Source: Saccharopolyspora sp. NFXS83 (GTDB lineage: Bacteria; Actinomycetota; Actinomycetes; Mycobacteriales; Pseudonocardiaceae). Taken from it: a stretch of DNA of 64,000 bases. The notes under the pieces are model-generated. The model had not been told where the DNA came from. It saw only the letters and a program-made list of their open reading frames with translations, and ran no database searches. The position numbers were made by a program, and so were the translations under genes. The first letter of the stretch is position 1; each line of letters begins with the position of its first letter. Where the stretch lies: contig NZ_JAPFGB010000019.1 of the NCBI RefSeq assembly GCF_026241095.1, forward strand, positions 1 through 64,000, read 5' to 3'. This document shows positions 1 to 64,000 of the stretch, piece after piece.

Positions 1-163
1 GTGGTGGGGGTGTGGTCGTCGCTGGTGGTGGGTGGGGCCGGGGTGGTCACGGGCGGGTGCGGGCGGTGTTGCAAGATTTGCGGTCGAGGGGGAGGCGTTC
101 GCCCCGGGTGCGTGGCCGGTGCGTGCCTGGTTCATCTCTCGAAATGTGCTGGAGTGGGTTCAG

Positions 164-991
164 TTGTCGTGGTTGCAGGCCATGGTGCTCGCCGTGGTCC
201 AGGGTCTGACCGAGTTCCTGCCGATTTCGTCGTCAGGGCATTTGCGGATCGTCTCGGAGTTGTTCTTCGGTGTGGACGCGGGTGCGTCGTTCACCGCGGT
301 GACGCAGATCGGGACGGAACTGGCCGTGGTGATCTTCTTCGCGAAGGACATCGTGCGGTTGGTCGGGACGTGGTTCCGGGGTCTGGTGAATGCCGAGGTG
401 CGGCGGACGCAGGATTACCGGTTGGCGTGGTTCGTGATCGTGGGCAGCATTCCGATCGCGGTTCTGGGGTTGTTGTTCCAGGACATGATTCGGGGAGCGT
501 TGCGGAGCCTGTGGGTGACCGGGGCGATGTTGATCGTGTTCGGTGTGCTGCTGGGTCTGGCTGAGCGGTTCGGCAGGCAGGTGCGGGCGCAGGACGAGTT
601 GACGATGCGCGATGGTGTGCTGATGGGGTTGGCGCAGTCGTTGGCGTTGATTCCGGGTGTGTCGCGTTCCGGTGGCACTATCACGGCTGGTCTGTCGTTG
701 GGGTTGACGCGTCCGACGGCGGTGCGGTTCTCGTTCTTGTTGGCGATTCCGGCGGTGTTCGCGGCGGGGTTGTCGGAGATTCCGCACGTCTTCGAGGGTG
801 GTCCGGGTCTGCATCCTTCGGGGGTGCAGATGATCGTGGCGACGGTGGTCGCGGGTGTGGTCGGTTTCGCGTGCATCGCGTGGTTGTTGCGGTTCGTGGA
901 GCGCCACAGCGTGTACTTGTTCGTGTGGTATCGGATCGGGCTCGGTCTGCTGGTGTTCGCGTTGTTGGGCTTCGGTGTGATGCAGCCCTGA
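164..991 (+). CDS. uppP: Undecaprenyl-diphosphatase (UppP/BacA)
   Basis: Integral membrane enzyme that dephosphorylates undecaprenyl diphosphate to recycle the lipid carrier for peptidoglycan. The 275-residue product has the two family signatures: [13 protein letters not shown] near residues 14-26 and P-G-V-S-R-S-G-G-T in the middle, among many hydrophobic segments. The first acidic residue of the E. coli E-G-L-T-E motif is Gln here, a substitution I believe is common in actinobacteria. I chose the TTG at 164, because GGAG at 151-154 sits 9 nt upstream and family homology begins there; the longer reading frame from 32 adds 44 residues without family character. A terminator-like hairpin follows. 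Confidence 0.93.
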
Positions 992-1011
992 TCGGTGGTT
1001 CGTCCGCGCGG

Positions 1012-1040
1012 CGGCCCGGTGCCTGTTCGGCGCCGGGCCG
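1012..1040 (+). terminator. Hairpin terminator after uppP
   Basis: A 12-bp stem (1012-1023 with 1029-1040, one T-G wobble) encloses a 5-nt loop and is followed by a short T-rich run. It lies 20 nt after the uppP stop, which suggests that the next gene is transcribed separately. Confidence 0.6.
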
Positions 1041-1137
1041 TTGTGCTTTCCGGGTGGGGCGTGGTGTCGCTTCGGGGGTGCGGGATCGGACCCCGCCGCG
1101 CGACTCGGGTGGGGCGTTGTCGTTACCCTCGGCGGTC

Positions 1138-1836
1138 GTGGCGACTCTCATCTTGCTCAGGCACGCACGGTCGGCGGCGAACGGTTCGGGCGTGCTCGCC
1201 GGGCGCAGTCCGGGGGTGGGGCTGGATTCGACGGGGTCGTCGCAGGTGGCCGGGCTGGGGGCGCGGTTGGGCGAGGTCCCGGTGTCGTCGGTGGTGGTGT
1301 CGCCGTTGCAGCGGTGCGCGGAGACGGTGCGGGAGTTCGCGGCGTCGCGCGGGCTGGTGCCGGTGGTGGACGAGCGGTTGTCCGAGGTGGATTACGGGGA
1401 GTGGACGGGGCGGAAGGTTTCGGAGTTGACGGGGGAGTCGTTGTGGTCGGTGGTGCAGCAGCATCCGTCGGCGGCGGTGTTCCCGGGTGGTGAGGGTTTG
1501 GCGCAGGTGCAGGCGCGGGCGGTGGCCGCGGTGCGGGAGCACGATGCGCGGGTGTCGGCGGAGTTCGGGCCGAACGCGGTGTGGTTGGCGTGCTCGCACG
1601 GTGATGTGATCAAGTCGGTGTTGGCGGATGCGTTGGGCGTGCATCTGGACGGTTTTCAGCGGATCGTGGTGGATCCGTGTTCGTTGAGCGTGGTGCGGTA
1701 CACGGAGACGCGGCCGTTCGTGGTGAAGGTGAACGACACGGGTTCGGACGTGTCGGCGTTGTTGCCGCCGAAGGAGGCGGCGTCGTCGGATGCGGTGGTG
1801 GGTGGTTCGACGGGGTCGTCGGGGGCGGCGTCGTGA
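1138..1836 (+). CDS. Histidine phosphatase (phosphoglycerate mutase-like, MSMEG_4193 type)
   Basis: 232-residue member of the histidine phosphatase superfamily. The catalytic motif L-L-R-H-A-R-S is at residues 6-12 (nucleophile His9) and the second active-site histidine is in A-C-S-H-G-D. Proteins of this type next to uppP are typical of actinobacteria (TIGR03848-like); the substrate is unknown. GTG 1138 is chosen because homology starts at once and a TACCCT -10-like box (1124-1129) lies 8 nt upstream, suggesting a nearly leaderless transcript. The C-terminal 30 residues are Ser/Ala/Gly rich. Its stop overlaps the next start as GTGA. Confidence 0.85.
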   Translation: MATLILLRHARSAANGSGVLAGRSPGVGLDSTGSSQVAGLGARLGEVPVSSVVVSPLQRCAETVREFAASRGLVPVVDERLSEVDYGEWTGRKVSELTGESLWSVVQQHPSAAVFPGGEGLAQVQARAVAAVREHDARVSAEFGPNAVWLACSHGDVIKSVLADALGVHLDGFQRIVVDPCSLSVVRYTETRPFVVKVNDTGSDVSALLPPKEAASSDAVVGGSTGSSGAAS

Positions 1837-2276
1837 CCGAGGGGTTCGCGGTGGCGGACGTGGCGGGGTTCTTCGCCGGTACGTGGGGTGTGGTGCGGGG
1901 GATCGTGGACGACTCGGGTGCGCGGTTGGGTGGTTTCGAGGGTGAGGCGGTGTTCGCTGCGGAGCCGGGCGGGTTGTTGGTGTACCGGGAGCGCGGTGAG
2001 TTGGTGTTGGGGGCGCATCGGGGTTCTGCGCAGCGCACGTTGCATTACCGGGTGACGGGGCCTGGGCGGGCGTCGGTGTTCTTCGACTACGGGGATTTCT
2101 TCCACGATTTGGATCTGCGGTCGGGTCGTTGGCGGGTGGAGCATCCGTGCCGGGCGGATGTGTACCGGGGTGAGTTCGTGGTGTCGGGGCCGGATTCGTG
2201 GTGGCAGCAGTGGCGGGTGGCGGGGCCTGCGAAGGCGCACACGTTGACGACGGATTTCGCGCGGGTCGCCGGGTAG
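1833..2276 (+). CDS. DUF6314 family protein
   Basis: 147-residue soluble protein that starts at GTG 1833 and overlaps the preceding stop by 4 bp, so the two genes are probably translationally coupled. The sequence resembles the DUF6314 family: an N-terminal F-F-A-G-T-W, a central tyrosine/arginine-rich beta segment (L-V-Y-R-E-R-G-E-L) and a C-terminal F-V-V-S-G-P-D-S-W-W. This looks like a small lipocalin/FABP-like barrel that may bind a small molecule (inference). No catalytic motif is visible. In related actinobacteria the phosphatase is usually followed by DUF3090 and SCO1664-type genes; here this gene takes that place. Confidence 0.72.
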   Translation: MTEGFAVADVAGFFAGTWGVVRGIVDDSGARLGGFEGEAVFAAEPGGLLVYRERGELVLGAHRGSAQRTLHYRVTGPGRASVFFDYGDFFHDLDLRSGRWRVEHPCRADVYRGEFVVSGPDSWWQQWRVAGPAKAHTLTTDFARVAG

Positions 2277-2530
2277 TGGTGCGGTGGGGCGGAAATTCGT
2301 TTGCTGGTGGGTTTCGCGGGTCGTCATGATCGGTGTGGTCGGGGTCGTGGGAGGTGGTCTGGTGGGCGTGTGGCGGCGGTTGTGGTGCTCGTGGTCCGGG
2401 TCGCCTGTGCGCGGGGGCGTGTTCTGACGCTGCTGCTGGTGCGGTGGTGGTGTCCGGGCCGGGTGGCTCGGGCTTTTTTTGCGTCGTGTTCCGGGAGGCG
2501 TGGCTTCCTGGTGGTTCTGGGGAGGTCGTC

Positions 2531-3721
2531 GTGGTCGGTGTGGTGGGGGGCGCTTCGGTGCCGATCCGGATGTGGGCGGATCCGGAGCGGGTGGAGGCCG
2601 CGGCGATGGAGCAGTTGCGCAACATCGCGAATCTGCCGTGGGTGCACGGGTTGGCGGTGATGCCGGATGTGCACTTGGGCAAGGGCGCGACGGTGGGCAG
2701 CGTGATCGCGATGCGCGATGCGGTGTCGCCGGCGGCGGTGGGGGTGGACATCGGGTGCGGGATGAGCGCGGTGCGCACGTCGTTGCGGGCGGTGGATCTG
2801 CCGGATGATCTGGGGCGGTTGCGGCGGCGGATCGAGTCGGCGGTGCCGGTGGGGTTTTCGATGCACGACGAGCCGGTGGACGTGTCGCCGGTGGGTGGTG
2901 AGTCCGGTTGGGACGGGTTCTGGGGCCGGTTCGGCGGGTTGCACGAGGGGGTGCGCGGGCGTCGGGGGCGGGCGTTGCGGCAGCTGGGCAGTCTCGGTGG
3001 TGGGAACCACTTCATCGAGGTGTGCCTGGAGCGGGGTGGTGCGGATGCGGGGCGGGTGTGGTTGATGCTGCATTCGGGGTCGCGCAACATCGGCAAGGAG
3101 TTGGCGCAGCGGCACATGGAGGTGGCGCGGTCGTTGCCGCACAACGCGGATCTGCCTGATCGGGATCTGGCGGTGTTCGTGGCGGGCACGCCGCAGATGG
3201 AGTCGTACCGGCGGGATTTGTTCTGGGCGCAGGAGTACGCGCGGCGGAATCGGGCGGTGATGGTGTCGCTGGTGCAGCGGGCGCTGGTGGCGACGGTGCC
3301 GGGGACGCGGTTCGGCGAGCCGATTTCGTGCCATCACAACTACGTCGCGGAGGAGTCCTACGACGGGGTGGAGTTGCTGGTGACCCGCAAGGGCGCGATT
3401 CGTGCGGGGAGCGGGGATCTGGGGATCATTCCGGGCAGCATGGGCACGGGTTCGTTCATCGTGCGCGGCTTGGGGAATGCGGAGTCGTTCGCGTCGGCGT
3501 CGCACGGTGCGGGGCGGGCGATGTCGCGCACGAGGGCGCGCCGGGAGTTCACGGCGGCGGATCTGGTGGCGCAGACCGAGGGTGTGGAGTGCCGCAAGGA
3601 CGCGGGTGTGGTGGATGAGATTCCGGCGGCGTACAAGGACATCGACGAGGTGATGCGGGCGCAGGCGGATTTGGTGGAGGTCGTCGCCCACCTCAAGCAG
3701 GTGGTGTGCGTGAAGGGCTGA
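2531..3721 (+). CDS. rtcB: RNA-splicing ligase RtcB
   Basis: GTP- and Mn-dependent 3'-phosphate/5'-OH RNA ligase that repairs or splices RNA. The 396-residue product carries the family hallmarks in order: V-M-P-D-V-H near the N-terminus, G-V-D-I-G-C-G-M (metal), L-G-S-L-G-G-G-N-H-F, H-S-G-S-R-N-I-G, S-C-H-H-N-Y and S-H-G-A-G-R-x-M-S-R, the last carrying the guanylylated histidine. GTG 2531 is preferred because a strong GGGGAGG box at 2519-2525 precedes it by 5 nt and the family's V-P-I-R-M-W follows shortly. No archease or RtcA gene is adjacent. Confidence 0.95.
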   Translation: MVGVVGGASVPIRMWADPERVEAAAMEQLRNIANLPWVHGLAVMPDVHLGKGATVGSVIAMRDAVSPAAVGVDIGCGMSAVRTSLRAVDLPDDLGRLRRRIESAVPVGFSMHDEPVDVSPVGGESGWDGFWGRFGGLHEGVRGRRGRALRQLGSLGGGNHFIEVCLERGGADAGRVWLMLHSGSRNIGKELAQRHMEVARSLPHNADLPDRDLAVFVAGTPQMESYRRDLFWAQEYARRNRAVMVSLVQRALVATVPGTRFGEPISCHHNYVAEESYDGVELLVTRKGAIRAGSGDLGIIPGSMGTGSFIVRGLGNAESFASASHGAGRAMSRTRARREFTAADLVAQTEGVECRKDAGVVDEIPAAYKDIDEVMRAQADLVEVVAHLKQVVCVKG

Positions 3722-3742
3722 TCGGGTGGTGGCCGGGCTGTG

Positions 3743-4000
3743 TCACGCGGTGCGGGCCGCCGGGGTGGTTTCGGTGTGCAGCACGTCGAGGGAGAGGCCG
3801 ACTTCGGCGGCGACGGCGGCGACGGTGAAGAACGCGGGGGTGGGGATGCGTCCGGTTTCGATCTTGCGGAGGGTTTCGGCGGAGATTCCGGCGCCGGTGG
3901 CGACGTCGATGATGCTGCGGTCGCCGCGTGCGGTGCGCAGGAGTCGGCCGAGGTTCTCGCCGCGGGTTCGTTCGTCCGGGCTCAGCGGTACGCGCACCAT
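3743..4000 (-). CDS. Small XRE-family HTH regulator
   Basis: 85-residue DNA-binding protein, essentially a single lambda-repressor-like helix-turn-helix: L-G-R-L-L-R-T-A-R-G-D-R-S-I-I-D-V-A then G-I-S-A-E-T-L-R-K-I-E-T-G-R. There is no effector domain. A TATGAT -10 box at 4008-4013 lies 7 nt before ATG 4000, implying a leaderless mRNA; an alternative ATG at 4012 would overlap that box. An imperfect 18-bp palindrome at 4024-4041 sits just upstream and is a plausible autoregulatory operator. The gene faces the 3' end of rtcB. Its target is unknown. Confidence 0.82.
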   Translation of the reverse strand: MVRVPLSPDERTRGENLGRLLRTARGDRSIIDVATGAGISAETLRKIETGRIPTPAFFTVAAVAAEVGLSLDVLHTETTPAARTA

Positions 4001-4007
4001 GCCCGGG

Positions 4008-4041
4008 ATCATACGTCCGGTACAACTATCCCGGTATAGTT
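4008..4041 (-). promoter_or_regulatory. Leaderless promoter and candidate operator of the XRE gene
   Basis: TATGAT at 4008-4013 (minus strand) lies 7 nt before the ATG. Immediately upstream is an inverted repeat, AACTAT (4024-4029) and ATAGTT (4036-4041), with a CCCGGT centre: 18 bp with one mismatched pair. It covers the -35 region, the expected place for repression by a small XRE protein. Confidence 0.55.
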
Positions 4042-4113
4042 ATCGGGGTGGTCGTGCGCGGGGCGAGGCCGTTGTGATCGGCTGAGGCCTCGCCCCGCCG
4101 GTCTTCGCCGTTC

Positions 4114-4962
4114 CTACCGCGCGCCGAGGCGTTCGGCGGCGGGGGAGGTGAGGAACCCCAGCAGGTCGGTGTGGAACTCGTCGCGGTGCGCGCCCACGAG
4201 CCCGTGCGGGGCACCGGAGTGCACCGTGAGCGTCGCGTCCGGGACCAGCTGCGCCGAGCGCGTCGCGGCGGCGCCGATCGGCACGATCTGGTCGTCGTCG
4301 CCGTGCACGATCAACGTCGGCACGTCGAAGCGGCGCAGGTCCTCGGTGAAGTCGGTTTCGGAGAACGCCGCCACGCAGTCCAACGCGGCTTTCAGCCCGG
4401 CCTGCATGCTCATCAGCCAGAACGCGTCGCGCAGCCCGTCGGAGACGGCCGACCTCGCGCGGTTCGCGCCGTAGAACGGCGCCGAGAGGTCCCGGTAGAA
4501 CTGGGAGCGGTCGGTGGCGACCCCGGCGCGGATCTCGTCGAACACCTCGATCGGCTGCCCGTCCGGGTTCGCCGGGGTGCGCAGCATCAGCGGGGGCACC
4601 GCGCTCAGCAGCACGGCTTTGGCGACCCGCCCCGTGCCGTGCCTGCCGATGTAGCGGGTGACCTCGCCGCCACCGGTGGAGTGCCCCACCAGGATCGCGT
4701 CGCGCAGGTCCAGGGCGTCGAGCAGGGCGGCGAGGTCCTCGGCGTAGGTGTTCATGTCGTTGCCGTCCCAGGTCTGGGCGGAACGGCCGTGGCCCCGGCG
4801 GTCGTGGGCGATGCCGCGGAACCCGTGCGAGGCGACGAGCATCAGCTGCTCGTCCCACACGTCGGCGTTCAACGGCCAGCCGTGGCTGAACACCACCGGC
4901 GTGCCCGTGCCCCAGTCCTTGTAGAAGATCTCGGTGCCATCGTGGGTGATCAACGTCGGCAT
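4114..4962 (-). CDS. Alpha/beta hydrolase (non-heme chloroperoxidase/esterase type)
   Basis: 282-residue alpha/beta-fold hydrolase of the cofactor-free chloroperoxidase/arylesterase group. Visible features: F-S-H-G-W-P (oxyanion region, residues 25-30), nucleophile Ser95 in V-G-H-S-T-G-G, an acid in H-G-D-D-D-Q-I, and the catalytic His in S-G-A-P-H-G near the C-terminus. The start is ATG 4962, preceded by GGGGAAGGA about 8 nt upstream; the frame extends further upstream but loses similarity. No signal peptide, so cytosolic. The natural substrate cannot be told from sequence. Confidence 0.88.
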
Positions 4963-5200
4963 CGGTGCGTCCTTCCCCTCGCGGTGTCCGCCGGCCACTC
5001 CCAGGTTCCCGGCCGGGGCGGGGCTCGACCGGAGGCTTTCGCCCCCACCTGTGCGGCACCCCGGCGATTGCCGTCCGCGCCGCCGTGAGAACACGCGGTG
5101 TGAGGATCACCGCACGGACCCGTGCCACCACGGCCAGGTGGGCGCGGGCAGACTCGACCGGTAGGGGCCGACAAGGCCAGTGCCGATCGCAAGGGGAACC

Positions 5201-6379
5201 GTGAACAAGCACATCGCCGTGGTCACCGCGCCGGGCCACGGCCACATCAATCCGACGTTGCCGCTGGTCGAGGAGCTGGCGCGGCGTGGGCACCGGGTCA
5301 GCTACGCCACCGGTGAGCGCATGCTCGGCACCGTCGAGCAAGCCGGTGCCCGCGGGGTCGAGCTGCCCATGTCGATGCCGACGGTCACCCCCGGCATGGA
5401 GATGACCGTCGAGACGATGGCCGGGATGCTCGAATACCTGCACGGCGAATGCCGCACCGCGCTGCCGGTGCTGCTGGAGCACTTCGAGCAGGACCGGCCG
5501 GACGTGGTGTGCTTCGACATGCTCACCCCCGTCGGGCGGATGCTCGCGGACAAGCTCGACGTTCCCCTCGTGTCGCTGATGCCGAGCTTCGCCTCGAACG
5601 AGGACATGTCGTTGCAGCAGCGGATGATGCCGGAGGGCTTCGACCCGCAGGACCCCGTGCTGGTGAAGGCCGTCGGCCTGTTCCAGGAGATCGCCGAGGA
5701 CTTCGAGCTGCCCGGCGACCAGTTCCCGATGCGCCCGGTGGAGCGCGCGACCAGCGTCGTGTTCCTGCCGAAGGCCTTCCAGATCGGCGCGGAGACCTTC
5801 GACGACCGGTTCCACTTCATCGGCCCCTGCCTGGGAAGCCGTGCCGAGCAGGACTACGCGCCCGCCGACGGGCAGGCTCCGCTGCTGTTCATCTCCCTGG
5901 GCACCGCGTTCAACAACCGCCCCGACCTGTACCGCACGTTCCTCGACGCGTTCGGCGACGGCCGCTGGCAGGTCGCGATGTCCATCGGCGGCAGCGTCGA
6001 GGTCGCCGAGCTGGGCGAGATCCCCGCGAACTTCGACGTGCGCCCCAGCTTCCCGCAGCCCGGTGTGCTGCGGCGCGCCTCCGCGTTCGTCACCCACAAC
6101 GGCATGGGCTCCACCACGGAGGCCCTGGCCTACGGGGTGCCGATGGTCGGGGTGCCGCAGATGCTCGAACAGGCCATCAACGCCGATCACGTCACCGCGC
6201 TCGGGCTCGGCCGCCGCCTGCGCGACGACGAGCTCACCGCGAGCGGTGTGCGCGCGGCCGTCGACGAGGTCGCCGCCGACGAGCGGATCCGCGCGAACCT
6301 CGCCGCGATGCGCGTCGAAGTGGCCGCCGCGGGCGGCGCGGTCGCCGGGGCCGACGCGATCGAAGGCGCCTGCCGCTGA
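5201..6379 (+). CDS. MGT-type (macrolide) glycosyltransferase
   Basis: 392-residue GT1-family enzyme resembling macrolide-inactivating glycosyltransferases of the OleD/Mgt type, which transfer a sugar from a UDP-sugar to macrolides or other aromatic/polyol acceptors. The N-terminal acceptor domain has A-P-G-H-G-H-I-N-P (catalytic His about residue 15); the C-terminal donor domain has the signature T-H-N-G-M-G-S-T-T-E-A and G-V-P-M-V-G-V-P-Q. GTG 5201 is chosen because AAGGGGA at 5191-5197 precedes it; a GTG at 5180 has no such site. It stands alone, divergent from the hydrolase, so a detoxification or self-protection role is plausible but inferred. Confidence 0.9.
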   Translation: MNKHIAVVTAPGHGHINPTLPLVEELARRGHRVSYATGERMLGTVEQAGARGVELPMSMPTVTPGMEMTVETMAGMLEYLHGECRTALPVLLEHFEQDRPDVVCFDMLTPVGRMLADKLDVPLVSLMPSFASNEDMSLQQRMMPEGFDPQDPVLVKAVGLFQEIAEDFELPGDQFPMRPVERATSVVFLPKAFQIGAETFDDRFHFIGPCLGSRAEQDYAPADGQAPLLFISLGTAFNNRPDLYRTFLDAFGDGRWQVAMSIGGSVEVAELGEIPANFDVRPSFPQPGVLRRASAFVTHNGMGSTTEALAYGVPMVGVPQMLEQAINADHVTALGLGRRLRDDELTASGVRAAVDEVAADERIRANLAAMRVEVAAAGGAVAGADAIEGACR

Positions 6380-6452
6380 GCACGCGGGTGGCCCCTGGAT
6401 GTGGCGACGCCCGGCACCGGCGGGCGGTGCGGGGCGCGGCTCCGGTCGCGGA

Positions 6453-7028
6453 TCAGCCGCGGGAGGCGATCAGCTCGTCGAAACCGGGGAAGCGCTCGGC
6501 GGTGTCGGTGTTGAGGAACTCGCCGATCCAGCCGTCGTCGTCGTGGAAGAAGCGGATCGACACGAAGTCGGGGCTGGTGCCCATGTCGAACCAGTGCGTG
6601 GTGTTCGCGGGCACGCTCAGCAGGTCACCCGCCTCGCACAGCACCGCGTACACCTTGCCCTGCAGGTGCAGGTAGAACACCCCGGCGCCGCGGGCGAAGA
6701 ACCGGTCCTCGTCGTCGTCGTGGGTGTGCTCGGAGAGGAACTTCTCCCGCGCCGCCTTCGCCTTCGCCGGCCACTGCGGGTCGTCGGACGGGCTCATCGC
6801 GATCGCGTCGACCTTGATGTAGCCCTCGCTGTCGATGACCCGGTCCACCTCCGCCCGGTAGGCGTCGAGGACCTGATCGGAGGTCGGGTCGGCGGGCAGG
6901 TCCCGCAGCTCCCAGCGTTCGAAGCGCACCCCGAACTCCCTGAGGACGTCGCCGATCTCGGCGGGGTCCTCGGTGCGCACCGTGGCGGTGGCGGGATCGG
7001 TGTCGTCCCACACGGTCAGCAGCGTCAT
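6453..7028 (-). CDS. mtnD: Acireductone dioxygenase
   Basis: 191-residue cupin enzyme of methionine salvage. It oxidises the acireductone 1,2-dihydroxy-3-keto-5-methylthiopentene to 2-keto-4-methylthiobutyrate plus formate (Fe form), or off-pathway to methylthiopropionate and CO (Ni form). The metal ligands are visible as H101-x-H103-x3-E107 and H145 in N-T-T-H-W-F-D. It is the last gene of the minus-strand mtnA-mtnC-mtnB-mtnD operon, 13 bp after mtnB. Confidence 0.95.
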   Translation of the reverse strand: MTLLTVWDDTDPATATVRTEDPAEIGDVLREFGVRFERWELRDLPADPTSDQVLDAYRAEVDRVIDSEGYIKVDAIAMSPSDDPQWPAKAKAAREKFLSEHTHDDDEDRFFARGAGVFYLHLQGKVYAVLCEAGDLLSVPANTTHWFDMGTSPDFVSIRFFHDDDGWIGEFLNTDTAERFPGFDELIASRG

Positions 7029-7041
7029 GTGGCTCTCCTGT

Positions 7042-7680
7042 TCAGATGTGTCCGGCCTGGTTCGCGGCGAGGGTGAACGACACCAGCCACTCCAGGCACT
7101 CCGCGCGGTGCCGGGCCTGTTCGAGGTCGTCGCCCCACACGTACACGCCGTGGCGGGCGACGATCAACGCCGGTGTCGCCGGGTCGAAGCCGTCCTCGAA
7201 GCGGTCGCCCAGCCATGTCATGTCCTGCGAGTTGGCCACGACCGGCACCGTCACCACGTCGTCGTGGGCGCCGCGGCCGAGGCCCTTGAGCATCTCCAGG
7301 TCGCGCAGCACCACCCCGCCGGGCCAGCGCTCGGCGGCCAGCACCGGGGCCAGCACGTGCACGTGCACCACCGCGCCCGCCCCTGCCACGCGGGCGATGC
7401 GGGCGTGCAACCCGGCCTCCGCCGAGGGGCGTGGCCCCGGGCGTGGCTGGTCGGGCACGGCGGCGCCGTCGGCGTCGACGACCACCACGTCTTCGGCCCG
7501 CAGCAGGCCCTTGTCGCGTCCGCTGGTGGTCACCGCCAGCCGCAGCGGGTCCGACCGCAGCGTCACCGACAGGTTGCCGGAGGTGCCCCGCATCCAGCCC
7601 AGCCCCGCGAACCGTGCCGACTCCGTGGCCAGCGCCGCACCGGCCCGCTCCAGCTCGGCCGCGGTGACCGTCCCGGTCAC
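7042..7680 (-). CDS. mtnB: Methylthioribulose-1-phosphate dehydratase
   Basis: 212-residue class II aldolase/adducin-family zinc enzyme that dehydrates 5-methylthioribulose-1-phosphate in methionine salvage. Visible features: G-T-S-G-N-L-S (substrate phosphate loop), S-A-E-A-G-L-H, zinc ligands H-V-H in V-V-H-V-H-V-L-A-P, and a third histidine in A-R-H-G-V-Y-V-W-G. The GTG start at 7680 overlaps the mtnC stop by 4 bp (GTGA), a translational-coupling arrangement. Confidence 0.93.
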   Translation of the reverse strand: MTGTVTAAELERAGAALATESARFAGLGWMRGTSGNLSVTLRSDPLRLAVTTSGRDKGLLRAEDVVVVDADGAAVPDQPRPGPRPSAEAGLHARIARVAGAGAVVHVHVLAPVLAAERWPGGVVLRDLEMLKGLGRGAHDDVVTVPVVANSQDMTWLGDRFEDGFDPATPALIVARHGVYVWGDDLEQARHRAECLEWLVSFTLAANQAGHI

Positions 7681-8396
7681 GCGGGTACCTCGATGCTGAT
7701 GTCGTCGAAGGTGGTCACCGTGCGGTGCGCGCCGAAATCGGCGTCGGCGAACGGTTCACCGGGCCGCGCCAGGCCCACGGTGCGCCACCCGGCTTCGGCG
7801 GCGGCGTCGAGTTCGGCGGGCACGTCGGAGGCGAACAGCACGTCGCCCGGCGCGGTCTCGAGGACCTCGGTCATCGCCCGGTAGGAGTCCGCCTCACGCT
7901 TCGGCCCGGCGTTGACCGTGTCGAAGTGGTGGGTGAACAGGTGGCGCAGGTCCCCGTCGGCGGTGTGCGAGAACGACGCGATCTGCGCGGCCACCGATCC
8001 CGAGGAGAACACCGCCAGGCCCGCGCGCTGCTCCCGGAACTGCAGCAGGGCGCCCACCACGTCCGCGAACAGGTCGGTGCGCAGTTCCCGGTCGGCGTAG
8101 CCCTGCTGCCAGATCAGGCCCTGCAAGGTCTTCAGGGGCGTGGCCTTGCGGTCGGCGTCCATCCACCCGTGCAGCACCTCGACGATCGCGGCCGTGCCCG
8201 CCTCGGCGCCGAGCCCGGCCTCCGCGCGCACGGCTTCGACGGCCGCTCGCACCTGCGGGTCGTGCGGATGCGCGTCGATCCACGGGCCCAGGCGCGGCCG
8301 GGCGTAGTCGTAGAGGACGCGGTGGACCTGGCTGGTCGGGGTCACCGTCCCCTCGATGTCGATCACGACCCAGCGGGCCGGTGTCGGTGCGGTCAC
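7677..8396 (-). CDS. mtnC: Enolase-phosphatase E1 (MtnC)
   Basis: 239-residue HAD-superfamily bifunctional enolase-phosphatase that converts 2,3-diketo-5-methylthiopentyl-1-phosphate to acireductone. The nucleophile motif is V-I-D-I-E-G-T-V-T at residues 11-19 (Asp13, Glu15); F-S-S-G-S supplies motif II and F-A-S-D-V-P the C-terminal acidic motif. The GTG 8396 start is supported by GGAGGAGAG just upstream and by GTGA overlap with mtnA. The frame continues upstream into mtnA sequence, which is a shadow. Confidence 0.93.
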   Translation of the reverse strand: MTAPTPARWVVIDIEGTVTPTSQVHRVLYDYARPRLGPWIDAHPHDPQVRAAVEAVRAEAGLGAEAGTAAIVEVLHGWMDADRKATPLKTLQGLIWQQGYADRELRTDLFADVVGALLQFREQRAGLAVFSSGSVAAQIASFSHTADGDLRHLFTHHFDTVNAGPKREADSYRAMTEVLETAPGDVLFASDVPAELDAAAEAGWRTVGLARPGEPFADADFGAHRTVTTFDDISIEVPA

Positions 8397-9457
8397 GAAC
8401 TCTCCTCCCACTGCTGGGCCGTGGCGTATCCGGCCAGCTCGTCCGGGTCGAACGGGCCGCGGTCGGTGACCACGGTGGTCACGAACCGCGGCGGTGTCAC
8501 GTCGAACGCCGGGTAGTGCCCGCGCACCCGCTCGCTCGCGGTGCGCCGCCCCAGCGTGTGCAGCACGTCGTCGCCGTCGCGGTACTCGATCGGCACGTCG
8601 GCCGCGGTCGGCGCTTTCGGGTCGGGGCCGTGGCACAACGCGTGGAACGGCACCCCGAAGGCGTGCGCGGCCACCGCCAGCTGCAACGTGCCCACCTTGT
8701 TGATCACGTGCCCGTCGAGGGTGACCCGGTCGCTGGCGGTGACCAGCGCGTCCACTTCGCCGCCGCTGAACAGCGAGGCGCCCATGCCGTCGGTGACCAG
8801 CGTCGTGGGCACCCCCATCTCGGCGAGGGTCTCCGCGGTCAACCGGGCGCCCTGCAGGTAGGGGCGTGTCTCGGTGCAGAAGAACGACAGCCGCTTGCCC
8901 GCGCGCAACGCGGCGGCGACCGTCTCGGTCAGGTACAGATCACCCCAGCAGTGGGTCAGGACGCGGCCCTCGTCGGGCAGCAGCGCCGCGGCGGCCACGC
9001 CCATCGCCCGGCTGCGGCCCCGGTAGTCGGCGTCCCCGGCGTGCGCCCCGGCCAGTGCGGCGGCGGCCAGCTGCTCGGGGGAGTCCTCGGCGCGGTCCCG
9101 CTCGGCCTCGACCGCGTCGAGCACCCAGGACACCGCGATCCGCTGGTGGTCGTTGGTGGGGCGGGTGGCGATGAGCCGTTCGGCGGCCTCGGCCAGCCGC
9201 AGCCGCAGCTGCCGGGGTTCGTCGGCGGCGGCCTGGCGCGCGGCCAGCGCCATCCCCCACAGCGCGGCGAAGTACGGCCCGCTGGACTGGGTGACCATGT
9301 CCTCGATGGCGCGGGCGACCTCGTCGACGGTGCGCGCGTGCACCCAGGTCCGCTCGAACGGGAACACCCTGCGGTCGAGCAGGTGCACCCCGTCGTCGCA
9401 GAGCCGCACGCTGTCGGCCAGCACCGGCGAACCGGCCGGTTCGGTGATCAACACCAT
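8393..9457 (-). CDS. mtnA: S-methyl-5-thioribose-1-phosphate isomerase
   Basis: 354-residue member of the eIF2B-alpha-like family, expected to isomerise methylthioribose-1-phosphate to methylthioribulose-1-phosphate. Family features: L-T-H-C-W-G-D-L (active-site Cys region), T-E-T-R-P-Y-L-Q-G-A-R, V-T-D-G-M-G (catalytic Asp) and V-I-N-K-V-G-T. It is more divergent than the other mtn genes, but the position at the head of the mtn operon makes the assignment firm. The RBS AAAGGA lies 6 nt upstream. A TATCCT -10-like box lies about 45 nt upstream. No SAM riboswitch fold was recognised in the 129-bp upstream gap. Confidence 0.88.
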   Translation of the reverse strand: MVLITEPAGSPVLADSVRLCDDGVHLLDRRVFPFERTWVHARTVDEVARAIEDMVTQSSGPYFAALWGMALAARQAAADEPRQLRLRLAEAAERLIATRPTNDHQRIAVSWVLDAVEAERDRAEDSPEQLAAAALAGAHAGDADYRGRSRAMGVAAAALLPDEGRVLTHCWGDLYLTETVAAALRAGKRLSFFCTETRPYLQGARLTAETLAEMGVPTTLVTDGMGASLFSGGEVDALVTASDRVTLDGHVINKVGTLQLAVAAHAFGVPFHALCHGPDPKAPTAADVPIEYRDGDDVLHTLGRRTASERVRGHYPAFDVTPPRFVTTVVTDRGPFDPDELAGYATAQQWEESS

Positions 9458-9586
9458 CAGTGTCCTTTGTGGATTTTCAGGGACGGGCGACGGACTAGGA
9501 TACTGAGCCGATCCCGCTGCGGCGCAACGCCTTCCAGATTCCGGGACTCGGACATGCGCATGTGTTCCCGCGATCAGGCGGCGACG

Positions 9587-10375
9587 TCACCGGGCGGTGC
9601 CGATCACCACGGTCGCCGCCACGTCCGGGTCGGTGACGATCCGCGCGTCCAACCCGTGCTCGGTGACCGCCGCGGCCGTCCGCGGCGCCTGCCCGGTGCT
9701 CGTCTCGATCAACACCACGCCCCCGGCCGCCAGCAGGCCCGGCGCGGCAGCCGCGACGCGGCGGTGCACGGCCAGCCCGTCGGCGCCACCGTCGAGCGCC
9801 ACCCGCGGCTCGTGGTCGCGGGCCTCCGGCGGCATCATCGCGATCCGCTCCGTCGGCACGTACGGGGCGTTGACCGCCAGCACGTCGACCCGGCCCCGCA
9901 CCGACTCCGGCAACGCCGAGCCCAGATCGCCCGCGTGCACCCGATCAACCGGCAGGTTCCGCCGCGCGCACCGCACCGCCGCCGCATCGACGTCGGCCGC
10001 GTGCACCACGGCCCCGGGCACTTCCGCGGCCACCACCGCACCCACCGCGCCACTGCCGCAGCACAGGTCGACCACCACCGGCGCCGAACCCGCCGCGCGC
10101 GCCGCGATCACCGCGCGCCGCGCCAGGAACTCGGTGCGCCGCCGCGGCACGAACACCCCCGGCTCCACCACGATGCGCAGGCCCCAGAACTCCGCCCAGC
10201 CCAGCACCAGCTCCAACGGCAGCCCCGACGCCCGCCGCGCCACCGACTCCTCCAGCTGTTCGGCCGTGGCGGCGGCCCGCAGCAACAGCCGCGCCTCGTC
10301 TTCGGCGAACACGCAACCGGCGGCCCGCAACCGGGCCACGACCTGCTCGAACGAGGCGACCTGCGACAACGGCAC
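9587..10375 (-). CDS. PrmC-related protein N5-glutamine methyltransferase
   Basis: 262-residue SAM-dependent methyltransferase of the HemK/PrmC-related group (TIGR03704-like). An N-terminal helical domain is followed by the Rossmann SAM-binding motif V-V-D-L-C-C-G-S-G-A and V-V-H-A-A-D-V-D. The catalytic N-P-P-Y of true PrmC is N-A-P-Y here, which is characteristic of this paralogous group whose substrate is unknown. GTG 10375 is chosen because GGGGAAGG precedes it by 5 nt and similarity starts there; upstream sequence in frame is low-complexity. It overlaps the putative 3' part of the proline-rich gene in another frame. Confidence 0.87.
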   Translation of the reverse strand: MPLSQVASFEQVVARLRAAGCVFAEDEARLLLRAAATAEQLEESVARRASGLPLELVLGWAEFWGLRIVVEPGVFVPRRRTEFLARRAVIAARAAGSAPVVVDLCCGSGAVGAVVAAEVPGAVVHAADVDAAAVRCARRNLPVDRVHAGDLGSALPESVRGRVDVLAVNAPYVPTERIAMMPPEARDHEPRVALDGGADGLAVHRRVAAAAPGLLAAGGVVLIETSTGQAPRTAAAVTEHGLDARIVTDPDVAATVVIGTAR

Positions 10376-11111
10376 CGAACCCTTCCCCGCCTCCGCCCGC
10401 GGACACCACACGCGAGCAGGCCCGACCTGGGCGGCGACACCGTACCGGATGCGGCCTGCCGCACCCGTCGCCGGACGGCACCCGAACACGGCCACGCCGA
10501 GGCGGACCGGCGGCTCCCCGGAACAGGGCCGGACATACGACGACGCGGCGCTTCTTCGGCGGATCCTTGCGCAGCAGATCCGGGCCGATGATGCGGCGCA
10601 CCACGCGGCGGGCGATGCTGCGCCGCCGCACCGGCTGCTGCGCAGCGGCGGCGGGCCGCGCCTGCGGCGCCACCGGAGCCGGCGCGGCATCCGGGATCGG
10701 CACCACCGGCTCGGCCGGAGCAGCGGTCGGGGCCACCGGCGTCAAGTCGGCGACCGTGCCTTGCGGGGATCTCCGCGCCGCCGGTTCGGCGGTCGCGGCA
10801 CGCGCGGTGGGCGGGTCCGGGTTGAGCCGCTTGGCGAACTCCGGCCGCTCGTCCCGGATCGCCGGGATGTAGGGCTGGGTCACCTCGACTCGATCCGGCC
10901 GCGGCACCGCCGGCTCCGAACGCGGCAGGAAGTCCTCCGGCCGTGCCGTGGCGCCTTGCGGGGTAGCGGGCGGGGCCGGCGCCGCATCGACGGGCAATTC
11001 TCCGACGAAGCGAGTGGTCACGGGCCCGGAGTCAGGCCGCGAACGGTCCTGCTGCTCGGGCGAGACCGCCGGCTGGAACCAGGGGCGAACTAGATCGTCT
11101 TGAACAGTCAT
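9945..11111 (-). CDS. Hypothetical proline/alanine-rich protein, 3' end uncertain
   Basis: From ATG 11111 the first roughly 190 residues look like a real protein: M-T-V-Q-D-D-L-V-R-P-W-F, a Pro/Ala-rich low-complexity middle, then a basic amphipathic stretch R-R-S-I-A-R-R-V-V-R-R-I-I-G-P and K-D-P-P-K-K-R-R around position 10560. Beyond that the composition becomes Gly/Arg-rich and frame-shadow-like, and the frame runs 430 bp into the PrmC-related gene on the same strand. No stop occurs in any minus frame between about 10560 and 10376. A 3' frameshift or an assembly error is therefore likely. I do not recognise a family; the layout loosely recalls proline-rich N-termini of MinD/ESX-associated proteins. 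Confidence 0.5.
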   Translation of the reverse strand: MTVQDDLVRPWFQPAVSPEQQDRSRPDSGPVTTRFVGELPVDAAPAPPATPQGATARPEDFLPRSEPAVPRPDRVEVTQPYIPAIRDERPEFAKRLNPDPPTARAATAEPAARRSPQGTVADLTPVAPTAAPAEPVVPIPDAAPAPVAPQARPAAAAQQPVRRRSIARRVVRRIIGPDLLRKDPPKKRRVVVCPALFRGAAGPPRRGRVRVPSGDGCGRPHPVRCRRPGRACSRVVSAGGGGEGFGAVVAGRLVRAGRGPVAGRRLRVRRRRGAAVAAGRRHGRTAGGVGGAAGVGAAVGAGAGLGGVLGPAHRGGAGGVRAAAAHRVPGAARGDRGARGGFGAGGGRPVLRQWRGGCGGGRGSARGRGARGRRRCGGGAVRAAEPAG

Positions 11112-11151
11112 CCGTATCGACTCTGCGGGGAGCAAACGGCCAGTACCACCA

Positions 11152-11198
11152 GTGGGTGACCCACCAGCGGATCAGACCCTACCGGTAACGGACCGGTA
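11152..11198 (-). promoter_or_regulatory. Nested palindromes and -10 box upstream of the proline-rich gene
   Basis: Two perfect inverted repeats flank a TAGGGT -10-like box (11176-11181, minus strand). One is GTGGGTGACCCAC at 11152-11164; the other is TACCGGT (11180-11186) with ACCGGTA (11192-11198). The arrangement looks like a regulated promoter. The regulator is unknown. Confidence 0.45.
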
Positions 11199-11348
11199 AA
11201 GCACCACCCGAGTGGGCGCGAAATGTGGGTGAGCCACCGCGCACCGTCACCGCCAGTGCGCGACATCGCGCTCAACTGCGACGATCAGCCCGGCCGCTAG
11301 GGCCGAAGGCGGGATGCGTTCCCCGCCACACCCCACCCGCTCGTCGCC

Positions 11349-11407
11349 GACCGTGAGCACGAACACCGACCTCAGGCCGCGGATCCGGCGAATTCGTGCT
11401 CACGGTC
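11349..11407 (-). terminator. 15-bp inverted repeat downstream of the beta-helix glycosidase
   Basis: 11349-11363 is perfectly complementary to 11393-11407, with a 29-nt loop. It lies about 150 bp after the stop of the minus-strand secreted protein. It could act as a terminator, mRNA-stabilising element or binding site; there is no clear U-tract. Confidence 0.45.
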
Positions 11408-11557
11408 AGTGGCGACGCACGGCCCCAGCCTCGCCCCGCAGCCCGTCCGCACAAGCCACCACAACCGCTGCGTGCCCGGCACGGCGAACCGCTCGCACGA
11501 GGCGAACCCGCTGGGAAGCGACCACCCGGCCGACCCCGACATCGGCCCGAAGCGAGA

Positions 11558-13348
11558 TCAGCGCGGCGAAGGCCAAGTGCCGCACGGCCACGTGCCGTCC
11601 CAGCCGCTGTTGCCCTCGCCGAGGCGAACGTCGAACGCGCCCGCCTCCGGGCAGTTGTACACACCCGCCGCGCCCACCGACTCCGCGACGACGTTGCGCA
11701 GCTCCGCCGAACCGACGGTCTCGGCCTGCACGACCACGGTGCCCACTCCGCGCAGCGCCGCCCCGTCAACGGTGACACCGCGGACCTCGTGGCCCTGCCC
11801 ACCGCCGGAGACGAACTCGAACACCCCGTACGGGCTGTCGGTGGCGGTGGTGTCGCTGATCAGCACCTCGGCGTCGACCGGCGAGTCGAACGCGTCGACG
11901 CGCAACGCCCCCATCGGGTGCTGCCAGTTCGGGTTCATCGCACCCGTGCGCACCAGCTCGTTGCCCTCGACGGTGATCGTGTCCTGCAACGGGAAGAACG
12001 GATCGCCGAACGCCTGGTTGGAGACGGCGATCCCGCTGCCCAGCGCGTTGGTGTCGGCCACCAGGTTGTCGCGCACCACCAGATCGGTGCCGCCGTAGAG
12101 CGCGATGCCGTTGGCCAGGTTCGGCGCCACCACCGTGTTGCCGGTGAACTCGCTGCCGCTGTTGGGCGCGTTCAGCGACCACATCGCCAGCGCGTCGTCA
12201 CCGGTGTTGCGCAGGAAGTTGCCGCGCACCCGCACCCGGTTCGCCGACCCGTTGAGGTTGAGCCCGTCGGCGGTGGTGTCCAGGATCCGGTTGCCCTCGA
12301 CCAGCAGGTCGTCGTTGTCGCCGGTCAGCCACAACCCGACCTTCAAGTGCTGCAACCACAACCCGGTGACCTCCGAACCGGCGCCGAGGCTGCCGTTGAC
12401 GAAGTTGTCCGGCGAATCGTCGACCCGGTCGGTGACCTCACCGATCACCGCGAAGTCCCGCAGCCGGACCCCGCCGACCGCCTCGGTCTGATCGATCAGG
12501 TGCGAGCTCAGCAGCACCGACCGCCACGGCCCGGCACCGGTGATCGCGACCTGGTCCACCGCCAGCGGCGTGTCGATGCGGAACCGGCCCTCCGGCACCC
12601 ACACCTCGCCGCCCGCGGACCTGGCCTGCTCGATCGCGGAGGTGAACGCCTGCGCCGAATCCGCGGCGCCGGTGGGGTCGGCACCGGCGCCGAGCACCGA
12701 CACCGAGCCCTCCGGCGCGGGCGGGGCGGGCGCGACCTGCTCGAAGTCGGCGACGTCGACCGTGTACGACGACACCGATTCCGGCTCCAGCCGCACCGTG
12801 TCCCCAGCGTGCACGTCCCGGCCCAGCAGCAGCCGCGCGTGGTCGAACAGGTGGTGGGTCTCGGATCCGACGATGTCCGGGGTGTCGAGGTAGGAGTACT
12901 CGCTGGTGACCTGCAGCGCGTCCTCCACCCGCTGCCCGTTGACCGACACCGCCACCGAACCGCTCGTCCCGTCGGGCACGTTGCCGGACACCGTCACCGC
13001 GTTCGCGTCGGCGCCGACGGTGAACTCCACGTACTGACCGGGCCCCTCCAAGGTCACCGCGCGCCGCCCCGAGGCCTCCGAGGCGAGGCTGCCCTGGGTG
13101 AGGTCGGGGCCGATCGCGGTGCCGTTGGTGGCGGCGTCCTCGGCCTCCATCGACACGAACGGGGTCTGCGCGCCCGCGCGCGGTGCCGCCGCGGCCGGAG
13201 CGGTCGGCGCCGGCCGCGGCGCGGCGGACGGTGCTGGGGCAACGGTGAACGCGACGGCGCCGGCGACGACGATCGTGGCCGCGGCCACCGCGGTGCAGCG
13301 GCACCACCACGGACCGCGTGCGGGGGGGAGCAGGTCGGGGTTTCGCAC
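11558..13348 (-). CDS. Secreted CBM plus right-handed beta-helix protein (GH87 mycodextranase-like)
   Basis: 596-residue exported protein. A hydrophobic signal segment (about residues 20-45) with an Ala/Pro-rich linker is followed by a carbohydrate-binding-module-like domain (about 62-190; S-M-E-A-E-D-A-A-T-N-G, Q-Y-V-E-F-T). Next comes a pectate-lyase-like parallel beta-helix (from V-L-G-A-G-A-D-P-T-G-A-A-D onwards) with G-E-V-W-V-P-E-G-R-F and the conserved turn N-T-G-D-D-A-L-A-M-W-S. That turn resembles alpha-1,3-glucanases (GH87), so an extracellular alpha-glucanase acting on fungal or plant polysaccharide is likely; the exact substrate is inferred. GTG 13348 has AAGGAAG 5 nt upstream. 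Confidence 0.82.
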   Translation of the reverse strand: MRNPDLLPPARGPWWCRCTAVAAATIVVAGAVAFTVAPAPSAAPRPAPTAPAAAAPRAGAQTPFVSMEAEDAATNGTAIGPDLTQGSLASEASGRRAVTLEGPGQYVEFTVGADANAVTVSGNVPDGTSGSVAVSVNGQRVEDALQVTSEYSYLDTPDIVGSETHHLFDHARLLLGRDVHAGDTVRLEPESVSSYTVDVADFEQVAPAPPAPEGSVSVLGAGADPTGAADSAQAFTSAIEQARSAGGEVWVPEGRFRIDTPLAVDQVAITGAGPWRSVLLSSHLIDQTEAVGGVRLRDFAVIGEVTDRVDDSPDNFVNGSLGAGSEVTGLWLQHLKVGLWLTGDNDDLLVEGNRILDTTADGLNLNGSANRVRVRGNFLRNTGDDALAMWSLNAPNSGSEFTGNTVVAPNLANGIALYGGTDLVVRDNLVADTNALGSGIAVSNQAFGDPFFPLQDTITVEGNELVRTGAMNPNWQHPMGALRVDAFDSPVDAEVLISDTTATDSPYGVFEFVSGGGQGHEVRGVTVDGAALRGVGTVVVQAETVGSAELRNVVAESVGAAGVYNCPEAGAFDVRLGEGNSGWDGTWPCGTWPSPR

Positions 13349-13567
13349 AGCACTTCCTTCACATCGGGCAGGGCGGGGGCCGGGCGGCGAGAAGACCGCT
13401 CACCAGCCTGAAAGCGCTCACACGGTAGGACCGGAACGCCCCCGCGCAGCCCCGATGGCAAGATCACGACAGGCCGGGCGGCTCCGCGTGCAGCAGCGGC
13501 ACCCGCACGGCCCGCCGCCGCACGCCGCAGGTGCCGCCGACCCGCCCGCGATTACCCGGCGGCGCGG

Positions 13568-14350
13568 TCACGCCGGGACGTGGTGCACGACGTCGGCACC
13601 CATCGCCAACGGCCAGTGCTCCGCGCGCGAACGCACGTCCGCCGCCCTCGACCGCAGCCCGTCGGCCTCGGCGTCGTCGGCGGCGCGCCCGGCCTGGCGC
13701 TCCAGGAACCCCGCGAAGTCGTGCTGCTGATCGCGGTGCCACCCCGTCTGGTCCTCGTGCAGCAGCCCGAGCGGACGGGTGCCGACCTCGGCGGGATAGG
13801 TCTTGGCCAGCCGCCACGCCAACCGCGCGCACGCCAGCGCGTCGGCGGCCGAGTCGTGCGCGGCGTCGAGCCGCACCCGGTAGTGCTCGCACAGCGCACC
13901 CAATGTCCGCTTGCCCTTGCGGTAGCGGTCCAGGCGCTTGTCCAGGCAGCGCGGATCCACCACCGGTCCGGTCAACGCCAGCTCGCGGTGGTGGTGGCGC
14001 CGCAGTTCGCTGGTGAGCAGGGACAGGTCGAACGGCGCGTTGAACACGCACAGCGGAACCGACGCGTCCCACGCCGCGGTGAGCGCCTCGGTGATCTCGG
14101 CGGTCACCTCCGCGGCGTCGCGGCCGTGCTCGCGGGCGTGCTCGGTGCTGATCCCGTGGACCTCGGCGGCTTCCGCGGGGATCTCCACCCCGGGATCGGC
14201 CAGCCACGTGCGCACCCGCGGCGCCGCACCTGGCCGGATCGAGATCAAGGTGCCGGTGACGATGCGGTCGGTGTCGGTGTCGGTGCCGGTGGTTTCCAAG
14301 TCGAAGGCCAGCAGCGGCCCATCGGCCCAGGACGACGCGGAGTTGGTCAT
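13568..14350 (-). CDS. DnaQ-like 3'-5' exonuclease
   Basis: 260-residue DEDDh exonuclease, similar to the epsilon subunit of DNA polymerase III. Exo I is F-D-L-E-T-T-G near the N-terminus, Exo II is V-F-N-A-P-F-D-L-S, and Exo III is H-D-S-A-A-D-A (His and Asp). It is followed by a C-terminal extension of about 80 residues. ATG 14350 has no Shine-Dalgarno box, but TACGGT at 14357-14362 lies 6 nt upstream, so a leaderless mRNA is likely. Stand-alone DnaQ-like nucleases of this length are common in actinobacteria and act in DNA or RNA processing; the exact role is not determinable. Confidence 0.9.
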   Translation of the reverse strand: MTNSASSWADGPLLAFDLETTGTDTDTDRIVTGTLISIRPGAAPRVRTWLADPGVEIPAEAAEVHGISTEHAREHGRDAAEVTAEITEALTAAWDASVPLCVFNAPFDLSLLTSELRRHHHRELALTGPVVDPRCLDKRLDRYRKGKRTLGALCEHYRVRLDAAHDSAADALACARLAWRLAKTYPAEVGTRPLGLLHEDQTGWHRDQQHDFAGFLERQAGRAADDAEADGLRSRAADVRSRAEHWPLAMGADVVHHVPA

Positions 14351-14481
14351 GATCGAACCGTATCGAGATCCACCGACGCGTCCACCCGCCGCGCCAGGCG
14401 GCGAACGATCGGCGCGGCCCGGTGCCCGGCCGTGGCTAGAGTCGATCGCGCAACTCGCGCACCGCGAAGGAGATCCACATC

Positions 14482-15921
14482 GTGACCGACCCGCTCGCCA
14501 CCACCACGTCCGGACGGGTCCGCGGGCACCACCGCGGCGGGGTCGCGCGGTTCCACGCCGTGCCCTACGCCGCCGCGCCCGTCGGGGAACTGCGCTTCGC
14601 CGCGCCGCGCCCGGCACCGGCCTGGGACGGGGTGCGCGACGCCGCGCGGCCGGGCCCGATCGCACCGCAAGCGGTCGGCGCCGACCTCCCCGAGCTCGAC
14701 ACCGCCGTGCTGCGCGGACCGGCCTGGGACGGCGGGCACGACTACCTGACCGTCGACGTCAGCACCCCCGATCCCGGCGCCGGTGGGCTGCCGGTGCTGG
14801 TGTTCGTGCACGGCGGCGCGTTCGTCGGCGGCACCGGGTCGGCGGCCCTCTACGACGGCACCGCGTTCGCGCGTTCGGGGGTGGTGCTGGTGACCGTCAA
14901 CTACCGGCTCGGCGCGGAAGGGTTCGCGCCGATCGGGGCGACCAACGTGGGCCTGCGCGACCAGCTCGCCGCGCTGCGCTGGGTGCGGGAGAACGCCGCC
15001 GCGTTCGGCGGCGACCCCGGCAACGTCACCGTCTTCGGCCAGTCCTCCGGGGCGATGAGCATCGCCGACCTGCTCGGGTCCCCGCTGCTGGCGGGTTCGG
15101 TGGACCGGGCGATCGTGCAGAGCGGGCACACCGGCATGACCCGCGGCCCCGCGGCGGGCAGGCTGCTGACCGACGCGCTCGCGCAACGACTGTCGATCCC
15201 CGCCACCGCCGAGGCGTTCCGCGGCGTCGAACCGGAACGGCTGCTGGCCGCCCAGACCGCGCTGTCGGCACCCGGTCAAGGCCCGGACCTGCGCGATGAG
15301 CACGGCCACGACCCGAGCTTCGGGCTCAGCGCTTTCCTGCCCGTGCACGGCGACGACGTGCTGCCGGTACCGCCGGGTGAGGCGATCGCCGCGGGCGGCG
15401 CCACCGGAGTGGACCTGCTGGTGAGCACCTGCCGCGACGAGATGTCGCTGTACCTGGCTCCGACGGGCGCCACCGACGCCCTCACCGACGAGCAGGCCGT
15501 GGCCGCGCTCGCCGCGTCCCACCCGGACCCGGCCGAGGCTCTCAAGCCCTACGGGCTGGGGCAGCGGCCCGCGGGGACCGTGCTCACCGAGGCGCTGACG
15601 GACCTGGTGTTCCGGCTTCCCGCCCGCGATTTCGCCGCGCGCCACCGCGACGCGGGCGGGCACACCCACGTCGCCGAGTTCACCTGGCCCTCGCCCCGCT
15701 TCGACGGGCGGCTCGGCGCGTGCCACGGTCTGGAGCTGCCGTTCGTGTTCCACAACCTCGACGTCGCCACCGGCCCGCGGGGCCTGCTCGGCGAAGCGCC
15801 CGACGTGGAGCTCGCCGACGCGCTGCACCGGGCGTGGGTGTCGTTCGCGGCCACCGGCGACCCCGGCTGGCCCGATCACCACGACGACCACGTGTTCATC
15901 GCCGGACCCGAGACCGCCTGA
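14482..15921 (+). CDS. Type-B carboxylesterase
   Basis: 479-residue alpha/beta hydrolase of the carboxylesterase/lipase type-B family. Visible features: F-V-H-G-G-A-F oxyanion-hole motif, nucleophile Ser188 in F-G-Q-S-S-G-A (family consensus G-E-S-A-G; Gln replaces Glu), and an active-site histidine in A-C-H-G-L-E-L-P-F near the C-terminus. No signal peptide, so cytoplasmic. The start is GTG 14482 with AAGGAG 9 nt upstream. A TAGAGT box about 45 nt upstream may be the -10. The substrate is unknown. Confidence 0.9.
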   Translation: MTDPLATTTSGRVRGHHRGGVARFHAVPYAAAPVGELRFAAPRPAPAWDGVRDAARPGPIAPQAVGADLPELDTAVLRGPAWDGGHDYLTVDVSTPDPGAGGLPVLVFVHGGAFVGGTGSAALYDGTAFARSGVVLVTVNYRLGAEGFAPIGATNVGLRDQLAALRWVRENAAAFGGDPGNVTVFGQSSGAMSIADLLGSPLLAGSVDRAIVQSGHTGMTRGPAAGRLLTDALAQRLSIPATAEAFRGVEPERLLAAQTALSAPGQGPDLRDEHGHDPSFGLSAFLPVHGDDVLPVPPGEAIAAGGATGVDLLVSTCRDEMSLYLAPTGATDALTDEQAVAALAASHPDPAEALKPYGLGQRPAGTVLTEALTDLVFRLPARDFAARHRDAGGHTHVAEFTWPSPRFDGRLGACHGLELPFVFHNLDVATGPRGLLGEAPDVELADALHRAWVSFAATGDPGWPDHHDDHVFIAGPETA

Positions 15922-15943
15922 GCGGACGCCGAGACGGTGGCCT

Positions 15944-15977
15944 CCTGGTGCCGGACGCCGCTCGGTCGGGCACCAGG
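15944..15977. terminator. Bidirectional hairpin between converging genes
   Basis: CCTGGTGCC at 15944-15952 pairs with GGCACCAGG at 15969-15977 (9 bp, 16-nt loop). It lies between the carboxylesterase stop (15921) and the SDR stop on the other strand (15992). Confidence 0.5.
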
Positions 15978-15991
15978 GCAGCGCTGCGCCG

Positions 15992-16726
15992 CTACTGGGC
16001 GCTGGCCGCGGGGCGCACCACGATCTCGTTGACGTCGACCTCGGCTGGCCGGGTGATGGCGAACGCGATGGCGTCCGCGATCGCCTCCGCCGGTAGGGCC
16101 ACCGACCGGTAGGCCTTCATGGCCTCGCGGGCGCGCGGATCGGAGAGGGAGTCGGCGAGTTCGGATTCGGTGACGCCGGGGGAGACGACGGTGACCTTGA
16201 TGTCACCGGGCGATTCCTGGCGCAGCCCCTCGGAAACGGCGCGCACGGCGAACTTCGTGGCGCTGTAGACCGCGGAGGTCGGCACCACTTCGTAGGCGCC
16301 GACCGACGCGACGTTCACGAACTGCCCGCCGCCCTGCTCGCGCATGATCGGCAGCGCGGCGGCGATGCCGTGGAGCACGCCGCGCACGTTGACGTCGATC
16401 ATCCGATCCCACTCGTCGAACTTGAGCTCGTGCAACGGCGACAGCGGCATCACTCCCGCGTTGTTGACCACCACGTCCACCCGCCCGTAGTGGTCCCGCG
16501 CCGCGGACATGAAGGCCCGCACCTCGGCGGCGTCGGTGACGTCGAGCCGCTGGAACGCCGCCGTGCCGCCGGCGGCGGTGATCTCCCCGCTCAGCGCGTC
16601 GAGGCGGTCGGTGCGCCGCGCTCCGAGGAACACGTGGTGCCCGTCGGCGGCGAGGCGCCGTGCGGTGGCCTCGCCGATGCCGCTGCTCGCCCCGGTGACC
16701 GCGACGACTTTCGGTGCGCCCGTCAT
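15992..16726 (-). CDS. SDR-family oxidoreductase
   Basis: 244-residue classical short-chain dehydrogenase. It shows the NAD(P)-binding T-G-A-S-S-G-I-G, N-N-A-G-V, catalytic Ser in V-A-S-V-G and the Y-S-A-T-K active-site pair. An Arg pair (G-A-R-R) after beta2 suggests NADP preference. ATG 16726 overlaps the upstream small gene by 4 bp (ATGA), so the two form an operon. That operon diverges from an MmyB-type regulator at 17116, a common arrangement for inducible redox genes. Confidence 0.92.
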   Translation of the reverse strand: MTGAPKVVAVTGASSGIGEATARRLAADGHHVFLGARRTDRLDALSGEITAAGGTAAFQRLDVTDAAEVRAFMSAARDHYGRVDVVVNNAGVMPLSPLHELKFDEWDRMIDVNVRGVLHGIAAALPIMREQGGGQFVNVASVGAYEVVPTSAVYSATKFAVRAVSEGLRQESPGDIKVTVVSPGVTESELADSLSDPRAREAMKAYRSVALPAEAIADAIAFAITRPAEVDVNEIVVRPAASAQ

Positions 16727-16986
16727 GCCCGCTCCTCCCGGTGGAGCACGAGGTGCTCATGGTGGAGCACGCCGTCGCGGACGTCTCCCGTGGCGGTGAA
16801 ACCGGTGTCGTCGACGTAGTCGAGGTGGTCACCGGTCACGGTGTAGCGGCCGGTGTAGGCGCTGCGCCGCGCACCGCGCGCTTCGTCGTAGCGCCCGTCG
16901 GCGCGCAATTCCTGCCGGATGTGGCCGTCGGCGGTGACCCAGGTGCCCACCACGTCGGCGTCCGGCCGGTCTGTCGCTGTGCTCAT
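16723..16986 (-). CDS. Atu4866-domain small protein
   Basis: 87-residue protein that matches the small Atu4866-like family: V-V-G-T-W-V-T-A-D-G-H-I-R-Q-E-L, then G-R-Y-D-E-A-R-G, Y-T-G-R-Y, and a C-terminal D-D-T-G-F-T-A-T-G. The family forms a small lipocalin-like beta barrel of unknown function. It often sits beside SDR or quinone-type oxidoreductases, as here, where it precedes and overlaps the SDR by 4 bp. Confidence 0.82.
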   Translation of the reverse strand: MSTATDRPDADVVGTWVTADGHIRQELRADGRYDEARGARRSAYTGRYTVTGDHLDYVDDTGFTATGDVRDGVLHHEHLVLHREERA

Positions 16987-17115
16987 CGTTCATCCTCGCT
17001 CGCTGTGGTGCTTCGAGTTCGAGCTTCGGCGACCGGCGCCGCTCCCGGCAGGACCCGCCGTGGCGGGGTGCGCCGCACCCACCCGGTGGCCGCGGCATCG
17101 CCCTAGGCTGAGGGC

Positions 17116-17943
17116 ATGAGCAGTGGTGAGCTGGGCGCGTTCCTGCGCGCCCGCCGCGCGCAGCGGTCTCCCGACGACGCGGGCGTCGTCTACTCGGGGC
17201 GGCGCAAGGTCACCGGCCTGCGGCGCGAAGAGGTCGCGGTGCTCGCCGGGGTCAACGCCGACTACTACACGCGGCTGGAGCAGGGCCGCGAAACCCACCC
17301 GTCCGCCCAAGTCCTCGACGCGCTGTGCCGAGCGCTCGACCTCGACGCCGACTCCCGCGACCACCTGCACCGGCTCGCCGGCACCGCCCCGGCGGGAACT
17401 CCCGACCCGGCACCGGCGATCGTCGGTCCGCAGCTGCGGCAACTCATGGACGGCTCCCCGCACACCCCGGCGCTCGTGCTCGACCGGACCCTGGGCGTGC
17501 TGGCCACCAACGCGCTCGCCGACGCCCTGTTCGCCCCGTTCGCCCGCGTCGACAACCTCGCGCGCATGACCTTCCTCGACCCCGCCGCACGCCACTTCTA
17601 CGCGCGGTGGGACTGGACGGCGCAGGCCGTCGTGGCCAACCTGCGGATCGCGGAAGGCTACGCGGACCCGGCGCTACCGGGGCTGGTCGCCGAACTCAGC
17701 GCCGCCAGCGAACGGTTCCGCACCCTGTGGCAGTCCCACTCGGTGCGCGGCAAGACCGGCGACCCCAAGCACCTGCACCACCCCGACGTCGGCCCGCTCA
17801 CGCTCACCTACCAGGCGTTCGACGTGCGCAGCGCCCCAGGCCAGCAGCTGATCCTGTACCACGCGGAACCCGGCACCCCCAGCGCGCACGCGTTGGCGCT
17901 GCTCACCAGCCTCCACGCACCCATCCGCGCGCCGCACCGGTGA
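17116..17943 (+). CDS. MmyB-like HTH transcriptional regulator
   Basis: 275-residue regulator: an N-terminal XRE helix-turn-helix (T-G-L-R-R-E-E-V-A-V-L-A-G-V-N-A-D-Y-Y) followed by a C-terminal MmyB/PAS-like ligand domain (L-V-L-D-R-T-L-G-V-L-A-T-N-A-L-A-D-A-L-F). It is divergent from the Atu4866-SDR operon and probably controls it. TAGGCT at 17104-17109, 6 nt before ATG, suggests leaderless transcription. Two paralogues occur at 28124 and 43381. Confidence 0.9.
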   Translation: MSSGELGAFLRARRAQRSPDDAGVVYSGRRKVTGLRREEVAVLAGVNADYYTRLEQGRETHPSAQVLDALCRALDLDADSRDHLHRLAGTAPAGTPDPAPAIVGPQLRQLMDGSPHTPALVLDRTLGVLATNALADALFAPFARVDNLARMTFLDPAARHFYARWDWTAQAVVANLRIAEGYADPALPGLVAELSAASERFRTLWQSHSVRGKTGDPKHLHHPDVGPLTLTYQAFDVRSAPGQQLILYHAEPGTPSAHALALLTSLHAPIRAPHR

Positions 17944-17953
17944 CGGCGCGGGG

Positions 17954-18268
17954 TCACGACACCGGCGGGACGAGCCGGTCGTCGACGAGGTCCTGGTACT
18001 GCGGGTGCTTGCCGATGTAGGCGGCGGTGTACTCGCACAGCGGAGTGACCAGCGCCCCCTCGTCGCGCACCACGTCGAGCGCCCCGGCGGTGAGCCGCCC
18101 CGCCAACCCCCGGCCCTGGTGGGCGTCGTCGATCTCGGTGTGGGTGATCACCACCCGCCCCGGAGTTCGCCGGTACTCGGCGAACCCGGCGAGAACGCCG
18201 TCGACGGTGATCTCGAAGCGGCTGCGGTCGGACCGGTCGGTGACCCGCACTGCGGACTGATCGCTCAT
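17954..18268 (-). CDS. GCN5-like N-acetyltransferase (short type)
   Basis: 104-residue protein of the short GNAT group: F-E-I-T-V-D-G-V-L-A-G-F, I-T-H-T-E-I-D-D-A-H-Q-G-R-G-L-A (acetyl-CoA loop), V-T-P-L-C-E-Y-T-A-A-Y-I. It lacks the N-terminal half of a full GNAT, which is normal for this group. GAAGGG precedes ATG 18268. It faces the MmyB regulator tail to tail with a 10-bp gap. Confidence 0.88.
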   Translation of the reverse strand: MSDQSAVRVTDRSDRSRFEITVDGVLAGFAEYRRTPGRVVITHTEIDDAHQGRGLAGRLTAGALDVVRDEGALVTPLCEYTAAYIGKHPQYQDLVDDRLVPPVS

Positions 18269-18428
18269 ACCGCCCTTCTACCAGCACCCCACCCGCACTG
18301 GAAGATCCTCACCGCCGCACCCGGCTCCTGCTTGCGGTGAGGACCTGAGAGATCTCCCCGAGCGCTCCGTCGCCGCGAGGGGGTGGCAGAGCGATCTCGG
18401 TCCGCGCGCCTGCGGCTACGATCCGCTC

Positions 18429-18971
18429 GTGTCCGGAGCAGCCGCGTGGCCCGTCGCCTCGCCGATCTCGACGGCGCGACTCCGGCTCGAACCGTTGCGG
18501 GTGGGGCACGCGCCCGAAACCGCTCCCGTTTTCGGCGACGTGCGGCTGCACGAGTGGACCGGTGGCACGCCCTGCACGCCTGCTGAGCTGGAAGCCCGGT
18601 ACCTGCGGCAAGCGGGCGGATCGTCTCCGGACGGCACGCGGGGCTGGTTGAACTGGATCCTGCGGAGACGATCGGACGGGCGGCTCACCGGAACCGTCCA
18701 GGCGACCCTGCCCCGGCCGCACCGACGGCTCAGCGCGCAGCTCGCCTGGGTCGTCGGCCACGATCACCAGGGCAACGGCTACGGCCGTGAGGGTGCGCGG
18801 GCGATGGTGGAGTGGCTGCGCGCGCACGGCCCCGCCGAGCTGACCGCGCACGTTCATCCGCGGCACGAAGCGTCGAACGCCATCGCGCGGGCGGTGGGGT
18901 TGAACGCGACGAATACGGTCTCGGGTGGCGAGGTCCGCTGGCGGTCCCAGCCAGCGTCCCGTCGCCGATGA
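18429..18971 (+). CDS. GNAT-family N-acetyltransferase (RimJ/RimL type)
   Basis: 180-residue acetyltransferase of the RimJ/RimL-like group: S-T-A-R-L-R-L-E-P-L near the start, V-V-G-H-D-H-Q-G-N-G-Y-G-R-E-G as the acetyl-CoA pyrophosphate loop, and H-P-R-H-E-A-S-N-A-I-A-R. Possible targets are a ribosomal-protein N-terminus or a small amine. GTG 18429 follows a TACGAT -10-like box (18417-18422) by 6 nt and has no Shine-Dalgarno site, so it is probably leaderless. Confidence 0.85.
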   Translation: MSGAAAWPVASPISTARLRLEPLRVGHAPETAPVFGDVRLHEWTGGTPCTPAELEARYLRQAGGSSPDGTRGWLNWILRRRSDGRLTGTVQATLPRPHRRLSAQLAWVVGHDHQGNGYGREGARAMVEWLRAHGPAELTAHVHPRHEASNAIARAVGLNATNTVSGGEVRWRSQPASRRR

Positions 18972-19068
18972 ACCACCGGCACCTCGGCCTCGACCGCGCG
19001 CCGCACCGAGCGCTGCGGAGCGCGGCCGGTGGTGCGGCAGCAGAAGATCACACCCTTGGAGGCACTCC

Positions 19069-19650
19069 ATGCCCGTGAGCACGATCGATCCGCGCGCCGC
19101 GCTGGTGCTCGTCGACCTGCAGAACGGCATCACCGGCGCACCCGGCGCGCCCCGGCCCACCGCCGACGTCGTGGCGGGCTGCGCGGAACTGGCCGAGGCG
19201 TTCCGCGGCCACGATCTCCCGGTCGTGCTCGTGCGGGTCAGCTTCGCCGCCGACGGTGCCGACGCCGCGCCGGGACGCACCGACGCCCCCGGTCGGTCCG
19301 GGCCGCGGCCCGAAGGGTGGGACGTCATCGTCGACGAACTCGCCGGGCATCCCGAGGACGTCGTCGTGACCAAGCGCAACTGGGGCGCGTTCCACGGCAC
19401 CGACCTCGACGTGCAGCTGCGGCGGCGGGGCATCACCCAGGTCGTGCTCGGCGGCATCGCCACCAGCCTCGGCGTGGAATCCACTGCTCGCGCCGCGCAC
19501 GAGCACGGCTACCACGTCACCCTCGCCACCGACGCGATGACCGACCTCGACGCCGACGCCCACCGCAACAGCGTCGAGCGGATCTTCCCGCGCCTCGGCG
19601 AGAGCGGCACCGCCGCGGAGATCATCGACGTGCTCGCCGACACCCGCTGA
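19069..19650 (+). CDS. Isochorismatase-like hydrolase, catalytic Cys absent
   Basis: 193-residue cysteine-hydrolase-fold protein. The Asp of the triad is in L-V-D-L-Q-N-G and the Lys in V-V-T-K-R-N-W-G-A-F, but the position normally holding the nucleophilic Cys (x-T-x-x-C-V-E-S-T-A) reads A-T-S-L-G-V-E-S-T-A. This Gly variant recurs in a widespread subgroup, so activity as an amidohydrolase is uncertain. GGAGG at 19058-19062 precedes ATG 19069; the upstream open frame is non-coding. Confidence 0.85.
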   Translation: MPVSTIDPRAALVLVDLQNGITGAPGAPRPTADVVAGCAELAEAFRGHDLPVVLVRVSFAADGADAAPGRTDAPGRSGPRPEGWDVIVDELAGHPEDVVVTKRNWGAFHGTDLDVQLRRRGITQVVLGGIATSLGVESTARAAHEHGYHVTLATDAMTDLDADAHRNSVERIFPRLGESGTAAEIIDVLADTR

Positions 19651-19688
19651 CCGGACGCCACCGGAGTGCGCCGGGCAGGGGAGGGAGA

Positions 19689-20369
19689 TCACTGCTGCGC
19701 GAGGGCGGCGATGAGGCTGCGGCCCGCGTCGCGCACGTGGTCCTCGGCGGCCTGCTCCAACGACTCGTGCCCGGCGCGCAGCAACCGCACCAGCTCGCGG
19801 TGCTCGGCGACGACGATCTCGCGGTACTGCTCGTCGCCGAGCCGCACGCGGGCAAGCTGGAACAGGTAGATCTGCGACCGGATCGCCTGCCACGCCTCCA
19901 GCAACCGCCGGTTGCCCGCCAAGCGGTAGATCCGGTCGTGGAAGTCGATGTCCAGCGCCAGCAGCCGCCCCGCTTCGCCGCCCGCGGCCAGCTCGGCGGC
20001 GATGGCGTCGACCCGAGCGTCGAGTTCGGCGCAGTCGTCGGCGGTGGCGTTGGCCGCCGCCGAGCGCGCCGCGAGCCGTTCCAGCGCGGCCCGCAACGCG
20101 TACACCTCCTCGGCGTCGGCCGCGGTGACCTCGATGACCTTGGTGCCGCGATGCCAGCCGCTGCGCACCAGCCCCTCCCGGGCCAGCACCGCGAGCCCTT
20201 CGCGCACCGCGCCCCGGCTGATGTCCAGCGACGACGCCAACTCCACCTCGCGCAACGGATCGCCCGGCGCGACCACCCCGGCGAAGATCGCCTCCCGGAC
20301 CCGGTCGGCGGCCTCATCGGCCAGGCCGCGGCGCTGCGCGGTGCGGATCGAACCCAACGACGACTCCAT
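19689..20369 (-). CDS. GntR-family regulator (FadR/FCD type)
   Basis: 226-residue regulator with an N-terminal winged HTH (R-E-A-I-F-A-G-V-V-A-P-G-D-P-L, L-D-I-S-R-G-A-V-R-E-G-L) and a helical C-terminal FCD domain whose metal/ligand histidines are visible in D-I-D-F-H-D-R-I-Y, A-E-H-R-E-L and E-D-H-V-R. It diverges from the VOC-SDR pair at 20435 and is the likely regulator of it. The promoter appears leaderless: TTGACC, 17 bp, CAACAT, then 6 nt to ATG. Confidence 0.9.
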   Translation of the reverse strand: MESSLGSIRTAQRRGLADEAADRVREAIFAGVVAPGDPLREVELASSLDISRGAVREGLAVLAREGLVRSGWHRGTKVIEVTAADAEEVYALRAALERLAARSAAANATADDCAELDARVDAIAAELAAGGEAGRLLALDIDFHDRIYRLAGNRRLLEAWQAIRSQIYLFQLARVRLGDEQYREIVVAEHRELVRLLRAGHESLEQAAEDHVRDAGRSLIAALAQQ

Positions 20370-20370
20370 G

Positions 20371-20404
20371 TTCGAATGTTGACATCAGGACATGGCGGGG
20401 TCAA
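20371..20404 (-). promoter_or_regulatory. Promoter of the GntR gene with overlapping dyad
   Basis: Minus-strand -35 TTGACC at 20399-20404, 17-bp spacer, -10 CAACAT at 20376-20381, then 6 nt to the ATG. ATGTtgACAT (20376-20385) and TTCGAA (20371-20376) are small dyads over the -10 region and could form the regulator's own operator. Confidence 0.5.
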
Positions 20405-20434
20405 GGTGGCGGTAGTCCAGCGAACGGAGTCGCC

Positions 20435-20860
20435 ATGACCTCGACCCGCCCCGGTTTCCACCTCGCCATCCCCGTCGACGACCTCGACCGCGCCCGCGCC
20501 TTCTACGGCGACGTCCTCGGCCTCGACCAAGGACGTTCCTCCGATGCGTGGGTGGACTGGAACTTCCACGGGCACCAGCTCGTCACCCACGTCGTCGACG
20601 GCGACCGCGTGGCCACCGGGCACAACCCCGTTGACGGCCACGACGTGCCGGTGCCGCACTTCGGGCTGCTGCTGGCCACCGACGACTTCCACGTGCTCGC
20701 CGAACGGCTGCGCGCCGCGGGCACCGACTTCGTCATCGAGCCCTACCTGCGCTTCGCCGGGCAACCGGGCGAGCAGTGGACGATGTTCCTGCTCGACCCC
20801 GCGGGCAACGCGCTGGAGTTCAAGGCGTTCCACGACGAAGCGCAGGTGTTCGCCCGATGA
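20435..20860 (+). CDS. VOC-family (glyoxalase-like) protein
   Basis: 141-residue vicinal-oxygen-chelate protein: F-H-L-A-I-P-V-D-D-L-D-R-A-R-A-F-Y at the N-terminus with the first metal-ligand His, H-F-G-L-L-L in the second half, and P-A-G-N-A-L-E-F-K with the terminal Glu. Expected to be a metal-dependent lyase, dioxygenase or binding protein. GGAG 6 nt before ATG 20435. It overlaps the following SDR by 4 bp (ATGA). Confidence 0.87.
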   Translation: MTSTRPGFHLAIPVDDLDRARAFYGDVLGLDQGRSSDAWVDWNFHGHQLVTHVVDGDRVATGHNPVDGHDVPVPHFGLLLATDDFHVLAERLRAAGTDFVIEPYLRFAGQPGEQWTMFLLDPAGNALEFKAFHDEAQVFAR

Positions 20861-21609
20861 GCCGCGGTGTCCTGATCACCGGTGCCTCCCGCGGCATCGG
20901 CCGCGCCATCGCCACCGCGTTCGCCGCCGCGGGCGACCGCGTCGCCGTGCACTGCGCCTCCCGCCCCGACGACGCCGCCCGCACCGTGCGGGAACTGCCG
21001 GGAACCGGGCACGTGCTGCTGCAGGCCGACATCGCCGACCCCGGCCAGGTCGAACAGCTCGTCACCGACGCCGTCACCGGGCTCGGCGACCTCGACGTCC
21101 TGGTCAACAACGCGGCCGTGATGACCCCGCACCCACCGGCCACCACCTCCTACGCCGAGTGGCAGGCCGCGTGGCGCGCCACCGTCGACGTGAACCTGCT
21201 GGGCGCGGCGAACGTGAGCCACCAGGTCGCCGCGCACCTCATCGGCCGCGGCGCCGAAGGCCGCATCGTCAACGTCGGCTCGCGCGGGGCCTTCCGCGGC
21301 GAACCCGACCACCCCGCCTACGCCGCGAGCAAAGCCGCGCTGCACGCCCTCGGCCAGTCCCTCGCAGTGGCGCTGGCCCCGCACGGGATCGGCGTCGCCT
21401 CCGTCGCGCCCGGGTTCGTCGCCACCGAACGCGTCACCGACCGCCTCGCCGGGCAGCAGGGCGAGGACATCCGCGCCCAGAGCCCGTTCGGCCGGGTCGC
21501 CGCGCCCGAGGAGATCGCCTCCGCCGTCGTCTACCTCGCGTCCCCGGAGGCCATCTGGTCCTCGGGCACCGTGCTCGACGTCAACGGAGCGTCCTACCTG
21601 CGCACCTGA
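20857..21609 (+). CDS. SDR-family oxidoreductase
   Basis: 250-residue short-chain dehydrogenase/reductase of the FabG-like group: I-T-G-A-S-R-G-I-G, N-N-A-A-V, catalytic Ser in N-V-G-S-R-G, Y-A-A-S-K, and a C-terminal S-S-G-T-V-L-D-V-N-G. The start ATG 20857 overlaps the VOC stop. It likely forms a GntR-controlled small catabolic unit with the VOC protein. A strong hairpin overlaps its stop codon. Confidence 0.92.
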   Translation: MSRGVLITGASRGIGRAIATAFAAAGDRVAVHCASRPDDAARTVRELPGTGHVLLQADIADPGQVEQLVTDAVTGLGDLDVLVNNAAVMTPHPPATTSYAEWQAAWRATVDVNLLGAANVSHQVAAHLIGRGAEGRIVNVGSRGAFRGEPDHPAYAASKAALHALGQSLAVALAPHGIGVASVAPGFVATERVTDRLAGQQGEDIRAQSPFGRVAAPEEIASAVVYLASPEAIWSSGTVLDVNGASYLRT

Positions 21610-21634
21610 TCCACCGCGGCCGTGGTGGATCAGG
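21605..21634 (+). terminator. Perfect 11-bp hairpin at the SDR stop codon
   Basis: CCTGATCCACC (21605-21615) pairs perfectly with GGTGGATCAGG (21624-21634) around an 8-nt loop. The stem includes the TGA stop at 21607-21609. There is no long U-tract, as is common in actinobacteria. Confidence 0.7.
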
Positions 21635-21755
21635 TGATCGCGCCGTCCGGCAACGGCGCGTCTCGCGACACGCCGCCGGTATCCTGGACCCGGCCGTCGA
21701 ACCCGGCAGGGGCGGCGAGCGCGACGGAATCCCGCAGCGTCGGCAGGAGCCAGCC

Positions 21756-22283
21756 ATGACCGAACGCAAACCGCTCGGCATGACCTTCGAGTCGTGGATC
21801 GACCGCCAGATCCGGGTGGCGCAGGAACGCGGTGCCTTCGACGACCTCGAAGGCACCGGCCGGCCCCTGCCCGGCGCCGGCCGACCGCACGACGAACTGT
21901 GGTGGGTCAAGGGCTACGTCGAACGCGAAGGCCTCTCCCGCGAAGCACTGCTGCCGACCCCGCTGCAACTGCGCAAGGAGATCGAGCGGCTACCGGAGAC
22001 CGTGCGGGAACTGCCCACCGAACAGGACGTCCGCGACCTCGCCGGGGACCTCAACCGCCGCATCGTCGCCTGGCTGCGCACCCCCTCCGGGCCGCCAGTG
22101 CCCCTCGCGACCGTGCGCGTCGACGACCTCGTCGCCCGCTGGCGAGACGACCGCGCCACCACGACCCCCAACGCCCCCGCCCAGCCCGCCGAGCACCGGC
22201 ACGTCGAGCGCGACGGGCGGTGGCGGCGGTTCACCCGCTACCTGCGCGGCACCACCCGATACCCGGCGCGCACCCGCCCCTGA
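21756..22283 (+). CDS. DUF1992 (DnaJ-homologue C28-like) protein
   Basis: 175-residue cytosolic protein with the DUF1992 signature: W-I-D-R-Q-I-R-V-A-Q-E-R-G-A-F-D-D-L, then G-T-G-R-P-L-P and L-P-T-P-L-Q-L-R-K-E-I. Function unknown; the same domain occurs in the eukaryotic DNAJC28 family. AGGAG at 21744-21748 precedes ATG 21756 by 7 nt. It converges on the broken amidohydrolase with a 9-bp gap. Confidence 0.9.
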   Translation: MTERKPLGMTFESWIDRQIRVAQERGAFDDLEGTGRPLPGAGRPHDELWWVKGYVEREGLSREALLPTPLQLRKEIERLPETVRELPTEQDVRDLAGDLNRRIVAWLRTPSGPPVPLATVRVDDLVARWRDDRATTTPNAPAQPAEHRHVERDGRWRRFTRYLRGTTRYPARTRP

Positions 22284-22292
22284 CCGTCCGGG

Positions 22293-23472
22293 TCAGTCGA
22301 CGACGGCGCCGCGGGCCAGCACCAGGCGCACGTCGACGAGCGCACCGAGACCGGACCGCGGATCGCCGCCCACGACCAGCACATCGGCGTCCCGGCCCGC
22401 CGCCAACCGACCCGTGACCTCGCCAAGGCCGAGCGCGGCGGCACTGCAGACCGTCGCCATCTCGACGACCCGCCCCGGCGCGAACCCGAGGTGCTCGTAG
22501 AGCTCCAACGCCCCCGCCGAATCGTCGAACGGGCTGCCGGGAAGTCCCGCGTCGGTACCGGTGATGAGGTCGACGCCCACACCGGCCATCCACGGAAGCC
22601 GCCCGTAGACCTGTTCGGCCACCTCCGGCGGCAACTTCTCGATGATCGTGCGCCAGTTCCGCGACGACGCCGCGCGCGGCCATCTCGGCGGCGGTCACGG
22701 GATCACGCTGCACGCTGCGCTGACCGGTCATCCAGGAGCAGTGCTCGACGGTGCGCACACCCGCGGCGACGGCGTCCCGGATCGCCTCGGTGCCGTGGGC
22801 GTGCGCGGCGACCGGCAACCCCAGCCGATCCGCCTCGGACACCAGGACCCGCAGCCGATCGCGGTCGAACTGGGAGACCCAACTCGGCGGGGAGTGCGGC
22901 GTGATCTGCCCACCGGAGGCCATCACCTTGATCATGTCGACGCCGAGTTCCGCGTTGCGCCGCACCTGATCGCGGATCTCGCGGTCGGAGCCGACGGCCG
23001 CGCCGAGGAACCAGCAATGACCACCGGGAACGGTCAGGGGCGGCCCGGTCGCCACGATGCGCGGGCCGAGCGCCGCGCCGGCGGTGATGTCGTCGCGCAG
23101 CCGCGCCGCCAGCCCACCGCGATCACCGCAGTCCCGCAGGGTCGTCACCCCCGAACGCAAGGCCGCCAGCGCGCGTCGACCCATCGCGTGGCGCAGCGAC
23201 TCGTCCGAAGCCGCACGCACGGTCTCCACCAACGCCGCCGCATCGGCCGAGGCCTCGTCGAACGCGAGGTGCACGTGCGCGTTGACCAACCCCGGCAGCA
23301 CGGTCGCACCGTCGAAGTGCTGTCGCCGCACCCCTTCGGGAGCCAGCGCCAGCACCTCGCGGCGCGGCCCGACCGCCACGATGCGGGTGTCGTCGACGAG
23401 CACCGCGCCGCCCTCGACGCACTCGCCCTCGGGGCCGGGCAGCACCCGATCCGCCGTGATCAGTCGCAGCAC
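22293..23472 (-). pseudogene. Frameshifted amidohydrolase (imidazolonepropionase-like family)
   Basis: The first 270 residues read from 23472 with all metal motifs: N-A-H-V-H, M-I-K-V-M-A-S-G-G and A-H-A-H-G-T. The remaining roughly 110 residues, with the catalytic Asp in T-G-T-D-A-G-L-P and a normal C-terminus ending at 22293, lie in the next frame. The break falls between about 22635 and 22675 and equals one extra base. An intact paralogue at 52170-53378 aligns across the break. This is either a recently inactivated gene or a sequence error; if intact the protein would be about 393 residues, a metal-dependent hydrolase of unknown substrate. Confidence 0.85.
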
Positions 23473-23651
23473 ACTTCGCCTCCCAGCGCCGTTGCGGCCG
23501 GCCCGTGAGGCACACCGGCCCCTAGAAGATCCATCCGCACCCCACGACGAGAAACATCACGGTGACGCAACTCGGCCGGTCAGGCCGATCACCGGACCCT
23601 GCCGATCACCGGCGACGCGCCCGGCGAGATCCACCAACGCCGGGGCACCAC

Positions 23652-24626
23652 TCAGCCGCGGGGCGAACCGGTCGGGAGCTCGTCGAGACCACCGGCGAAG
23701 GGCGTTGAGCGCCAGTGCTCGACGGCCGGTCGCACCGCGTCCACCAGCATCGGCAACCGCGGTGCGAGCGCCAGGCACGACACTGCCCGCACCATGCCCA
23801 CCGCGTTGACGAACCGCAGCACCCGCTCGTCCAACCCGCGCAACCCCAGGCGCCGCGCCGCCGCGTCGTAAACGGCTTCGCCGTCCGGGCCGAACGAGGC
23901 CAGATCCCACTCGACCGGGCCGAGCGTGGCCAGCTCGAAATCGGAGAACAGCTCACCACCCGGAGTGGACACGACGTTGACCGCCGGAGCGTCCCCGTGG
24001 ATCGCCTGCAACTCCACGTCCGGGAACACCGCCTCGAACTCCGCCCGCGAGCGCACGACGGGCTCCAGGACGTCCCACTCGCGGCGAGCGCGGTCGAGAT
24101 CCACCGCCGTGATCAGCTCCGGGCACCCGTCGAGACCGGCCAGCGCGTCGGTGACCATCCGCGGGTCGGCCGCCGACAGGAACGGCAGCTCACCCGGATA
24201 GTCGCGCAACGCGGCGTGCAGCTCGGCGATCAGGCCGCACCGGCGCACGTAATCGGGCTCGGCGCCGTGATCGACGTCGACGAACTCCCAGAACGTCATC
24301 GAGAATCCGTCCCGGCGCACGGGTTCCCGCGCCACCAGCGGACTCGGCGGGATCACCGGCACGCCCTGCTCCGCCAGCCACGCCACCACGTCCAGCTCCA
24401 CCCGCTGCTGCTCGGCCTGCTCCCAGGCGTCCGCGTGGGGCGGCAACACGGTGGGGACCCGGACGACCACCGGGGACGGCGCGAGGTGCACGACCACGGA
24501 GAACACGTCGTGCAGCACGGTCGCCGCACCCACGTCCAACCCGAGGTCGCGCCCCGCTCCCACGGCGGCGGCACGAGCCCGTGCCGTGCGTTCGGCGAGC
24601 TGATCGGAGGTCATCGAAACGGGCAT
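23652..24626 (-). CDS. Aminoglycoside phosphotransferase-family kinase
   Basis: 324-residue protein with the APH/choline-kinase fold. The catalytic loop is I-H-G-D-A-P-A-V-N (H-G-D-x4-N) and the metal-binding Asp follows in S-D-F-E. The N-lobe contains V-F-S-V-V-V-H-L-A-P-S-P-V-V-V-R-V. The family covers antibiotic kinases and metabolic kinases, so resistance cannot be assumed. Start choice is weak: ATG 24626 or ATG 24614, neither with a clear ribosome binding site. Confidence 0.82.
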   Translation of the reverse strand: MPVSMTSDQLAERTARARAAAVGAGRDLGLDVGAATVLHDVFSVVVHLAPSPVVVRVPTVLPPHADAWEQAEQQRVELDVVAWLAEQGVPVIPPSPLVAREPVRRDGFSMTFWEFVDVDHGAEPDYVRRCGLIAELHAALRDYPGELPFLSAADPRMVTDALAGLDGCPELITAVDLDRARREWDVLEPVVRSRAEFEAVFPDVELQAIHGDAPAVNVVSTPGGELFSDFELATLGPVEWDLASFGPDGEAVYDAAARRLGLRGLDERVLRFVNAVGMVRAVSCLALAPRLPMLVDAVRPAVEHWRSTPFAGGLDELPTGSPRG

Positions 24627-25011
24627 GCCGGTGATGGTGGCACGCGGCACGATCACGCCGCGACGCATTTTCACGCCGCCGCAGAACGGTCCGCGCAGGC
24701 CCGGCACTCCCGAAGTCGCCCCCGTCCGCGAAGTACTCGGCGATTCGGCACGGATCGGAAAGCTCGCAGAAACGTCCCTCGCGGCAATCATCGTGCGCGG
24801 CGATCGCCGGTGGGGTGGGGCCGTGTCCTAATCGCCCTCGATCAGAGCTCGTCACCTCCTCCGCAGACGCCCGGGCCGCCGCGCGTCGCCATGGCCGGCG
24901 GCCGGGCGAACGTCTTGCCGCCGGAAAGCGACATGATGAGCCGAGACGTCCATCCCGTTTGCGCGAATCGACATTTCATGACCTCTTCGAGAGGCCGATA
25001 CGGTCGAAATC
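24627..25011. other. 385-bp intergenic region between divergent genes
   Basis: I see no coding sequence. It separates the phosphotransferase (minus) from the amidase (plus). TACGGT at 24999-25004 lies 7 nt before the amidase ATG and is the likely -10 of a leaderless amidase transcript. Confidence 0.55.
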
Positions 25012-26532
25012 ATGGAATGGAATTGGCCGACGGCCGAAGAACTCATGTCCGCTTTGCGCGCCGGTGAAGTGACCTCGGTGGAGCTGACCGACGAGGCGAT
25101 CACTCGCATCGAACGCGACGACGAGGCGATCAACGCGATCTGCGTGCCGGACTTCGACCGTGCGCGGGCCACCGCGCACCAGGCCGACCAGGCGCGCGCC
25201 CGCGGCGAGGACCGGCCACTGCTCGGCCTTCCCGTGACGGTCAAGGAGTGCTACGACATCGCCGGGCTGCCCACGACCTGGGGCATGCCGATGCACCGGG
25301 ACTTCGTGCCGGCCGAGGACGCGGTGCAGGTGTCGCGGCTCCGGGCCGCCGGCGCGGTCGTGCTCGGCAAGACCAACGTGCCCTTGGGGCTGCAGGATCT
25401 GCAGAGCTTCAACGACATCTACGGCACCACCCGCAACCCGTGGGATCACGACCGCACGCCGGGCGGCTCCTCCGGCGGGTCGGCGGCGGCCCTGGCGGCT
25501 GGATTCGGCGCGTTGTCCATCGGCTCCGACATCGCCGGTTCGCTGCGCACCCCCGCGCATTTCTGCGGTGTCCACGCGCACAAGCCGACGCTCGGGCTGG
25601 CGGCGAACCGCGGCATGGTCGCGCCGCAGGCACCGGCATTGCCCGTCGACCTCGACCTCGCCGTCGTCGGCCCGATGGCGCGCACCGCCCGCGACCTCAC
25701 GCTCCTGCTCGACGTCATGGCCGGACCGGACCCGTTGACGCACGGCGTGGCGCACGACCTGGCCCTGCCGCCCGCGCGCCACCAGCGGCTCGGCGACTTC
25801 CAGGTCCTGGTCCTCGACGAGCATCCGTTCATCCCGACCGGGTCCGCCGTGCGGGCCGGCGTGAACCGGGTGGCCGACGCGCTCACCGACGGCGGCGCCC
25901 GCGTCGAACGGCACAGCCCGCTGCTGCCCGACCTGGCCGAAGCCGCGACGCTCTACGCGCAGTTGCTGTTCTCGGGCTCCGTCGCGCATTTCCCCGTCGA
26001 CGCGGACGAGCAGCTGCGGACCCGCGCCGCCGGGCTGAGCGCGGACGACCAGAGCCTCGACGCGGCGCGGCTGCGCGGAATGGTGCTGAGCCACCGCGAC
26101 TGGATCGAGGCGAACAACCGTCGCGAGCTGCACCGCCACGGCTGGCGGCGGTTCTTCACCGAGTTCGACGCCGTGGTGTGCCCGATCACGCCGACTCCCG
26201 CGTTCCCGCACGACCACGCCCCCGATCTGCTGGAACGCCGGATCGACATCGACGGCGTCGAGCACCCGTACTTCGACCAGCTCGTCTGGGCCGGTCTGGC
26301 CACCATGCCCGGCCTGCCCGCCACCGCGATACCCGCGGGCCTGTCCTCCGAGGGCCTGCCGGTGGGAGTGCAGCTCATCGGCCCGATGTTCGAGGACCGC
26401 ACCCCGCTGCGGCTGGCCGAACTTCTCGAGCAGAGGATTGGTGGCTTCCAGGTTCCGGCCGCGCAGCGGCCCGGCACCCTCGCTGACAGGACGCAGACCC
26501 ACGACCATCCTGGCCTCAGAAGTCGAACATGA
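25012..26532 (+). CDS. Amidase (amidase-signature family)
   Basis: 506-residue amidase-signature enzyme with an intact Ser-cisSer-Lys triad: Lys78 in V-T-V-K-E, Ser153 in P-G-G-S-S-G-G-S, and Ser177 in D-I-A-G-S-L-R-T-P, with the same spacing as fatty acid amide hydrolase. It hydrolyses carboxamides; the substrate is not specified by sequence. There is no Shine-Dalgarno box before ATG 25012, but a TACGGT box lies 7 nt upstream (leaderless). Its last 17 bp overlap the 3' end of the convergent aldehyde dehydrogenase gene. Confidence 0.93.
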   Translation: MEWNWPTAEELMSALRAGEVTSVELTDEAITRIERDDEAINAICVPDFDRARATAHQADQARARGEDRPLLGLPVTVKECYDIAGLPTTWGMPMHRDFVPAEDAVQVSRLRAAGAVVLGKTNVPLGLQDLQSFNDIYGTTRNPWDHDRTPGGSSGGSAAALAAGFGALSIGSDIAGSLRTPAHFCGVHAHKPTLGLAANRGMVAPQAPALPVDLDLAVVGPMARTARDLTLLLDVMAGPDPLTHGVAHDLALPPARHQRLGDFQVLVLDEHPFIPTGSAVRAGVNRVADALTDGGARVERHSPLLPDLAEAATLYAQLLFSGSVAHFPVDADEQLRTRAAGLSADDQSLDAARLRGMVLSHRDWIEANNRRELHRHGWRRFFTEFDAVVCPITPTPAFPHDHAPDLLERRIDIDGVEHPYFDQLVWAGLATMPGLPATAIPAGLSSEGLPVGVQLIGPMFEDRTPLRLAELLEQRIGGFQVPAAQRPGTLADRTQTHDHPGLRSRT

Positions 26533-27991
26533 CGGTTTTGGTCTCCGTGTAGGCGTGCAGCGCGTCCGGTCCGTGCTCGCGGCCGATCCCGGACTCCTTG
26601 AAACCGCCGAACGGGGCCGTGCCGGGCGCCATCGCACCCCAGGTGTTCACCCAGACCGTGCCCGCGCGCAGCTCGGCGCTCACCCGGTGCGCGAGCGACA
26701 CGTCCCGGGTCCACACCGACGCGGCCAGGCCGTAGCGGGTGTCGTCGGCCAGCCGCACGGCCTCCGCGGTGTCGGTGAAGCCCAGCAGCGCCGCGACCGG
26801 GCCGAAGATCTCCTCCTGCGCCACGCGCATGTCGGTGCGCACGTCGTCCAGCAGCGTGGGCGCGACGAACAGGCCCGGCCGCTGCAGGCGGTGCCCGCCG
26901 GTGCTGATCGTGGCGCCCTCGGCGCGGGCGATGTCGAAGTAACCGGTGACCCGGTCCAGGTGCGCGCGGAAGGCCAGCGGCCCCAACGTCGTGGCCGGGT
27001 CGAACGGGTCTCCCGGCACGTACCGGGCCATCGCCGCGCGCAGCAGCTCGCCGAACCGTTCGCGCACGTCCCGGTGCACGAGGATGCGGGTACCGGCCAC
27101 GCAGCCCTGGCCCGTGCCCATGCAGAACGCGGCGGCGGCGCCGGTGGCGGCGGCGTCCAGATCGGCGTCCGGGAACACGATGAACGGCGACTTCCCACCC
27201 AGTTCCAGGCTGACCCGCTTGAGCGTCCCGGCCGAGGCGCGCAGCACGTGCTTGCCCACCGGGCCGGAACCGGTGAACGAGACCTTGTCCACGCCGGGGT
27301 GGCTGATCAACGCCTGCCCGGTGCCCTCGCCGAGGCCGGTGACCACGTTGACCACTCCGGCGGGCAGTTCGATGTCGGTGAGCAGCTGCGCCAGCCGCAG
27401 CGCCGAGAGCGAACCGTGCTCGGACGGCTTGAGCACCACGGTGTTGCCCGCCGCCAGCGCCGGAGCCAGCTTCCACGACGTCTGCAGCGCCGGACCGTTC
27501 CAGGCGATGATCGCCGCGACCACTCCGATCGGCTGGCGCAGCGTGTAGTGCAGCCGGCCGGGACCGGCCGGGGTGGTGTGCCCGGTCAGCTTGGTCGGCC
27601 AGCCAGCGTAGTGCCGGTAGACCTCCACCGCGTGCTCGACCATGCCGCGCGACAGCTCCAGCGGCGCGCCCATGTCCAAGGAGTCCAGCGCAGCGAGTTC
27701 CTCCCGGTGGGCCTCGACCACGTCGGCGATCCGCGACAGCACCTTCGCCCGGTGCTGCGGGGACACCGCGGCCCAGGAGCCGAACGCCCGGCGCCCCGCC
27801 CGCACCGCCTCGTCGACTTCGTCGGGGCGGGCGACGCCGAGCCGGGCGAGCACCTGTTCGGTGGCCGGGTCCACGGTCGAGAACGTCTCCGGGGAGCGTG
27901 GCCGCTGCAGGCGCCCGTCGATGAGGAAGCCGAGCGGGTCCTCGTCGAGCAGCGCGGGACGGGGACGGGTGGTGGACGTGTCGATGGACAA
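26516..27991 (-). CDS. NAD(P)-dependent aldehyde dehydrogenase
   Basis: 491-residue ALDH-superfamily enzyme. Visible motifs: W-N-G-P region, V-L-K-P-S-E, F-T-G-S-G-P-V-G, catalytic Glu in L-E-L-G-G-K-S-P, catalytic Cys in G-T-G-Q-G-C-V-A-G-T-R and E-E-I-F-G-P-V. The start is TTG 27991 with GGGAGG 6 nt upstream. It diverges from an MmyB-type regulator at 28124, which probably senses its substrate or product (inference). Confidence 0.95.
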   Translation of the reverse strand: MSIDTSTTRPRPALLDEDPLGFLIDGRLQRPRSPETFSTVDPATEQVLARLGVARPDEVDEAVRAGRRAFGSWAAVSPQHRAKVLSRIADVVEAHREELAALDSLDMGAPLELSRGMVEHAVEVYRHYAGWPTKLTGHTTPAGPGRLHYTLRQPIGVVAAIIAWNGPALQTSWKLAPALAAGNTVVLKPSEHGSLSALRLAQLLTDIELPAGVVNVVTGLGEGTGQALISHPGVDKVSFTGSGPVGKHVLRASAGTLKRVSLELGGKSPFIVFPDADLDAAATGAAAAFCMGTGQGCVAGTRILVHRDVRERFGELLRAAMARYVPGDPFDPATTLGPLAFRAHLDRVTGYFDIARAEGATISTGGHRLQRPGLFVAPTLLDDVRTDMRVAQEEIFGPVAALLGFTDTAEAVRLADDTRYGLAASVWTRDVSLAHRVSAELRAGTVWVNTWGAMAPGTAPFGGFKESGIGREHGPDALHAYTETKTVMFDF

Positions 27992-28123
27992 GGGGAACCT
28001 CCCGGAGGACGCGATCTCTGGTCGGTTCGAGCTTCACCCCGACCGGCCGGGCCCGGGGCGTTGCGCGATTCCCTGGGAATCGCAGTCCCACCCTGCGCGG
28101 CGCGGCTGCGGCAGGATGAGGGC

Positions 28124-29005
28124 ATGGCCAGCACACGCGCACAGCAGCTCGCCGAGTTCCTGCGCACCCGCCGCGGCCGGGTGCGCCCGGCGGATCTCGG
28201 CTTGGAACCCGGCAGCGGACGCAAGGTCACCGGACTGCGGCGCGAGGAAATGGCGATGCTGGCCGGGGTCAGCACGGATTACTACCAGCGCATCGAGCAG
28301 GGCAGGGACGTCCGGCCGTCCGATCAGGTCCTCGACGCGCTCGCCCGCGCCCTGAACCTGACCGAGGACGAGACCCGGCACCTGCACATGCTCGGCAGGG
28401 CCCTCCGACGCCCGGCCGCGTCACGACGCCGAACGCGCGAACACGTCCCGGACACGACCCGCCGGTTGCTGCACACCATGACCGGACCGGCCCTGGTGCT
28501 GGGCAGCCACCTCGACGTGCTGGCGTGGAACGCGCTGGCAGGAAGCCTCTTCGGCGGCCTGGACGCGGTCCCCGCCGGGGAACGCAACGTGCTGCGCGCG
28601 ATCTTCCTCAACCCCGACGCCCCGCAGGTGTGCCCCGACTGGGAAGCCAGCGCCATCGAGTACATCGGCATGTTGCGCGCCGCCGCGGCCACCGACCCCG
28701 ACCACCCGCGCCTGCGGGAACTGGTCGGCGAGCTGAGCGTGCGCGGCCCGCGGTTCCCGAAGTTGTGGGCCCGGCACGACGTGCGGGAGAAGACCCGCGG
28801 TCGCAAGGTGTTCCACCACCCCCAGGCGGGAGTGCTGACCCTCGACTGGGACGCCTACCCGCTGCCCGGCCGTCCCGGCCCCACCTTGATCGCCTACACC
28901 GCGGTCCCCGGTTCCGCCGACGACGAACGCCTCCGCGCACTCGCCAGCCTGCTCACCACCGAGCCCGCACCGGCCACGCCGCGCCAGGCGGCCACGCGGC
29001 TCTGA
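28124..29005 (+). CDS. MmyB-like HTH transcriptional regulator
   Basis: 293-residue paralogue of the regulator at 17116: XRE helix-turn-helix (T-G-L-R-R-E-E-M-A-M-L-A-G-V-S-T-D-Y-Y) followed by the MmyB-like ligand-binding domain (A-L-V-L-G-S-H-L-D-V-L-A-W-N-A-L-A). It is divergent from the aldehyde dehydrogenase, with 132 bp between starts. CAGGAT at 28112-28117 occupies the same place, 6 nt before ATG, as TAGGCT in the 17116 gene. Confidence 0.9.
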   Translation: MASTRAQQLAEFLRTRRGRVRPADLGLEPGSGRKVTGLRREEMAMLAGVSTDYYQRIEQGRDVRPSDQVLDALARALNLTEDETRHLHMLGRALRRPAASRRRTREHVPDTTRRLLHTMTGPALVLGSHLDVLAWNALAGSLFGGLDAVPAGERNVLRAIFLNPDAPQVCPDWEASAIEYIGMLRAAAATDPDHPRLRELVGELSVRGPRFPKLWARHDVREKTRGRKVFHHPQAGVLTLDWDAYPLPGRPGPTLIAYTAVPGSADDERLRALASLLTTEPAPATPRQAATRL

Positions 29006-29041
29006 GAGTTCGCGGCGCACCACCCGGCCGGGGCGAGCGGG

Positions 29042-30262
29042 TCACCGCTCGGCGTCAGGTGGAGTCGTCTCCGGGGCCTGCTGCGCACGGCCGCTTTCCG
29101 CTGAGGGCGGTTTCGGGGCATAACGCTCCAGGACGGAGCGCGCACGGTTGGCCGCGTCCTCCGCGTCGGGCACGAGGACCTCGGCCAGTTCGCCGTGCAG
29201 CCGCGCGCACCGCTCGCGGGCCGTGGTCGCGGTGGCGCGCTGGTCGGCGAGGTCGCGCGTCAGCACTTGGATCTGCTCGTGCAGCGGCGCGAGGGCGTCG
29301 GCGTAGGAGCGGGTGGCCTCGGTGAGCCGGTCGGTGAGCTCGCCGATGCGCTGGTCGGCCGCCGCCCGATCCGCCTGCACGCGCTGGGAGAACTCGTCGG
29401 CCTGCGCGCGCAGCCGCTGCCGGTGGTGCTCGTCGAGTTCCCGGCGCAGCTCCTGCTGGGCCTGCTCGTGCTCCCTGCGCAGGACGTCGACGCGGTCGAG
29501 CGCCGTGGCGCGCTCGCCGGCGAGGGTGTTGTGCAGTTCGGTGATGTGCTGCTGGGCGGCGGTGGCCTGCTCCAGCGCGGCTTGCCGGTCCGCGCCGGCG
29601 CGGGCGGCCTCGTCGCGCGCGGCGTCGCGATCCGTGAACGCCTGATCGCGTTCCTGGTCGGCTTGCGCCGCGCGGTCCACGGCCTCGGACCGTTCGGCGG
29701 TGGCCGCCTCGGCTCGCGCGTGGGCTTCCTCGGCGGTCGAGCGAGCCTCGTCGCGGTCGGCGACGGCCGTGCGAGCGGTGTCCTGCGCCTCGGTGCGCGC
29801 GGTCTCGGCGTCGTGGCGGGCGTCGAGCGCTCGGGCCAGCTCCGCGGTGGCGAGTTGTTCGAGACCGGCGATCTCCTCGTGGACCGGCGCGAGCGCGCCC
29901 TTGAGGTCGGCCAACCGGTCCCGGAGTCCGCCGAGGTCGACCTTGGTCATCGGCTGGTCCGGCCCGTAGACCTGCATCCAGATCTCGCGCTGCTCGTCGA
30001 GCATCGCGCACGTGATCGTCTTCGCGCCCCAGCTGCCGTACCGGTCGGAGTCGGCGGGGCAGTACGGGGTGGGCCGCCCGCCCTTGGACGGCACCGGGGC
30101 CAGCGGCTCCCCGCAGTAGGCGCAGTGAGCGTCCATTCCTTCGGCCAGCGCGCGCAGCGTCTGCTCCCGCCGCTGCGCCCTCGTTCCTCGCCGCACCGGC
30201 GCTTCCGGGTGCTCCTGGTCGCCTCCGCCCGTCTCCACCGCCACGTCTCCCGACTGCTCCAT
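29042..30262 (-). CDS. Zinc-finger plus long coiled-coil protein, unknown function
   Basis: About 406 residues from ATG 30262. An N-terminal Cys cluster (C-A-Y-C-G-E-P-L, later P-Y-C-P and T-C-A-M) precedes about 270 residues of nearly uninterrupted heptad-rich coiled coil (D-R-D-E-A-R-S-T-A-E-E-A-H-A-R and similar), ending in a short disordered tail. The layout, a putative DNA-contacting finger followed by a coiled coil, recalls KfrA-like partition/segregation proteins, but I do not recognise the family. AAGGAGAGG lies about 12-15 nt upstream. The upstream DNA is unusually AT-rich and contains GATATC-centred dyads. Confidence 0.7.
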   Translation of the reverse strand: MEQSGDVAVETGGGDQEHPEAPVRRGTRAQRREQTLRALAEGMDAHCAYCGEPLAPVPSKGGRPTPYCPADSDRYGSWGAKTITCAMLDEQREIWMQVYGPDQPMTKVDLGGLRDRLADLKGALAPVHEEIAGLEQLATAELARALDARHDAETARTEAQDTARTAVADRDEARSTAEEAHARAEAATAERSEAVDRAAQADQERDQAFTDRDAARDEAARAGADRQAALEQATAAQQHITELHNTLAGERATALDRVDVLRREHEQAQQELRRELDEHHRQRLRAQADEFSQRVQADRAAADQRIGELTDRLTEATRSYADALAPLHEQIQVLTRDLADQRATATTARERCARLHGELAEVLVPDAEDAANRARSVLERYAPKPPSAESGRAQQAPETTPPDAER

Positions 30263-30698
30263 CGCCCGCCGCGCCCCTCTCCTTCGATTTCTCTGCGAAA
30301 ACCCCACAACCCGAGATATCGGGTAACGAATCATAACATCAGGTTTGGGTTTCAAAACTAAAACCGGTCACCTGTGGGGACATGGTGATATCATATGGAT
30401 AAGCAGGATTATGGATATGGTGTGCTCGCGGGGTCGAGCAGCCGAATCGCGGCCTTGCAATGCGGCAAAACGGACATCGAGCGCAGGGGCGAGGGAGGTG
30501 CCTGGCGCTCGCGACTGCCCTGTCGTCTCGCGGGCGGCAGGGTGAAGGGCCGGAGGCAGCACCCGGAAGGCGAGTGGTTGAGACCGCGAGCACCGAGAAG
30601 CGCCATCAGGCGGGGAAGGGCGCCCCTGTAGAACGATCAAGCACACGGACCAATTAAGTCACGGTGACGAAAAGATTCAGGTCGTTCCGCGGAGTCGT
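30263..30698. other. 436-bp intergenic region with an AT-rich island
   Basis: Positions about 30300-30420 are much more AT-rich than the rest of the window. They contain CCGAGATATCGG (30311-30322) and TGATATCA (30386-30393). The remainder is ordinary GC-rich DNA. Short reading frames here (for example 30395-30631) have no family features and I do not call them genes. Confidence 0.55.
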
Positions 30699-31928
30699 TC
30701 AGGGCCTGCGGGTGCGGAAGGTGCGGCGCAGGTCGCCCACCCAGGCCTCGGGGTTCTCCCACGGGATGAAGTGACCGCCGTGGTCGTGGGCGGTGACGTT
30801 CACGTGGTTGAACCAGGCGGCCTGCGGGCCGTTCTCGAACGCCTGGACGCGCTCGGCGGTGGTGCGGATCCCGGGCGGGTTCTCGTAGGTGACGAAGGTG
30901 AGGCCGACCGGGGCCTGCACGACCGGGCTGCGGTCGTGCGCGGGGGTCCACGGGTGGCGGTTGGCGTTGGCGTAGTAGCGCATCGACGTGGCGATGGAGT
31001 TGGTCACCCAGTAGATCGTGGCGTGGGTGAGCAGGTCGTCCTTGCTGAACACGGACTCGACGTCGCCGCCGTTGTCGCTCCAGGAGTTCCAGCGCTCCAG
31101 CAGCCAGGCGAGCAGTCCGGCGGGCGAGTCGCTGAGCCCGTGGGCGAGGGTGGCGCCGTCGAGCACGTGCACGGCCAAGTGCGACGCCGAGCGGTGGTCC
31201 AGTTCGACGATGCGGGCGCGGACGTCGGCGGGCTGGTCGTCGGCCAGCGGCCGGTTGCGGGCGAAGTCCCAGGCCCGGGGGCCGGTGAAGAAGTCCAGCG
31301 GCAGCCCGGAGCCGATGTGGATGCCGTAGAGCTCGTCGGCGTACTTGTGGCCGAGCTGGCTGGAGATGATCCCGCCGATGTCGCAGCCCCCGGCGGCGTA
31401 CTTCTCGTACCCCAGGGTCTCGGTCATCAGCGCGTGCCAGAGGTCGGCGACCTTCCAGAAGTTGACGTCCGGGAACCCGGTCAGCGGGCCGGGGAATCCG
31501 AACCCCGGAAGCGAGGGCACGATGACGTCGAACGCGTCGGCGGGATCACCGCCGAACGCGGCCGGGTCGGCGAGCGGGTCGATCACCTTCGACCAGTGCC
31601 AGAACGTCCACGGCCAGCCGTGGGTGAGGATCAGCGGGATCGGGCGGGGGCCGCGCCCGGGTTTGCGCACGAAGTGCACGGCAACACCCGAGACGGTCAC
31701 TTCGTGGTGCTCGTAGGCGTTGATCGCGGCTTCGGCGGCGCGCCAGTCGTAGCGGTCCCGCCAGTACGCGACCAGGTCGCGCAGGTAGCCGGCCGGGACG
31801 CCGTAGGACCAGTCCTCGTTGTTGTCGTCCAGCGGCGACCGGGTCGCGCCGAGGCGGGCGCGCAGGTCGTCGAGGACCTCGTCGGGCACGTGGATCGGAG
31901 CGGATTCCAGGGCGGCGCGCCGGGGCAT
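30699..31928 (-). CDS. Epoxide hydrolase (EHN-domain type)
   Basis: 409-residue alpha/beta hydrolase with an N-terminal epoxide-hydrolase (EHN) domain: I-H-V-P-D-E-V-L-D-D-L-R-A-R-L and W-R-D-R-Y-D-W-R-A-A-E. The core shows T-H-G-W-P-W-T-F (oxyanion motif), nucleophile Asp in G-G-C-D-I-G-G, and the catalytic His in D-H-G-G-H-F-I-P-W-E. It hydrates epoxides to diols. ATG 31928 has GAGGA 8 nt upstream. It is divergent from the peptide locus at 32280; a link is possible but unproven. Confidence 0.9.
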   Translation of the reverse strand: MPRRAALESAPIHVPDEVLDDLRARLGATRSPLDDNNEDWSYGVPAGYLRDLVAYWRDRYDWRAAEAAINAYEHHEVTVSGVAVHFVRKPGRGPRPIPLILTHGWPWTFWHWSKVIDPLADPAAFGGDPADAFDVIVPSLPGFGFPGPLTGFPDVNFWKVADLWHALMTETLGYEKYAAGGCDIGGIISSQLGHKYADELYGIHIGSGLPLDFFTGPRAWDFARNRPLADDQPADVRARIVELDHRSASHLAVHVLDGATLAHGLSDSPAGLLAWLLERWNSWSDNGGDVESVFSKDDLLTHATIYWVTNSIATSMRYYANANRHPWTPAHDRSPVVQAPVGLTFVTYENPPGIRTTAERVQAFENGPQAAWFNHVNVTAHDHGGHFIPWENPEAWVGDLRRTFRTRRP

Positions 31929-32279
31929 GGCGTGGTCCTCAACGGAACGGAGTGGGACGAGGTGACGTCCCCAAATCCTTCCTCGGCGGCACGCCCGCCG
32001 CCACGGGTTCACCGGGGCGCCGGTCAGATCGTGATGTGGTCGGCGGCGCCCGGTGCTCCGAACGCCCGGCTACGTTGCCCTTTCAGCGGCACCCACGTCC
32101 TGCGCGCGAGTTCGGTGGAGGCGACCGGGCGTCGCGGCCGTCCGGCCCCAGTGAGGCCAAGATCATTTAAGCGGACATTTCGGTCAAGATCTGCTAGCTT
32201 TGCGATCGAGCCTGTCCGATATGTCCATCGTGATGGACGCTGGACCGGCGCCTTCCCCCCAGATAGCCGGAGGTGTGGC
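31929..32279. other. 351-bp divergent regulatory region upstream of the peptide gene
   Basis: No coding sequence recognised. It contains the candidate promoter of the peptide gene (CGGACA 32172-32177, 17-bp spacer, TAGCTT 32195-32200) and a dyad GTCCAT/ATGGAC at 32223-32228 and 32233-32238 inside the expected leader. Confidence 0.55.
32172..32238 (+). promoter_or_regulatory. Candidate promoter and leader dyad of the peptide gene
   Basis: -35-like CGGACA (32172-32177), 17-bp spacer, -10-like TAGCTT (32195-32200). Transcription would start near 32207. The dyad GTCCAT-cgtg-ATGGAC (32223-32238) then falls in the 5' leader and could be an operator or RNA stem. Confidence 0.45.
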
Positions 32280-32408
32280 ATGAAGAAGCTGTCCGAGAAG
32301 ATCGCCAGTGACACCGTGTGGGCCAAGTGGGTCGCGGCGAACTCGCAGCCATCGGCCAAGCAGGGATGCATCTCCCGCAAGGAAGGCTGCATTTCCAGGG
32401 CGAGCTGA
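32280..32408 (+). CDS. Candidate RiPP precursor peptide with tandem GCISR repeat
   Basis: 42-residue peptide. Residues 1-28 form a charged, probably helical leader-like part (starts M-K-K-L-S-E-K-I, with two Trp at 14 and 17). Residues 29-42 hold two copies of Gly-Cys-Ile-Ser-Arg separated by Lys-Glu and end in Ala-Ser. A strong GGAGG (32269-32273) sits 6 nt before ATG. A perfect 12-bp hairpin follows 13 nt after the stop, and an adenylate-forming enzyme gene comes next on the same strand. Small size, Cys/Ser repeats at the C-terminus and an intercistronic attenuator fit a modified-peptide precursor (inference). I know no described family with this sequence. It could instead be a peptide scaffold or an unmodified signal. 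Confidence 0.65.
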   Translation: MKKLSEKIASDTVWAKWVAANSQPSAKQGCISRKEGCISRAS

Positions 32409-32421
32409 CCCGCGTCGCTCC

Positions 32422-32451
32422 GGAGCGGCAGGCGACTCGGCCTGCCGCTCC
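32422..32451 (+). terminator. Perfect 12-bp hairpin between peptide and enzyme genes (attenuator)
   Basis: GGAGCGGCAGGC at 32422-32433 pairs exactly with 32440-32451 around the loop GACTCG. It lies 13 nt after the peptide stop and about 33 nt before the enzyme start, with no strong U-tract. This is the usual place for a partial terminator or 3' stabiliser that makes a precursor more abundant than its enzymes. Confidence 0.75.
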
Positions 32452-32484
32452 ACCTTCGTTCGTCCACTTCCGATTGGACTCCGG

Positions 32485-33711
32485 GTGCAGCCGACCGACG
32501 AGATGCTCGATCACGTCCGTGACGTCCCGCTCTACCGGGAATCGCTGGCCGCCGGGGAATTTCCCGTGCTGGAGAAAGACATCATCGCCCGGGATTTCCC
32601 GGACAACTTCATGACGCCGGCCCTGGCCGAGGCGCTCGAGACCGGCGAGGCCGAGTTCGTGCTCTCCACCGGTACCAACCACGCGCGGATGCAGCTGATC
32701 CGTCCGCCCTACTTCCTGCTCAAGTCCTACTACCGCCTCTGGTCCGAGCACCCGGCGATCAAGCACACCTGGCATGCCGGCTGCCCGCGCGTATCGCTGA
32801 CCACCGTGCTGGCCACCGAGCACGTCGCACGGGTCAACGCCACCAGGCGCGGTGAGCCGCCCGCCGAGCACCCGCCGCTGTCGGATCGCCGGCTCGACGA
32901 GCGCACCGTCTACGTCAACCAGCAGCTGGATCCGGCGCTGTGGACCCGCGCCGACGTCGAGCGGATGGTGGCAGAGATCGAGCAGACCCGCGCCGACCAC
33001 CCAGCAGGCCGGTACCACCTCGACTGTTCCGGCTACCACCTCGCGCACCTCGTGACCAAAGTGCTGGAATTCGGCTTGACGCTGCCGGCGCCGTCGAGCA
33101 TCGTGCACGCCTACGAATACACACCGGACAACGTCGTCCGCTTCCTGCGCGGCCATTTCGACTGCCCGATCGTCGACCTGTTCGGCAGCACCGAGCTGGG
33201 CTACCTGTACTACAGCGCCGGTGAGGACACCTATCGGCCGTACCTGGATCAGATGTCGGTGGAACTGATTCCGGTGGAGCCGGGAAGCACGCTGTACGCG
33301 CTGATCGTCTCCAGCGTTCGCAACGAGTGGATGCCACTGATCCGCTACCGCTCCGGCGACCTCGCCCGCACCGCGGACGGTTCCGCCGACCCGGCGCGGA
33401 TCTCCCGCTTCTGCGGCAGGGAGAAGGAACTGATCCGTGTCGGCTCCGCGTTGCTGTGCCACGGCGACCTCGACCGCTGGATCGGACGGACGGCGCCGGA
33501 GGTGTTCGTCTACCGGCTGCGCCGCGGCGCAGGGCAGACGGCCGAGCTCGAGTACACGACCTTCGATCGGCGGCCGACCGACACCACCGCTTTGGTCGCG
33601 GCGCTCGCCGAGCACCTGGAGCTGGCGGTGCAGCCGGTGCACCGCGAGCACATCCCGATCGGCACCTCCGGCAAGTACGCCTGGCTGCATCCCGAATCCC
33701 GCGTCCGCTGA
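32485..33711 (+). CDS. PaaK/F390-synthetase-like adenylate-forming enzyme
   Basis: About 408 residues of the phenylacetate-CoA ligase/coenzyme F390 synthetase/LuxE branch of ANL enzymes. Visible motifs: F-V-L-S-T-G-T-N-H (the T-S-G-T-T-G-type nucleotide loop), V-D-L-F-G-S-T-E-L-G (aromatic-x-S-T-E), L-I-R-Y-R-S-G-D-L-A (ribose-binding Asp), G-R-E-K-E-L-I-R-V-G (hinge) and G-T-S-G-K-Y near the C-terminus. It would activate a carboxylate as an acyl-AMP. Immediately after the peptide gene, it could adenylate the peptide C-terminus or attach an acid to it (inference). The start is uncertain: GTG 32485 or ATG 32503, both with weak ribosome sites. Confidence 0.8.
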   Translation: MQPTDEMLDHVRDVPLYRESLAAGEFPVLEKDIIARDFPDNFMTPALAEALETGEAEFVLSTGTNHARMQLIRPPYFLLKSYYRLWSEHPAIKHTWHAGCPRVSLTTVLATEHVARVNATRRGEPPAEHPPLSDRRLDERTVYVNQQLDPALWTRADVERMVAEIEQTRADHPAGRYHLDCSGYHLAHLVTKVLEFGLTLPAPSSIVHAYEYTPDNVVRFLRGHFDCPIVDLFGSTELGYLYYSAGEDTYRPYLDQMSVELIPVEPGSTLYALIVSSVRNEWMPLIRYRSGDLARTADGSADPARISRFCGREKELIRVGSALLCHGDLDRWIGRTAPEVFVYRLRRGAGQTAELEYTTFDRRPTDTTALVAALAEHLELAVQPVHREHIPIGTSGKYAWLHPESRVR

Positions 33712-33736
33712 GCACCACACACGTCAGGAGCCCACC

Positions 33737-34231
33737 GTGCCCGTCACTCCCGCCGAACTGCGGTCCCTGCTGGGCGAGGACCTGCACAGCGAGGCAGTCG
33801 CGCACTTCGCCGCCAAGACCGGCCATCCGACCGAGTACGTGCGGCGCCAAGTCCTGGAATGCCTGCGCTACCTGTACCTGGTCTCCTCCCACCAGGACCA
33901 GCTGGCAGGCACGTTCTTGCCGGTGGAGCAGGAGATCGACGAGGTGTGGCACTACCTCATCCTGCAGACTCGGGAGTACCGGGAAATCTGCGCCCGGTTG
34001 CCCGGCGGGTTCTTCATCGAGCACCGCAGCATCAGCTACACCGAGTACGCCGAGGAGGCTCCGCGCGAGCGGACCGCGGCGGAGGCGCTGCGGTGGATTC
34101 CGCTCTACCAGGCGGCTTTCGGTCCTTACGACGAGGACGCGCTGCCGCACTGGACGATGGTCCGCTTCCTGCACGAGGAGTTGAACATGTCGATGGCTAC
34201 CATCGCCGAGCTGGACATGGCCTCGATCTGA
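33737..34231 (+). CDS. Glycine-rich-domain-like (GRDP-like) protein
   Basis: 164-residue soluble protein. Its centre reads E-Q-E-I-D-E-V-W-H-Y-L-I-L-Q-T-R-E-Y with a Cys after (residues about 65-85), matching the E-x-D-x-x-W-H-x-x-x-L-x-T-x-x-Y-x-x-x-C signature of the glycine-rich domain-containing protein-like family. A second His follows in F-F-I-E-H-R. The pattern could bind metal. No function is established for bacterial members as far as I know. GTG 33737 has AGGAG 6 nt upstream, 25 bp after the ligase, so the peptide, ligase and this gene form one operon. Confidence 0.68.
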   Translation: MPVTPAELRSLLGEDLHSEAVAHFAAKTGHPTEYVRRQVLECLRYLYLVSSHQDQLAGTFLPVEQEIDEVWHYLILQTREYREICARLPGGFFIEHRSISYTEYAEEAPRERTAAEALRWIPLYQAAFGPYDEDALPHWTMVRFLHEELNMSMATIAELDMASI

Positions 34232-34246
34232 GCCCGAGCCTCGGGC
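34232..34246. terminator. Short hairpin between converging operons
   Basis: GCCCGA (34232-34237) pairs with TCGGGC (34241-34246) around a 3-nt loop. It fills most of the gap between the GRDP-like gene (stop 34231) and the MFS gene on the other strand (34251). Confidence 0.4.
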
Positions 34247-34250
34247 GGGG

Positions 34251-35636
34251 TCAGTAGCGCCCGGTCACCGCACGGCGCCCGGTCACCGCCACCGCGATCC
34301 CGACCGCGAGCTGCACCGCCAGCACGGCGGCGAAGGCGGCGGCGTGACCGGTGCCGACGAGTCCGGTGTAGACCGATCCGAGCGCGGCGACGCCGACCGC
34401 CATCGAGCCCTGTTGCGCGGTCACCAGCACTCCGCCGCCGACCCCGGCGTACTTGGCGGGCACCGCACCCAGCACGGAGATCTGCGACGACCCGACCACC
34501 AGTGCCTGGCCCGCTCCGATCAGCACCATTCCCGGCAGCACCCACCACACCGCGCCGCCGAGCAGCAGCACGCCCAGCAGCCACACCACACCCGCGGCCT
34601 GCACCCACGCCCCGGCGCCCAGCACGCCGTCCCCGAGTTTCGTGCGCAGCCCCGGCACGGCGAACGAGCCGGCCAGGAACGCCGCCGACATCGGTGCGAC
34701 GGCCAGCCCGGCCAGCGCCGGGTCGAGCCCGAACCCGTTCTGCAGGGTCAGCGGTAGTGCGAACAGGTACCCGGCCCAGCCCGCCAAGAACGGCGCCACG
34801 AGCATCAGCCCGCCGCGCACCCGTCGTTCGGTCAGCACCGACGGTGGTAACAGCGGTACCCGGCCCTGCGCGACGACCTGGTTTTCCGTGCGCCACAACG
34901 CGACCGCCGCGACCGGTACCAGGGCCAGGAGTGCGACGGTCCACCACGGCCAGCCCAGCAACGGCCCCCGGTTGAGCGCGAGCAGCAGCAAGACGATCGT
35001 GGTCGTCAACAACGCGGTGCCGCGCAGGTCGACGCCGACCGGATGCGGCGCCCGGGTGTCGGGCACCAGCAGCAGGGCGAGCACCGTCGCCGCGATCCCG
35101 AGCGGCAGGTTCACCAGGAAGATCAGCCGCCACGAGGTGCCCCACAGATCGGCCTGCACGAGCGCTCCGCCCAGCAGCAGCCCGAGGATCGCGGACAATC
35201 CGCTGATCGCGGCGTAGTGGCTCATCGCCCGCGGCCGGCGTTCGGCGTCCACGGCGGCCTGGATCGTGCCCAGTGCCTGCGGCGGGATCAGCGCCGCTGC
35301 CGCGCCCTGCAGGACGCGCGCGGCCACCAGCCATTCGCCCGACCCGGCCAGCGCGCACAGCAGCGAGGCGAAGGTGAACACCACCAGCCCGGCGACGAGA
35401 ACGCGCTTGCGCCCGTAGGAGTCACCGAGGCGCCCGCCCAGCACCAGCAAGACGGTAAACGCCGATCCGTACCCGGCCACCACCAGCTCCAGGTCGGCGC
35501 CGGAGGTGCCGAGGTCCGCCGCGATGGTGGGCAGCGCGACGTTGACGATGAAGGAATCCATCATCGGCAGCAGCGCGGCCAGTAGCACCACCGCGATCCC
35601 GGTCGAGCCCAGCTTCGGCCGCTCCACGGTGATCAT
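34251..35636 (-). CDS. MFS drug exporter, DHA2 (EmrB/QacA) type
   Basis: 461-residue transporter with about 14 predicted membrane segments. It shows the DHA2 hallmarks: P-M-M-D-S-F-I-V-N-V-A-L-P-T-I in TM1, G-R-L-G-D-S-Y-G-R-K-R as motif A, and R-V-L-Q-G-A-A-A-A-L-I-P in motif B. It is a proton-driven exporter of small molecules. ATG 35636 overlaps the upstream flavin monooxygenase stop by 4 bp (ATGA), so the two are cotranslated. Tail-to-tail with the peptide operon, it is a candidate exporter for that product (inference). Confidence 0.92.
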   Translation of the reverse strand: MITVERPKLGSTGIAVVLLAALLPMMDSFIVNVALPTIAADLGTSGADLELVVAGYGSAFTVLLVLGGRLGDSYGRKRVLVAGLVVFTFASLLCALAGSGEWLVAARVLQGAAAALIPPQALGTIQAAVDAERRPRAMSHYAAISGLSAILGLLLGGALVQADLWGTSWRLIFLVNLPLGIAATVLALLLVPDTRAPHPVGVDLRGTALLTTTIVLLLLALNRGPLLGWPWWTVALLALVPVAAVALWRTENQVVAQGRVPLLPPSVLTERRVRGGLMLVAPFLAGWAGYLFALPLTLQNGFGLDPALAGLAVAPMSAAFLAGSFAVPGLRTKLGDGVLGAGAWVQAAGVVWLLGVLLLGGAVWWVLPGMVLIGAGQALVVGSSQISVLGAVPAKYAGVGGGVLVTAQQGSMAVGVAALGSVYTGLVGTGHAAAFAAVLAVQLAVGIAVAVTGRRAVTGRY

Positions 35637-37228
35637 GCGGTGCGGAACCCCCGGTAGTCCTCGGCCGCGACCGCGTCGCAGATCCGCCGGTAAGCGTCCA
35701 GCCCGCCGGCGAACGGCGCGAACACCCGCGCCTTGCCTTCGATGTTGGCGCCCAGGTAGTAGGAATCGGTGCGCGGATAGAGCGTGCCGCTTGCCAGCTC
35801 GGCGAGCCGGGCCGCCCACTCGTCCTGGAAGGGTTCCAGCGCCTCGACCTCGGTGAGCTCGTGCTCCCGGGCGTGCACGAGCAGGTCGCGCACCCATTCG
35901 ACGTGATGCTCGATCGCGCGCAGCACGTTGGACAGGACCATGGTGCTTCCCGGGCCGGTGAGGGTGAACAGGTTCGGGAACCCGGCCATCGCCAGACCGA
36001 GATAGCTGCGCGGACCGTCCCGCCAGACCTCGGTGAGCGCCCGGCCGTCGCGGCCGGTGATGCCCAGGCGGGTCAGCGCCCCGGTGAAGGCGTCGAATCC
36101 GGTGGCCAGCACGAGCACGTCCAGCTCGTGATCGCCGCCGATGGTGCGGACCCCCGTGCGGGTCAACTCCTGGATCGGATCGGCGCGCAGATCGACGAGC
36201 CTGACGTGCGGGAGGTTGAACGTCTCGTAGTAACCGTCATCGACGCACAGTCGCTTGGTGCCGATCGGATAGCCGGTCGGGGTGAGCGCCCGCGCGGTGG
36301 CCGGGTCGTGTACCTGCTCGCGCACTCGGTCGCGGAAGTAGTCCGCCAGCACGGCGTTCGCCCTCAGGTCACGACCGGTGTCGGTGAACGTCGCGACGAT
36401 GTGCGTGCCACCGCGAGCCCACCTCGCGTCGAGTTCGACGGCACGCTCGGCCGGGTCGGTCTCGAGGGCGGCCTTGCCGGTACCGATCACGGCGTGACCG
36501 AACCGGGTGGTGCGTGCGTCGTGCACCTGCTGCTCGTAGCGGGCGACCGCGGCGTTGCGCTCCTGCTGGGTCAGCGGGCGGTTGCGGGCGGGGACGCTGA
36601 AGTTGGCCGTGCGCTGGAACACCACCAGCTCTGCGGCTTCCTTGGCCAGCTCGGGCACCACCTGGATCCCGGAGGATCCGGTGCCGATCACCCCGACGCG
36701 ACGCCCTGCCAGCTCGACCGGCTCGGCAGGCCACCGGGAGGTGCGCAGCACCGTTCCACCGAAGCGCTCCCAGCCCGGGATGGGCGGCGTGTGCGCCGCG
36801 GACATGCAGCCCACGGCCGTGACCACGAACCGCGCGCGGACGCGTTCACCGGTGTCGGTGGTCAGGTTCCACGCGCCGTCCTCGAAGGCCGCGCCGGTGA
36901 CCGTGGTGCCGAAGGTGATGTGCGGCAACAATCCGCGCCGGTCGGCGAAATGCTCGGCGTAGCGCAGGATTTCCGGCTGGGCGGCGAACCGCTCGGACCA
37001 CTGCCAGGTCTCGTGCAGCTCTGGGTCGTGCAGGTAGGCGTAGTCCACGCTCTCCACGTCGCACCGGGCACCGGGATAGCGGTTCCAGAACCAGGTGCCG
37101 CCGACTCCGATGGCCGATTCGTAGGCATGGCAGGAGAACTCGTATCTGCGGAGCTGGTCGAGCATGTGCAGTCCGGCGAAGCCGGCCCCGATCACCGCGA
37201 TGTCCAACACGGCGTCGAGATTACACAT
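35633..37228 (-). CDS. Flavin-containing (Baeyer-Villiger-like) monooxygenase
   Basis: 531-residue two-dinucleotide-fold flavoprotein. FAD motif I-G-A-G-F-A-G-L near the N-terminus, N-R-Y-P-G-A-R-C-D typical of Baeyer-Villiger monooxygenases, NADP motif V-I-G-T-G-S-S-G-I-Q-V, and L-V-L-A-T-G-F-D. The class fingerprint F-x-G-x-x-x-H-x-x-x-W reads F-G-G-T-V-L-R-T-S-R-W, so the usual His is Arg and the reaction may differ. ATG 37228 is used; GTG 37210 is an alternative, 7 nt after a TAATCT -10-like box. It is cotranscribed with the MFS exporter. Confidence 0.9.
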   Translation of the reverse strand: MCNLDAVLDIAVIGAGFAGLHMLDQLRRYEFSCHAYESAIGVGGTWFWNRYPGARCDVESVDYAYLHDPELHETWQWSERFAAQPEILRYAEHFADRRGLLPHITFGTTVTGAAFEDGAWNLTTDTGERVRARFVVTAVGCMSAAHTPPIPGWERFGGTVLRTSRWPAEPVELAGRRVGVIGTGSSGIQVVPELAKEAAELVVFQRTANFSVPARNRPLTQQERNAAVARYEQQVHDARTTRFGHAVIGTGKAALETDPAERAVELDARWARGGTHIVATFTDTGRDLRANAVLADYFRDRVREQVHDPATARALTPTGYPIGTKRLCVDDGYYETFNLPHVRLVDLRADPIQELTRTGVRTIGGDHELDVLVLATGFDAFTGALTRLGITGRDGRALTEVWRDGPRSYLGLAMAGFPNLFTLTGPGSTMVLSNVLRAIEHHVEWVRDLLVHAREHELTEVEALEPFQDEWAARLAELASGTLYPRTDSYYLGANIEGKARVFAPFAGGLDAYRRICDAVAAEDYRGFRTA

Positions 37229-37278
37229 AACAGACAATCCGCCTGCACCAGTCAGTGGTGATCCAGATGATGTTCCGG

Positions 37279-38127
37279 TCAGATCGTGATGTGGTCGGCG
37301 AGTTGTTCGGCGGCGGTGCGCGGTGCGCGGCCGAGTAACTCGGCCAGCATCGGAGCGCTCCCCGCGAAGTGTCCGCCGCGGGCGGCGCGGAACAGGCTGA
37401 GCGTCATCCGCGCGAGGAATTCCGGAGTGCCGTCCGCGATTCGCCGCGCGACCCAGTCTTCGTCGCCGACGACGACGCGTTCGATGGTGCGCCCGGTGAG
37501 TTCGGAGGCGATCCCCGCGAAGTCGTCGAGGGTGGCGGCCGGTGCGGACAGCGTGACCGGGCCGTCGAAAGTGCGCTCGCCTGCGAGGATGACCGCTGCG
37601 GCCTCGGCCAGGTCGGCGCGATCGGTCCACGGGATGGGACCGTCCGCCGGTTCGGCGATCACCCCGGTCCGCTGCCAGGGACCGAGCAGCAGTCCGAGGT
37701 CGCCGAAGAAGCCGTAGCGCAGCGCGGTCCAGGCGACTCCGGAGTCGGCGAGGAGCGACTCGGTGGCGGCATGCGCGGCGGCCGGGGGATACGGGCCGCC
37801 GACGGCGCCTTGCTGGCTGGTGTAGAGGATCCGCCGGGCGCCGGCGTCGACCGCGGCGTCGATCGCGGTGCGGTGCTGGCCGACCACGTCCGCCGCCGGA
37901 TCGTTGGAGCTCACCAGGAGCACCTGCTCGGCACCGGCGAAGGAGTCGCGCAGCGCGACCGGGTCGTCGTAGGAGCCCTGCCGCACCCGCACGCCGCGGT
38001 CGGCGAAGTGCTGCGCCTTGGCGGCGTCGCGCGCGCTGACGGCGACCCGATCGGCCGGTACCAGCTGGAGGAGGTGCTCGACGGTCGCTCCGTTGAGAGC
38101 GCCGGTGGCTCCCGTGACGACGATCAT
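37279..38127 (-). CDS. NmrA-like NAD(P)-binding protein
   Basis: 282-residue atypical SDR of the NmrA/QOR2-like group: I-V-V-T-G-A-T-G-A-L-N-G-A-T at the N-terminus, V-L-L-V-S-S-N-D, and R-I-L-Y-T-S-Q-Q-G. It lacks the Y-x-x-x-K pair and probably acts as a redox sensor or quinone reductase-type enzyme. It diverges from a TetR regulator at 38276, and both promoters lie between two TetR-like operators. ATG 38127 follows GAGG by 8 nt. Confidence 0.88.
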   Translation of the reverse strand: MIVVTGATGALNGATVEHLLQLVPADRVAVSARDAAKAQHFADRGVRVRQGSYDDPVALRDSFAGAEQVLLVSSNDPAADVVGQHRTAIDAAVDAGARRILYTSQQGAVGGPYPPAAAHAATESLLADSGVAWTALRYGFFGDLGLLLGPWQRTGVIAEPADGPIPWTDRADLAEAAAVILAGERTFDGPVTLSAPAATLDDFAGIASELTGRTIERVVVGDEDWVARRIADGTPEFLARMTLSLFRAARGGHFAGSAPMLAELLGRAPRTAAEQLADHITI

Positions 38128-38179
38128 GCTCGTGGCCTCGCTTCTCCTGTGCCCGCACCCGTCGCGGTGCGGATTAAGT

Positions 38180-38240
38180 TGACCTGACGGGTCAGTTTTG
38201 AGTGCGTCGCCGACGGTAGGTAAACTGACCGGGCAAGTCA
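38180..38240. promoter_or_regulatory. Two TetR-type operators over a divergent promoter
   Basis: Two related inverted repeats: TGACC-N5-GGTCA (38180-38194) and TGACC-N5-AGTCA (38226-38240). Between them on the plus strand are -35 TTGAGT (38198-38203), 17-bp spacer and -10 TAAACT (38221-38226), serving the TetR gene. The second operator overlaps the -10 and start site. The first lies on the NmrA-gene side. This is classic TetR autoregulation plus control of the divergent gene. Confidence 0.75.
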
Positions 38241-38275
38241 ACTTGCTGGACGAGATGCGGAGGAGGGGTGCGCAC

Positions 38276-38857
38276 ATGACCGGCGGGACGCCCCGGCTTC
38301 GCGCCGACGCCCAGCGCAACGCGGAGCAGATCCGCCGCGCCGCGATCAACGCCTTCCATGGCCGGGGGCTGACCGTGCGGCTGGAAGAGGTCGCCGAGGC
38401 GGCGGGCGTGAGCAAGGCGACGATCTTCAACCGGTTCGGCGGTCGGATCGGCCTCATCGAAGCCGTCATCGAAGAGGTCGTCGCGAACGAGCTGCACGCG
38501 ATCATCGACCGCACCCGCGGCATCGACGACATCGCGGAGCGGATCGCGCACTACGTCACCGCGCTCCGCGACCTCCAGTACCGCCAGCCCGCCGCCAACG
38601 ACGTCATGCTGCAGGTGTTTCCGCACTCGCGGCAGCTCATGGGGATCTGCCGAGCGGCCGGTGAGATGAACGACGAACTGATCAAGGCGGGCCGCAACGC
38701 CGGTGCGCTGCGGCCGGAGTTCACGGCCGACGATCTGCAGGCGCTCATCCACGACAACGCGCTCGCCCTCAAGCACGGCACCCGCCCGCACCGCCACGAC
38801 TACGACCGCCGCACCCGCTACCTCCTCGACGGCATCCGCGGGCACCCCGGCGGATGA
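38276..38857 (+). CDS. TetR-family transcriptional regulator
   Basis: 193-residue repressor. The N-terminal HTH is visible: R-R-A-A-I-N-A-F-H-G-R-G-L-T-V-R-L-E-E-V-A-E-A-A-G-V split over helices, then V-S-K-A-T-I-F-N-R-F-G-G-R. The C-terminal part is helical and ligand-binding. ATG 38276 has GGAGGAGGGG about 8 nt upstream; the longer frame from 38198 would run through the operators and is rejected. Divergent from the NmrA gene, it likely represses both. Confidence 0.9.
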   Translation: MTGGTPRLRADAQRNAEQIRRAAINAFHGRGLTVRLEEVAEAAGVSKATIFNRFGGRIGLIEAVIEEVVANELHAIIDRTRGIDDIAERIAHYVTALRDLQYRQPAANDVMLQVFPHSRQLMGICRAAGEMNDELIKAGRNAGALRPEFTADDLQALIHDNALALKHGTRPHRHDYDRRTRYLLDGIRGHPGG

Positions 38858-38916
38858 CGCGGTGGCGCGGCAGGGCCCGTCGCGGGCAGAGCAGTTCAGA
38901 CGAGGAGCGGGAATTC

Positions 38917-40098
38917 ATGACCGAGGTGGCCGTGCGCGAGCAGGCCGGCAAGTCCGGCCGGGAGCGCTTCGCGGAGTTCCTGCGGATCTACGCGTCGTTG
39001 AACACCCGCGTCGCCTACGCCACCGATCTGGGCATCCCGCTGGACTGGGTCCCCGGCTACCGCGCGCCGGAACCGGGGCGCCGCCGGGGCCGGGCGCGGC
39101 GCACCGAGCCGACCGGGCTGGAATGGCTCAACTGGTGCGTGCGCAACGACTTCGCCTCGTTCGCCGACGTGCGCGTCGAGCACGTCGAGCGGTGGTTGGA
39201 GGAACTCGCGCGCGCCGGGTACCGGGACGCGACGCGGGCCCGGATGCTCTCGGCGGTCTCGGCGTTCTACCAGAAGTACCTGCTGCGCGAAGGCCTCGCC
39301 GCGCACAACCCGGCGGCGCTGGTGGACCGCTCCGCCCAGCACCTCAACCGGGCGGGCGGCACGCCGTCGCAGACGGCGATGTGGTCGTTCGAGGCGTGCC
39401 GGGCGCTGCTGCTGGCCGCGCACCTGCTGGCCGGGGAGAGCCGCAACGGGCTGCGCGACCGCGCCATGGTCGAGGTGCTGATCGGCACCGGGGTGCGCGC
39501 GGAGGAACTGGTCGGGGTGAACCTCGACGACTACCTCCGGCCCACGCCGGGTGGTTCGGCGGCGTTGCGGGTGCACGGCAAGGGCGCCAAAGACCGCCGC
39601 GTGGCGCTGGCCGCGCCGGTCGCCGACGCCGTCGAGGCGTACCTGGCGGTGCGCGGGGAGACCGCCGTTCCGGCGTTGCCGGGCCAGGTCGGGCACCGGC
39701 CTCCCCGGCCGCTGCTGATCACCGGGACCGGGCGGCGGGTGCACGTCTCCCACGTGCAGGCGGTGCTGCGGCGGCTGTGCGCGACGTTCGCCCCCGCGCC
39801 CGACGCGCCCGCGCCGCGTTCCCGGTGGTTGCGGGAGCTGCTGGCGGGGGAGCAGGCCGCGCTCATCGCCACCCACCTGGGCCCGTTGCGGGACACGATC
39901 CACCCGCATTCGGCGCGGCACTCCTACGCCACGCACGCGATCACCCGCGGCGCTGAACCCCGCCAGGTGCAGCACGACCTCGGCCACGCCGCGCTGTCGA
40001 CGACCGAGGGCTACCTGCACGACGCCGACGGTCTCGCGCAGTCGGCGGCGCACGAGCTGTCGCCCGCGCTGCACCGCGGCTGGCTGCCCGCCCGGTGA
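38917..40098 (+). CDS. Tyrosine recombinase/integrase (XerC/D-like)
   Basis: 393-residue site-specific recombinase. It has an N-terminal SAM-like DNA-binding domain (E-W-L-N-W-C-V-R-N-D-F-A-S-F) and a catalytic domain with the full set: Arg in G-V-R-A-E-E-L, Lys in G-K-G-A-K-D-R-R, H-x-x-R in H-P-H-S-A-R-H-S-Y, His in L-G-H-A-A-L and Tyr in E-G-Y-L-H. ATG 38917 follows GAGGAG by about 9 nt; an in-frame ATG at 38854 overlaps the TetR stop but adds a non-conserved Arg-rich stretch. No att site, tRNA, transposase or phage gene is visible nearby, so it is an orphan. Confidence 0.9.
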   Translation: MTEVAVREQAGKSGRERFAEFLRIYASLNTRVAYATDLGIPLDWVPGYRAPEPGRRRGRARRTEPTGLEWLNWCVRNDFASFADVRVEHVERWLEELARAGYRDATRARMLSAVSAFYQKYLLREGLAAHNPAALVDRSAQHLNRAGGTPSQTAMWSFEACRALLLAAHLLAGESRNGLRDRAMVEVLIGTGVRAEELVGVNLDDYLRPTPGGSAALRVHGKGAKDRRVALAAPVADAVEAYLAVRGETAVPALPGQVGHRPPRPLLITGTGRRVHVSHVQAVLRRLCATFAPAPDAPAPRSRWLRELLAGEQAALIATHLGPLRDTIHPHSARHSYATHAITRGAEPRQVQHDLGHAALSTTEGYLHDADGLAQSAAHELSPALHRGWLPAR

Positions 40099-40107
40099 CC
40101 TGGCCGG

Positions 40108-42716
<2,609 letters not shown>

Positions 42717-42727
42717 GCGCCGTTGCG

Positions 42728-42765
42728 CCACCGCTCGCCGGGCACGTCGGCCCGGCGAGCGGTGG
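42728..42765. terminator. Perfect 16-bp bidirectional terminator hairpin
   Basis: 42728-42743 pairs exactly with 42750-42765 around a 6-nt loop. It sits between the converging monooxygenase (stop 42716) and PPOX gene (stop 42768). Confidence 0.85.
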
Positions 42766-42767
42766 GG

Positions 42768-43346
42768 TCAACCGCGGGGCGGCAACGGCAGCGGCAGCCC
42801 CGGCAGGTCGTCGATGCTGGTGGCGATGTGCTCCTTCTTCTCGCAGTAGGCCGCGAATTCCTCGTCGGTCTTGCGGGCGAAGTGCCGGGCGTGCAGGTCG
42901 CGTTCCTCGCGGTAGTCCATGAACGGCACTGCGAACCCGCAGGAGTCGCTGATGCGTTCGGCGGCCACGACGATGATCGCCCGCAGCGCCGGTGCGTCGG
43001 CGTCGCCGAACCGTGCGATCAGGTCGGTGAACCGGGGGTCGTCGCGGAACACCGGGGTGCCGCGCCCGTGCACGCGCAGCACCTTCGGCGGTCCGGTGAA
43101 GGCGCACCACATGAGCGTGATGCGGGAGTTCTCCCGCAGGTGCGCGATGGTTTCGGCGTGGCTGCCGCCGAAGTCGAGGTAGGCCACGGTGTGCTCGTCG
43201 AGGACCGCGAGCGTGCCTGACCGGCCCTTCGGGGAGAGGTTGACGTGTCCGTCACCGGACAGCGGCGCGGTGGCCACGAAGAACACCGGCTGCTCGTCGA
43301 TGAACGCCCGTAATCGCTGGTCGAGGCTCGCGTAGCTGGTTCCCAT
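42768..43346 (-). CDS. Pyridoxamine 5'-phosphate oxidase-family protein
   Basis: 192-residue split-barrel flavin-binding protein: F-F-V-A-T-A-P-L-S-G-D-G-H-V-N-L-S-P-K-G at the N-terminus, V-A-Y-L-D-F-G-G-S, and R-I-T-L-M-W-C-A-F. Such proteins bind FMN or F420. It lacks the full active-site set of true PdxH, so a general flavin reductase/oxidase role is likelier. GATAAT at 43353-43358 lies 6 nt before ATG, indicating a leaderless transcript whose promoter begins right after the upstream regulator gene. Confidence 0.88.
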   Translation of the reverse strand: MGTSYASLDQRLRAFIDEQPVFFVATAPLSGDGHVNLSPKGRSGTLAVLDEHTVAYLDFGGSHAETIAHLRENSRITLMWCAFTGPPKVLRVHGRGTPVFRDDPRFTDLIARFGDADAPALRAIIVVAAERISDSCGFAVPFMDYREERDLHARHFARKTDEEFAAYCEKKEHIATSIDDLPGLPLPLPPRG

Positions 43347-43380
43347 CAGCCGATTATCACCGGCGGATCAAGAGAATTCC

Positions 43381-44289
43381 TCACGTTCGCGAGGAGTCCT
43401 CGGCGCGCTGCTCCTGGGAGCGGGTGGCCGCCCAGCTGGTGAGGAGTTTGAGCCGGTCTTCGGCGGTGGTACCCGGCTCGGCGGTGTACACCGTCAGGTC
43501 GTGCACCGCCCGGTTCGGCAGCGGTAGGTCCAGGGACCGGTAGGTCAAGTCCAGTTCGCCGACCTCCGGGTGCCGCAGGCGTTTGCTGCCGTCGTGGCGG
43601 ATGCGGACGTCGTGGGAGGCCCACTCGGTGCGGAACCCGGCGCTGAGCGTGGACAGTTCGCCGATGAGTTCGCGCAGGGCCCGGTCGTGGGGCTCGCGGC
43701 CGGCTTCGGCGCGCAGCAGCGCCGCGGTGGCGGTCGCGGCGGATTCCCAGTCGACGAAGAAGTCGTGGGCGCTGGGGTCGAGGAAGATGTAGCGGGCGAG
43801 GTTGGCGCGGCCGTTCTCGCCGGTGGTGGTGCTGTCGAAGACCGGGGCGTGCAGCGCCCGGGCCAGCGGGTTGGCGGCGATGATGTCCTGGCGGCCGTTG
43901 CGCACGAACGCCGAGGACAGGGTCATGGAATCCAGCATCCACTGGACCTCGGGCGGGACCGCGACCTCCTTGCGGCGCGACGGCGTGCGGCGGTGGGGTC
44001 GCGCCGTGCGGGCCAGGTCGAACAGGTAGGTGCGTTCGTCCTCGTCGAGCCGCAGCGCGTGGGCGACGGCGCCGAGGACCTCTTCGGACACTCCGCTGAT
44101 GTGGCCCTTCTCCAGCCGCGTGTACCACTCGGTGCTCACCCCGGCGAGCACGGCGACCTCTTCGCGGCGCAGGCCCGGTACCCGGCGTCGGCCGCTGGTG
44201 GGCAGCTCGACCTGTTCGGGGGTGATCTTGGCGCGCCGGCTGGCGAGGAAGTCGCGGATGTCGGAGCGGTTGTCGGGCTGGCGTTCCAC
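43381..44289 (-). CDS. MmyB-like HTH transcriptional regulator
   Basis: 302-residue third paralogue of this family: XRE HTH (P-G-L-R-R-E-E-V-A-V-L-A-G-V-S-T-E-W-Y) and an MmyB ligand-binding domain. The GTG start at 44289 has TAACCT (44297-44302) 7 nt upstream, so it is again leaderless. It diverges from the MFS exporter at 44427 and likely controls it. An inverted repeat GGGGGT/ACCCCC (44322-44327, 44337-44342) in the gap is a candidate operator. Confidence 0.9.
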   Translation of the reverse strand: MERQPDNRSDIRDFLASRRAKITPEQVELPTSGRRRVPGLRREEVAVLAGVSTEWYTRLEKGHISGVSEEVLGAVAHALRLDEDERTYLFDLARTARPHRRTPSRRKEVAVPPEVQWMLDSMTLSSAFVRNGRQDIIAANPLARALHAPVFDSTTTGENGRANLARYIFLDPSAHDFFVDWESAATATAALLRAEAGREPHDRALRELIGELSTLSAGFRTEWASHDVRIRHDGSKRLRHPEVGELDLTYRSLDLPLPNRAVHDLTVYTAEPGTTAEDRLKLLTSWAATRSQEQRAEDSSRT

Positions 44290-44426
44290 GCCATCCAGGT
44301 TAGGGGGTGTGCGGGCGCGGAGGGGGTTGAGCTCGTACCCCCGATAAGCGCGACCTTCTCCGCTCGTGGGGAAGCGGGTTCCGTAGGGGGCGACGGTGTG
44401 AACACGACCCTGGTGGAGGGCGAAGC

Positions 44427-45671
44427 ATGACCATGCGAGGAGGTGTCCTCGACGCCCCCGGCGACGGGCACGTCGAAGGCCGCGAGCGGCTCCCGCTCGT
44501 CGTGCACGTGCTGGCGTTGGGCACGTTCCTGATGCTCACGACCGAGTTCGTGGTCGCGGGCCTGCTGCCCGAGATCGCGGACGAGCTGCAGATCGGCGTG
44601 TCCCGTGCGGGACTGCTGATCACGGTGTTCGCGGTCGGGATGATCGTCGGGGCTCCGCTGATGGCGATGCTGACGCTGCGGATGCCCGCCCGGTTGACGT
44701 TGATGCTGGCCCTGGGGCTGTTCGCGGCCGGGCACGTCGTGGTCGCCTTCGGCTCCAGCTTCGCGCTGCTGCTGGTGGCGCGGTTCGTGACGGCGTTGGC
44801 GACCGGGGCGTTCTGGGCGGTCGCCAACGTGGTCGCCGCACGCGCCGCCGGTCCCGCCGCGAGTTCCCGCGCCCTCGGGCTCGTGGGCGCCGGCGGCATG
44901 CTCGCCAACGTCATCGGGGTCCCGCTGGGCGCGTTCGCCGGGCAGCTCGCCGGCTGGCGCGGACCGTTCTGGGCGCTGGCGGTGCTGGCCGCGGCGGCGG
45001 TGTGGCTCATCGCCCGCACCGTCGGGCGCGACGGCGCGCAGCAGCAGGCGGTGTCGGTCCGCTCCGAGCTGACGGCGCTGCGTTCGGGACGGCTGTGGCT
45101 GGTGCTGGCGGCGTGCGCGACCACGACCGGCGGCGTGCTCTCGGCGTACTCCTACATCGCGCCGCTGCTGACCGGGCGGGCCGGTCTGCCCGCCGGGCTC
45201 GTGCCGCTGGTGCTCGTCGGTTTCGGCGTCGGGTCGCTGGCCGGCTCTTTGGTCGGTGGACGTCTCGGCGGGGCCCGGCCGCACGCGACGACGATCGTGG
45301 CCGCCGCGGGAAGTTCGGTCCTGCTGCTGGCGATCTGCCTGCTGGCGGGCTTCACGCTGCCCGCGGTCGTGCTGATCACCCTGCTGGGGTTCTTCGGGCT
45401 CGGCGCCAACCCGGTGCTGATCTCCCTGGCCGTCCGCTTCGCGGGCAAGGCGCCCACGCTGGGGTCCGCGTTCAGCGTGTCGGCGTTCAGCGTGTCGGCG
45501 TTCAACTTCGGCACGGCGGTCGGTTCGTGGATCGCGGGCCGCTCCCTGGACTCCGCTCTCGGCGCCACCGGGCCCGCCGCGGCCGGTGCCGCCATCGCCG
45601 CGCTGACCCTGCTGCCCGCGATCACCCTCGCCGTCGTCCAGCACCGCCGGGCGGCGGCCCCCACCTCCTAG
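44427..45671 (+). CDS. MFS transporter, DHA1 (AraJ-like) type
   Basis: 414-residue transporter with 12 predicted membrane segments: L-T-T-E-F-V-V-A-G-L-L-P-E-I in TM1, G-A-P-L-M-A-M-L-T-L-R at motif A and R-F-V-T-A-L-A-T-G-A-F-W in TM4. It is an efflux carrier of sugars or drugs. An exact 15-bp tandem duplication (45471-45485 and 45486-45500) adds five residues in a C-terminal membrane helix, giving A-F-S-V-S-A-F-S-V-S-A-F-N. GGAGGGCG precedes ATG 44427. Divergent from its likely MmyB regulator. Confidence 0.9.
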   Translation: MTMRGGVLDAPGDGHVEGRERLPLVVHVLALGTFLMLTTEFVVAGLLPEIADELQIGVSRAGLLITVFAVGMIVGAPLMAMLTLRMPARLTLMLALGLFAAGHVVVAFGSSFALLLVARFVTALATGAFWAVANVVAARAAGPAASSRALGLVGAGGMLANVIGVPLGAFAGQLAGWRGPFWALAVLAAAAVWLIARTVGRDGAQQQAVSVRSELTALRSGRLWLVLAACATTTGGVLSAYSYIAPLLTGRAGLPAGLVPLVLVGFGVGSLAGSLVGGRLGGARPHATTIVAAAGSSVLLLAICLLAGFTLPAVVLITLLGFFGLGANPVLISLAVRFAGKAPTLGSAFSVSAFSVSAFNFGTAVGSWIAGRSLDSALGATGPAAAGAAIAALTLLPAITLAVVQHRRAAAPTS

Positions 45672-45796
45672 GACAGTGAGGGCCGGAGCGGCCGACGTCG
45701 CCGCCGGGCCCCGGTCCACCTACGCCGGAGGCGGCCCCGGGTGTCGGAAAACCCGCGCACCCGGAGCCATCCGAACCAACCCGTGGAGAACTTCTG

Positions 45797-46841
45797 ATGC
45801 GCGCAACGCTCATGTACGGCGCCGGTGACGTCCGGGTCGAGAACGTCGCGGACTCCGTGCTCAAGCACCCGACCGACGCCCTGGTCCGCGTCACCGCTTC
45901 CTGCATCTGCGGCAGCGACCTGCACCCGTACCGCTCGATGTCCGCGACCGACGGTCCGGTCCGGATGGGTCACGAACTGATCGGCGTCGTGGAGGACGTC
46001 GGCTCGGACGTCTCCACCCTCACCCGGGGCGATCTGGTCGTTGCTCCGTTCGCGATCTCCGACAACGCCTGCGAGTTCTGCCGCGCGAACCTGCACACGT
46101 CCTGCTCGCACCCCGAGGCGAACTTCTGGGACGGGATGCCCGAAGAAGGCGGCCAGGCCGAGGCGGTGCGGGTGCCGCTGGCCGACGGCACCCTGGTGAA
46201 ACTGCCCGTCGCGCCCGACTCGGCGCTCCTGCCCTCGCTGCTGACCCTCGCCGACGTGTACGGCACCGGATATCACGCCGCGAAGATGGGCGGTGTCGCC
46301 CCGGGCAGCCGGGTGACCGTGATCGGTGACGGCGCCGTCGGCCTCCTGTCGGTGCTCTCGGCGCAGCGCCTCGGCGCCGAGCAGATCGTGCTCATGGGCC
46401 GCCACCGGGACCGCACCGACCTGGGGCGCGAGTTCGGCGCCACCGACGTCGTCTCCGAGCGTGGCGACGAGGGCGTGGAGAAGGTCCGCGATCTCACTGG
46501 CGGGCACGGCTCGCACGTGGTGCTCGAAGCGGTCGGGCACATGCCCGCCTACGAGCAGGCCCTCGGCGTCGTGCGCCCCGGCGGTGTCATCAGCCGCGTC
46601 GGCGTCCCGCAGTACGAGGACGCGCCCGTCGGATTCGGCAGCCTGTTCGGCCGCAACATCCGCTTGGCCGGCGGCCCCGCCCCGGTGCGCGCCTACATCG
46701 AGGAGCTGATGCCCGCCATCCTCGACGGTGCGATCGAACCGGGGAAGGTCTTCGACGCCACCACCGGCCTCGGCGGCGTGCCCGACGGGTACCGGGACAT
46801 GGACCGGCGCACGAGCCTCAAGGTCCCTCGTCGAACCGTGA
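45797..46841 (+). CDS. Zinc-dependent alcohol dehydrogenase, terminal frameshift
   Basis: Medium-chain dehydrogenase with catalytic-zinc Cys in C-I-C-G-S-D-L-H, G-H-E at residues near 58, structural-zinc-type cysteines C-E-F-C-x7-C, and NAD motif V-I-G-D-G-A-V-G. As sequenced, the frame does not stop where the family ends. Removing one C of the run at 46825-46827 gives K-V-L-V-E-P-stop, with TGA at 46839-46841 and a 347-residue protein. With the extra base, translation reads on antisense through the next gene to 47749. The coordinates given assume the intact end. Catalytic parts are unaffected. Confidence 0.85.
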
Positions 46842-46852
46842 CGAGCCGGGCG

Positions 46853-47251
46853 TCACCGGGCGAACTTCGCGATGGCGGCCGGGGTGACGGGGGTGAAGAA
46901 GTTGACGAGGTTGCCGTCGGGGTCGCGCAGCAGCAGCGCGCGGTTTCCCCAGGGCATCGTGGTGGGTTCGGTGACGAAGTCCGCCACGGCACCGGTCAGG
47001 TTCCGGTGCAGCTCGTCCACGTCGTCGACGCGGAACTCGATGATGACGCTGCGGTTGTCGGCCGGGGAAGCGGAACCGGGCGCGAACAACCCGACGGTGC
47101 GGGTGCTGCCGATCGCGACGGTGGCCGAGGCGGTCCGCAGCTCGGCGAAGTCCTCGGTGGCCCAGTCCGCCCGCACGGCGGTGGCGCGCTCGTAGAAGTC
47201 GACGAGGCGGGCGACGTCGGCGGTGATGATGCGGATCGAGACGAAGTCCAC
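46853..47251 (-). CDS. VOC-family (glyoxalase-like) protein
   Basis: 132-residue vicinal-oxygen-chelate protein: F-V-S-I-R-I-I-T-A-D-V-A-R-L-V-D-F-Y at the start, V-I-I-E-F-R-V-D-D-V-D-E-L and R-D-P-D-G-N-L-V-N-F-F-T-P. The family contains lyases, dioxygenases and antibiotic-binding proteins. GTG 47251 follows GGGAGC by 6 nt; the frame upstream is a shadow of the divergent regulator. A 27-bp perfect dyad lies in the shared promoter region. Confidence 0.86.
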   Translation of the reverse strand: MDFVSIRIITADVARLVDFYERATAVRADWATEDFAELRTASATVAIGSTRTVGLFAPGSASPADNRSVIIEFRVDDVDELHRNLTGAVADFVTEPTTMPWGNRALLLRDPDGNLVNFFTPVTPAAIAKFAR

Positions 47252-47297
47252 GGGGTGCTCCCTGTCAGGTCGGTGCTGGTGACCGCACGCTATGACC

Positions 47298-47324
47298 GAT
47301 ACCGGGCAGAACCCGCCCGGTATC
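47298..47324. promoter_or_regulatory. 27-bp operator-like inverted repeat between VOC and WYL genes
   Basis: GATACCGGGC (47298-47307) and GCCCGGTATC (47315-47324) are perfect 10-bp arms with a 7-bp spacer. Located between divergent starts at 47251 and 47343, it is the probable binding site of the WYL-type regulator. Confidence 0.7.
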
Positions 47325-47342
47325 CGCGGGAGAATTCCCGGC

Positions 47343-48350
47343 ATGCCCCGACCTGCCGCTCGCGTGCTGGCCCTGCTGGAGCTCCTGCAATCGGGAGGGA
47401 CCCGCGCGGTCGGCGAACTCGCCGACCGGCTCGACGTGGACGAGCGCACGGTGCGGCGCTACGTCGAGCACCTGCTCGACCTCGACGTGCCCGTCGAGTC
47501 GGTGCGCGGTCGCTACGGCGGATACCGGCTCGCCGCCGGTTACCGCATGCCCCCGCTGATGCTCGGCGAGGACGAGGCGCTCGCGGTGCTACTCGGCCTG
47601 GTCGCGGGCCGCCGGGCCGGGTTGATGACGGCCGCGGGCGCGGCCTCCGAGACGGCGGCGGCGAAGATCCGGCGGGTGCTGCCCGAACGCCTCCGGTCCA
47701 GGCTCGACGCCGTGCTCGGTTCCCTCGCCTTCACCGCGGCTCCCGGTGAGCAGCCCGTCCCGGAGACCGCGGTGCTGCTGCCGATCGCCGACGCGGTGCG
47801 CCACCACCACCCGGTCGCGATCCGCTACACCGCCGCCGACGGCCGCCGCAGCGACCGCACCCTGCACCCTCACGGGCTCGTCGCCCACTCCGGCCGGTGG
47901 TACGTGACGGGAACCGACCCCGCTATCGGCGAAGAGCGGACGTTCCGGCTGGATCGGATCGCCGATGCGAGGGCCCTGCCGGGCTCGTTCGAGCGGCCCG
48001 CCGGTGTCGATCCCGCGGAGCGGGTCCTGACGGGCCTCGCCACCGCCCCCTACCGGCACGAGGTGACGCTGCGGGTCCAGGGGACCGCCGAGCAGATCCG
48101 CACCCGGCTGCCCGCCGGTATCGCCCTCGTGGAGGAACCGCCGACCGGCGCGGACGCCGAGCACTGGTCCCGCGTGGAGCTGCGGGCGCAGCGGCTCGAC
48201 TGGCTGCCCGGCGTGCTCGCGGCGCTGGACCTGCCGTTCGTCATCGACCGGCCGGATGAGCTGCGCGACCTCGTCGCGGCGTTCGCCGACCGGCTCGTGC
48301 GCTCGGCCCGGCGAACCCGGCCTGGCGCGGGCGCGGCGTTCGAGGGATAG
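47343..48350 (+). CDS. WYL-domain HTH transcriptional regulator
   Basis: 335-residue regulator with an N-terminal DeoR/HTH-11-type winged helix (L-A-D-R-L-D-V-D-E-R-T-V-R-R-Y-V-E-H-L), central WYL domain (A-I-R-Y-T-A-A-D-G-R-R, G-L-V-A-H-S-G-R-W-Y-V-T-G) and C-terminal WCX-like extension. ATG 47343 is preferred, with GGGAGA about 9 nt upstream, because an in-frame ATG at 47292 would place the operator dyad inside the coding sequence. Divergent from the VOC gene, its likely target. Confidence 0.9.
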   Translation: MPRPAARVLALLELLQSGGTRAVGELADRLDVDERTVRRYVEHLLDLDVPVESVRGRYGGYRLAAGYRMPPLMLGEDEALAVLLGLVAGRRAGLMTAAGAASETAAAKIRRVLPERLRSRLDAVLGSLAFTAAPGEQPVPETAVLLPIADAVRHHHPVAIRYTAADGRRSDRTLHPHGLVAHSGRWYVTGTDPAIGEERTFRLDRIADARALPGSFERPAGVDPAERVLTGLATAPYRHEVTLRVQGTAEQIRTRLPAGIALVEEPPTGADAEHWSRVELRAQRLDWLPGVLAALDLPFVIDRPDELRDLVAAFADRLVRSARRTRPGAGAAFEG

Positions 48351-48498
48351 CGGCGCCTGGCCCCGCAAGGTCCGGCGGTGGACGCGGACGTTCGGCTCCC
48401 CGGCGGGCCTTCCGGGGGACGGGTCGGTGGGAACCCCGATGGTCCCGGCGGTGCGGTTCCTTAACGTGGTGCGCACCGTGATCGTGAGGGGGCGGCCG

Positions 48499-48827
48499 AT
48501 GGTGCCGGGCGTGTACGAGGTTCAGGTGCGGGGGTGCGCGTCGACGCGGGAGGCGTTGGCGTGGCGGGAACCGATCGTGCTGCTGCTGTGCCCCGAACCG
48601 GAGCACCCGGGCCCGTGCGCGGTGCCGTGGACGTTCACGTCCGCGCCGTGGACGGCGAGGAATGCCTGATCACCGCGATCATCGCCCCCGCCCCCGCCGC
48701 CGAGCGGATCGCCGAGCAGGTCCGGGCACTGACCGGGCACGAAGTGGTGCTGCGCCGGGGCGCCCCGGACGACTTCGAGGTGCTGGTCGAGCAGTACCGC
48801 ATCGAACACGGCGCGCTGCCCGGCTGA
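48499..48827 (+). pseudogene. Small hypothetical gene with probable frameshift
   Basis: Frame one starts at ATG 48499 after GAGGGGG (V-Y-E-V-Q-V-R-G-C-A, then P-E-H-P-G-P-C-A-V-P-W). Near 48620-48640 the coding character moves to the next frame (V-D-V-H-V-R-A-V-D-G-E-E-C-L-I-T, ending E-H-G-A-L-P-G at 48827). A one-base deletion would explain it; restored, the protein is about 109 residues. No family recognised. Confidence 0.55.
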
Positions 48828-48835
48828 GGTTCGCC

Positions 48836-51800
48836 TCAGAGCAGGCTGAGCTGGGTCGCTCGCGCCTTGCGCGGGCTGGGGGTGTCGGCGCGGGTGACGG
48901 CGTCGCCGAGGCCGGTCAGGAACGGCGACGGGGCGCGGTCGCGGGCTTGGCCGTGGCGGGTTCGGCGGGTGGCGTGGGTGAGCCACAGGTGGTCTTGGGC
49001 GCGGGTGACGCCGACGAAGAACAGCCGCCGCTCCTCCGCGATCTCCTCGGCGGTGGCGTCGGAACCGGGCCAGGTCAACGGCAGCAGCCCGTCTTCGCAG
49101 CCGACGAGGAACACCACGGGGAATTCGAGGCCCTTCGACGCGTGCAGCGTCAGCAGCGAGATCGCCTCGGCTCGGGGGTCGAGGGTGTCGACCTCGGCGC
49201 CGAGCAGCACTTCCCGGCGGAACCGCTCCAGGTCGTCTCCGCAGCGCGACGCCAGGGGTGTGAGCAGTTCCAAAGCGTTGTGCACGTCGGGTTGGGCATC
49301 GTCGGGGACGGTGAACACGACGGTCGTCGCGGCGGCGCGCAGCTTGTCGAGGGCGGTTCCGCAGCGGTCGGCGACGTGGGCGAGTTCGGTGATCAGCAGG
49401 TCCACGCCGGGCCGCGCCGACAGCGGGTCGTGGGAGCGCTTCTGCACGGGCAGGCCCGCGCGGGCGAATTCGTCGAGCAGCAGCCGGGATTGCGCGTCGG
49501 TGCGGTAGAGCACGGCGATGTCGTTGAACCCGACGCCGCCGGGGCCGTCGCCGTCGACGCGTCCGCTGTCGAGGGAGTGGAACGACGACCCGCCGAGCAG
49601 CCGGTCGATCTCGCGGGCGACGAAGGCCGCTTCGGCTCGTTCGTCGGCGGCCTCGTGGCGGATGACGCGGTGCGGGTCGCGCCCGGAGGCGGCGTGCAGG
49701 GCGCGGCCGGGCACCAGGGTGCTGGGGGCGACGGCGCGCACGGCGGTGTCGATGATGTGGCGCCCGCTGCGGTAGTTGCGGGTCAGCGCGTGCACGGGCG
49801 CGCTCGGGTAGTCCTGTTCGAAGCGCAGGAAGAACCCGACGTCGGCGCCGCGGAACGAGTAGATCGCCTGGTCGGGGTCGCCGATGGCGGTCAGGTTCGC
49901 CTCCCGCGGTGCCAGGGCGCCCAGCAGCCGGTACTGGGTGGCGTCGACGTCCTGGTACTCGTCGACGGTGATCCACCGGTAGCGCCGCCGGTAGGTCTCG
50001 GCGAGGCCGGGGTCGTTCTCCAGCAGCCGCACCGGTTCGGTGAGCAGGTCGTCGAAGTCGACGAGGTCGAGTTCCCGCAGCCGTCGCCGGTACCGGTCGG
50101 CCGCGTCGGGGTCGGCGTCGGGCAGCTTCGGCAGCAGCCGGCGGGCGGCCTTGTCGTCACCGGTGATCTCGGTGAGCACGGCGAGCCTGCGCGTGGTGTC
50201 GGCGACGGTGAACTGGGCGCTGAGCCCGAGGGCGCCGTGGTGTTCGCGCAGCAGTTGCAGCCCGAAGGAGTGGAAGGTGCCGACGGTGATGTCGGCGGCG
50301 GCCGGGCCGATGAGCGCGTGGAGGCGTTCGGTGAGCTCGTCGGCGGCGCGGCGGGTGAAGGTGATCGCGAGGCATTCGGCGGCGGGCACGTCGCGTTCGA
50401 GCACGAGGTGCGCGAGCCGGTGGGTGACGGTGCGGGTCTTGCCGGTGCCGGGCCCGGCGACGATGAGCAGCGGTCCGCCGGGCACTTCGGCGGCGGCGCG
50501 CTGGTCGGGGTCGAGCCCGGCGAGAATTCCGCGCGCGGGTGTTTGCGGTGGCGCCGCAGGGGTTTCGGCCGGTTCCGGGTGCTGTGCGGGTTCGGCGGGG
50601 GCGGCGTGCCGGGGCTCCTCCGCGGCCGGGGCGAACAGGGAGTCGTCGAACAGGCTGTAGGAGTCGCCGTTGCGCAGCCGGGCGAGTTCGGCGGGTTGGA
50701 ACACGCGGATGGTGCCGTACTCCCCGTCGTAGCCCGCGTCGCGCACGACCTCACCGGCGCGCAGCCGTCCGATGGCTTCGGCGACGCGCGGGTCGCTGCG
50801 CCGCAGCTCGTCGAGCGGCACAGCGTCGAGGATGCCGAGTTCCGGGCCGTGGGCGGCGACGAGATCGGACACGGCGCCGAAGACCTTCTTGCTCTTGGGG
50901 CCGACGCCGTGGATCTCCCCGACGATCTCCGGCAGCGGGATGAGGTTGCGGAACCCGGTGGCCCCGTCGGGCCGGATGCCACCGGGCCGGTCGGCGAGGT
51001 CGTCGACGCGGTGCTGCACGCCGACGGTCAGCGGCTTCCCGCACTCCGGGCAGCGCCCGCCTCGGGACTTGGTGTCGCCGGGTTCCAGCCGCACACCGCA
51101 CTTGCGGTGCCCGTCGAGGTGGTACTTGCCCTCTTCGGGGAAGAACTCCACGGTGCCCGCGAACCCGTCGCGGGTTTCCAGTGCGCGCTTCATCGCGTGG
51201 TAGTCGAGGTCGGTGTCGAACACCGTCGCTTCGCGCCCCAGCATCGGAGGCGAGTGCGCGTCGGAGTGGCTGACCAGGGTGTAGCGGTCGAGCCCGGACA
51301 CCCGCCAGTTCATCTCCGGGTCGCTGGACAGGCCCGTTTCCAACGCGAAGACGTGTCCGGCGAGGTCGCGGTAGGCGTCGTCGATCGAGTTGAACCCGGC
51401 CTTCGAGCCGAGCACCGCGAACCACGGCGTCCACACGTGCGCGGGCACCAGGTAGCCGCCGCACTCCAAGGTGATCTCCAGCAGGTCGCGGGAGTCCAAG
51501 CCGAGGATGGGCCGCCCGTCGGAGGCGAGGTTGCCGATCTTCCCGAGGCGCAGGGAGAACTCCTCGGCGGAGGCGAAGTCCGGCATGTAGCACAGGTGGT
51601 GGATCTTGCGCGTGTAGTCGCCGCGCTTGTAGATCGTGGAGATCTCCGAGGACAGCATGAACCGCACGTCGCCGCCGCAGTTCGCGGGCATCGCCTCGGT
51701 GATCTCCCGGTCCCGCTCCGGCCGCAGCCGCAGCAGCCCGGGTTCGGCCGGTTCCAGCACTTCGGTGAGATGCGCGAACCACGCGGGATGGGTCAGGTCC

Positions 51801-51922
51801 CCGGTGCCCACCACGGAGATGCCCTTGCGCCGCGCCCACCAGGTGAGGTGCTCGATGTCGCAGTCCTTGCTGCACGCGCGGGAGTACTTCGAGTGGACGT
51901 GCAGATCGGCGTAAAAGCGCAC
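48836..51922 (-). CDS. EndoQ-like PHP nuclease fused to UvrD/Rep helicase
   Basis: 1028-residue fusion. The N-terminal part (about 1-400) is a PHP-domain protein resembling endonuclease Q: Y-A-D-L-H-V-H-S-K-Y-S at residues 4-14, G-T-G-D-L-T-H-P, S-H-S-D-A-H and a zinc-finger pair K-C-G-V and C-P-E-C-G-K. EndoQ nicks DNA 5' of deaminated bases and abasic sites. The C-terminal part is a superfamily 1A helicase: Walker A A-G-P-G-T-G-K-T near 490, D-E-Y-Q-D-V-D near 655, G-D-P-D-Q-A-I-Y-S-F-R-G and L-L-T-L-H-A-S-K-G-L-E. It suggests coupled lesion incision and unwinding (inference). GTG 51922 has a weak ribosome site; the upstream open frame is non-coding. Confidence 0.88.
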   Translation of the reverse strand: MRFYADLHVHSKYSRACSKDCDIEHLTWWARRKGISVVGTGDLTHPAWFAHLTEVLEPAEPGLLRLRPERDREITEAMPANCGGDVRFMLSSEISTIYKRGDYTRKIHHLCYMPDFASAEEFSLRLGKIGNLASDGRPILGLDSRDLLEITLECGGYLVPAHVWTPWFAVLGSKAGFNSIDDAYRDLAGHVFALETGLSSDPEMNWRVSGLDRYTLVSHSDAHSPPMLGREATVFDTDLDYHAMKRALETRDGFAGTVEFFPEEGKYHLDGHRKCGVRLEPGDTKSRGGRCPECGKPLTVGVQHRVDDLADRPGGIRPDGATGFRNLIPLPEIVGEIHGVGPKSKKVFGAVSDLVAAHGPELGILDAVPLDELRRSDPRVAEAIGRLRAGEVVRDAGYDGEYGTIRVFQPAELARLRNGDSYSLFDDSLFAPAAEEPRHAAPAEPAQHPEPAETPAAPPQTPARGILAGLDPDQRAAAEVPGGPLLIVAGPGTGKTRTVTHRLAHLVLERDVPAAECLAITFTRRAADELTERLHALIGPAAADITVGTFHSFGLQLLREHHGALGLSAQFTVADTTRRLAVLTEITGDDKAARRLLPKLPDADPDAADRYRRRLRELDLVDFDDLLTEPVRLLENDPGLAETYRRRYRWITVDEYQDVDATQYRLLGALAPREANLTAIGDPDQAIYSFRGADVGFFLRFEQDYPSAPVHALTRNYRSGRHIIDTAVRAVAPSTLVPGRALHAASGRDPHRVIRHEAADERAEAAFVAREIDRLLGGSSFHSLDSGRVDGDGPGGVGFNDIAVLYRTDAQSRLLLDEFARAGLPVQKRSHDPLSARPGVDLLITELAHVADRCGTALDKLRAAATTVVFTVPDDAQPDVHNALELLTPLASRCGDDLERFRREVLLGAEVDTLDPRAEAISLLTLHASKGLEFPVVFLVGCEDGLLPLTWPGSDATAEEIAEERRLFFVGVTRAQDHLWLTHATRRTRHGQARDRAPSPFLTGLGDAVTRADTPSPRKARATQLSLL

Positions 51923-52169
51923 CCGGTGATCTTGCCAGTCCGGCGGCGCGGCACGGGAAGGGCCCGGTGCGCGCGGATTTCCGCGGTGCGCGGCGGTTTC
52001 CGGCAATGCGCCCGCACCACCGGGCGCGCCGAGTAGCCTCGGCGGCGCCCACCGGATCAGCTGGGGCGGCGAGCACTCGAACGTCGACGCGCCGCGGAGG
52101 AGGCCCCCGTTGCGCGGGCGTCGACGGCGCGGCGCACCGCTCGCGCTCCGATCACCGGGAGGACCTTCC

Positions 52170-53378
52170 GTGCTGCTGCTGACCGCCGACACCGTCCTGA
52201 CGGGACCTGACGGCGACCGGATCCCCGGAGGCGCCGTGCTCGTCGACGGGCGCACGATCACCGCCGCCGGACCCCGCGCCGAGATCGACCGGCACCCGGC
52301 CGCCGCCGGGGCCGAGCACCGCGACTTCCCCGGCGCGACGATCCTGCCCGGCTTGATCAACGGTCACGCCCACCTGGTGTGGGACGCCAGCTTCAAGATG
52401 CTGCAGAACTACTTCGACGCCGACGACGACGAGCTGCTGCTCGGGGTCGTCGGCCGGTCCCAGCAGGCCCTGCGCGCCGGTGTCACCACGCTGCGCGACC
52501 TGGGTGATCGTCGCGGCCTCGTGCTGCGGGTGCGGGACGCGATCAACCGCGGCGAGCTCACCGGCCCCCGCCTCCTCGGTTCCGCCGCGCCCCTGACCCC
52601 GCCGAAGGGCCACTGCTGGTTCTTCGGCGGCGAGGTCGCCGGTGCGGACGCGATCCGCGCTCAGATCCGCCACAACGCCGAGCTCGGAGCCGACGTCATC
52701 AAAGTGATGGCCTCCGGTGGGGAGACGACCCCGGAATCCCCTCCGACGTGGGCCGGGCAGTTCAGCGCCGAGGAACTGCGCGTCGTGGTCGCCGAAGCCA
52801 CCGCCGTGGGCCTGCCCGTGGCCGCGCACGCGCACGGCACCGGGTCCATCGCGGACGCCGTCGCCGCCGGGGTCTCCACGATCGAGCACTGCTCGTGGCT
52901 GGGAGCCGAGAATTCGGGACCGGACCTGCGCGAGGACGTCGCCCGCGAGATCAGCGACCGCGGCATCGCGGTCTGCCACGCCTACCCGCCGGACTGGCGC
53001 GGCTTCGCCGACTTCGTCGGCGAGCAGCGGTTCCAGGCCGCGCTGGAACGGGTCCGATGGATGGACCAGTTCGGTGTGAAGTTCCTGCCCGGCACCGACG
53101 GGGGCCTGCCGACGTCGGTGTTCGACGACTACGCCGGGGCGCTGTCGTACTACGTGGAGGCGGTGGGCTGGACGCCGGGCCGAGTCGTCGACATGGCCAC
53201 CGCCGGTGCGGCGGCGGCGCTCGGACTCGACCAGGTCGGGCAGGTCGCCGCGGGATTCGACGCCGACCTCCTCGTCGTCGACGGCGATCCCAGCGCCGAC
53301 ATCCACGCCCTGCACCGGCAGCGCCTGGTCGTCGCCCGCGGTGAGCCGATCGCCCCTGCCGCTGTCGGGGTGCGCTGA
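52170..53378 (+). CDS. Metal-dependent amidohydrolase (imidazolonepropionase-like)
   Basis: 402-residue amidohydrolase with all metal-site motifs: N-G-H-A-H-L near residue 70, D-V-I-K-V-M-A-S-G-G, A-H-A-H-G-T, E-H-C-S-W and catalytic Asp in P-G-T-D-G-G-L-P. It is the intact paralogue of the broken gene at 22293-23472. GTG 52170 has GGGAGGA about 6 nt upstream. A TAGCCT box near 52034 may be the -10. It probably hydrolyses cyclic amides or dipeptides; the exact substrate is unknown. Divergent from the EndoQ-helicase gene with 247 bp between. Confidence 0.92.
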   Translation: MLLLTADTVLTGPDGDRIPGGAVLVDGRTITAAGPRAEIDRHPAAAGAEHRDFPGATILPGLINGHAHLVWDASFKMLQNYFDADDDELLLGVVGRSQQALRAGVTTLRDLGDRRGLVLRVRDAINRGELTGPRLLGSAAPLTPPKGHCWFFGGEVAGADAIRAQIRHNAELGADVIKVMASGGETTPESPPTWAGQFSAEELRVVVAEATAVGLPVAAHAHGTGSIADAVAAGVSTIEHCSWLGAENSGPDLREDVAREISDRGIAVCHAYPPDWRGFADFVGEQRFQAALERVRWMDQFGVKFLPGTDGGLPTSVFDDYAGALSYYVEAVGWTPGRVVDMATAGAAAALGLDQVGQVAAGFDADLLVVDGDPSADIHALHRQRLVVARGEPIAPAAVGVR

Positions 53379-53402
53379 AGGCGGGGCCGGAGCTCTGCGA
53401 GG

Positions 53403-56400
53403 TCAAGCGCAGGGGCGGTCGCGGCTCGCCCCGGCGGGCAGCAGTACCGCTTCCTGCTCAGTGAAGTCGCGGTCCGAAACCCGGCACAGATCCCGGAACC
53501 ACATCGCCGGGTCGAGCGGGATCACGCGGCGGTAGCCAGGCTGTTCGACGACCAGCTCGTCGTCCACCAGCGCGGGGCTCATCGCCTCGCCGAAGTCGAT
53601 CGCGGCCAGCCGACGACGAGCATGCCAGTCCCACACCTCAGTGCCGCTCTCAGTTCTGCTCTGGATGAACAGATGCTGCGCGGAAACGCCGAGCAGTGTC
53701 GCAAAATCACCGTTCACCTGCGGAAGAACCCGTTGCGAGCGCAAGTCCATGAGAGTGACCGTGCCGTCGAACGCGTTGAGGATCGCGACGGTCGCACCGT
53801 CCGGTGACACCACCGGCGCTTCCGCGCCGACCTGGGAATCGGGGAAGAGGAACTCGTTCAGCAGGGCGCGGGTGCGGTAGTTCCACACCGACACCGAATT
53901 CTCCGTTCCCACCACGACCTGGCCCGGGTGCCGTGGCCGGAAGACCATGCTCGGCCCGGCCGGCAGGTTATCGGGAGGCGGGGGAGGCTCTTCCAACATC
54001 ATCGGCGGTGCAGTTTGCTCCCCCCGGCGGACGTCCCAGAACGACAGCAAGCCGGACTGGCTCACCAGCACCTCACCGCTCGGATCGATCAGGAGGTGCG
54101 GCGGACCGGAGTACCCGGTTCTCAGGTCGTCGTTACGGGCGTCGGGCCCCGGAAGCCGCACTTCCCGCTCCAGGACGAGTCCGTCGGTGCGGAAGATGCG
54201 CATCGTGGTGCCGGTCGCGGCGAGAACGCGTTCGCCCGAAGCGTCGAAGGCGAGCGCCTCCGGCTCTGAAAAGGGGAAGGGAACGCGGCCCAGTGTCGTG
54301 GCGTCACCATCGAGCAGAACGAGACTGCTGGGTTCGTCGGGTTCGTCGTAGCGGATGCTGTGACCGTTGTCGTAGGCGATCCACCGCTGACCGTCGGCGC
54401 TGCGAGCTTTCAGCGCCGTCGAATCGGGCGGGGCGATGTGCCTGGCAGCCTTCGCGGTCGCTATCCGCACGGCACCGTGATCGACGTCGAGGAAGGTGCC
54501 CGTTCCCTCGCGACCGGCGATGATCACAGGGAACCCTCCGCGAAACAGGTCGTCATCCAGCTCGGCTACGTCGAGGACTCGTCCGGTGCGCCATTGAATC
54601 GCGGCGGGCACCTGTCCGTTGATGTCCGTCAGGTACTGCCCGGTCTCGTCGAGTGTGAGATTGCATTCCGGTGCTGGGAAACGACCTGTGATCGTGCCGG
54701 TGAAGGATTCGTGCACGGTCACGGTGTCGTCGGTGCACACGCTGAGGTGGGTGCCGTTGCCGAGCAGCTCGCTGGTGAGCGTTCCGGACGGTGGGAATGT
54801 TTTGATGTCGGCGCCGGTTGCGCGATCACGCACGACCGTGGTGATGAACCCCGATTCCAGACCGCGACGTTCGCGGGTGATCAGCGCGCGGCCGTCGGCG
54901 GACGGGTACGCCGCGTCGATATCGAACCAGTCGGCCTCCACCGGGATGGGCAGTTCGCGCATGGTGCCGAGATCCCACATCTTCACGGGCGTGGTGGCTC
55001 GATTTCCTTCATGGGGGGTCACGGCCGTCAGGTAGCGGCTGTTCGCGCTGAACCTGGGCGGTCCATATGGATCTGATTCGAGCAGGGTCGGTTCCCCATC
55101 GGGATCGGAGAGATCCCAAACCTGGAGTCCATCGTCGCCTGGCAGTACCAAGAAGCGTCCATCCGGGCTCAGCTCGAACTCGCCTTCCGAAACGTTCGTG
55201 ATCTCCCGGCGCGTCGGGTTCGGACCGAGCAGATCCCACCACACCACGGTCGGCTCGGCGGGGTCCACGGGGCTGAGGACGAGGACGTGCCCGTCCGCGT
55301 TGGACGCGATGTCGTCCACTTCGCCGACCAGTTGCGGCGGCAGCACACGGTCCACGCCGCTCCAAGCGACCTGCTGTTGCAGCAGCGCTCCGTAGGCGTC
55401 GGGGCTGTGGGGACTTTCCCGCCAGGCGGCGAGGGCGAGTTGCAGCGCCGTGACCGGATCGGGGTCGGTGGCGAGGTTCGCCTCCTGGGCGATGAGGGTC
55501 GAGTTCGTCGCGCGCAGGGTGCGGTCGAGTTCGGCGGAGTTGCTGATCGCCACGGCGGTCAGGGCCGCCGACACCAGCGCAAGCGTGGTCGAGATCGCGG
55601 TGATGGTGATCCACCGGCGTCGGCTCCGGCTCTGGGCGGCGGTGCTGCGCCGGATGAACGAGGCCGACCGCGCCGGGACGTCCTGCTCGCGTTGACCGAG
55701 CCATCTGGACGCTTCGTCCAGCGCCGCCCCGCGCAGCAGCACCCCGGATCGTTCCAGGTCGTCGACTTTCGCTTGCCACGCCACGAAATCGGCGTCCTCG
55801 GCCAGCCAAGTGCGCAGTTGCGGCCAGTGGTCGATGAGGGCTTGGTGGGCGAGGTTGACGCGCTGGTCCTCGATGACCAGAAGCCGCTCGGCCGCGAGGT
55901 ATCCGGCGATCTCCCGCAGGTCCGCTCCCAGTTCCGCGAGGTGCGCGCTGCGGCGGGCGTAGCCGCCTTCACCGTCGGGGCGGGTGAGGTGGACCAGGAG
56001 TTGCCGGGCGCTGCGGCGACGTTCGTCCTTCTGCCGGGCCTGCTGCGGGCCGTCGAGTTCGCCGGGTTCGGGCAGGGCGCGATCGGCGTGGCGGCTGAGC
56101 GCGCCGGGGACGCGGCCGAGGTGTTCGTAGGCCTGGTGGGTGAGCCAGGCGCCGTGGCGGTTCTCCCACAGCTGTTCGAGCACGAGCGACACCAGCGGCA
56201 GGGTCCCGGGTTCGTCGCTGGTGTCGTCGAGGATGCGTTGCGCCAGCCCGGCTTCGAAGGCCAGTCCGCCGACGTGCGCGGCGGGTTCTTCGATGGCGGC
56301 GGCCAGCTGCTGCCGCGACATCGGTTCGAGGAACCACACGGCCCGGTTGAGCTCGTCGACGGTGTCCCGCGTGATCAGGTCGTCGAGGGAGCGGGACCGC

Positions 56401-57326
56401 AGCGTCAGCACGGCCCGCAGCGGTTCCGTCCGGGCCAGCGCCCTGGTGAGCTCGGTGATCCTCTCCCGCGCCGCCACGGGGTCGTCGACGACGGCCTCTT
56501 CGAACTGGTCGAGGACCAGCAGCGTGTCGGTGGTGGCCTCGGGGATCTCGTCGTGGGCGCCGAGTTCGACGATCCGCGTCCCGTCCCGTTGGAGCAGGGG
56601 CACCAGTCCCGCGTGCACCAGCGACGACTTCCCGCTGCCGGACGGGCCCGCGACCGCGACCAGGTCCCGGCGGTCCACCAGCTGCCGCAGCCGCTCGATA
56701 TCGGCGTCGCGCCCGCGGAACAGCTCGGAGTCTTCCTGCCGGAACGAGCGCAGTCCCCGGTACGGGTTGCGGGTCGGCGCGGTCCAGGCGTCGCCGAGCG
56801 CCGTGGTCGGCACCAGGTGCGCGGTCGCGGCGTTGCGGGCGGTGGTCACGACCATGCCGACGACCCCGGCGAGCTCTTCGTCCCACACCGGCGCCCCGCT
56901 GAAGCCGGGTTCGATCTGCCAGTGCCCGGTGTCCTGCGCCATCTGGATGCGGCCCCTGCTTTGGGCGCCGACGAGCCTGCCGGTGACCCAGACGCCGTCC
57001 GACTCGGCGGCGGGGAACCCGAAGGTGCGGAACCGGTGATCGCGGACGTCGCCGTTGATCCGCGCCGGAACCGGCAGCGCACCGGTCGGCGGTTCGGCCA
57101 GCCGCAGGATCGCCACGTCGAGTTCGTCGTCGCGCTCCAGCACTTCGACGGCGTGGCCGTGGCTGCCGAGCAGGGGGAAGTCCGCGATCGGCTCCGCGTC
57201 ACCGATGACGTGCGCGCAGGTCGCGACCACACCGGGTGCGATGAGGAACCCCGCGCCGAGCACGCGCCGCCCGTCGCGCAGCCGGACGAGCGCGGCGTCC
57301 AACGGATCGACCGCTAACCCGTTCAT
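53403..57326 (-). CDS. Trypsin-like protease / nSTAND NTPase / beta-propeller protein
   Basis: 1307 residues in three parts. (1) Trypsin-like protease domain, residues 1-180, with H39 (C-A-H-V-I-G), D70 (E-L-D-V-A-I-L) and S143 (P-G-F-S-G-A-P-V). (2) nSTAND1-type NTPase, about 190-560: Walker A A-G-P-S-G-S-G-K233-S, Walker B L-L-V-L-D273-Q-F-E-E. (3) A membrane-like segment about 570-595, then a WD40/beta-propeller-like sensor region to the C-terminus. STAND proteins with a protease effector are predicted or known conflict/immunity switches. Here everything is in one chain, standing alone between convergent and divergent neighbours. A TAGCTT box at 57366-57371 may be the -10. Confidence 0.88.
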   Translation of the reverse strand: MNGLAVDPLDAALVRLRDGRRVLGAGFLIAPGVVATCAHVIGDAEPIADFPLLGSHGHAVEVLERDDELDVAILRLAEPPTGALPVPARINGDVRDHRFRTFGFPAAESDGVWVTGRLVGAQSRGRIQMAQDTGHWQIEPGFSGAPVWDEELAGVVGMVVTTARNAATAHLVPTTALGDAWTAPTRNPYRGLRSFRQEDSELFRGRDADIERLRQLVDRRDLVAVAGPSGSGKSSLVHAGLVPLLQRDGTRIVELGAHDEIPEATTDTLLVLDQFEEAVVDDPVAARERITELTRALARTEPLRAVLTLRSRSLDDLITRDTVDELNRAVWFLEPMSRQQLAAAIEEPAAHVGGLAFEAGLAQRILDDTSDEPGTLPLVSLVLEQLWENRHGAWLTHQAYEHLGRVPGALSRHADRALPEPGELDGPQQARQKDERRRSARQLLVHLTRPDGEGGYARRSAHLAELGADLREIAGYLAAERLLVIEDQRVNLAHQALIDHWPQLRTWLAEDADFVAWQAKVDDLERSGVLLRGAALDEASRWLGQREQDVPARSASFIRRSTAAQSRSRRRWITITAISTTLALVSAALTAVAISNSAELDRTLRATNSTLIAQEANLATDPDPVTALQLALAAWRESPHSPDAYGALLQQQVAWSGVDRVLPPQLVGEVDDIASNADGHVLVLSPVDPAEPTVVWWDLLGPNPTRREITNVSEGEFELSPDGRFLVLPGDDGLQVWDLSDPDGEPTLLESDPYGPPRFSANSRYLTAVTPHEGNRATTPVKMWDLGTMRELPIPVEADWFDIDAAYPSADGRALITRERRGLESGFITTVVRDRATGADIKTFPPSGTLTSELLGNGTHLSVCTDDTVTVHESFTGTITGRFPAPECNLTLDETGQYLTDINGQVPAAIQWRTGRVLDVAELDDDLFRGGFPVIIAGREGTGTFLDVDHGAVRIATAKAARHIAPPDSTALKARSADGQRWIAYDNGHSIRYDEPDEPSSLVLLDGDATTLGRVPFPFSEPEALAFDASGERVLAATGTTMRIFRTDGLVLEREVRLPGPDARNDDLRTGYSGPPHLLIDPSGEVLVSQSGLLSFWDVRRGEQTAPPMMLEEPPPPPDNLPAGPSMVFRPRHPGQVVVGTENSVSVWNYRTRALLNEFLFPDSQVGAEAPVVSPDGATVAILNAFDGTVTLMDLRSQRVLPQVNGDFATLLGVSAQHLFIQSRTESGTEVWDWHARRRLAAIDFGEAMSPALVDDELVVEQPGYRRVIPLDPAMWFRDLCRVSDRDFTEQEAVLLPAGASRDRPCA

Positions 57327-57486
57327 CTCGCGTGACCCCCGAACTCGCGCCTGCGGTCCGATCGAAGCTAGCCCACGATCCGTCGCACCGGGGCGAGTTC
57401 CGGTGTTCTGGCCGATGAGGTTGACCGCAGCGTGGTTCGCAACGGCTCGTCCGGCGGCCGTTGCGAAGGGGGCACGCCGTCAGTAC

Positions 57487-57512
57487 TTGGTGTGGTTGAG
57501 CCGGAAACGCCG
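57487..57512 (+). promoter_or_regulatory. Conserved 26-bp element upstream of the first XRE-DUF397 pair
   Basis: 24 of 26 bases are identical to 61972-61997, upstream of the second XRE-DUF397 pair. It begins TTGGTGTGGTTGAGC and ends AAACGCCG. In both loci it lies 70-75 bp before the XRE start. It is probably a shared promoter or the binding site of the XRE protein. Confidence 0.6.
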
Positions 57513-57581
57513 TCTCCGATGCTGGATCTCGGCGAGTGCGCACGTCGATCATGGCCGCTTCCCCAATGAGGAGGTGCACCC

Positions 57582-58448
57582 GTGCCGGCGAACGCTCTCA
57601 CCGTCCGAGGCCAGGAACTCGGCGAGCAACTGCGCGTGCTGCGCGCGGAATCCGGGATGAACCTGCAATCCGCGGCCCGCCGCATCGACATGTCCCCGAG
57701 CCAGCTCAGCCGCTTGGAGAACGGTCAGCGCAGAGCACCGGTGGAAGTCGTCACGGCCCTACTGGCGACCTACGGGGTCACCGGGCAGCGGCGCAGGACC
57801 GCTCTCGCGCTCGCCCGCGAACACGACGAGCACGGCTGGTGGCAACGTGACCGGCCGGATCTTCCTAGCAGGCAGGACACGTTGGCAGCGTTGGAGTCCC
57901 GAGCCGACCGCATCGTGAACTACGAGGGCGTCGTCATTCCCGGCTTGTTGCAGACCGGGGAGTACACGCGCGCCTTGCTCACCGAGCCGGGAATGGAACC
58001 TCGAAGCAGCCTCGAACAGTGCATGCTGACTCGACTACGACGGCAATCGGTGTTGTTGCGCCGCAACTCGCCTGACTTCGTCGCGATCATCGACGAGTTC
58101 GCATTGCGACGGTTCGTCGGGGGGCAAGACGTGTTGCGGCGCCAGCTGGAGTACCTACTCGAAGCCGCATGTCGCCCGAACGTCGAGATCAGGGTGCTGG
58201 TGAACTCCGGTGCTCACGCCGGATTGCGAGGCCCGTTCTGCATGGTGCGCCAACGTTCAGGACAGGCGGTGGTGATGCTGGAGAACCTCACGTGCAGCCT
58301 GTTCGTCGAAGACCCGGACGACGTGGTCAGGTACGAGCTCGCGGCCCGCAAGCTGTTGACCCGCGCCCTGGATACGCCAGAATCGACCAAGCTGATCGCC
58401 ACTTTGGCGATGGAGATGGACGCGGAGGCGGATTGCGCATGGACTTGA
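57582..58448 (+). CDS. XRE regulator with DUF5753 (WhiJ/Scr1-like)
   Basis: 288-residue regulator: N-terminal HTH (R-V-L-R-A-E-S-G-M-N-L-Q-S-A-A, S-P-S-Q-L-S-R-L-E-N-G-Q) and a C-terminal DUF5753 domain (P-G-L-L-Q-T-G-E-Y-T-R-A-L, F-A-L-R-R-F-V-G-G). Such genes pair with a downstream DUF397 gene in actinomycetes and influence development, secondary metabolism or stress (WhiJ, Scr1 families). GTG 57582 follows GAGGAGG. Its stop overlaps the DUF397 start by 10 bp. Confidence 0.92.
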   Translation: MPANALTVRGQELGEQLRVLRAESGMNLQSAARRIDMSPSQLSRLENGQRRAPVEVVTALLATYGVTGQRRRTALALAREHDEHGWWQRDRPDLPSRQDTLAALESRADRIVNYEGVVIPGLLQTGEYTRALLTEPGMEPRSSLEQCMLTRLRRQSVLLRRNSPDFVAIIDEFALRRFVGGQDVLRRQLEYLLEAACRPNVEIRVLVNSGAHAGLRGPFCMVRQRSGQAVVMLENLTCSLFVEDPDDVVRYELAARKLLTRALDTPESTKLIATLAMEMDAEADCAWT

Positions 58449-58621
58449 GCAGCTTGGCGTCGTTGCGGTGGAAGAAGAGCAGCCACAGCGTTGAGGACAA
58501 CTGCGTGGAGGTTGCGGTAGCGGGGACGATGACCGCGATGCGGGACTCGAAAGATCCGCAGGGCCCGGCGCTCGTCGTTTCCCGCGCCGCGTTCCGCCGT
58601 TTCGTGTCCGGCCTCGGCTGA
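58439..58621 (+). CDS. DUF397 small protein
   Basis: 60-residue protein with the DUF397 signature: L-R-W-K-K-S-S-H-S, D-N-C-V-E-V-A and M-R-D-S-K-D-P-Q-G-P-A-L. It is the small partner of the overlapping WhiJ/Scr1-like regulator and probably modulates it, in a manner likened to toxin-antitoxin pairs. ATG 58439 lies inside the 3' end of that gene. Confidence 0.93.
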   Translation: MDLSSLASLRWKKSSHSVEDNCVEVAVAGTMTAMRDSKDPQGPALVVSRAAFRRFVSGLG

Positions 58622-58632
58622 GGCCTGCACCG

Positions 58633-58665
58633 CCCAGTGCCCCGCCGGGCCGGTGGGGCACTGGG
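58633..58665. terminator. Perfect 11-bp bidirectional terminator
   Basis: CCCAGTGCCCC (58633-58643) pairs with GGGGCACTGGG (58655-58665) around an 11-nt loop. It sits between the DUF397 stop (58621) and the acyl-CoA ligase stop on the other strand (58681). Confidence 0.8.
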
Positions 58666-58680
58666 AACTGAGCGCAGGTG

Positions 58681-60279
58681 TCAGCGCTGGAGCGCGGGTT
58701 CCTCGCTCGCGCGCAGCGCTTTCTTGTCGACCTTCCCGACGCGGGTCGTGGGCAGGGCGGGCAGCAGCACCGTGTCGTGCGGCGTGTAGTTCGGCCCGAG
58801 TTCCGCGGTGACCAGGTCGGCTACCGCGTCGATGTCGATGCCCTCACCGGCGAGGTAGATCCGCACTCGTTCGCCGAGGGCCTCGTCCGGGACGCCGACG
58901 GCCGCCGCGTGCCGCACACCGGGCAGCGTGTGCAGGAAGTCCTCCAGCACCTTGCTGTAGACGTTGCCGCTGGCCTCGCCGGTCACGATGACGTCCTTCG
59001 CCCGGTCCACCAGGTACAGGTATCCGTCCGCGTCCAGGTAGCCGATGTCGCCGGTGCGCAGCCACCCGGCGGCGTCGACCGCTTCCGCGGTGCGTTCCGG
59101 GTCTTGCCAGTAGCCCAGCATCCTCGCCGGGCTGAGCACGCAGACCTCTCCGGCCTGTCCCTGCGGCAGCACCTCGCCGTCCTGCGCGCGGATCTCCAGC
59201 TGGGTGCCGGGAAAGGGACGTCCGCAGCTGCGCCACCGCGCGGAGTCGATGTCACCGGGTTCGGGCAGTTCCTCTGCGGGCAGGAAGGTGATGCCCGCGC
59301 ACTCGGTCTGCCCGTAGCCCTGGGCGATGACCGGTCCGAACGTCTCGACCGCCTGCCGCAGCCGGTGCGGCGCGATCGGCGCCGCACCGAGGCTGATCTG
59401 CCGCAACGCGGGCAGTGCGCCCCGCTCGCAGTCCGGGTGGTCCAGGAGCTGGTACAGCATGGGCGGCACCGTGAACACGGTGGTGATCTCTTCCTCCCGC
59501 AGCGCGGTGAAGGCGGCGTCCGCGTCCCACTCGGGGAGGACCACCAGCGGCGACCCCGTCATCAAGGCGGCGAGCATGGTCAGATGACCGCTGGTGTGGG
59601 TCAGCAGGGTCACGACGAGGACCCGGTCTCCGCCCGCGGGTTGCGGTTCGCGGGCCGCTTCCGTCACGGCGGCGATCACGTCGTAGGGCAGCCGACCGTG
59701 GGCCGCGAGCTTCGGCCGGCCCAACGTGCCACCGGTGTAGAACACGGTGACCGCATCGCTCGGGCCGGGTTCCGGCGCGGGCTCAGGCCGCTCCGCGGGG
59801 CACTGCGCCGCGAGCGCCAAGACGTCGGTGTCGGCGAACGGCTCGTCGGACGCGCCCAGGCTCAGCAGCGTGGGAGCACGGGTGCAGCGCTCGGCAGCGT
59901 GCAGGGCCTGCTGCGCGTAGGCGGGGTCGGCGACGACGATGCGCGCACCGGACTGGTCGATGAGCGCGGCGAGTTCACCCGGACCGGGTTCCGGCGGCAG
60001 CATCACCGCCCGGCAGCCGATCATGTGCACGGCCAGCACGAGCAGCGCCGATTCCGCGCGGTTGGTGAGGAACAGTCCGACGCCGTCGCCCGGCGCGAGC
60101 CCTTGCCCGCGCAGCGCGTGCCCGAGTTGGAACAGCCGCCGCCGGGCCTGCCCGCGCGTGAGCCGCATCGGCCCGCACACCAGCGCGTCCTGCTCCTCGT
60201 CCTGCTCCCACCGGGAGAGGATCCGCTCGATGTACATACCTGGGGGCATCGTGGCATCAGAAATCACCGGAGAATGCAA
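58681..60279 (-). CDS. AMP-dependent acyl/aryl-CoA ligase
   Basis: 532-residue ANL-superfamily enzyme: A3 motif V-F-Y-T-G-G-T-L-G-R-P-K, A5 G-Y-G-Q-T-E, A7 L-R-T-G-D-I-G-Y, and A10 Lys in T-R-V-G-K-V-D-K-K. It activates an acid, probably fatty or aromatic, as acyl-AMP then CoA thioester; there is no carrier domain. ATG 60279 is the longest start; ATG 60249 or 60237 (M-Y-I-E-R-I-L) is also reasonable. No partner genes are adjacent to define the substrate. Confidence 0.9.
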   Translation of the reverse strand: MHSPVISDATMPPGMYIERILSRWEQDEEQDALVCGPMRLTRGQARRRLFQLGHALRGQGLAPGDGVGLFLTNRAESALLVLAVHMIGCRAVMLPPEPGPGELAALIDQSGARIVVADPAYAQQALHAAERCTRAPTLLSLGASDEPFADTDVLALAAQCPAERPEPAPEPGPSDAVTVFYTGGTLGRPKLAAHGRLPYDVIAAVTEAAREPQPAGGDRVLVVTLLTHTSGHLTMLAALMTGSPLVVLPEWDADAAFTALREEEITTVFTVPPMLYQLLDHPDCERGALPALRQISLGAAPIAPHRLRQAVETFGPVIAQGYGQTECAGITFLPAEELPEPGDIDSARWRSCGRPFPGTQLEIRAQDGEVLPQGQAGEVCVLSPARMLGYWQDPERTAEAVDAAGWLRTGDIGYLDADGYLYLVDRAKDVIVTGEASGNVYSKVLEDFLHTLPGVRHAAAVGVPDEALGERVRIYLAGEGIDIDAVADLVTAELGPNYTPHDTVLLPALPTTRVGKVDKKALRASEEPALQR

Positions 60280-60631
60280 TCACGAGCCACAGCCCGGAAT
60301 TCCGCAACCCGGCGCGGGGTCCGGTTTGTCGTTTCTCGTCCCATGTTCCGGTGTTTCGCGCCGCCTCGACCGGTACCGGGAGGGCGGTTCGCCGTGTTGC
60401 GGGCTCGCGTCCGCTCGGGCTTTGAGCGCGTGAGGGAAAAGTGCTCCCACCGTCGCCGGGTCATTCGCGTCGCCAAATCGTTCACGGCCGTTTCCCCGTG
60501 TCGGACCTAGCCGCCGCAGCGGTGTGTAGCCGATGGCGCCGAGCGGGGCGAGCGGGTGATCCCGGGGAACGTCGCGAGCACCGGTGCCGCGCGCCCGGCG
60601 AGGACCGAACGCGCGGCGCGGTTTCCGCGCT
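60280..60631. other. 352-bp intergenic region, nothing recognised
   Basis: Lies between two minus-strand genes. Short open frames occur on both strands but have no family features. I see no strong repeat, hairpin or promoter. Confidence 0.5.
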
Positions 60632-61009
60632 CTACTGGACGCCGAAGTCGTGGCCGAGGTCCACGCCACCGTTGCCCAGCGAGCCCCCGACGGCCCACGG
60701 TGTGGTGTGGGTGTGGCCTTCGCCGTAGAGCTGGAGCGAGTACTTGCCCTTCGCGGTGATGTCGGCGAACCGGTAGTACCCGTTGTCGTCGGTGACGACC
60801 CTCGCGGCGTCGTCGGGGAAGCTGACCGGGGCGAAGCTCACCTCGAACCCGGCGGCACCGGTCTCGTCCGCCTGGCGCACGCCGTCACCGTTGGCGTCGA
60901 AGAAGACGTACCCGGACATGGTGCTGGCCGGCTCCTCGGCGTAGGCGGGAACTCCGGTGACGGCGAGCAGCAGCGGCGCCGCGATGGCAGCGGCCAGAAC
61001 ACTTCGCAC
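60632..61009 (-). CDS. Small secreted SdrD-B-like domain protein
   Basis: 125-residue exported protein. A Sec signal peptide of about 24 residues ends A-Y-A. The mature part is a single prealbumin-like SdrD B/CNA-B-type domain: S-G-Y-V-F-F-D-A-N-G-D-G-V-R-Q-A-D-E (Ca-binding-like D-x-N-x-D-G), V-V-T-D-D-N-G-Y-Y-R-F-A-D-I. No sortase motif or other anchor is visible, so it is probably released. GTG 61009 with AGGAGG upstream. Its signal peptide resembles that of the small protein at 63262. Confidence 0.82.
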   Translation of the reverse strand: MRSVLAAAIAAPLLLAVTGVPAYAEEPASTMSGYVFFDANGDGVRQADETGAAGFEVSFAPVSFPDDAARVVTDDNGYYRFADITAKGKYSLQLYGEGHTHTTPWAVGGSLGNGGVDLGHDFGVQ

Positions 61010-61291
61010 GATGTCCTCCTGATTGGGACGGCGATACCGCCGTCATTCCAGTGGCCGCCGCGCTGCGGCCGGGTTTCATCAGTAGGACGCCCGTGACGCG
61101 GAGCGGTTGCCCGGATTCGGCGCAGCGCACGAGGAAGTGCCGGGTTTCCACCGAAATTGCGCCGTTCGGCGGAGGAAGCTTCGTCGCAATGATCGACTCG
61201 CGTTGCGCACTGCCTCCGTCGCCCTGTGCGGGCGTGACGCCGCGCTACGCGGGTCTTGCCAATTCGGTTCGCGCAGCACTCAGGCGGAAGT

Positions 61292-61846
61292 TCAGGCGAA
61301 GTAGCCCGGCAAGGAGAGCAGAGCGAGCATTTCCGGAAGGACCAGCAGGATCGCGGCGACCATGCATCCGCCACTCCCGCCACCGGTGCCGGATCGCGAA
61401 GAAGCACGATCTCCCAATTCGTCCAGATAGCGAGCGTCGGCACGCCGTCGTTCGACGCCGGCCGGCCCTTGTTGCAGCCGCTCTTTTGCTTGCCAGTGGC
61501 CGGGCTGCTGTTGAGCCGCCGCCTTGCTGAACCACGGCACCGCGGCGTTCCAGTCGTTGAACTTGTCCGCGTACAAGCGGCCCAGGGCGAATGCCGCCCA
61601 CGTGTCCCCTCGGTCCGCGGCCTTCCGATACCAGGAGTCGGCTTCGACGAAGTCGCCGCTGTACTCCGAGCGGCCTTCCAGTTGGGCCTGGACGCGCCCC
61701 TCCAGCAGAAGCCCCAACCGCGACATCGCCTCGACCGATCCGGCGGCAGCCGCCTTGCGGTACGACCGCTCTACCTCAGGTGAGTCACCCACGTTCCCGG
61801 ACGCTTCCAGTTGGCGTCCAGCCGTGTACATCTCATCTGCGGTCAC
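61292..61846 (-). CDS. Sel1-repeat protein with C-terminal membrane anchor
   Basis: 184-residue protein. At least three Sel1/TPR-like repeats (S-Y-R-K-A-A-A-A-G-S-V-E-A-M, W-Y-R-K-A-A-D-R-G-D-T-W-A-A, W-F-S-K-A-A-A-Q-Q-Q-P-G) are followed by a basic linker, a Gly/Ser segment and a C-terminal hydrophobic helix (M-V-A-A-I-L-L-V-L-P-E-M-L-A-L-L). It is likely a tail-anchored protein-interaction module. GTG 61846; the ribosome site is weak. Confidence 0.78.
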   Translation of the reverse strand: MTADEMYTAGRQLEASGNVGDSPEVERSYRKAAAAGSVEAMSRLGLLLEGRVQAQLEGRSEYSGDFVEADSWYRKAADRGDTWAAFALGRLYADKFNDWNAAVPWFSKAAAQQQPGHWQAKERLQQGPAGVERRRADARYLDELGDRASSRSGTGGGSGGCMVAAILLVLPEMLALLSLPGYFA

Positions 61847-61971
61847 ACCGGAAGTGTGGCACGGATGCGCTTTGCCGAAGTCCGATTCACCTCAACGCCC
61901 CAACGGCCCGTCCGCGATTTCCTGAGCGCTACGAGGATCCCGGTTTTGCGGGCCCGGCACGCGTTCCGGCT

Positions 61972-61997
61972 TTGGTGTGGTTGAGCAGAAAACGCCG
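61972..61997 (+). promoter_or_regulatory. Conserved 26-bp element upstream of the second XRE-DUF397 pair
   Basis: Second copy of the element at 57487-57512 (24 of 26 identical), about 70 bp before the XRE start. It overlaps no gene. The region between element and start also keeps GATCATG and a purine-rich ribosome site in both loci. Confidence 0.6.
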
Positions 61998-62067
61998 CGC
62001 GGGGTCCGGACGTGACTGCTCCTGCGCATTGATCATGACCGTTTTCCGATATCGGGAGGTAGACGCC

Positions 62068-62943
62068 ATGTCATCGCAGGAGATCACCGTGCAGGGGCAG
62101 GAACTGGGCATGTGGTTGCGGGAATTCCGCGTCGAATCGGGAATGCCGCTGGCCGAGGTGGCCGCTCGCATCGACGTCACGGCCGGTCAGCTCAGCAGGG
62201 TCGAGCACGGGCGTCGTCACCCTCGAGTGGAGACGGTCACCGCGCTGCTGGCGATCTACGGGATCACCGGTGCGCGGCGCAGGAGCACGGTGGCGTTGGC
62301 GCGGGAGGACGGCGGGGACGGCTGGTGGCACCGGGACCGGCCGGACTTCCCGGAACGTCAGCGCACGCTGATCTCGTTGGAGTCGCGGGCCGCGAGCATC
62401 GTTGGTTTCGAGGGGATGCTCGTGCCGGGCCTGTTGCAGACCGGCGAGTACACCCGTGCGTTGATGTCGCAGTCGGGCCTGGTGGCGCCGGATGAGGTGG
62501 AGCGGCGGATGGTGACGCGCCTGCACCGGCACCGGGTGCTGCGCCGCGACGATGCGCCGACGCTGGTCGCGATCATCGACGAGTTGGCGCTGCGGCGGGT
62601 GGTCGGCGGGGTCGACGTGCAGCGCCGCCAGCTCGAACATCTGCTGGAGTTGGCGCAGTGGCCGCGCATCCGGATCCACGTCGTCACGAACTCGGGCGCG
62701 CACGCGGGGGTGAACGGGTCGTTCTCGTTGCTGCGACAGCCGGAAGGGCCGGACGTGGTGTTCTTGGAGAACTTGACGTGCAGCTTGTTCGTCGAGGATC
62801 CGGTGGAGATCGCGACGTACGAGACGGCCGTCCGGGAACTGTTGACCCAGGCCCTCACTCAGACACAATCGAGTGAGGTGATTGCCAGCCTGGCAACAGC
62901 GATGGACGCGGAGGCCGACAGCACGTGGAGCCCACCGATTTAA
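62068..62943 (+). CDS. XRE regulator with DUF5753 (WhiJ/Scr1-like)
   Basis: 291-residue paralogue of the gene at 57582: HTH (L-R-E-F-R-V-E-S-G-M-P-L-A-E-V-A, T-A-G-Q-L-S-R-V-E-H-G-R) plus DUF5753 (P-G-L-L-Q-T-G-E-Y-T-R-A-L, L-A-L-R-R-V-V-G-G). ATG 62068 has GGGAGGT 7 nt upstream. It overlaps the following DUF397 gene by 19 bp. Confidence 0.92.
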   Translation: MSSQEITVQGQELGMWLREFRVESGMPLAEVAARIDVTAGQLSRVEHGRRHPRVETVTALLAIYGITGARRRSTVALAREDGGDGWWHRDRPDFPERQRTLISLESRAASIVGFEGMLVPGLLQTGEYTRALMSQSGLVAPDEVERRMVTRLHRHRVLRRDDAPTLVAIIDELALRRVVGGVDVQRRQLEHLLELAQWPRIRIHVVTNSGAHAGVNGSFSLLRQPEGPDVVFLENLTCSLFVEDPVEIATYETAVRELLTQALTQTQSSEVIASLATAMDAEADSTWSPPI

Positions 62944-63134
62944 CGCACCTGACCTGGCACAAGAGCAGCCACAGCGGGACGCAGGAGAACTGCGTCGAAG
63001 TGGCCCGCACGCCGAGCTTCGCGGCCGTGCGCGATTCGAAGGACCCCAACGGAACGGCATTGCGGTTCGCCCCGCACTCGTTCGCGGTGTTCCTCCAAGA
63101 CCTCCAGACCCGCGACGAGGACACCCGCACCTGA
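62925..63134 (+). CDS. DUF397 small protein
   Basis: 69-residue DUF397 protein: L-T-W-H-K-S-S-H-S, E-N-C-V-E-V-A, V-R-D-S-K-D-P-N-G-T-A-L. The GTG start at 62925 lies within the upstream regulator. It is the partner of the second WhiJ/Scr1-like regulator and paralogue of the gene at 58439. Confidence 0.93.
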   Translation: MEPTDLTHLTWHKSSHSGTQENCVEVARTPSFAAVRDSKDPNGTALRFAPHSFAVFLQDLQTRDEDTRT

Positions 63135-63182
63135 TCACCGGCCGCGGCGTGAAGGCCGCTCCCGATCACGGGCATCGGATGA

Positions 63183-63231
63183 AGTGAACGGGCCGTTCGT
63201 CCAGTCTCGTTGGGCGAACGGTCCGTTCACT
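63183..63231. terminator. 17-bp inverted repeat between DUF397 and a small secreted protein gene
   Basis: 63183-63199 pairs with 63215-63231 with one G-T wobble, around a 15-nt loop. It is the likely bidirectional terminator for the converging DUF397 (63134) and minus-strand gene (63262). Confidence 0.75.
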
Positions 63232-63261
63232 CGCTCCGGCGGAGCTCGGCGTGCCGGAGTG

Positions 63262-63468
63262 CTACTGGATGCTGGAGTGCACGGTTCTTTCGCCGCCTTT
63301 TCCGGTGAGGGAATCGCCGACGGCTCGGGGTGGTGCTGTCGTGTCCGGCTCGGTCGAGCTGGAGGCGACACCGGAAATCGCGTTGGGTTCGGGTTCGGCG
63401 TCGGCGGGTGCTCCGGTGGCGGCGAGAAGCAGGGGCGCTGCGACCAGCGCGGACAGGACGTGTCGCAC
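63262..63468 (-). CDS. Small secreted peptide, unknown function
   Basis: 68 residues with a Sec signal peptide (V-L-S-A-L-V-A-A-P-L-L-L-A-A-T-G-A-P-A-D-A) and a Ser/Thr/Pro-rich mature part of about 45 residues without a recognisable domain. The signal sequence is closely similar to that of the SdrD-like protein at 60632, so the two may derive from a common ancestor. GTG 63468 with GAGGA 5 nt upstream. The mature part may be a decayed remnant. Confidence 0.65.
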   Translation of the reverse strand: MRHVLSALVAAPLLLAATGAPADAEPEPNAISGVASSSTEPDTTAPPRAVGDSLTGKGGERTVHSSIQ

Positions 63469-63513
63469 GGAATCCTCACACCTGCCGGCCGCCGCCGGGC
63501 TCGCCTGGGCGGA

Positions 63514-63783
63514 TCAGCGCTCGGTCGCGGTGTGCTGCAGGCGCAGGGCGAGCAGGCCGCCGATGGCGGGCAGGAACGCGGCGAGCTTCGCTCGGGTGGG
63601 GGCGCCGGTGGTGAAGGTGGCGGCGATGGTGATCAGGTAGGCGCAGCCGTGGATGGGTCCGGTCGCCGAGGACACCGCGGGCCAGTGCACGGTGGCGAGG
63701 TTGGCCAGCAGCACCAGCAGCGACGCGGCTTCGGCGTAGGCGGCGGTGCGCAGCAGGCGGAGATCTCCGCGCATGGTGGTCAC
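63514..63783 (-). CDS. DUF3817 membrane protein
   Basis: 89-residue membrane protein with three hydrophobic segments; L-R-T-A-A-Y-A-E-A-A-S-L-L-V-L-L at the N-terminus, G-P-I-H-G-C-A-Y-L-I in the middle and K-L-A-A-F-L-P-A-I-G-G near the end are typical of DUF3817. GTG 63783 overlaps the stop of the upstream gene as GTGA, indicating translational coupling; ATG 63774 is an alternative. Function unknown. Confidence 0.85.
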   Translation of the reverse strand: MTTMRGDLRLLRTAAYAEAASLLVLLANLATVHWPAVSSATGPIHGCAYLITIAATFTTGAPTRAKLAAFLPAIGGLLALRLQHTATER

Positions 63784-64000
63784 GCTCCCGTCGTCGAACC
63801 GGGGCGGATGATCATGAGTACGGTCACGGTGGCCCACAGCAGGTTGAAGATTCCGGTGCTCGTGCCGAGTTTCGCGGGCAGCCGGGACGCGGTGAGCGCT
63901 TCGGTGTCGGCGGTGAGGTCGAGGGCGCGGCGCTGCGCGGGCAGGATCGAGGCGGCGAGCACGGCGGCAGCGGCGGCGGTCAGGGCGATCGAGGTGATCA
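63780..64000 (-). CDS. Partial membrane protein, 5' end beyond window
   Basis: The frame is open to the window edge, giving at least 73 residues of C-terminus: a hydrophobic helix (I-T-S-I-A-L-T-A-A-A-A-A-V-L-A-A-S), a polar linker and a second helix (I-F-N-L-L-W-A-T-V-T-V-L-M-I-I-R-P-G). The pattern suits a small integral membrane protein of the DUF2269-like kind, but I cannot assign it. Overlaps the DUF3817 gene by 4 bp. Confidence 0.65.
   Translation of the reverse strand, partial: ITSIALTAAAAAVLAASILPAQRRALDLTADTEALTASRLPAKLGTSTGIFNLLWATVTVLMIIRPGSTTGA

Follow-up and report, generated by a model that had tools for sequence, protein, structure and literature searches.

A 42-residue gene in Saccharopolyspora sp. 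NFXS83 is, on the evidence of its homologues, real and more than a chance reading frame: a related peptide is encoded upstream of the same ligase in 83 of 83 loci, and a profile of the peptide matches 39 of 343 genomes of one genus. In the window (the whole stretch of 64,000 nucleotides that was analysed) the peptide gene is followed by genes for a PaaK-like adenylate-forming ligase and a 164-residue helical protein, which bears out the gene order of the original prediction (Table 1). The peptide is almost certainly tied in function to these two proteins and is probably a substrate that is modified. Most likely it is either a multicore precursor or a ribosome-made thiol carrier.

Table 1. Coordinates of the repeat-peptide cassette and its surroundings in the window
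Feature	Position	Strand	Evidence
Opposed 14-base motif copies, possible operator	32172..32226 (32173-32186, 32213-32226)	+	weak
Ribosome binding site GGAGG	32269..32273	+	sequence; 6 bases 5' of ATG
42-aa peptide gene, two GCISR units	32280..32408	+	homologues at 83/83 loci; protein-level constraint
Hairpin of 12 bp (loop 6) separating the peptide gene from the ligase gene	32422..32451	+	stem test across 83 loci
PaaK-like adenylate-forming ligase	32485..33711	+	conserved motifs; structure model
164-aa helical protein, invariant His72, Cys85, His96, His138	33737..34231	+	alignment, model, 82/83 loci
DHA2-type MFS exporter	34251..35636	-	Pfam MFS_1; best NCBIfam match efflux_EmrB, below cut-off
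Baeyer-Villiger monooxygenase, stop overlaps MFS start	35633..37228	-	phenylacetone monooxygenase 1w4x E 5e-164; PF00743 over cut-off

The repeat peptide and its gene

The gene opens with an ATG at 32280 and closes with a stop at 32406-32408, and its ribosome binding site is in place as predicted; a GGAGG within 18 bases of the start is present in 77 of the 83 homologous genes. The product is MKKLSEKIASDTVWAKWVAANSQPSAKQGCISRKEGCISRAS, in which Cys30 and Cys37 sit inside two GCISR units, again as first read. Members of the family are 38-69 residues long and have a conserved N-terminal segment followed by two to six Gly-Cys-Ile/Val-Ser units. In each of the 83 peptides, a pair of Trp residues three apart, with Asn-Ser or Asn-Ala after them, precedes the units. 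When units containing Gly-Cys are counted, 61 peptides have three, 15 have two, six have four, and one, from Sorangium, has six GCIS units with Lys-Lys spacers. The 244 units comprise 230 GCIS, 13 GCVS and one GCIC, whose second Cys is the sole cysteine beyond one per unit; none lies outside the units in any peptide. The C-terminal end is exactly GC[I/V]S in 73 of the 83 peptides, while the window peptide and nine others run on past their final unit or finish with a decayed one. Single decayed units, reported separately from these counts, are GYIS in locus L083 and GRAS in L099. NCBIfam models run against four homologous peptides gave one chance match and nothing else.

The units are conserved as amino acids and vary as DNA. 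Ser is encoded by AGN in 144 cases and by TCN in 99, codon choice also varies for Gly, Ile and Cys, and unit DNA differs within the peptide in 80 of 83 cases. Across 314 non-independent pairs (pairs of unequal length, below 75% identity or with fewer than five differences were excluded), pN/pS has a median of 0.285 and a maximum of 1.02. An alignment of 30 peptides indicates that the N-terminal segment is also conserved as protein. Selection on the units acts at the protein and not the DNA level. A lack of such constraint in synonymous and nonsynonymous changes had been named beforehand as grounds for rejecting the prediction, and the constraint is there.

All 83 loci thus have a small precursor gene whose product joins a conserved N-terminal part to a separate C-terminal core. 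This upholds the predicted leader-like segment and repeated Cys-containing C-terminal part, as well as the linkage and coding constraint expected of a RiPP precursor; GCISR, the repeat originally named, turns out to be the local form of a broader GC[I/V]S unit. The expectation of a variable core failed. With a core that is nearly invariant, a carrier, a fixed product or a constant site of modification is a better match than a diversifying RiPP core.

Several possible signals flank the gene. Upstream, two opposed copies of a 14-base motif, with one and zero mismatches to a motif itself derived from this same site, are a possible operator of the peptide gene. This is a weak suggestion from sequence: allowing up to two mismatches, the window holds four matches against 2.7 expected, which is no excess, and CGGACA...TGTCCG half-sites lie close to the peptide gene in three of 11 Pseudonocardiaceae loci (the window, L056 and L057). 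A TetR-family regulator (window 38198-38857, plus strand) is a candidate for acting on these copies. A promoter-like TTGAC...TTTAC pair, in a pattern written post hoc, occurs upstream in 65 of 83 loci against two of 4,150 shuffles and is absent from the window locus itself. On the other side of the gene, a stem of at least 9 bp lies 3' of the peptide stop in 40 of 83 loci, compared with 9.5% of mononucleotide shuffles. A stem in this position is a common arrangement for RiPP precursor genes. Scanning the window for Rfam families and for tRNA genes gave no hits.

The ligase, the 164-residue protein and their neighbours

The ligase (start taken by us as GTG) has conserved STGT, FGSTE, RYRSGD, GREKE and SGKY motifs and a Lys397 that is invariant in 36 sequences; the ANL fold, adenylation motifs and C-terminal Lys of a PaaK-like ANL ligase were all found. 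Its structure model (pLDDT 88.5; Foldseek was also run) is closest to PaaK1 (Z 24.3, rmsd 3.4, 347 aligned), followed by BT_0428 (Z 24.0), ClxA (22.4), 2-hydroxyisobutyryl-CoA ligase (21.0), AjiA1 (20.8) and NatL2 (20.2), all at 11-18% identity. By the model, the fold is nearest to acid:CoA ligases and to the ester-forming NatL2 and ClxA. In profile searches, the window ligase has no Pfam match and scores 40 bits where NF045666 requires 300, no curated cut-off is passed, and the BagE/FevW model gives weak matches in 15 of 36 family members.

The 164-residue protein lies downstream of the ligase in 82 of 83 loci, the exception being a contig end, and in Streptomyces sp. WAC 01529 the two are fused in a single frame (L127, 10001-11704). 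Among 33 sequences, 47 columns are invariant, including the three His and one Cys listed in Table 1. The model is helical and confident. In a fold search no PDB entry reached E 0.001, and none of 128 re-examined chains rose above Z 2.9, a result that does not show a new fold. The label 'GRDP-like' had been attached to this protein; a motif-level resemblance stands, and at the level of the family it falls away, with PF07173 matched by one of 33 members at E = 0.19 and by none over the Pfam cut-off. A search of 26 genomes with the PF07173 profile found no match, and the control genomes were likewise blank, so this search carries no evidential weight.

Of 199 genomes, 27 have a strong relative of the 164-residue protein (E 1e-78 or better), and each of these 27 also has the ligase. 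A further 28 of the 199 have weak matches only, so the domain lives outside the cassette too. Distant relatives elsewhere in Streptomyces genomes have a Cys-rich C-terminal tail in five of six loci (L185, L186, L187, L189 and L190, with no such frame picked in L188), for example CNPPACCGDGGGC. These tails suggest, at the level of sequence, a wider link between the domain and Cys peptides.

Beyond the three genes, an MFS exporter gene of one of two types is found downstream in 62 of 83 loci, and the 21 loci with no MFS match include some short contigs. A Baeyer-Villiger monooxygenase (in the window, start taken by us as ATG 37228) is present in eight of 83 loci, seven from Pseudonocardiaceae and the one from Sorangium. 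In the window, the exporter and this flavin monooxygenase converge on the peptide, ligase and 164-residue protein genes. A Pfam scan of 14 window proteins (25012-42713) detected no enzyme of known RiPP classes (lanthipeptide synthetase, YcaO, radical SAM, ATP-grasp and others) and no PEARL (LanB-like) enzyme, and no protease gene recurs among the identified neighbours. Further upstream (window 25012-30355), an amidase adjoins an aldehyde dehydrogenase, followed by a 437-residue frame with no Pfam match and long Ala/Glu/Arg-rich, coiled-coil-like stretches.

Linkage and distribution of the cassette

The peptide and the ligase were traced by separate searches. Searched against 100 relatives, including the source genome, the peptide found four clear homologues besides itself (E 1.8e-11 to 5.2e-8), and the rest of the hits (E 0.006 to 1) resemble chance matches. 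For the ligase, 390 Pseudonocardiaceae genomes contain 11 clear orthologues, its own genome included (E 7e-169 or better), and all 11 have the peptide upstream and the 164-residue protein downstream (genome G024 being the copy named L060). Three further ligase matches in these genomes are weak (28-33% identity), and no GC[I/V]S string lies within 11-12 kb of them. No ligase orthologue was found in five congeners, and the ligase had no match among plasmid records.

A scan of 84,980 species genomes by ligase alignment confirmed 123 relatives, of which 80 were kept and the other 43 stand outside the counts; it was keyed to two conserved ligase stretches, and relatives without both would escape it. 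Together with the window and two further family loci, these make up the 83 loci. All were chosen through the ligase, and all 83 have a homologous peptide upstream of it. The absence of such a peptide beside orthologous ligases had been set beforehand as a result that would count against the prediction. The holders belong to Pseudonocardiaceae, Streptomyces, two Burkholderiaceae and one Sorangium.

Searches made independently with the two profiles agree with this linkage. In 343 genomes of one genus, Streptomyces by inference (G749 is locus L114 and G1048 is L110, both from Streptomyces), the ligase profile matches 39 genomes and the peptide profile also 39 (E 4e-28 to 2e-19), with 38 in common. 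The linkage of a precursor to a candidate modifying enzyme that is expected of a RiPP is thus seen in 83 of 83 loci and in 38 of 39 genomes. The genome with a peptide and no ligase match (G797) has a contig that stops 30 bases past the peptide; the one with a ligase and no peptide match (G1014) has just a remnant matching profile positions 307-408, and the 10 kb read there contain no GC[I/V]S string. In a draw of 296 genomes from the phylum, the sole holder was the window's own genome, so the distribution of the cassette is patchy.

In a tree of the ligases, Sorangium groups with Pseudonocardiaceae and the two Burkholderiaceae form one branch (L113 was left out, as its ligase frame, as read, breaks after 40 residues). 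Transfer of the cassette between phyla is likely from this sequence tree and is not proved, since the first split has a support of 95/89 and several rows there are long. A tyrosine recombinase of the phage integrase family (window 38854-40098, plus strand) lies about 5 kb from the cassette. With this recombinase nearby and five congeners that lack the cassette, arrival on a mobile element may have occurred.

Possible roles of the repeat peptide

Given a fixed repeated Cys unit, a conserved segment and a carboxylate-activating enzyme, the units are suggested to be acceptor sites of the ligase. The ribosome-made peptide would be the substrate of its own ligase, with the N-terminal segment as recognition leader. 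The ligase would adenylate a small carboxylic acid, by its fold perhaps an aromatic one, and load it on the thiol of the Cys in every GC[I/V]S unit; the Ser two positions further along would be an alternative or second acceptor. That the acid is aromatic is a weak guess, since 2-hydroxyisobutyryl-CoA ligase, which acts on an aliphatic acid, is about as near in structure as ClxA, AjiA1 and NatL2. The 164-residue protein may then act on or hold the loaded unit, perhaps with a metal bound through its invariant His and Cys. Modified units, or a small molecule built on them, would be released and leave through the MFS pump, and in the window's clade the Baeyer-Villiger monooxygenase would oxidise the product. 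Loading followed by a step of the 164-residue protein is drawn by analogy. NatL2 is reported to form an ester from an adenylated aromatic acid and a hydroxyl, after which a zinc enzyme acts (PMC7204872), and an indolic acid is reported to be attached to Cys or Ser of thiopeptide precursors for nosiheptide and nocathiacin (PMC12871812). As an overall explanation, adenylation of a small acid and its loading on the Cys (or Ser) of each unit has about an even chance. We are likewise evenly divided on acylation at Cys or Ser as the modification. The family itself is well supported; acylation, acceptor residue, acid, metal, release and export are what we infer.

In the closest competitor the peptide would be a carrier only, with several thiol sites that can be used again, comparable to an acyl carrier protein free of pantetheine, and would leave no part of itself in the product. 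The near-invariance of the unit over three phyla speaks for it, as do the transfer of acyl groups to the CoA thiol by enzymes of the same fold (PaaK) and the usual neighbour, an MFS pump of small-molecule type. We hold it to be unlikely if quite tenable; two to six copies, Lys-containing spacers and an exact GC[I/V]S end in 73 of 83 peptides look more like cores that are cut out, and no thioesterase was identified in the cassette. A bolder proposal, that the Gly-Cys-Ile-Ser units take the place of the pantetheine on carrier proteins or CoA, with a small molecule assembled on plain cysteines and then released, we put forward as a rather doubtful speculation. The peptide may instead be a binding partner or cofactor-like subunit of the ligase or the 164-residue protein, for example sharing a metal, and no substrate at all. 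Strict linkage would be expected in that case too, and conserved Cys and His occur in both the peptide and the 164-residue protein; the two to six units and the decayed ones in L083 and L099 suit a repeated reaction site over a fixed subunit and leave this role improbable. The product of the ligase could also be a CoA ester or a free ester, in which case the peptide would be only a regulator or partner.

Two other explanations turn on the end of the peptide and on its gene. The exact GC[I/V]S terminus of most family members would suit a ligase for which the acid to be activated is the peptide's own C-terminus, with a thiolactone or a C-terminal conjugate forming at the last unit, yet the window peptide and nine others continue past that unit or have a decayed one at the end, and inner repeats would require prior cutting. 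We give this a slight chance, since the window peptide extends beyond its last unit. A leader-peptide attenuator, in which a hairpin would couple the sensing of charged tRNA by the small gene to control of the ligase genes, would account for the position of the peptide gene as first in the operon, for the hairpin after its stop in the window and for the stems of at least 9 bp seen elsewhere. The hairpin is real in many loci, but by the strict test it is absent in 43 of 83, Ser codons alternate between AGN and TCN, those for Gly, Ile and Cys differ as well, and conservation of the N-terminal segment is at the level of protein. This codon switching, with the constraint on the protein, makes attenuation very improbable.

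Among known systems, NatL2/NatAM (nataxazole), ClxA, AjiA1 and BagE/FevW share the fold predicted for the cassette ligase, and the nataxazole system also has a second small-molecule-handling protein after the ligase step. Ligases of the NatL2, ClxA and AjiA1 type have 15-18% identity to the cassette ligase, and their substrates are free aromatic acids; we know of no precursor peptide in the NatL2, ClxA, AjiA1 or BagE/FevW systems. Nosiheptide and nocathiacin resemble the proposed loading in that an aromatic acid is placed on Cys (thioester) or Ser (ester) of a ribosomal core. They are thiopeptides with many other enzymes, whereas the candidates for modification here are the ligase and the 164-residue protein, plus the monooxygenase in eight of 83 loci. 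The carrier peptides of PEARLs (3-thiaglutamate and ammosamide type) are ribosomal platforms for small molecules like the proposed carrier; PEARLs use aminoacyl-tRNA at the peptide C-terminus, where the cassette has an ANL ligase and Cys units repeated inside the peptide. Multicore RiPP precursors, such as those of cyanobactins and dikaritins, have a leader and then tandem short cores with spacers, as does the repeat peptide. The cassette differs from them in its nearly invariant core, and none of their enzymes was found among the genes scanned. A text search of open-licence papers gave nothing fitting the motif, the peptide or the pairing of such a ligase with a RiPP, in line with the original view that no described class has this sequence or partner set; the main text of the 2020 decRiPPter paper (PMC7794033) contains none of the terms 'CoA ligase', 'adenylat' and 'acyl'. 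Among known kinds, RiPP precursors and carrier peptides come closest to the cassette, which has a new enzyme set.

The three-gene cassette, present in 39 of the 343 sampled genomes from a single genus (by inference Streptomyces) and in other soil bacteria, pairs a repeat peptide with an acid-activating ligase. If the loading is true, ligase-driven acylation of a repeated Cys unit would be an added core step for ribosomal peptide pathways; if the carrier reading is true, three phyla would have a further way of holding acyl groups in biosynthesis. The GC[I/V]S repeat beside the ligase offers a simple probe for more members and their products. The cassette points to an unstudied route in which a small molecule would be made or carried on a ribosome-made peptide.
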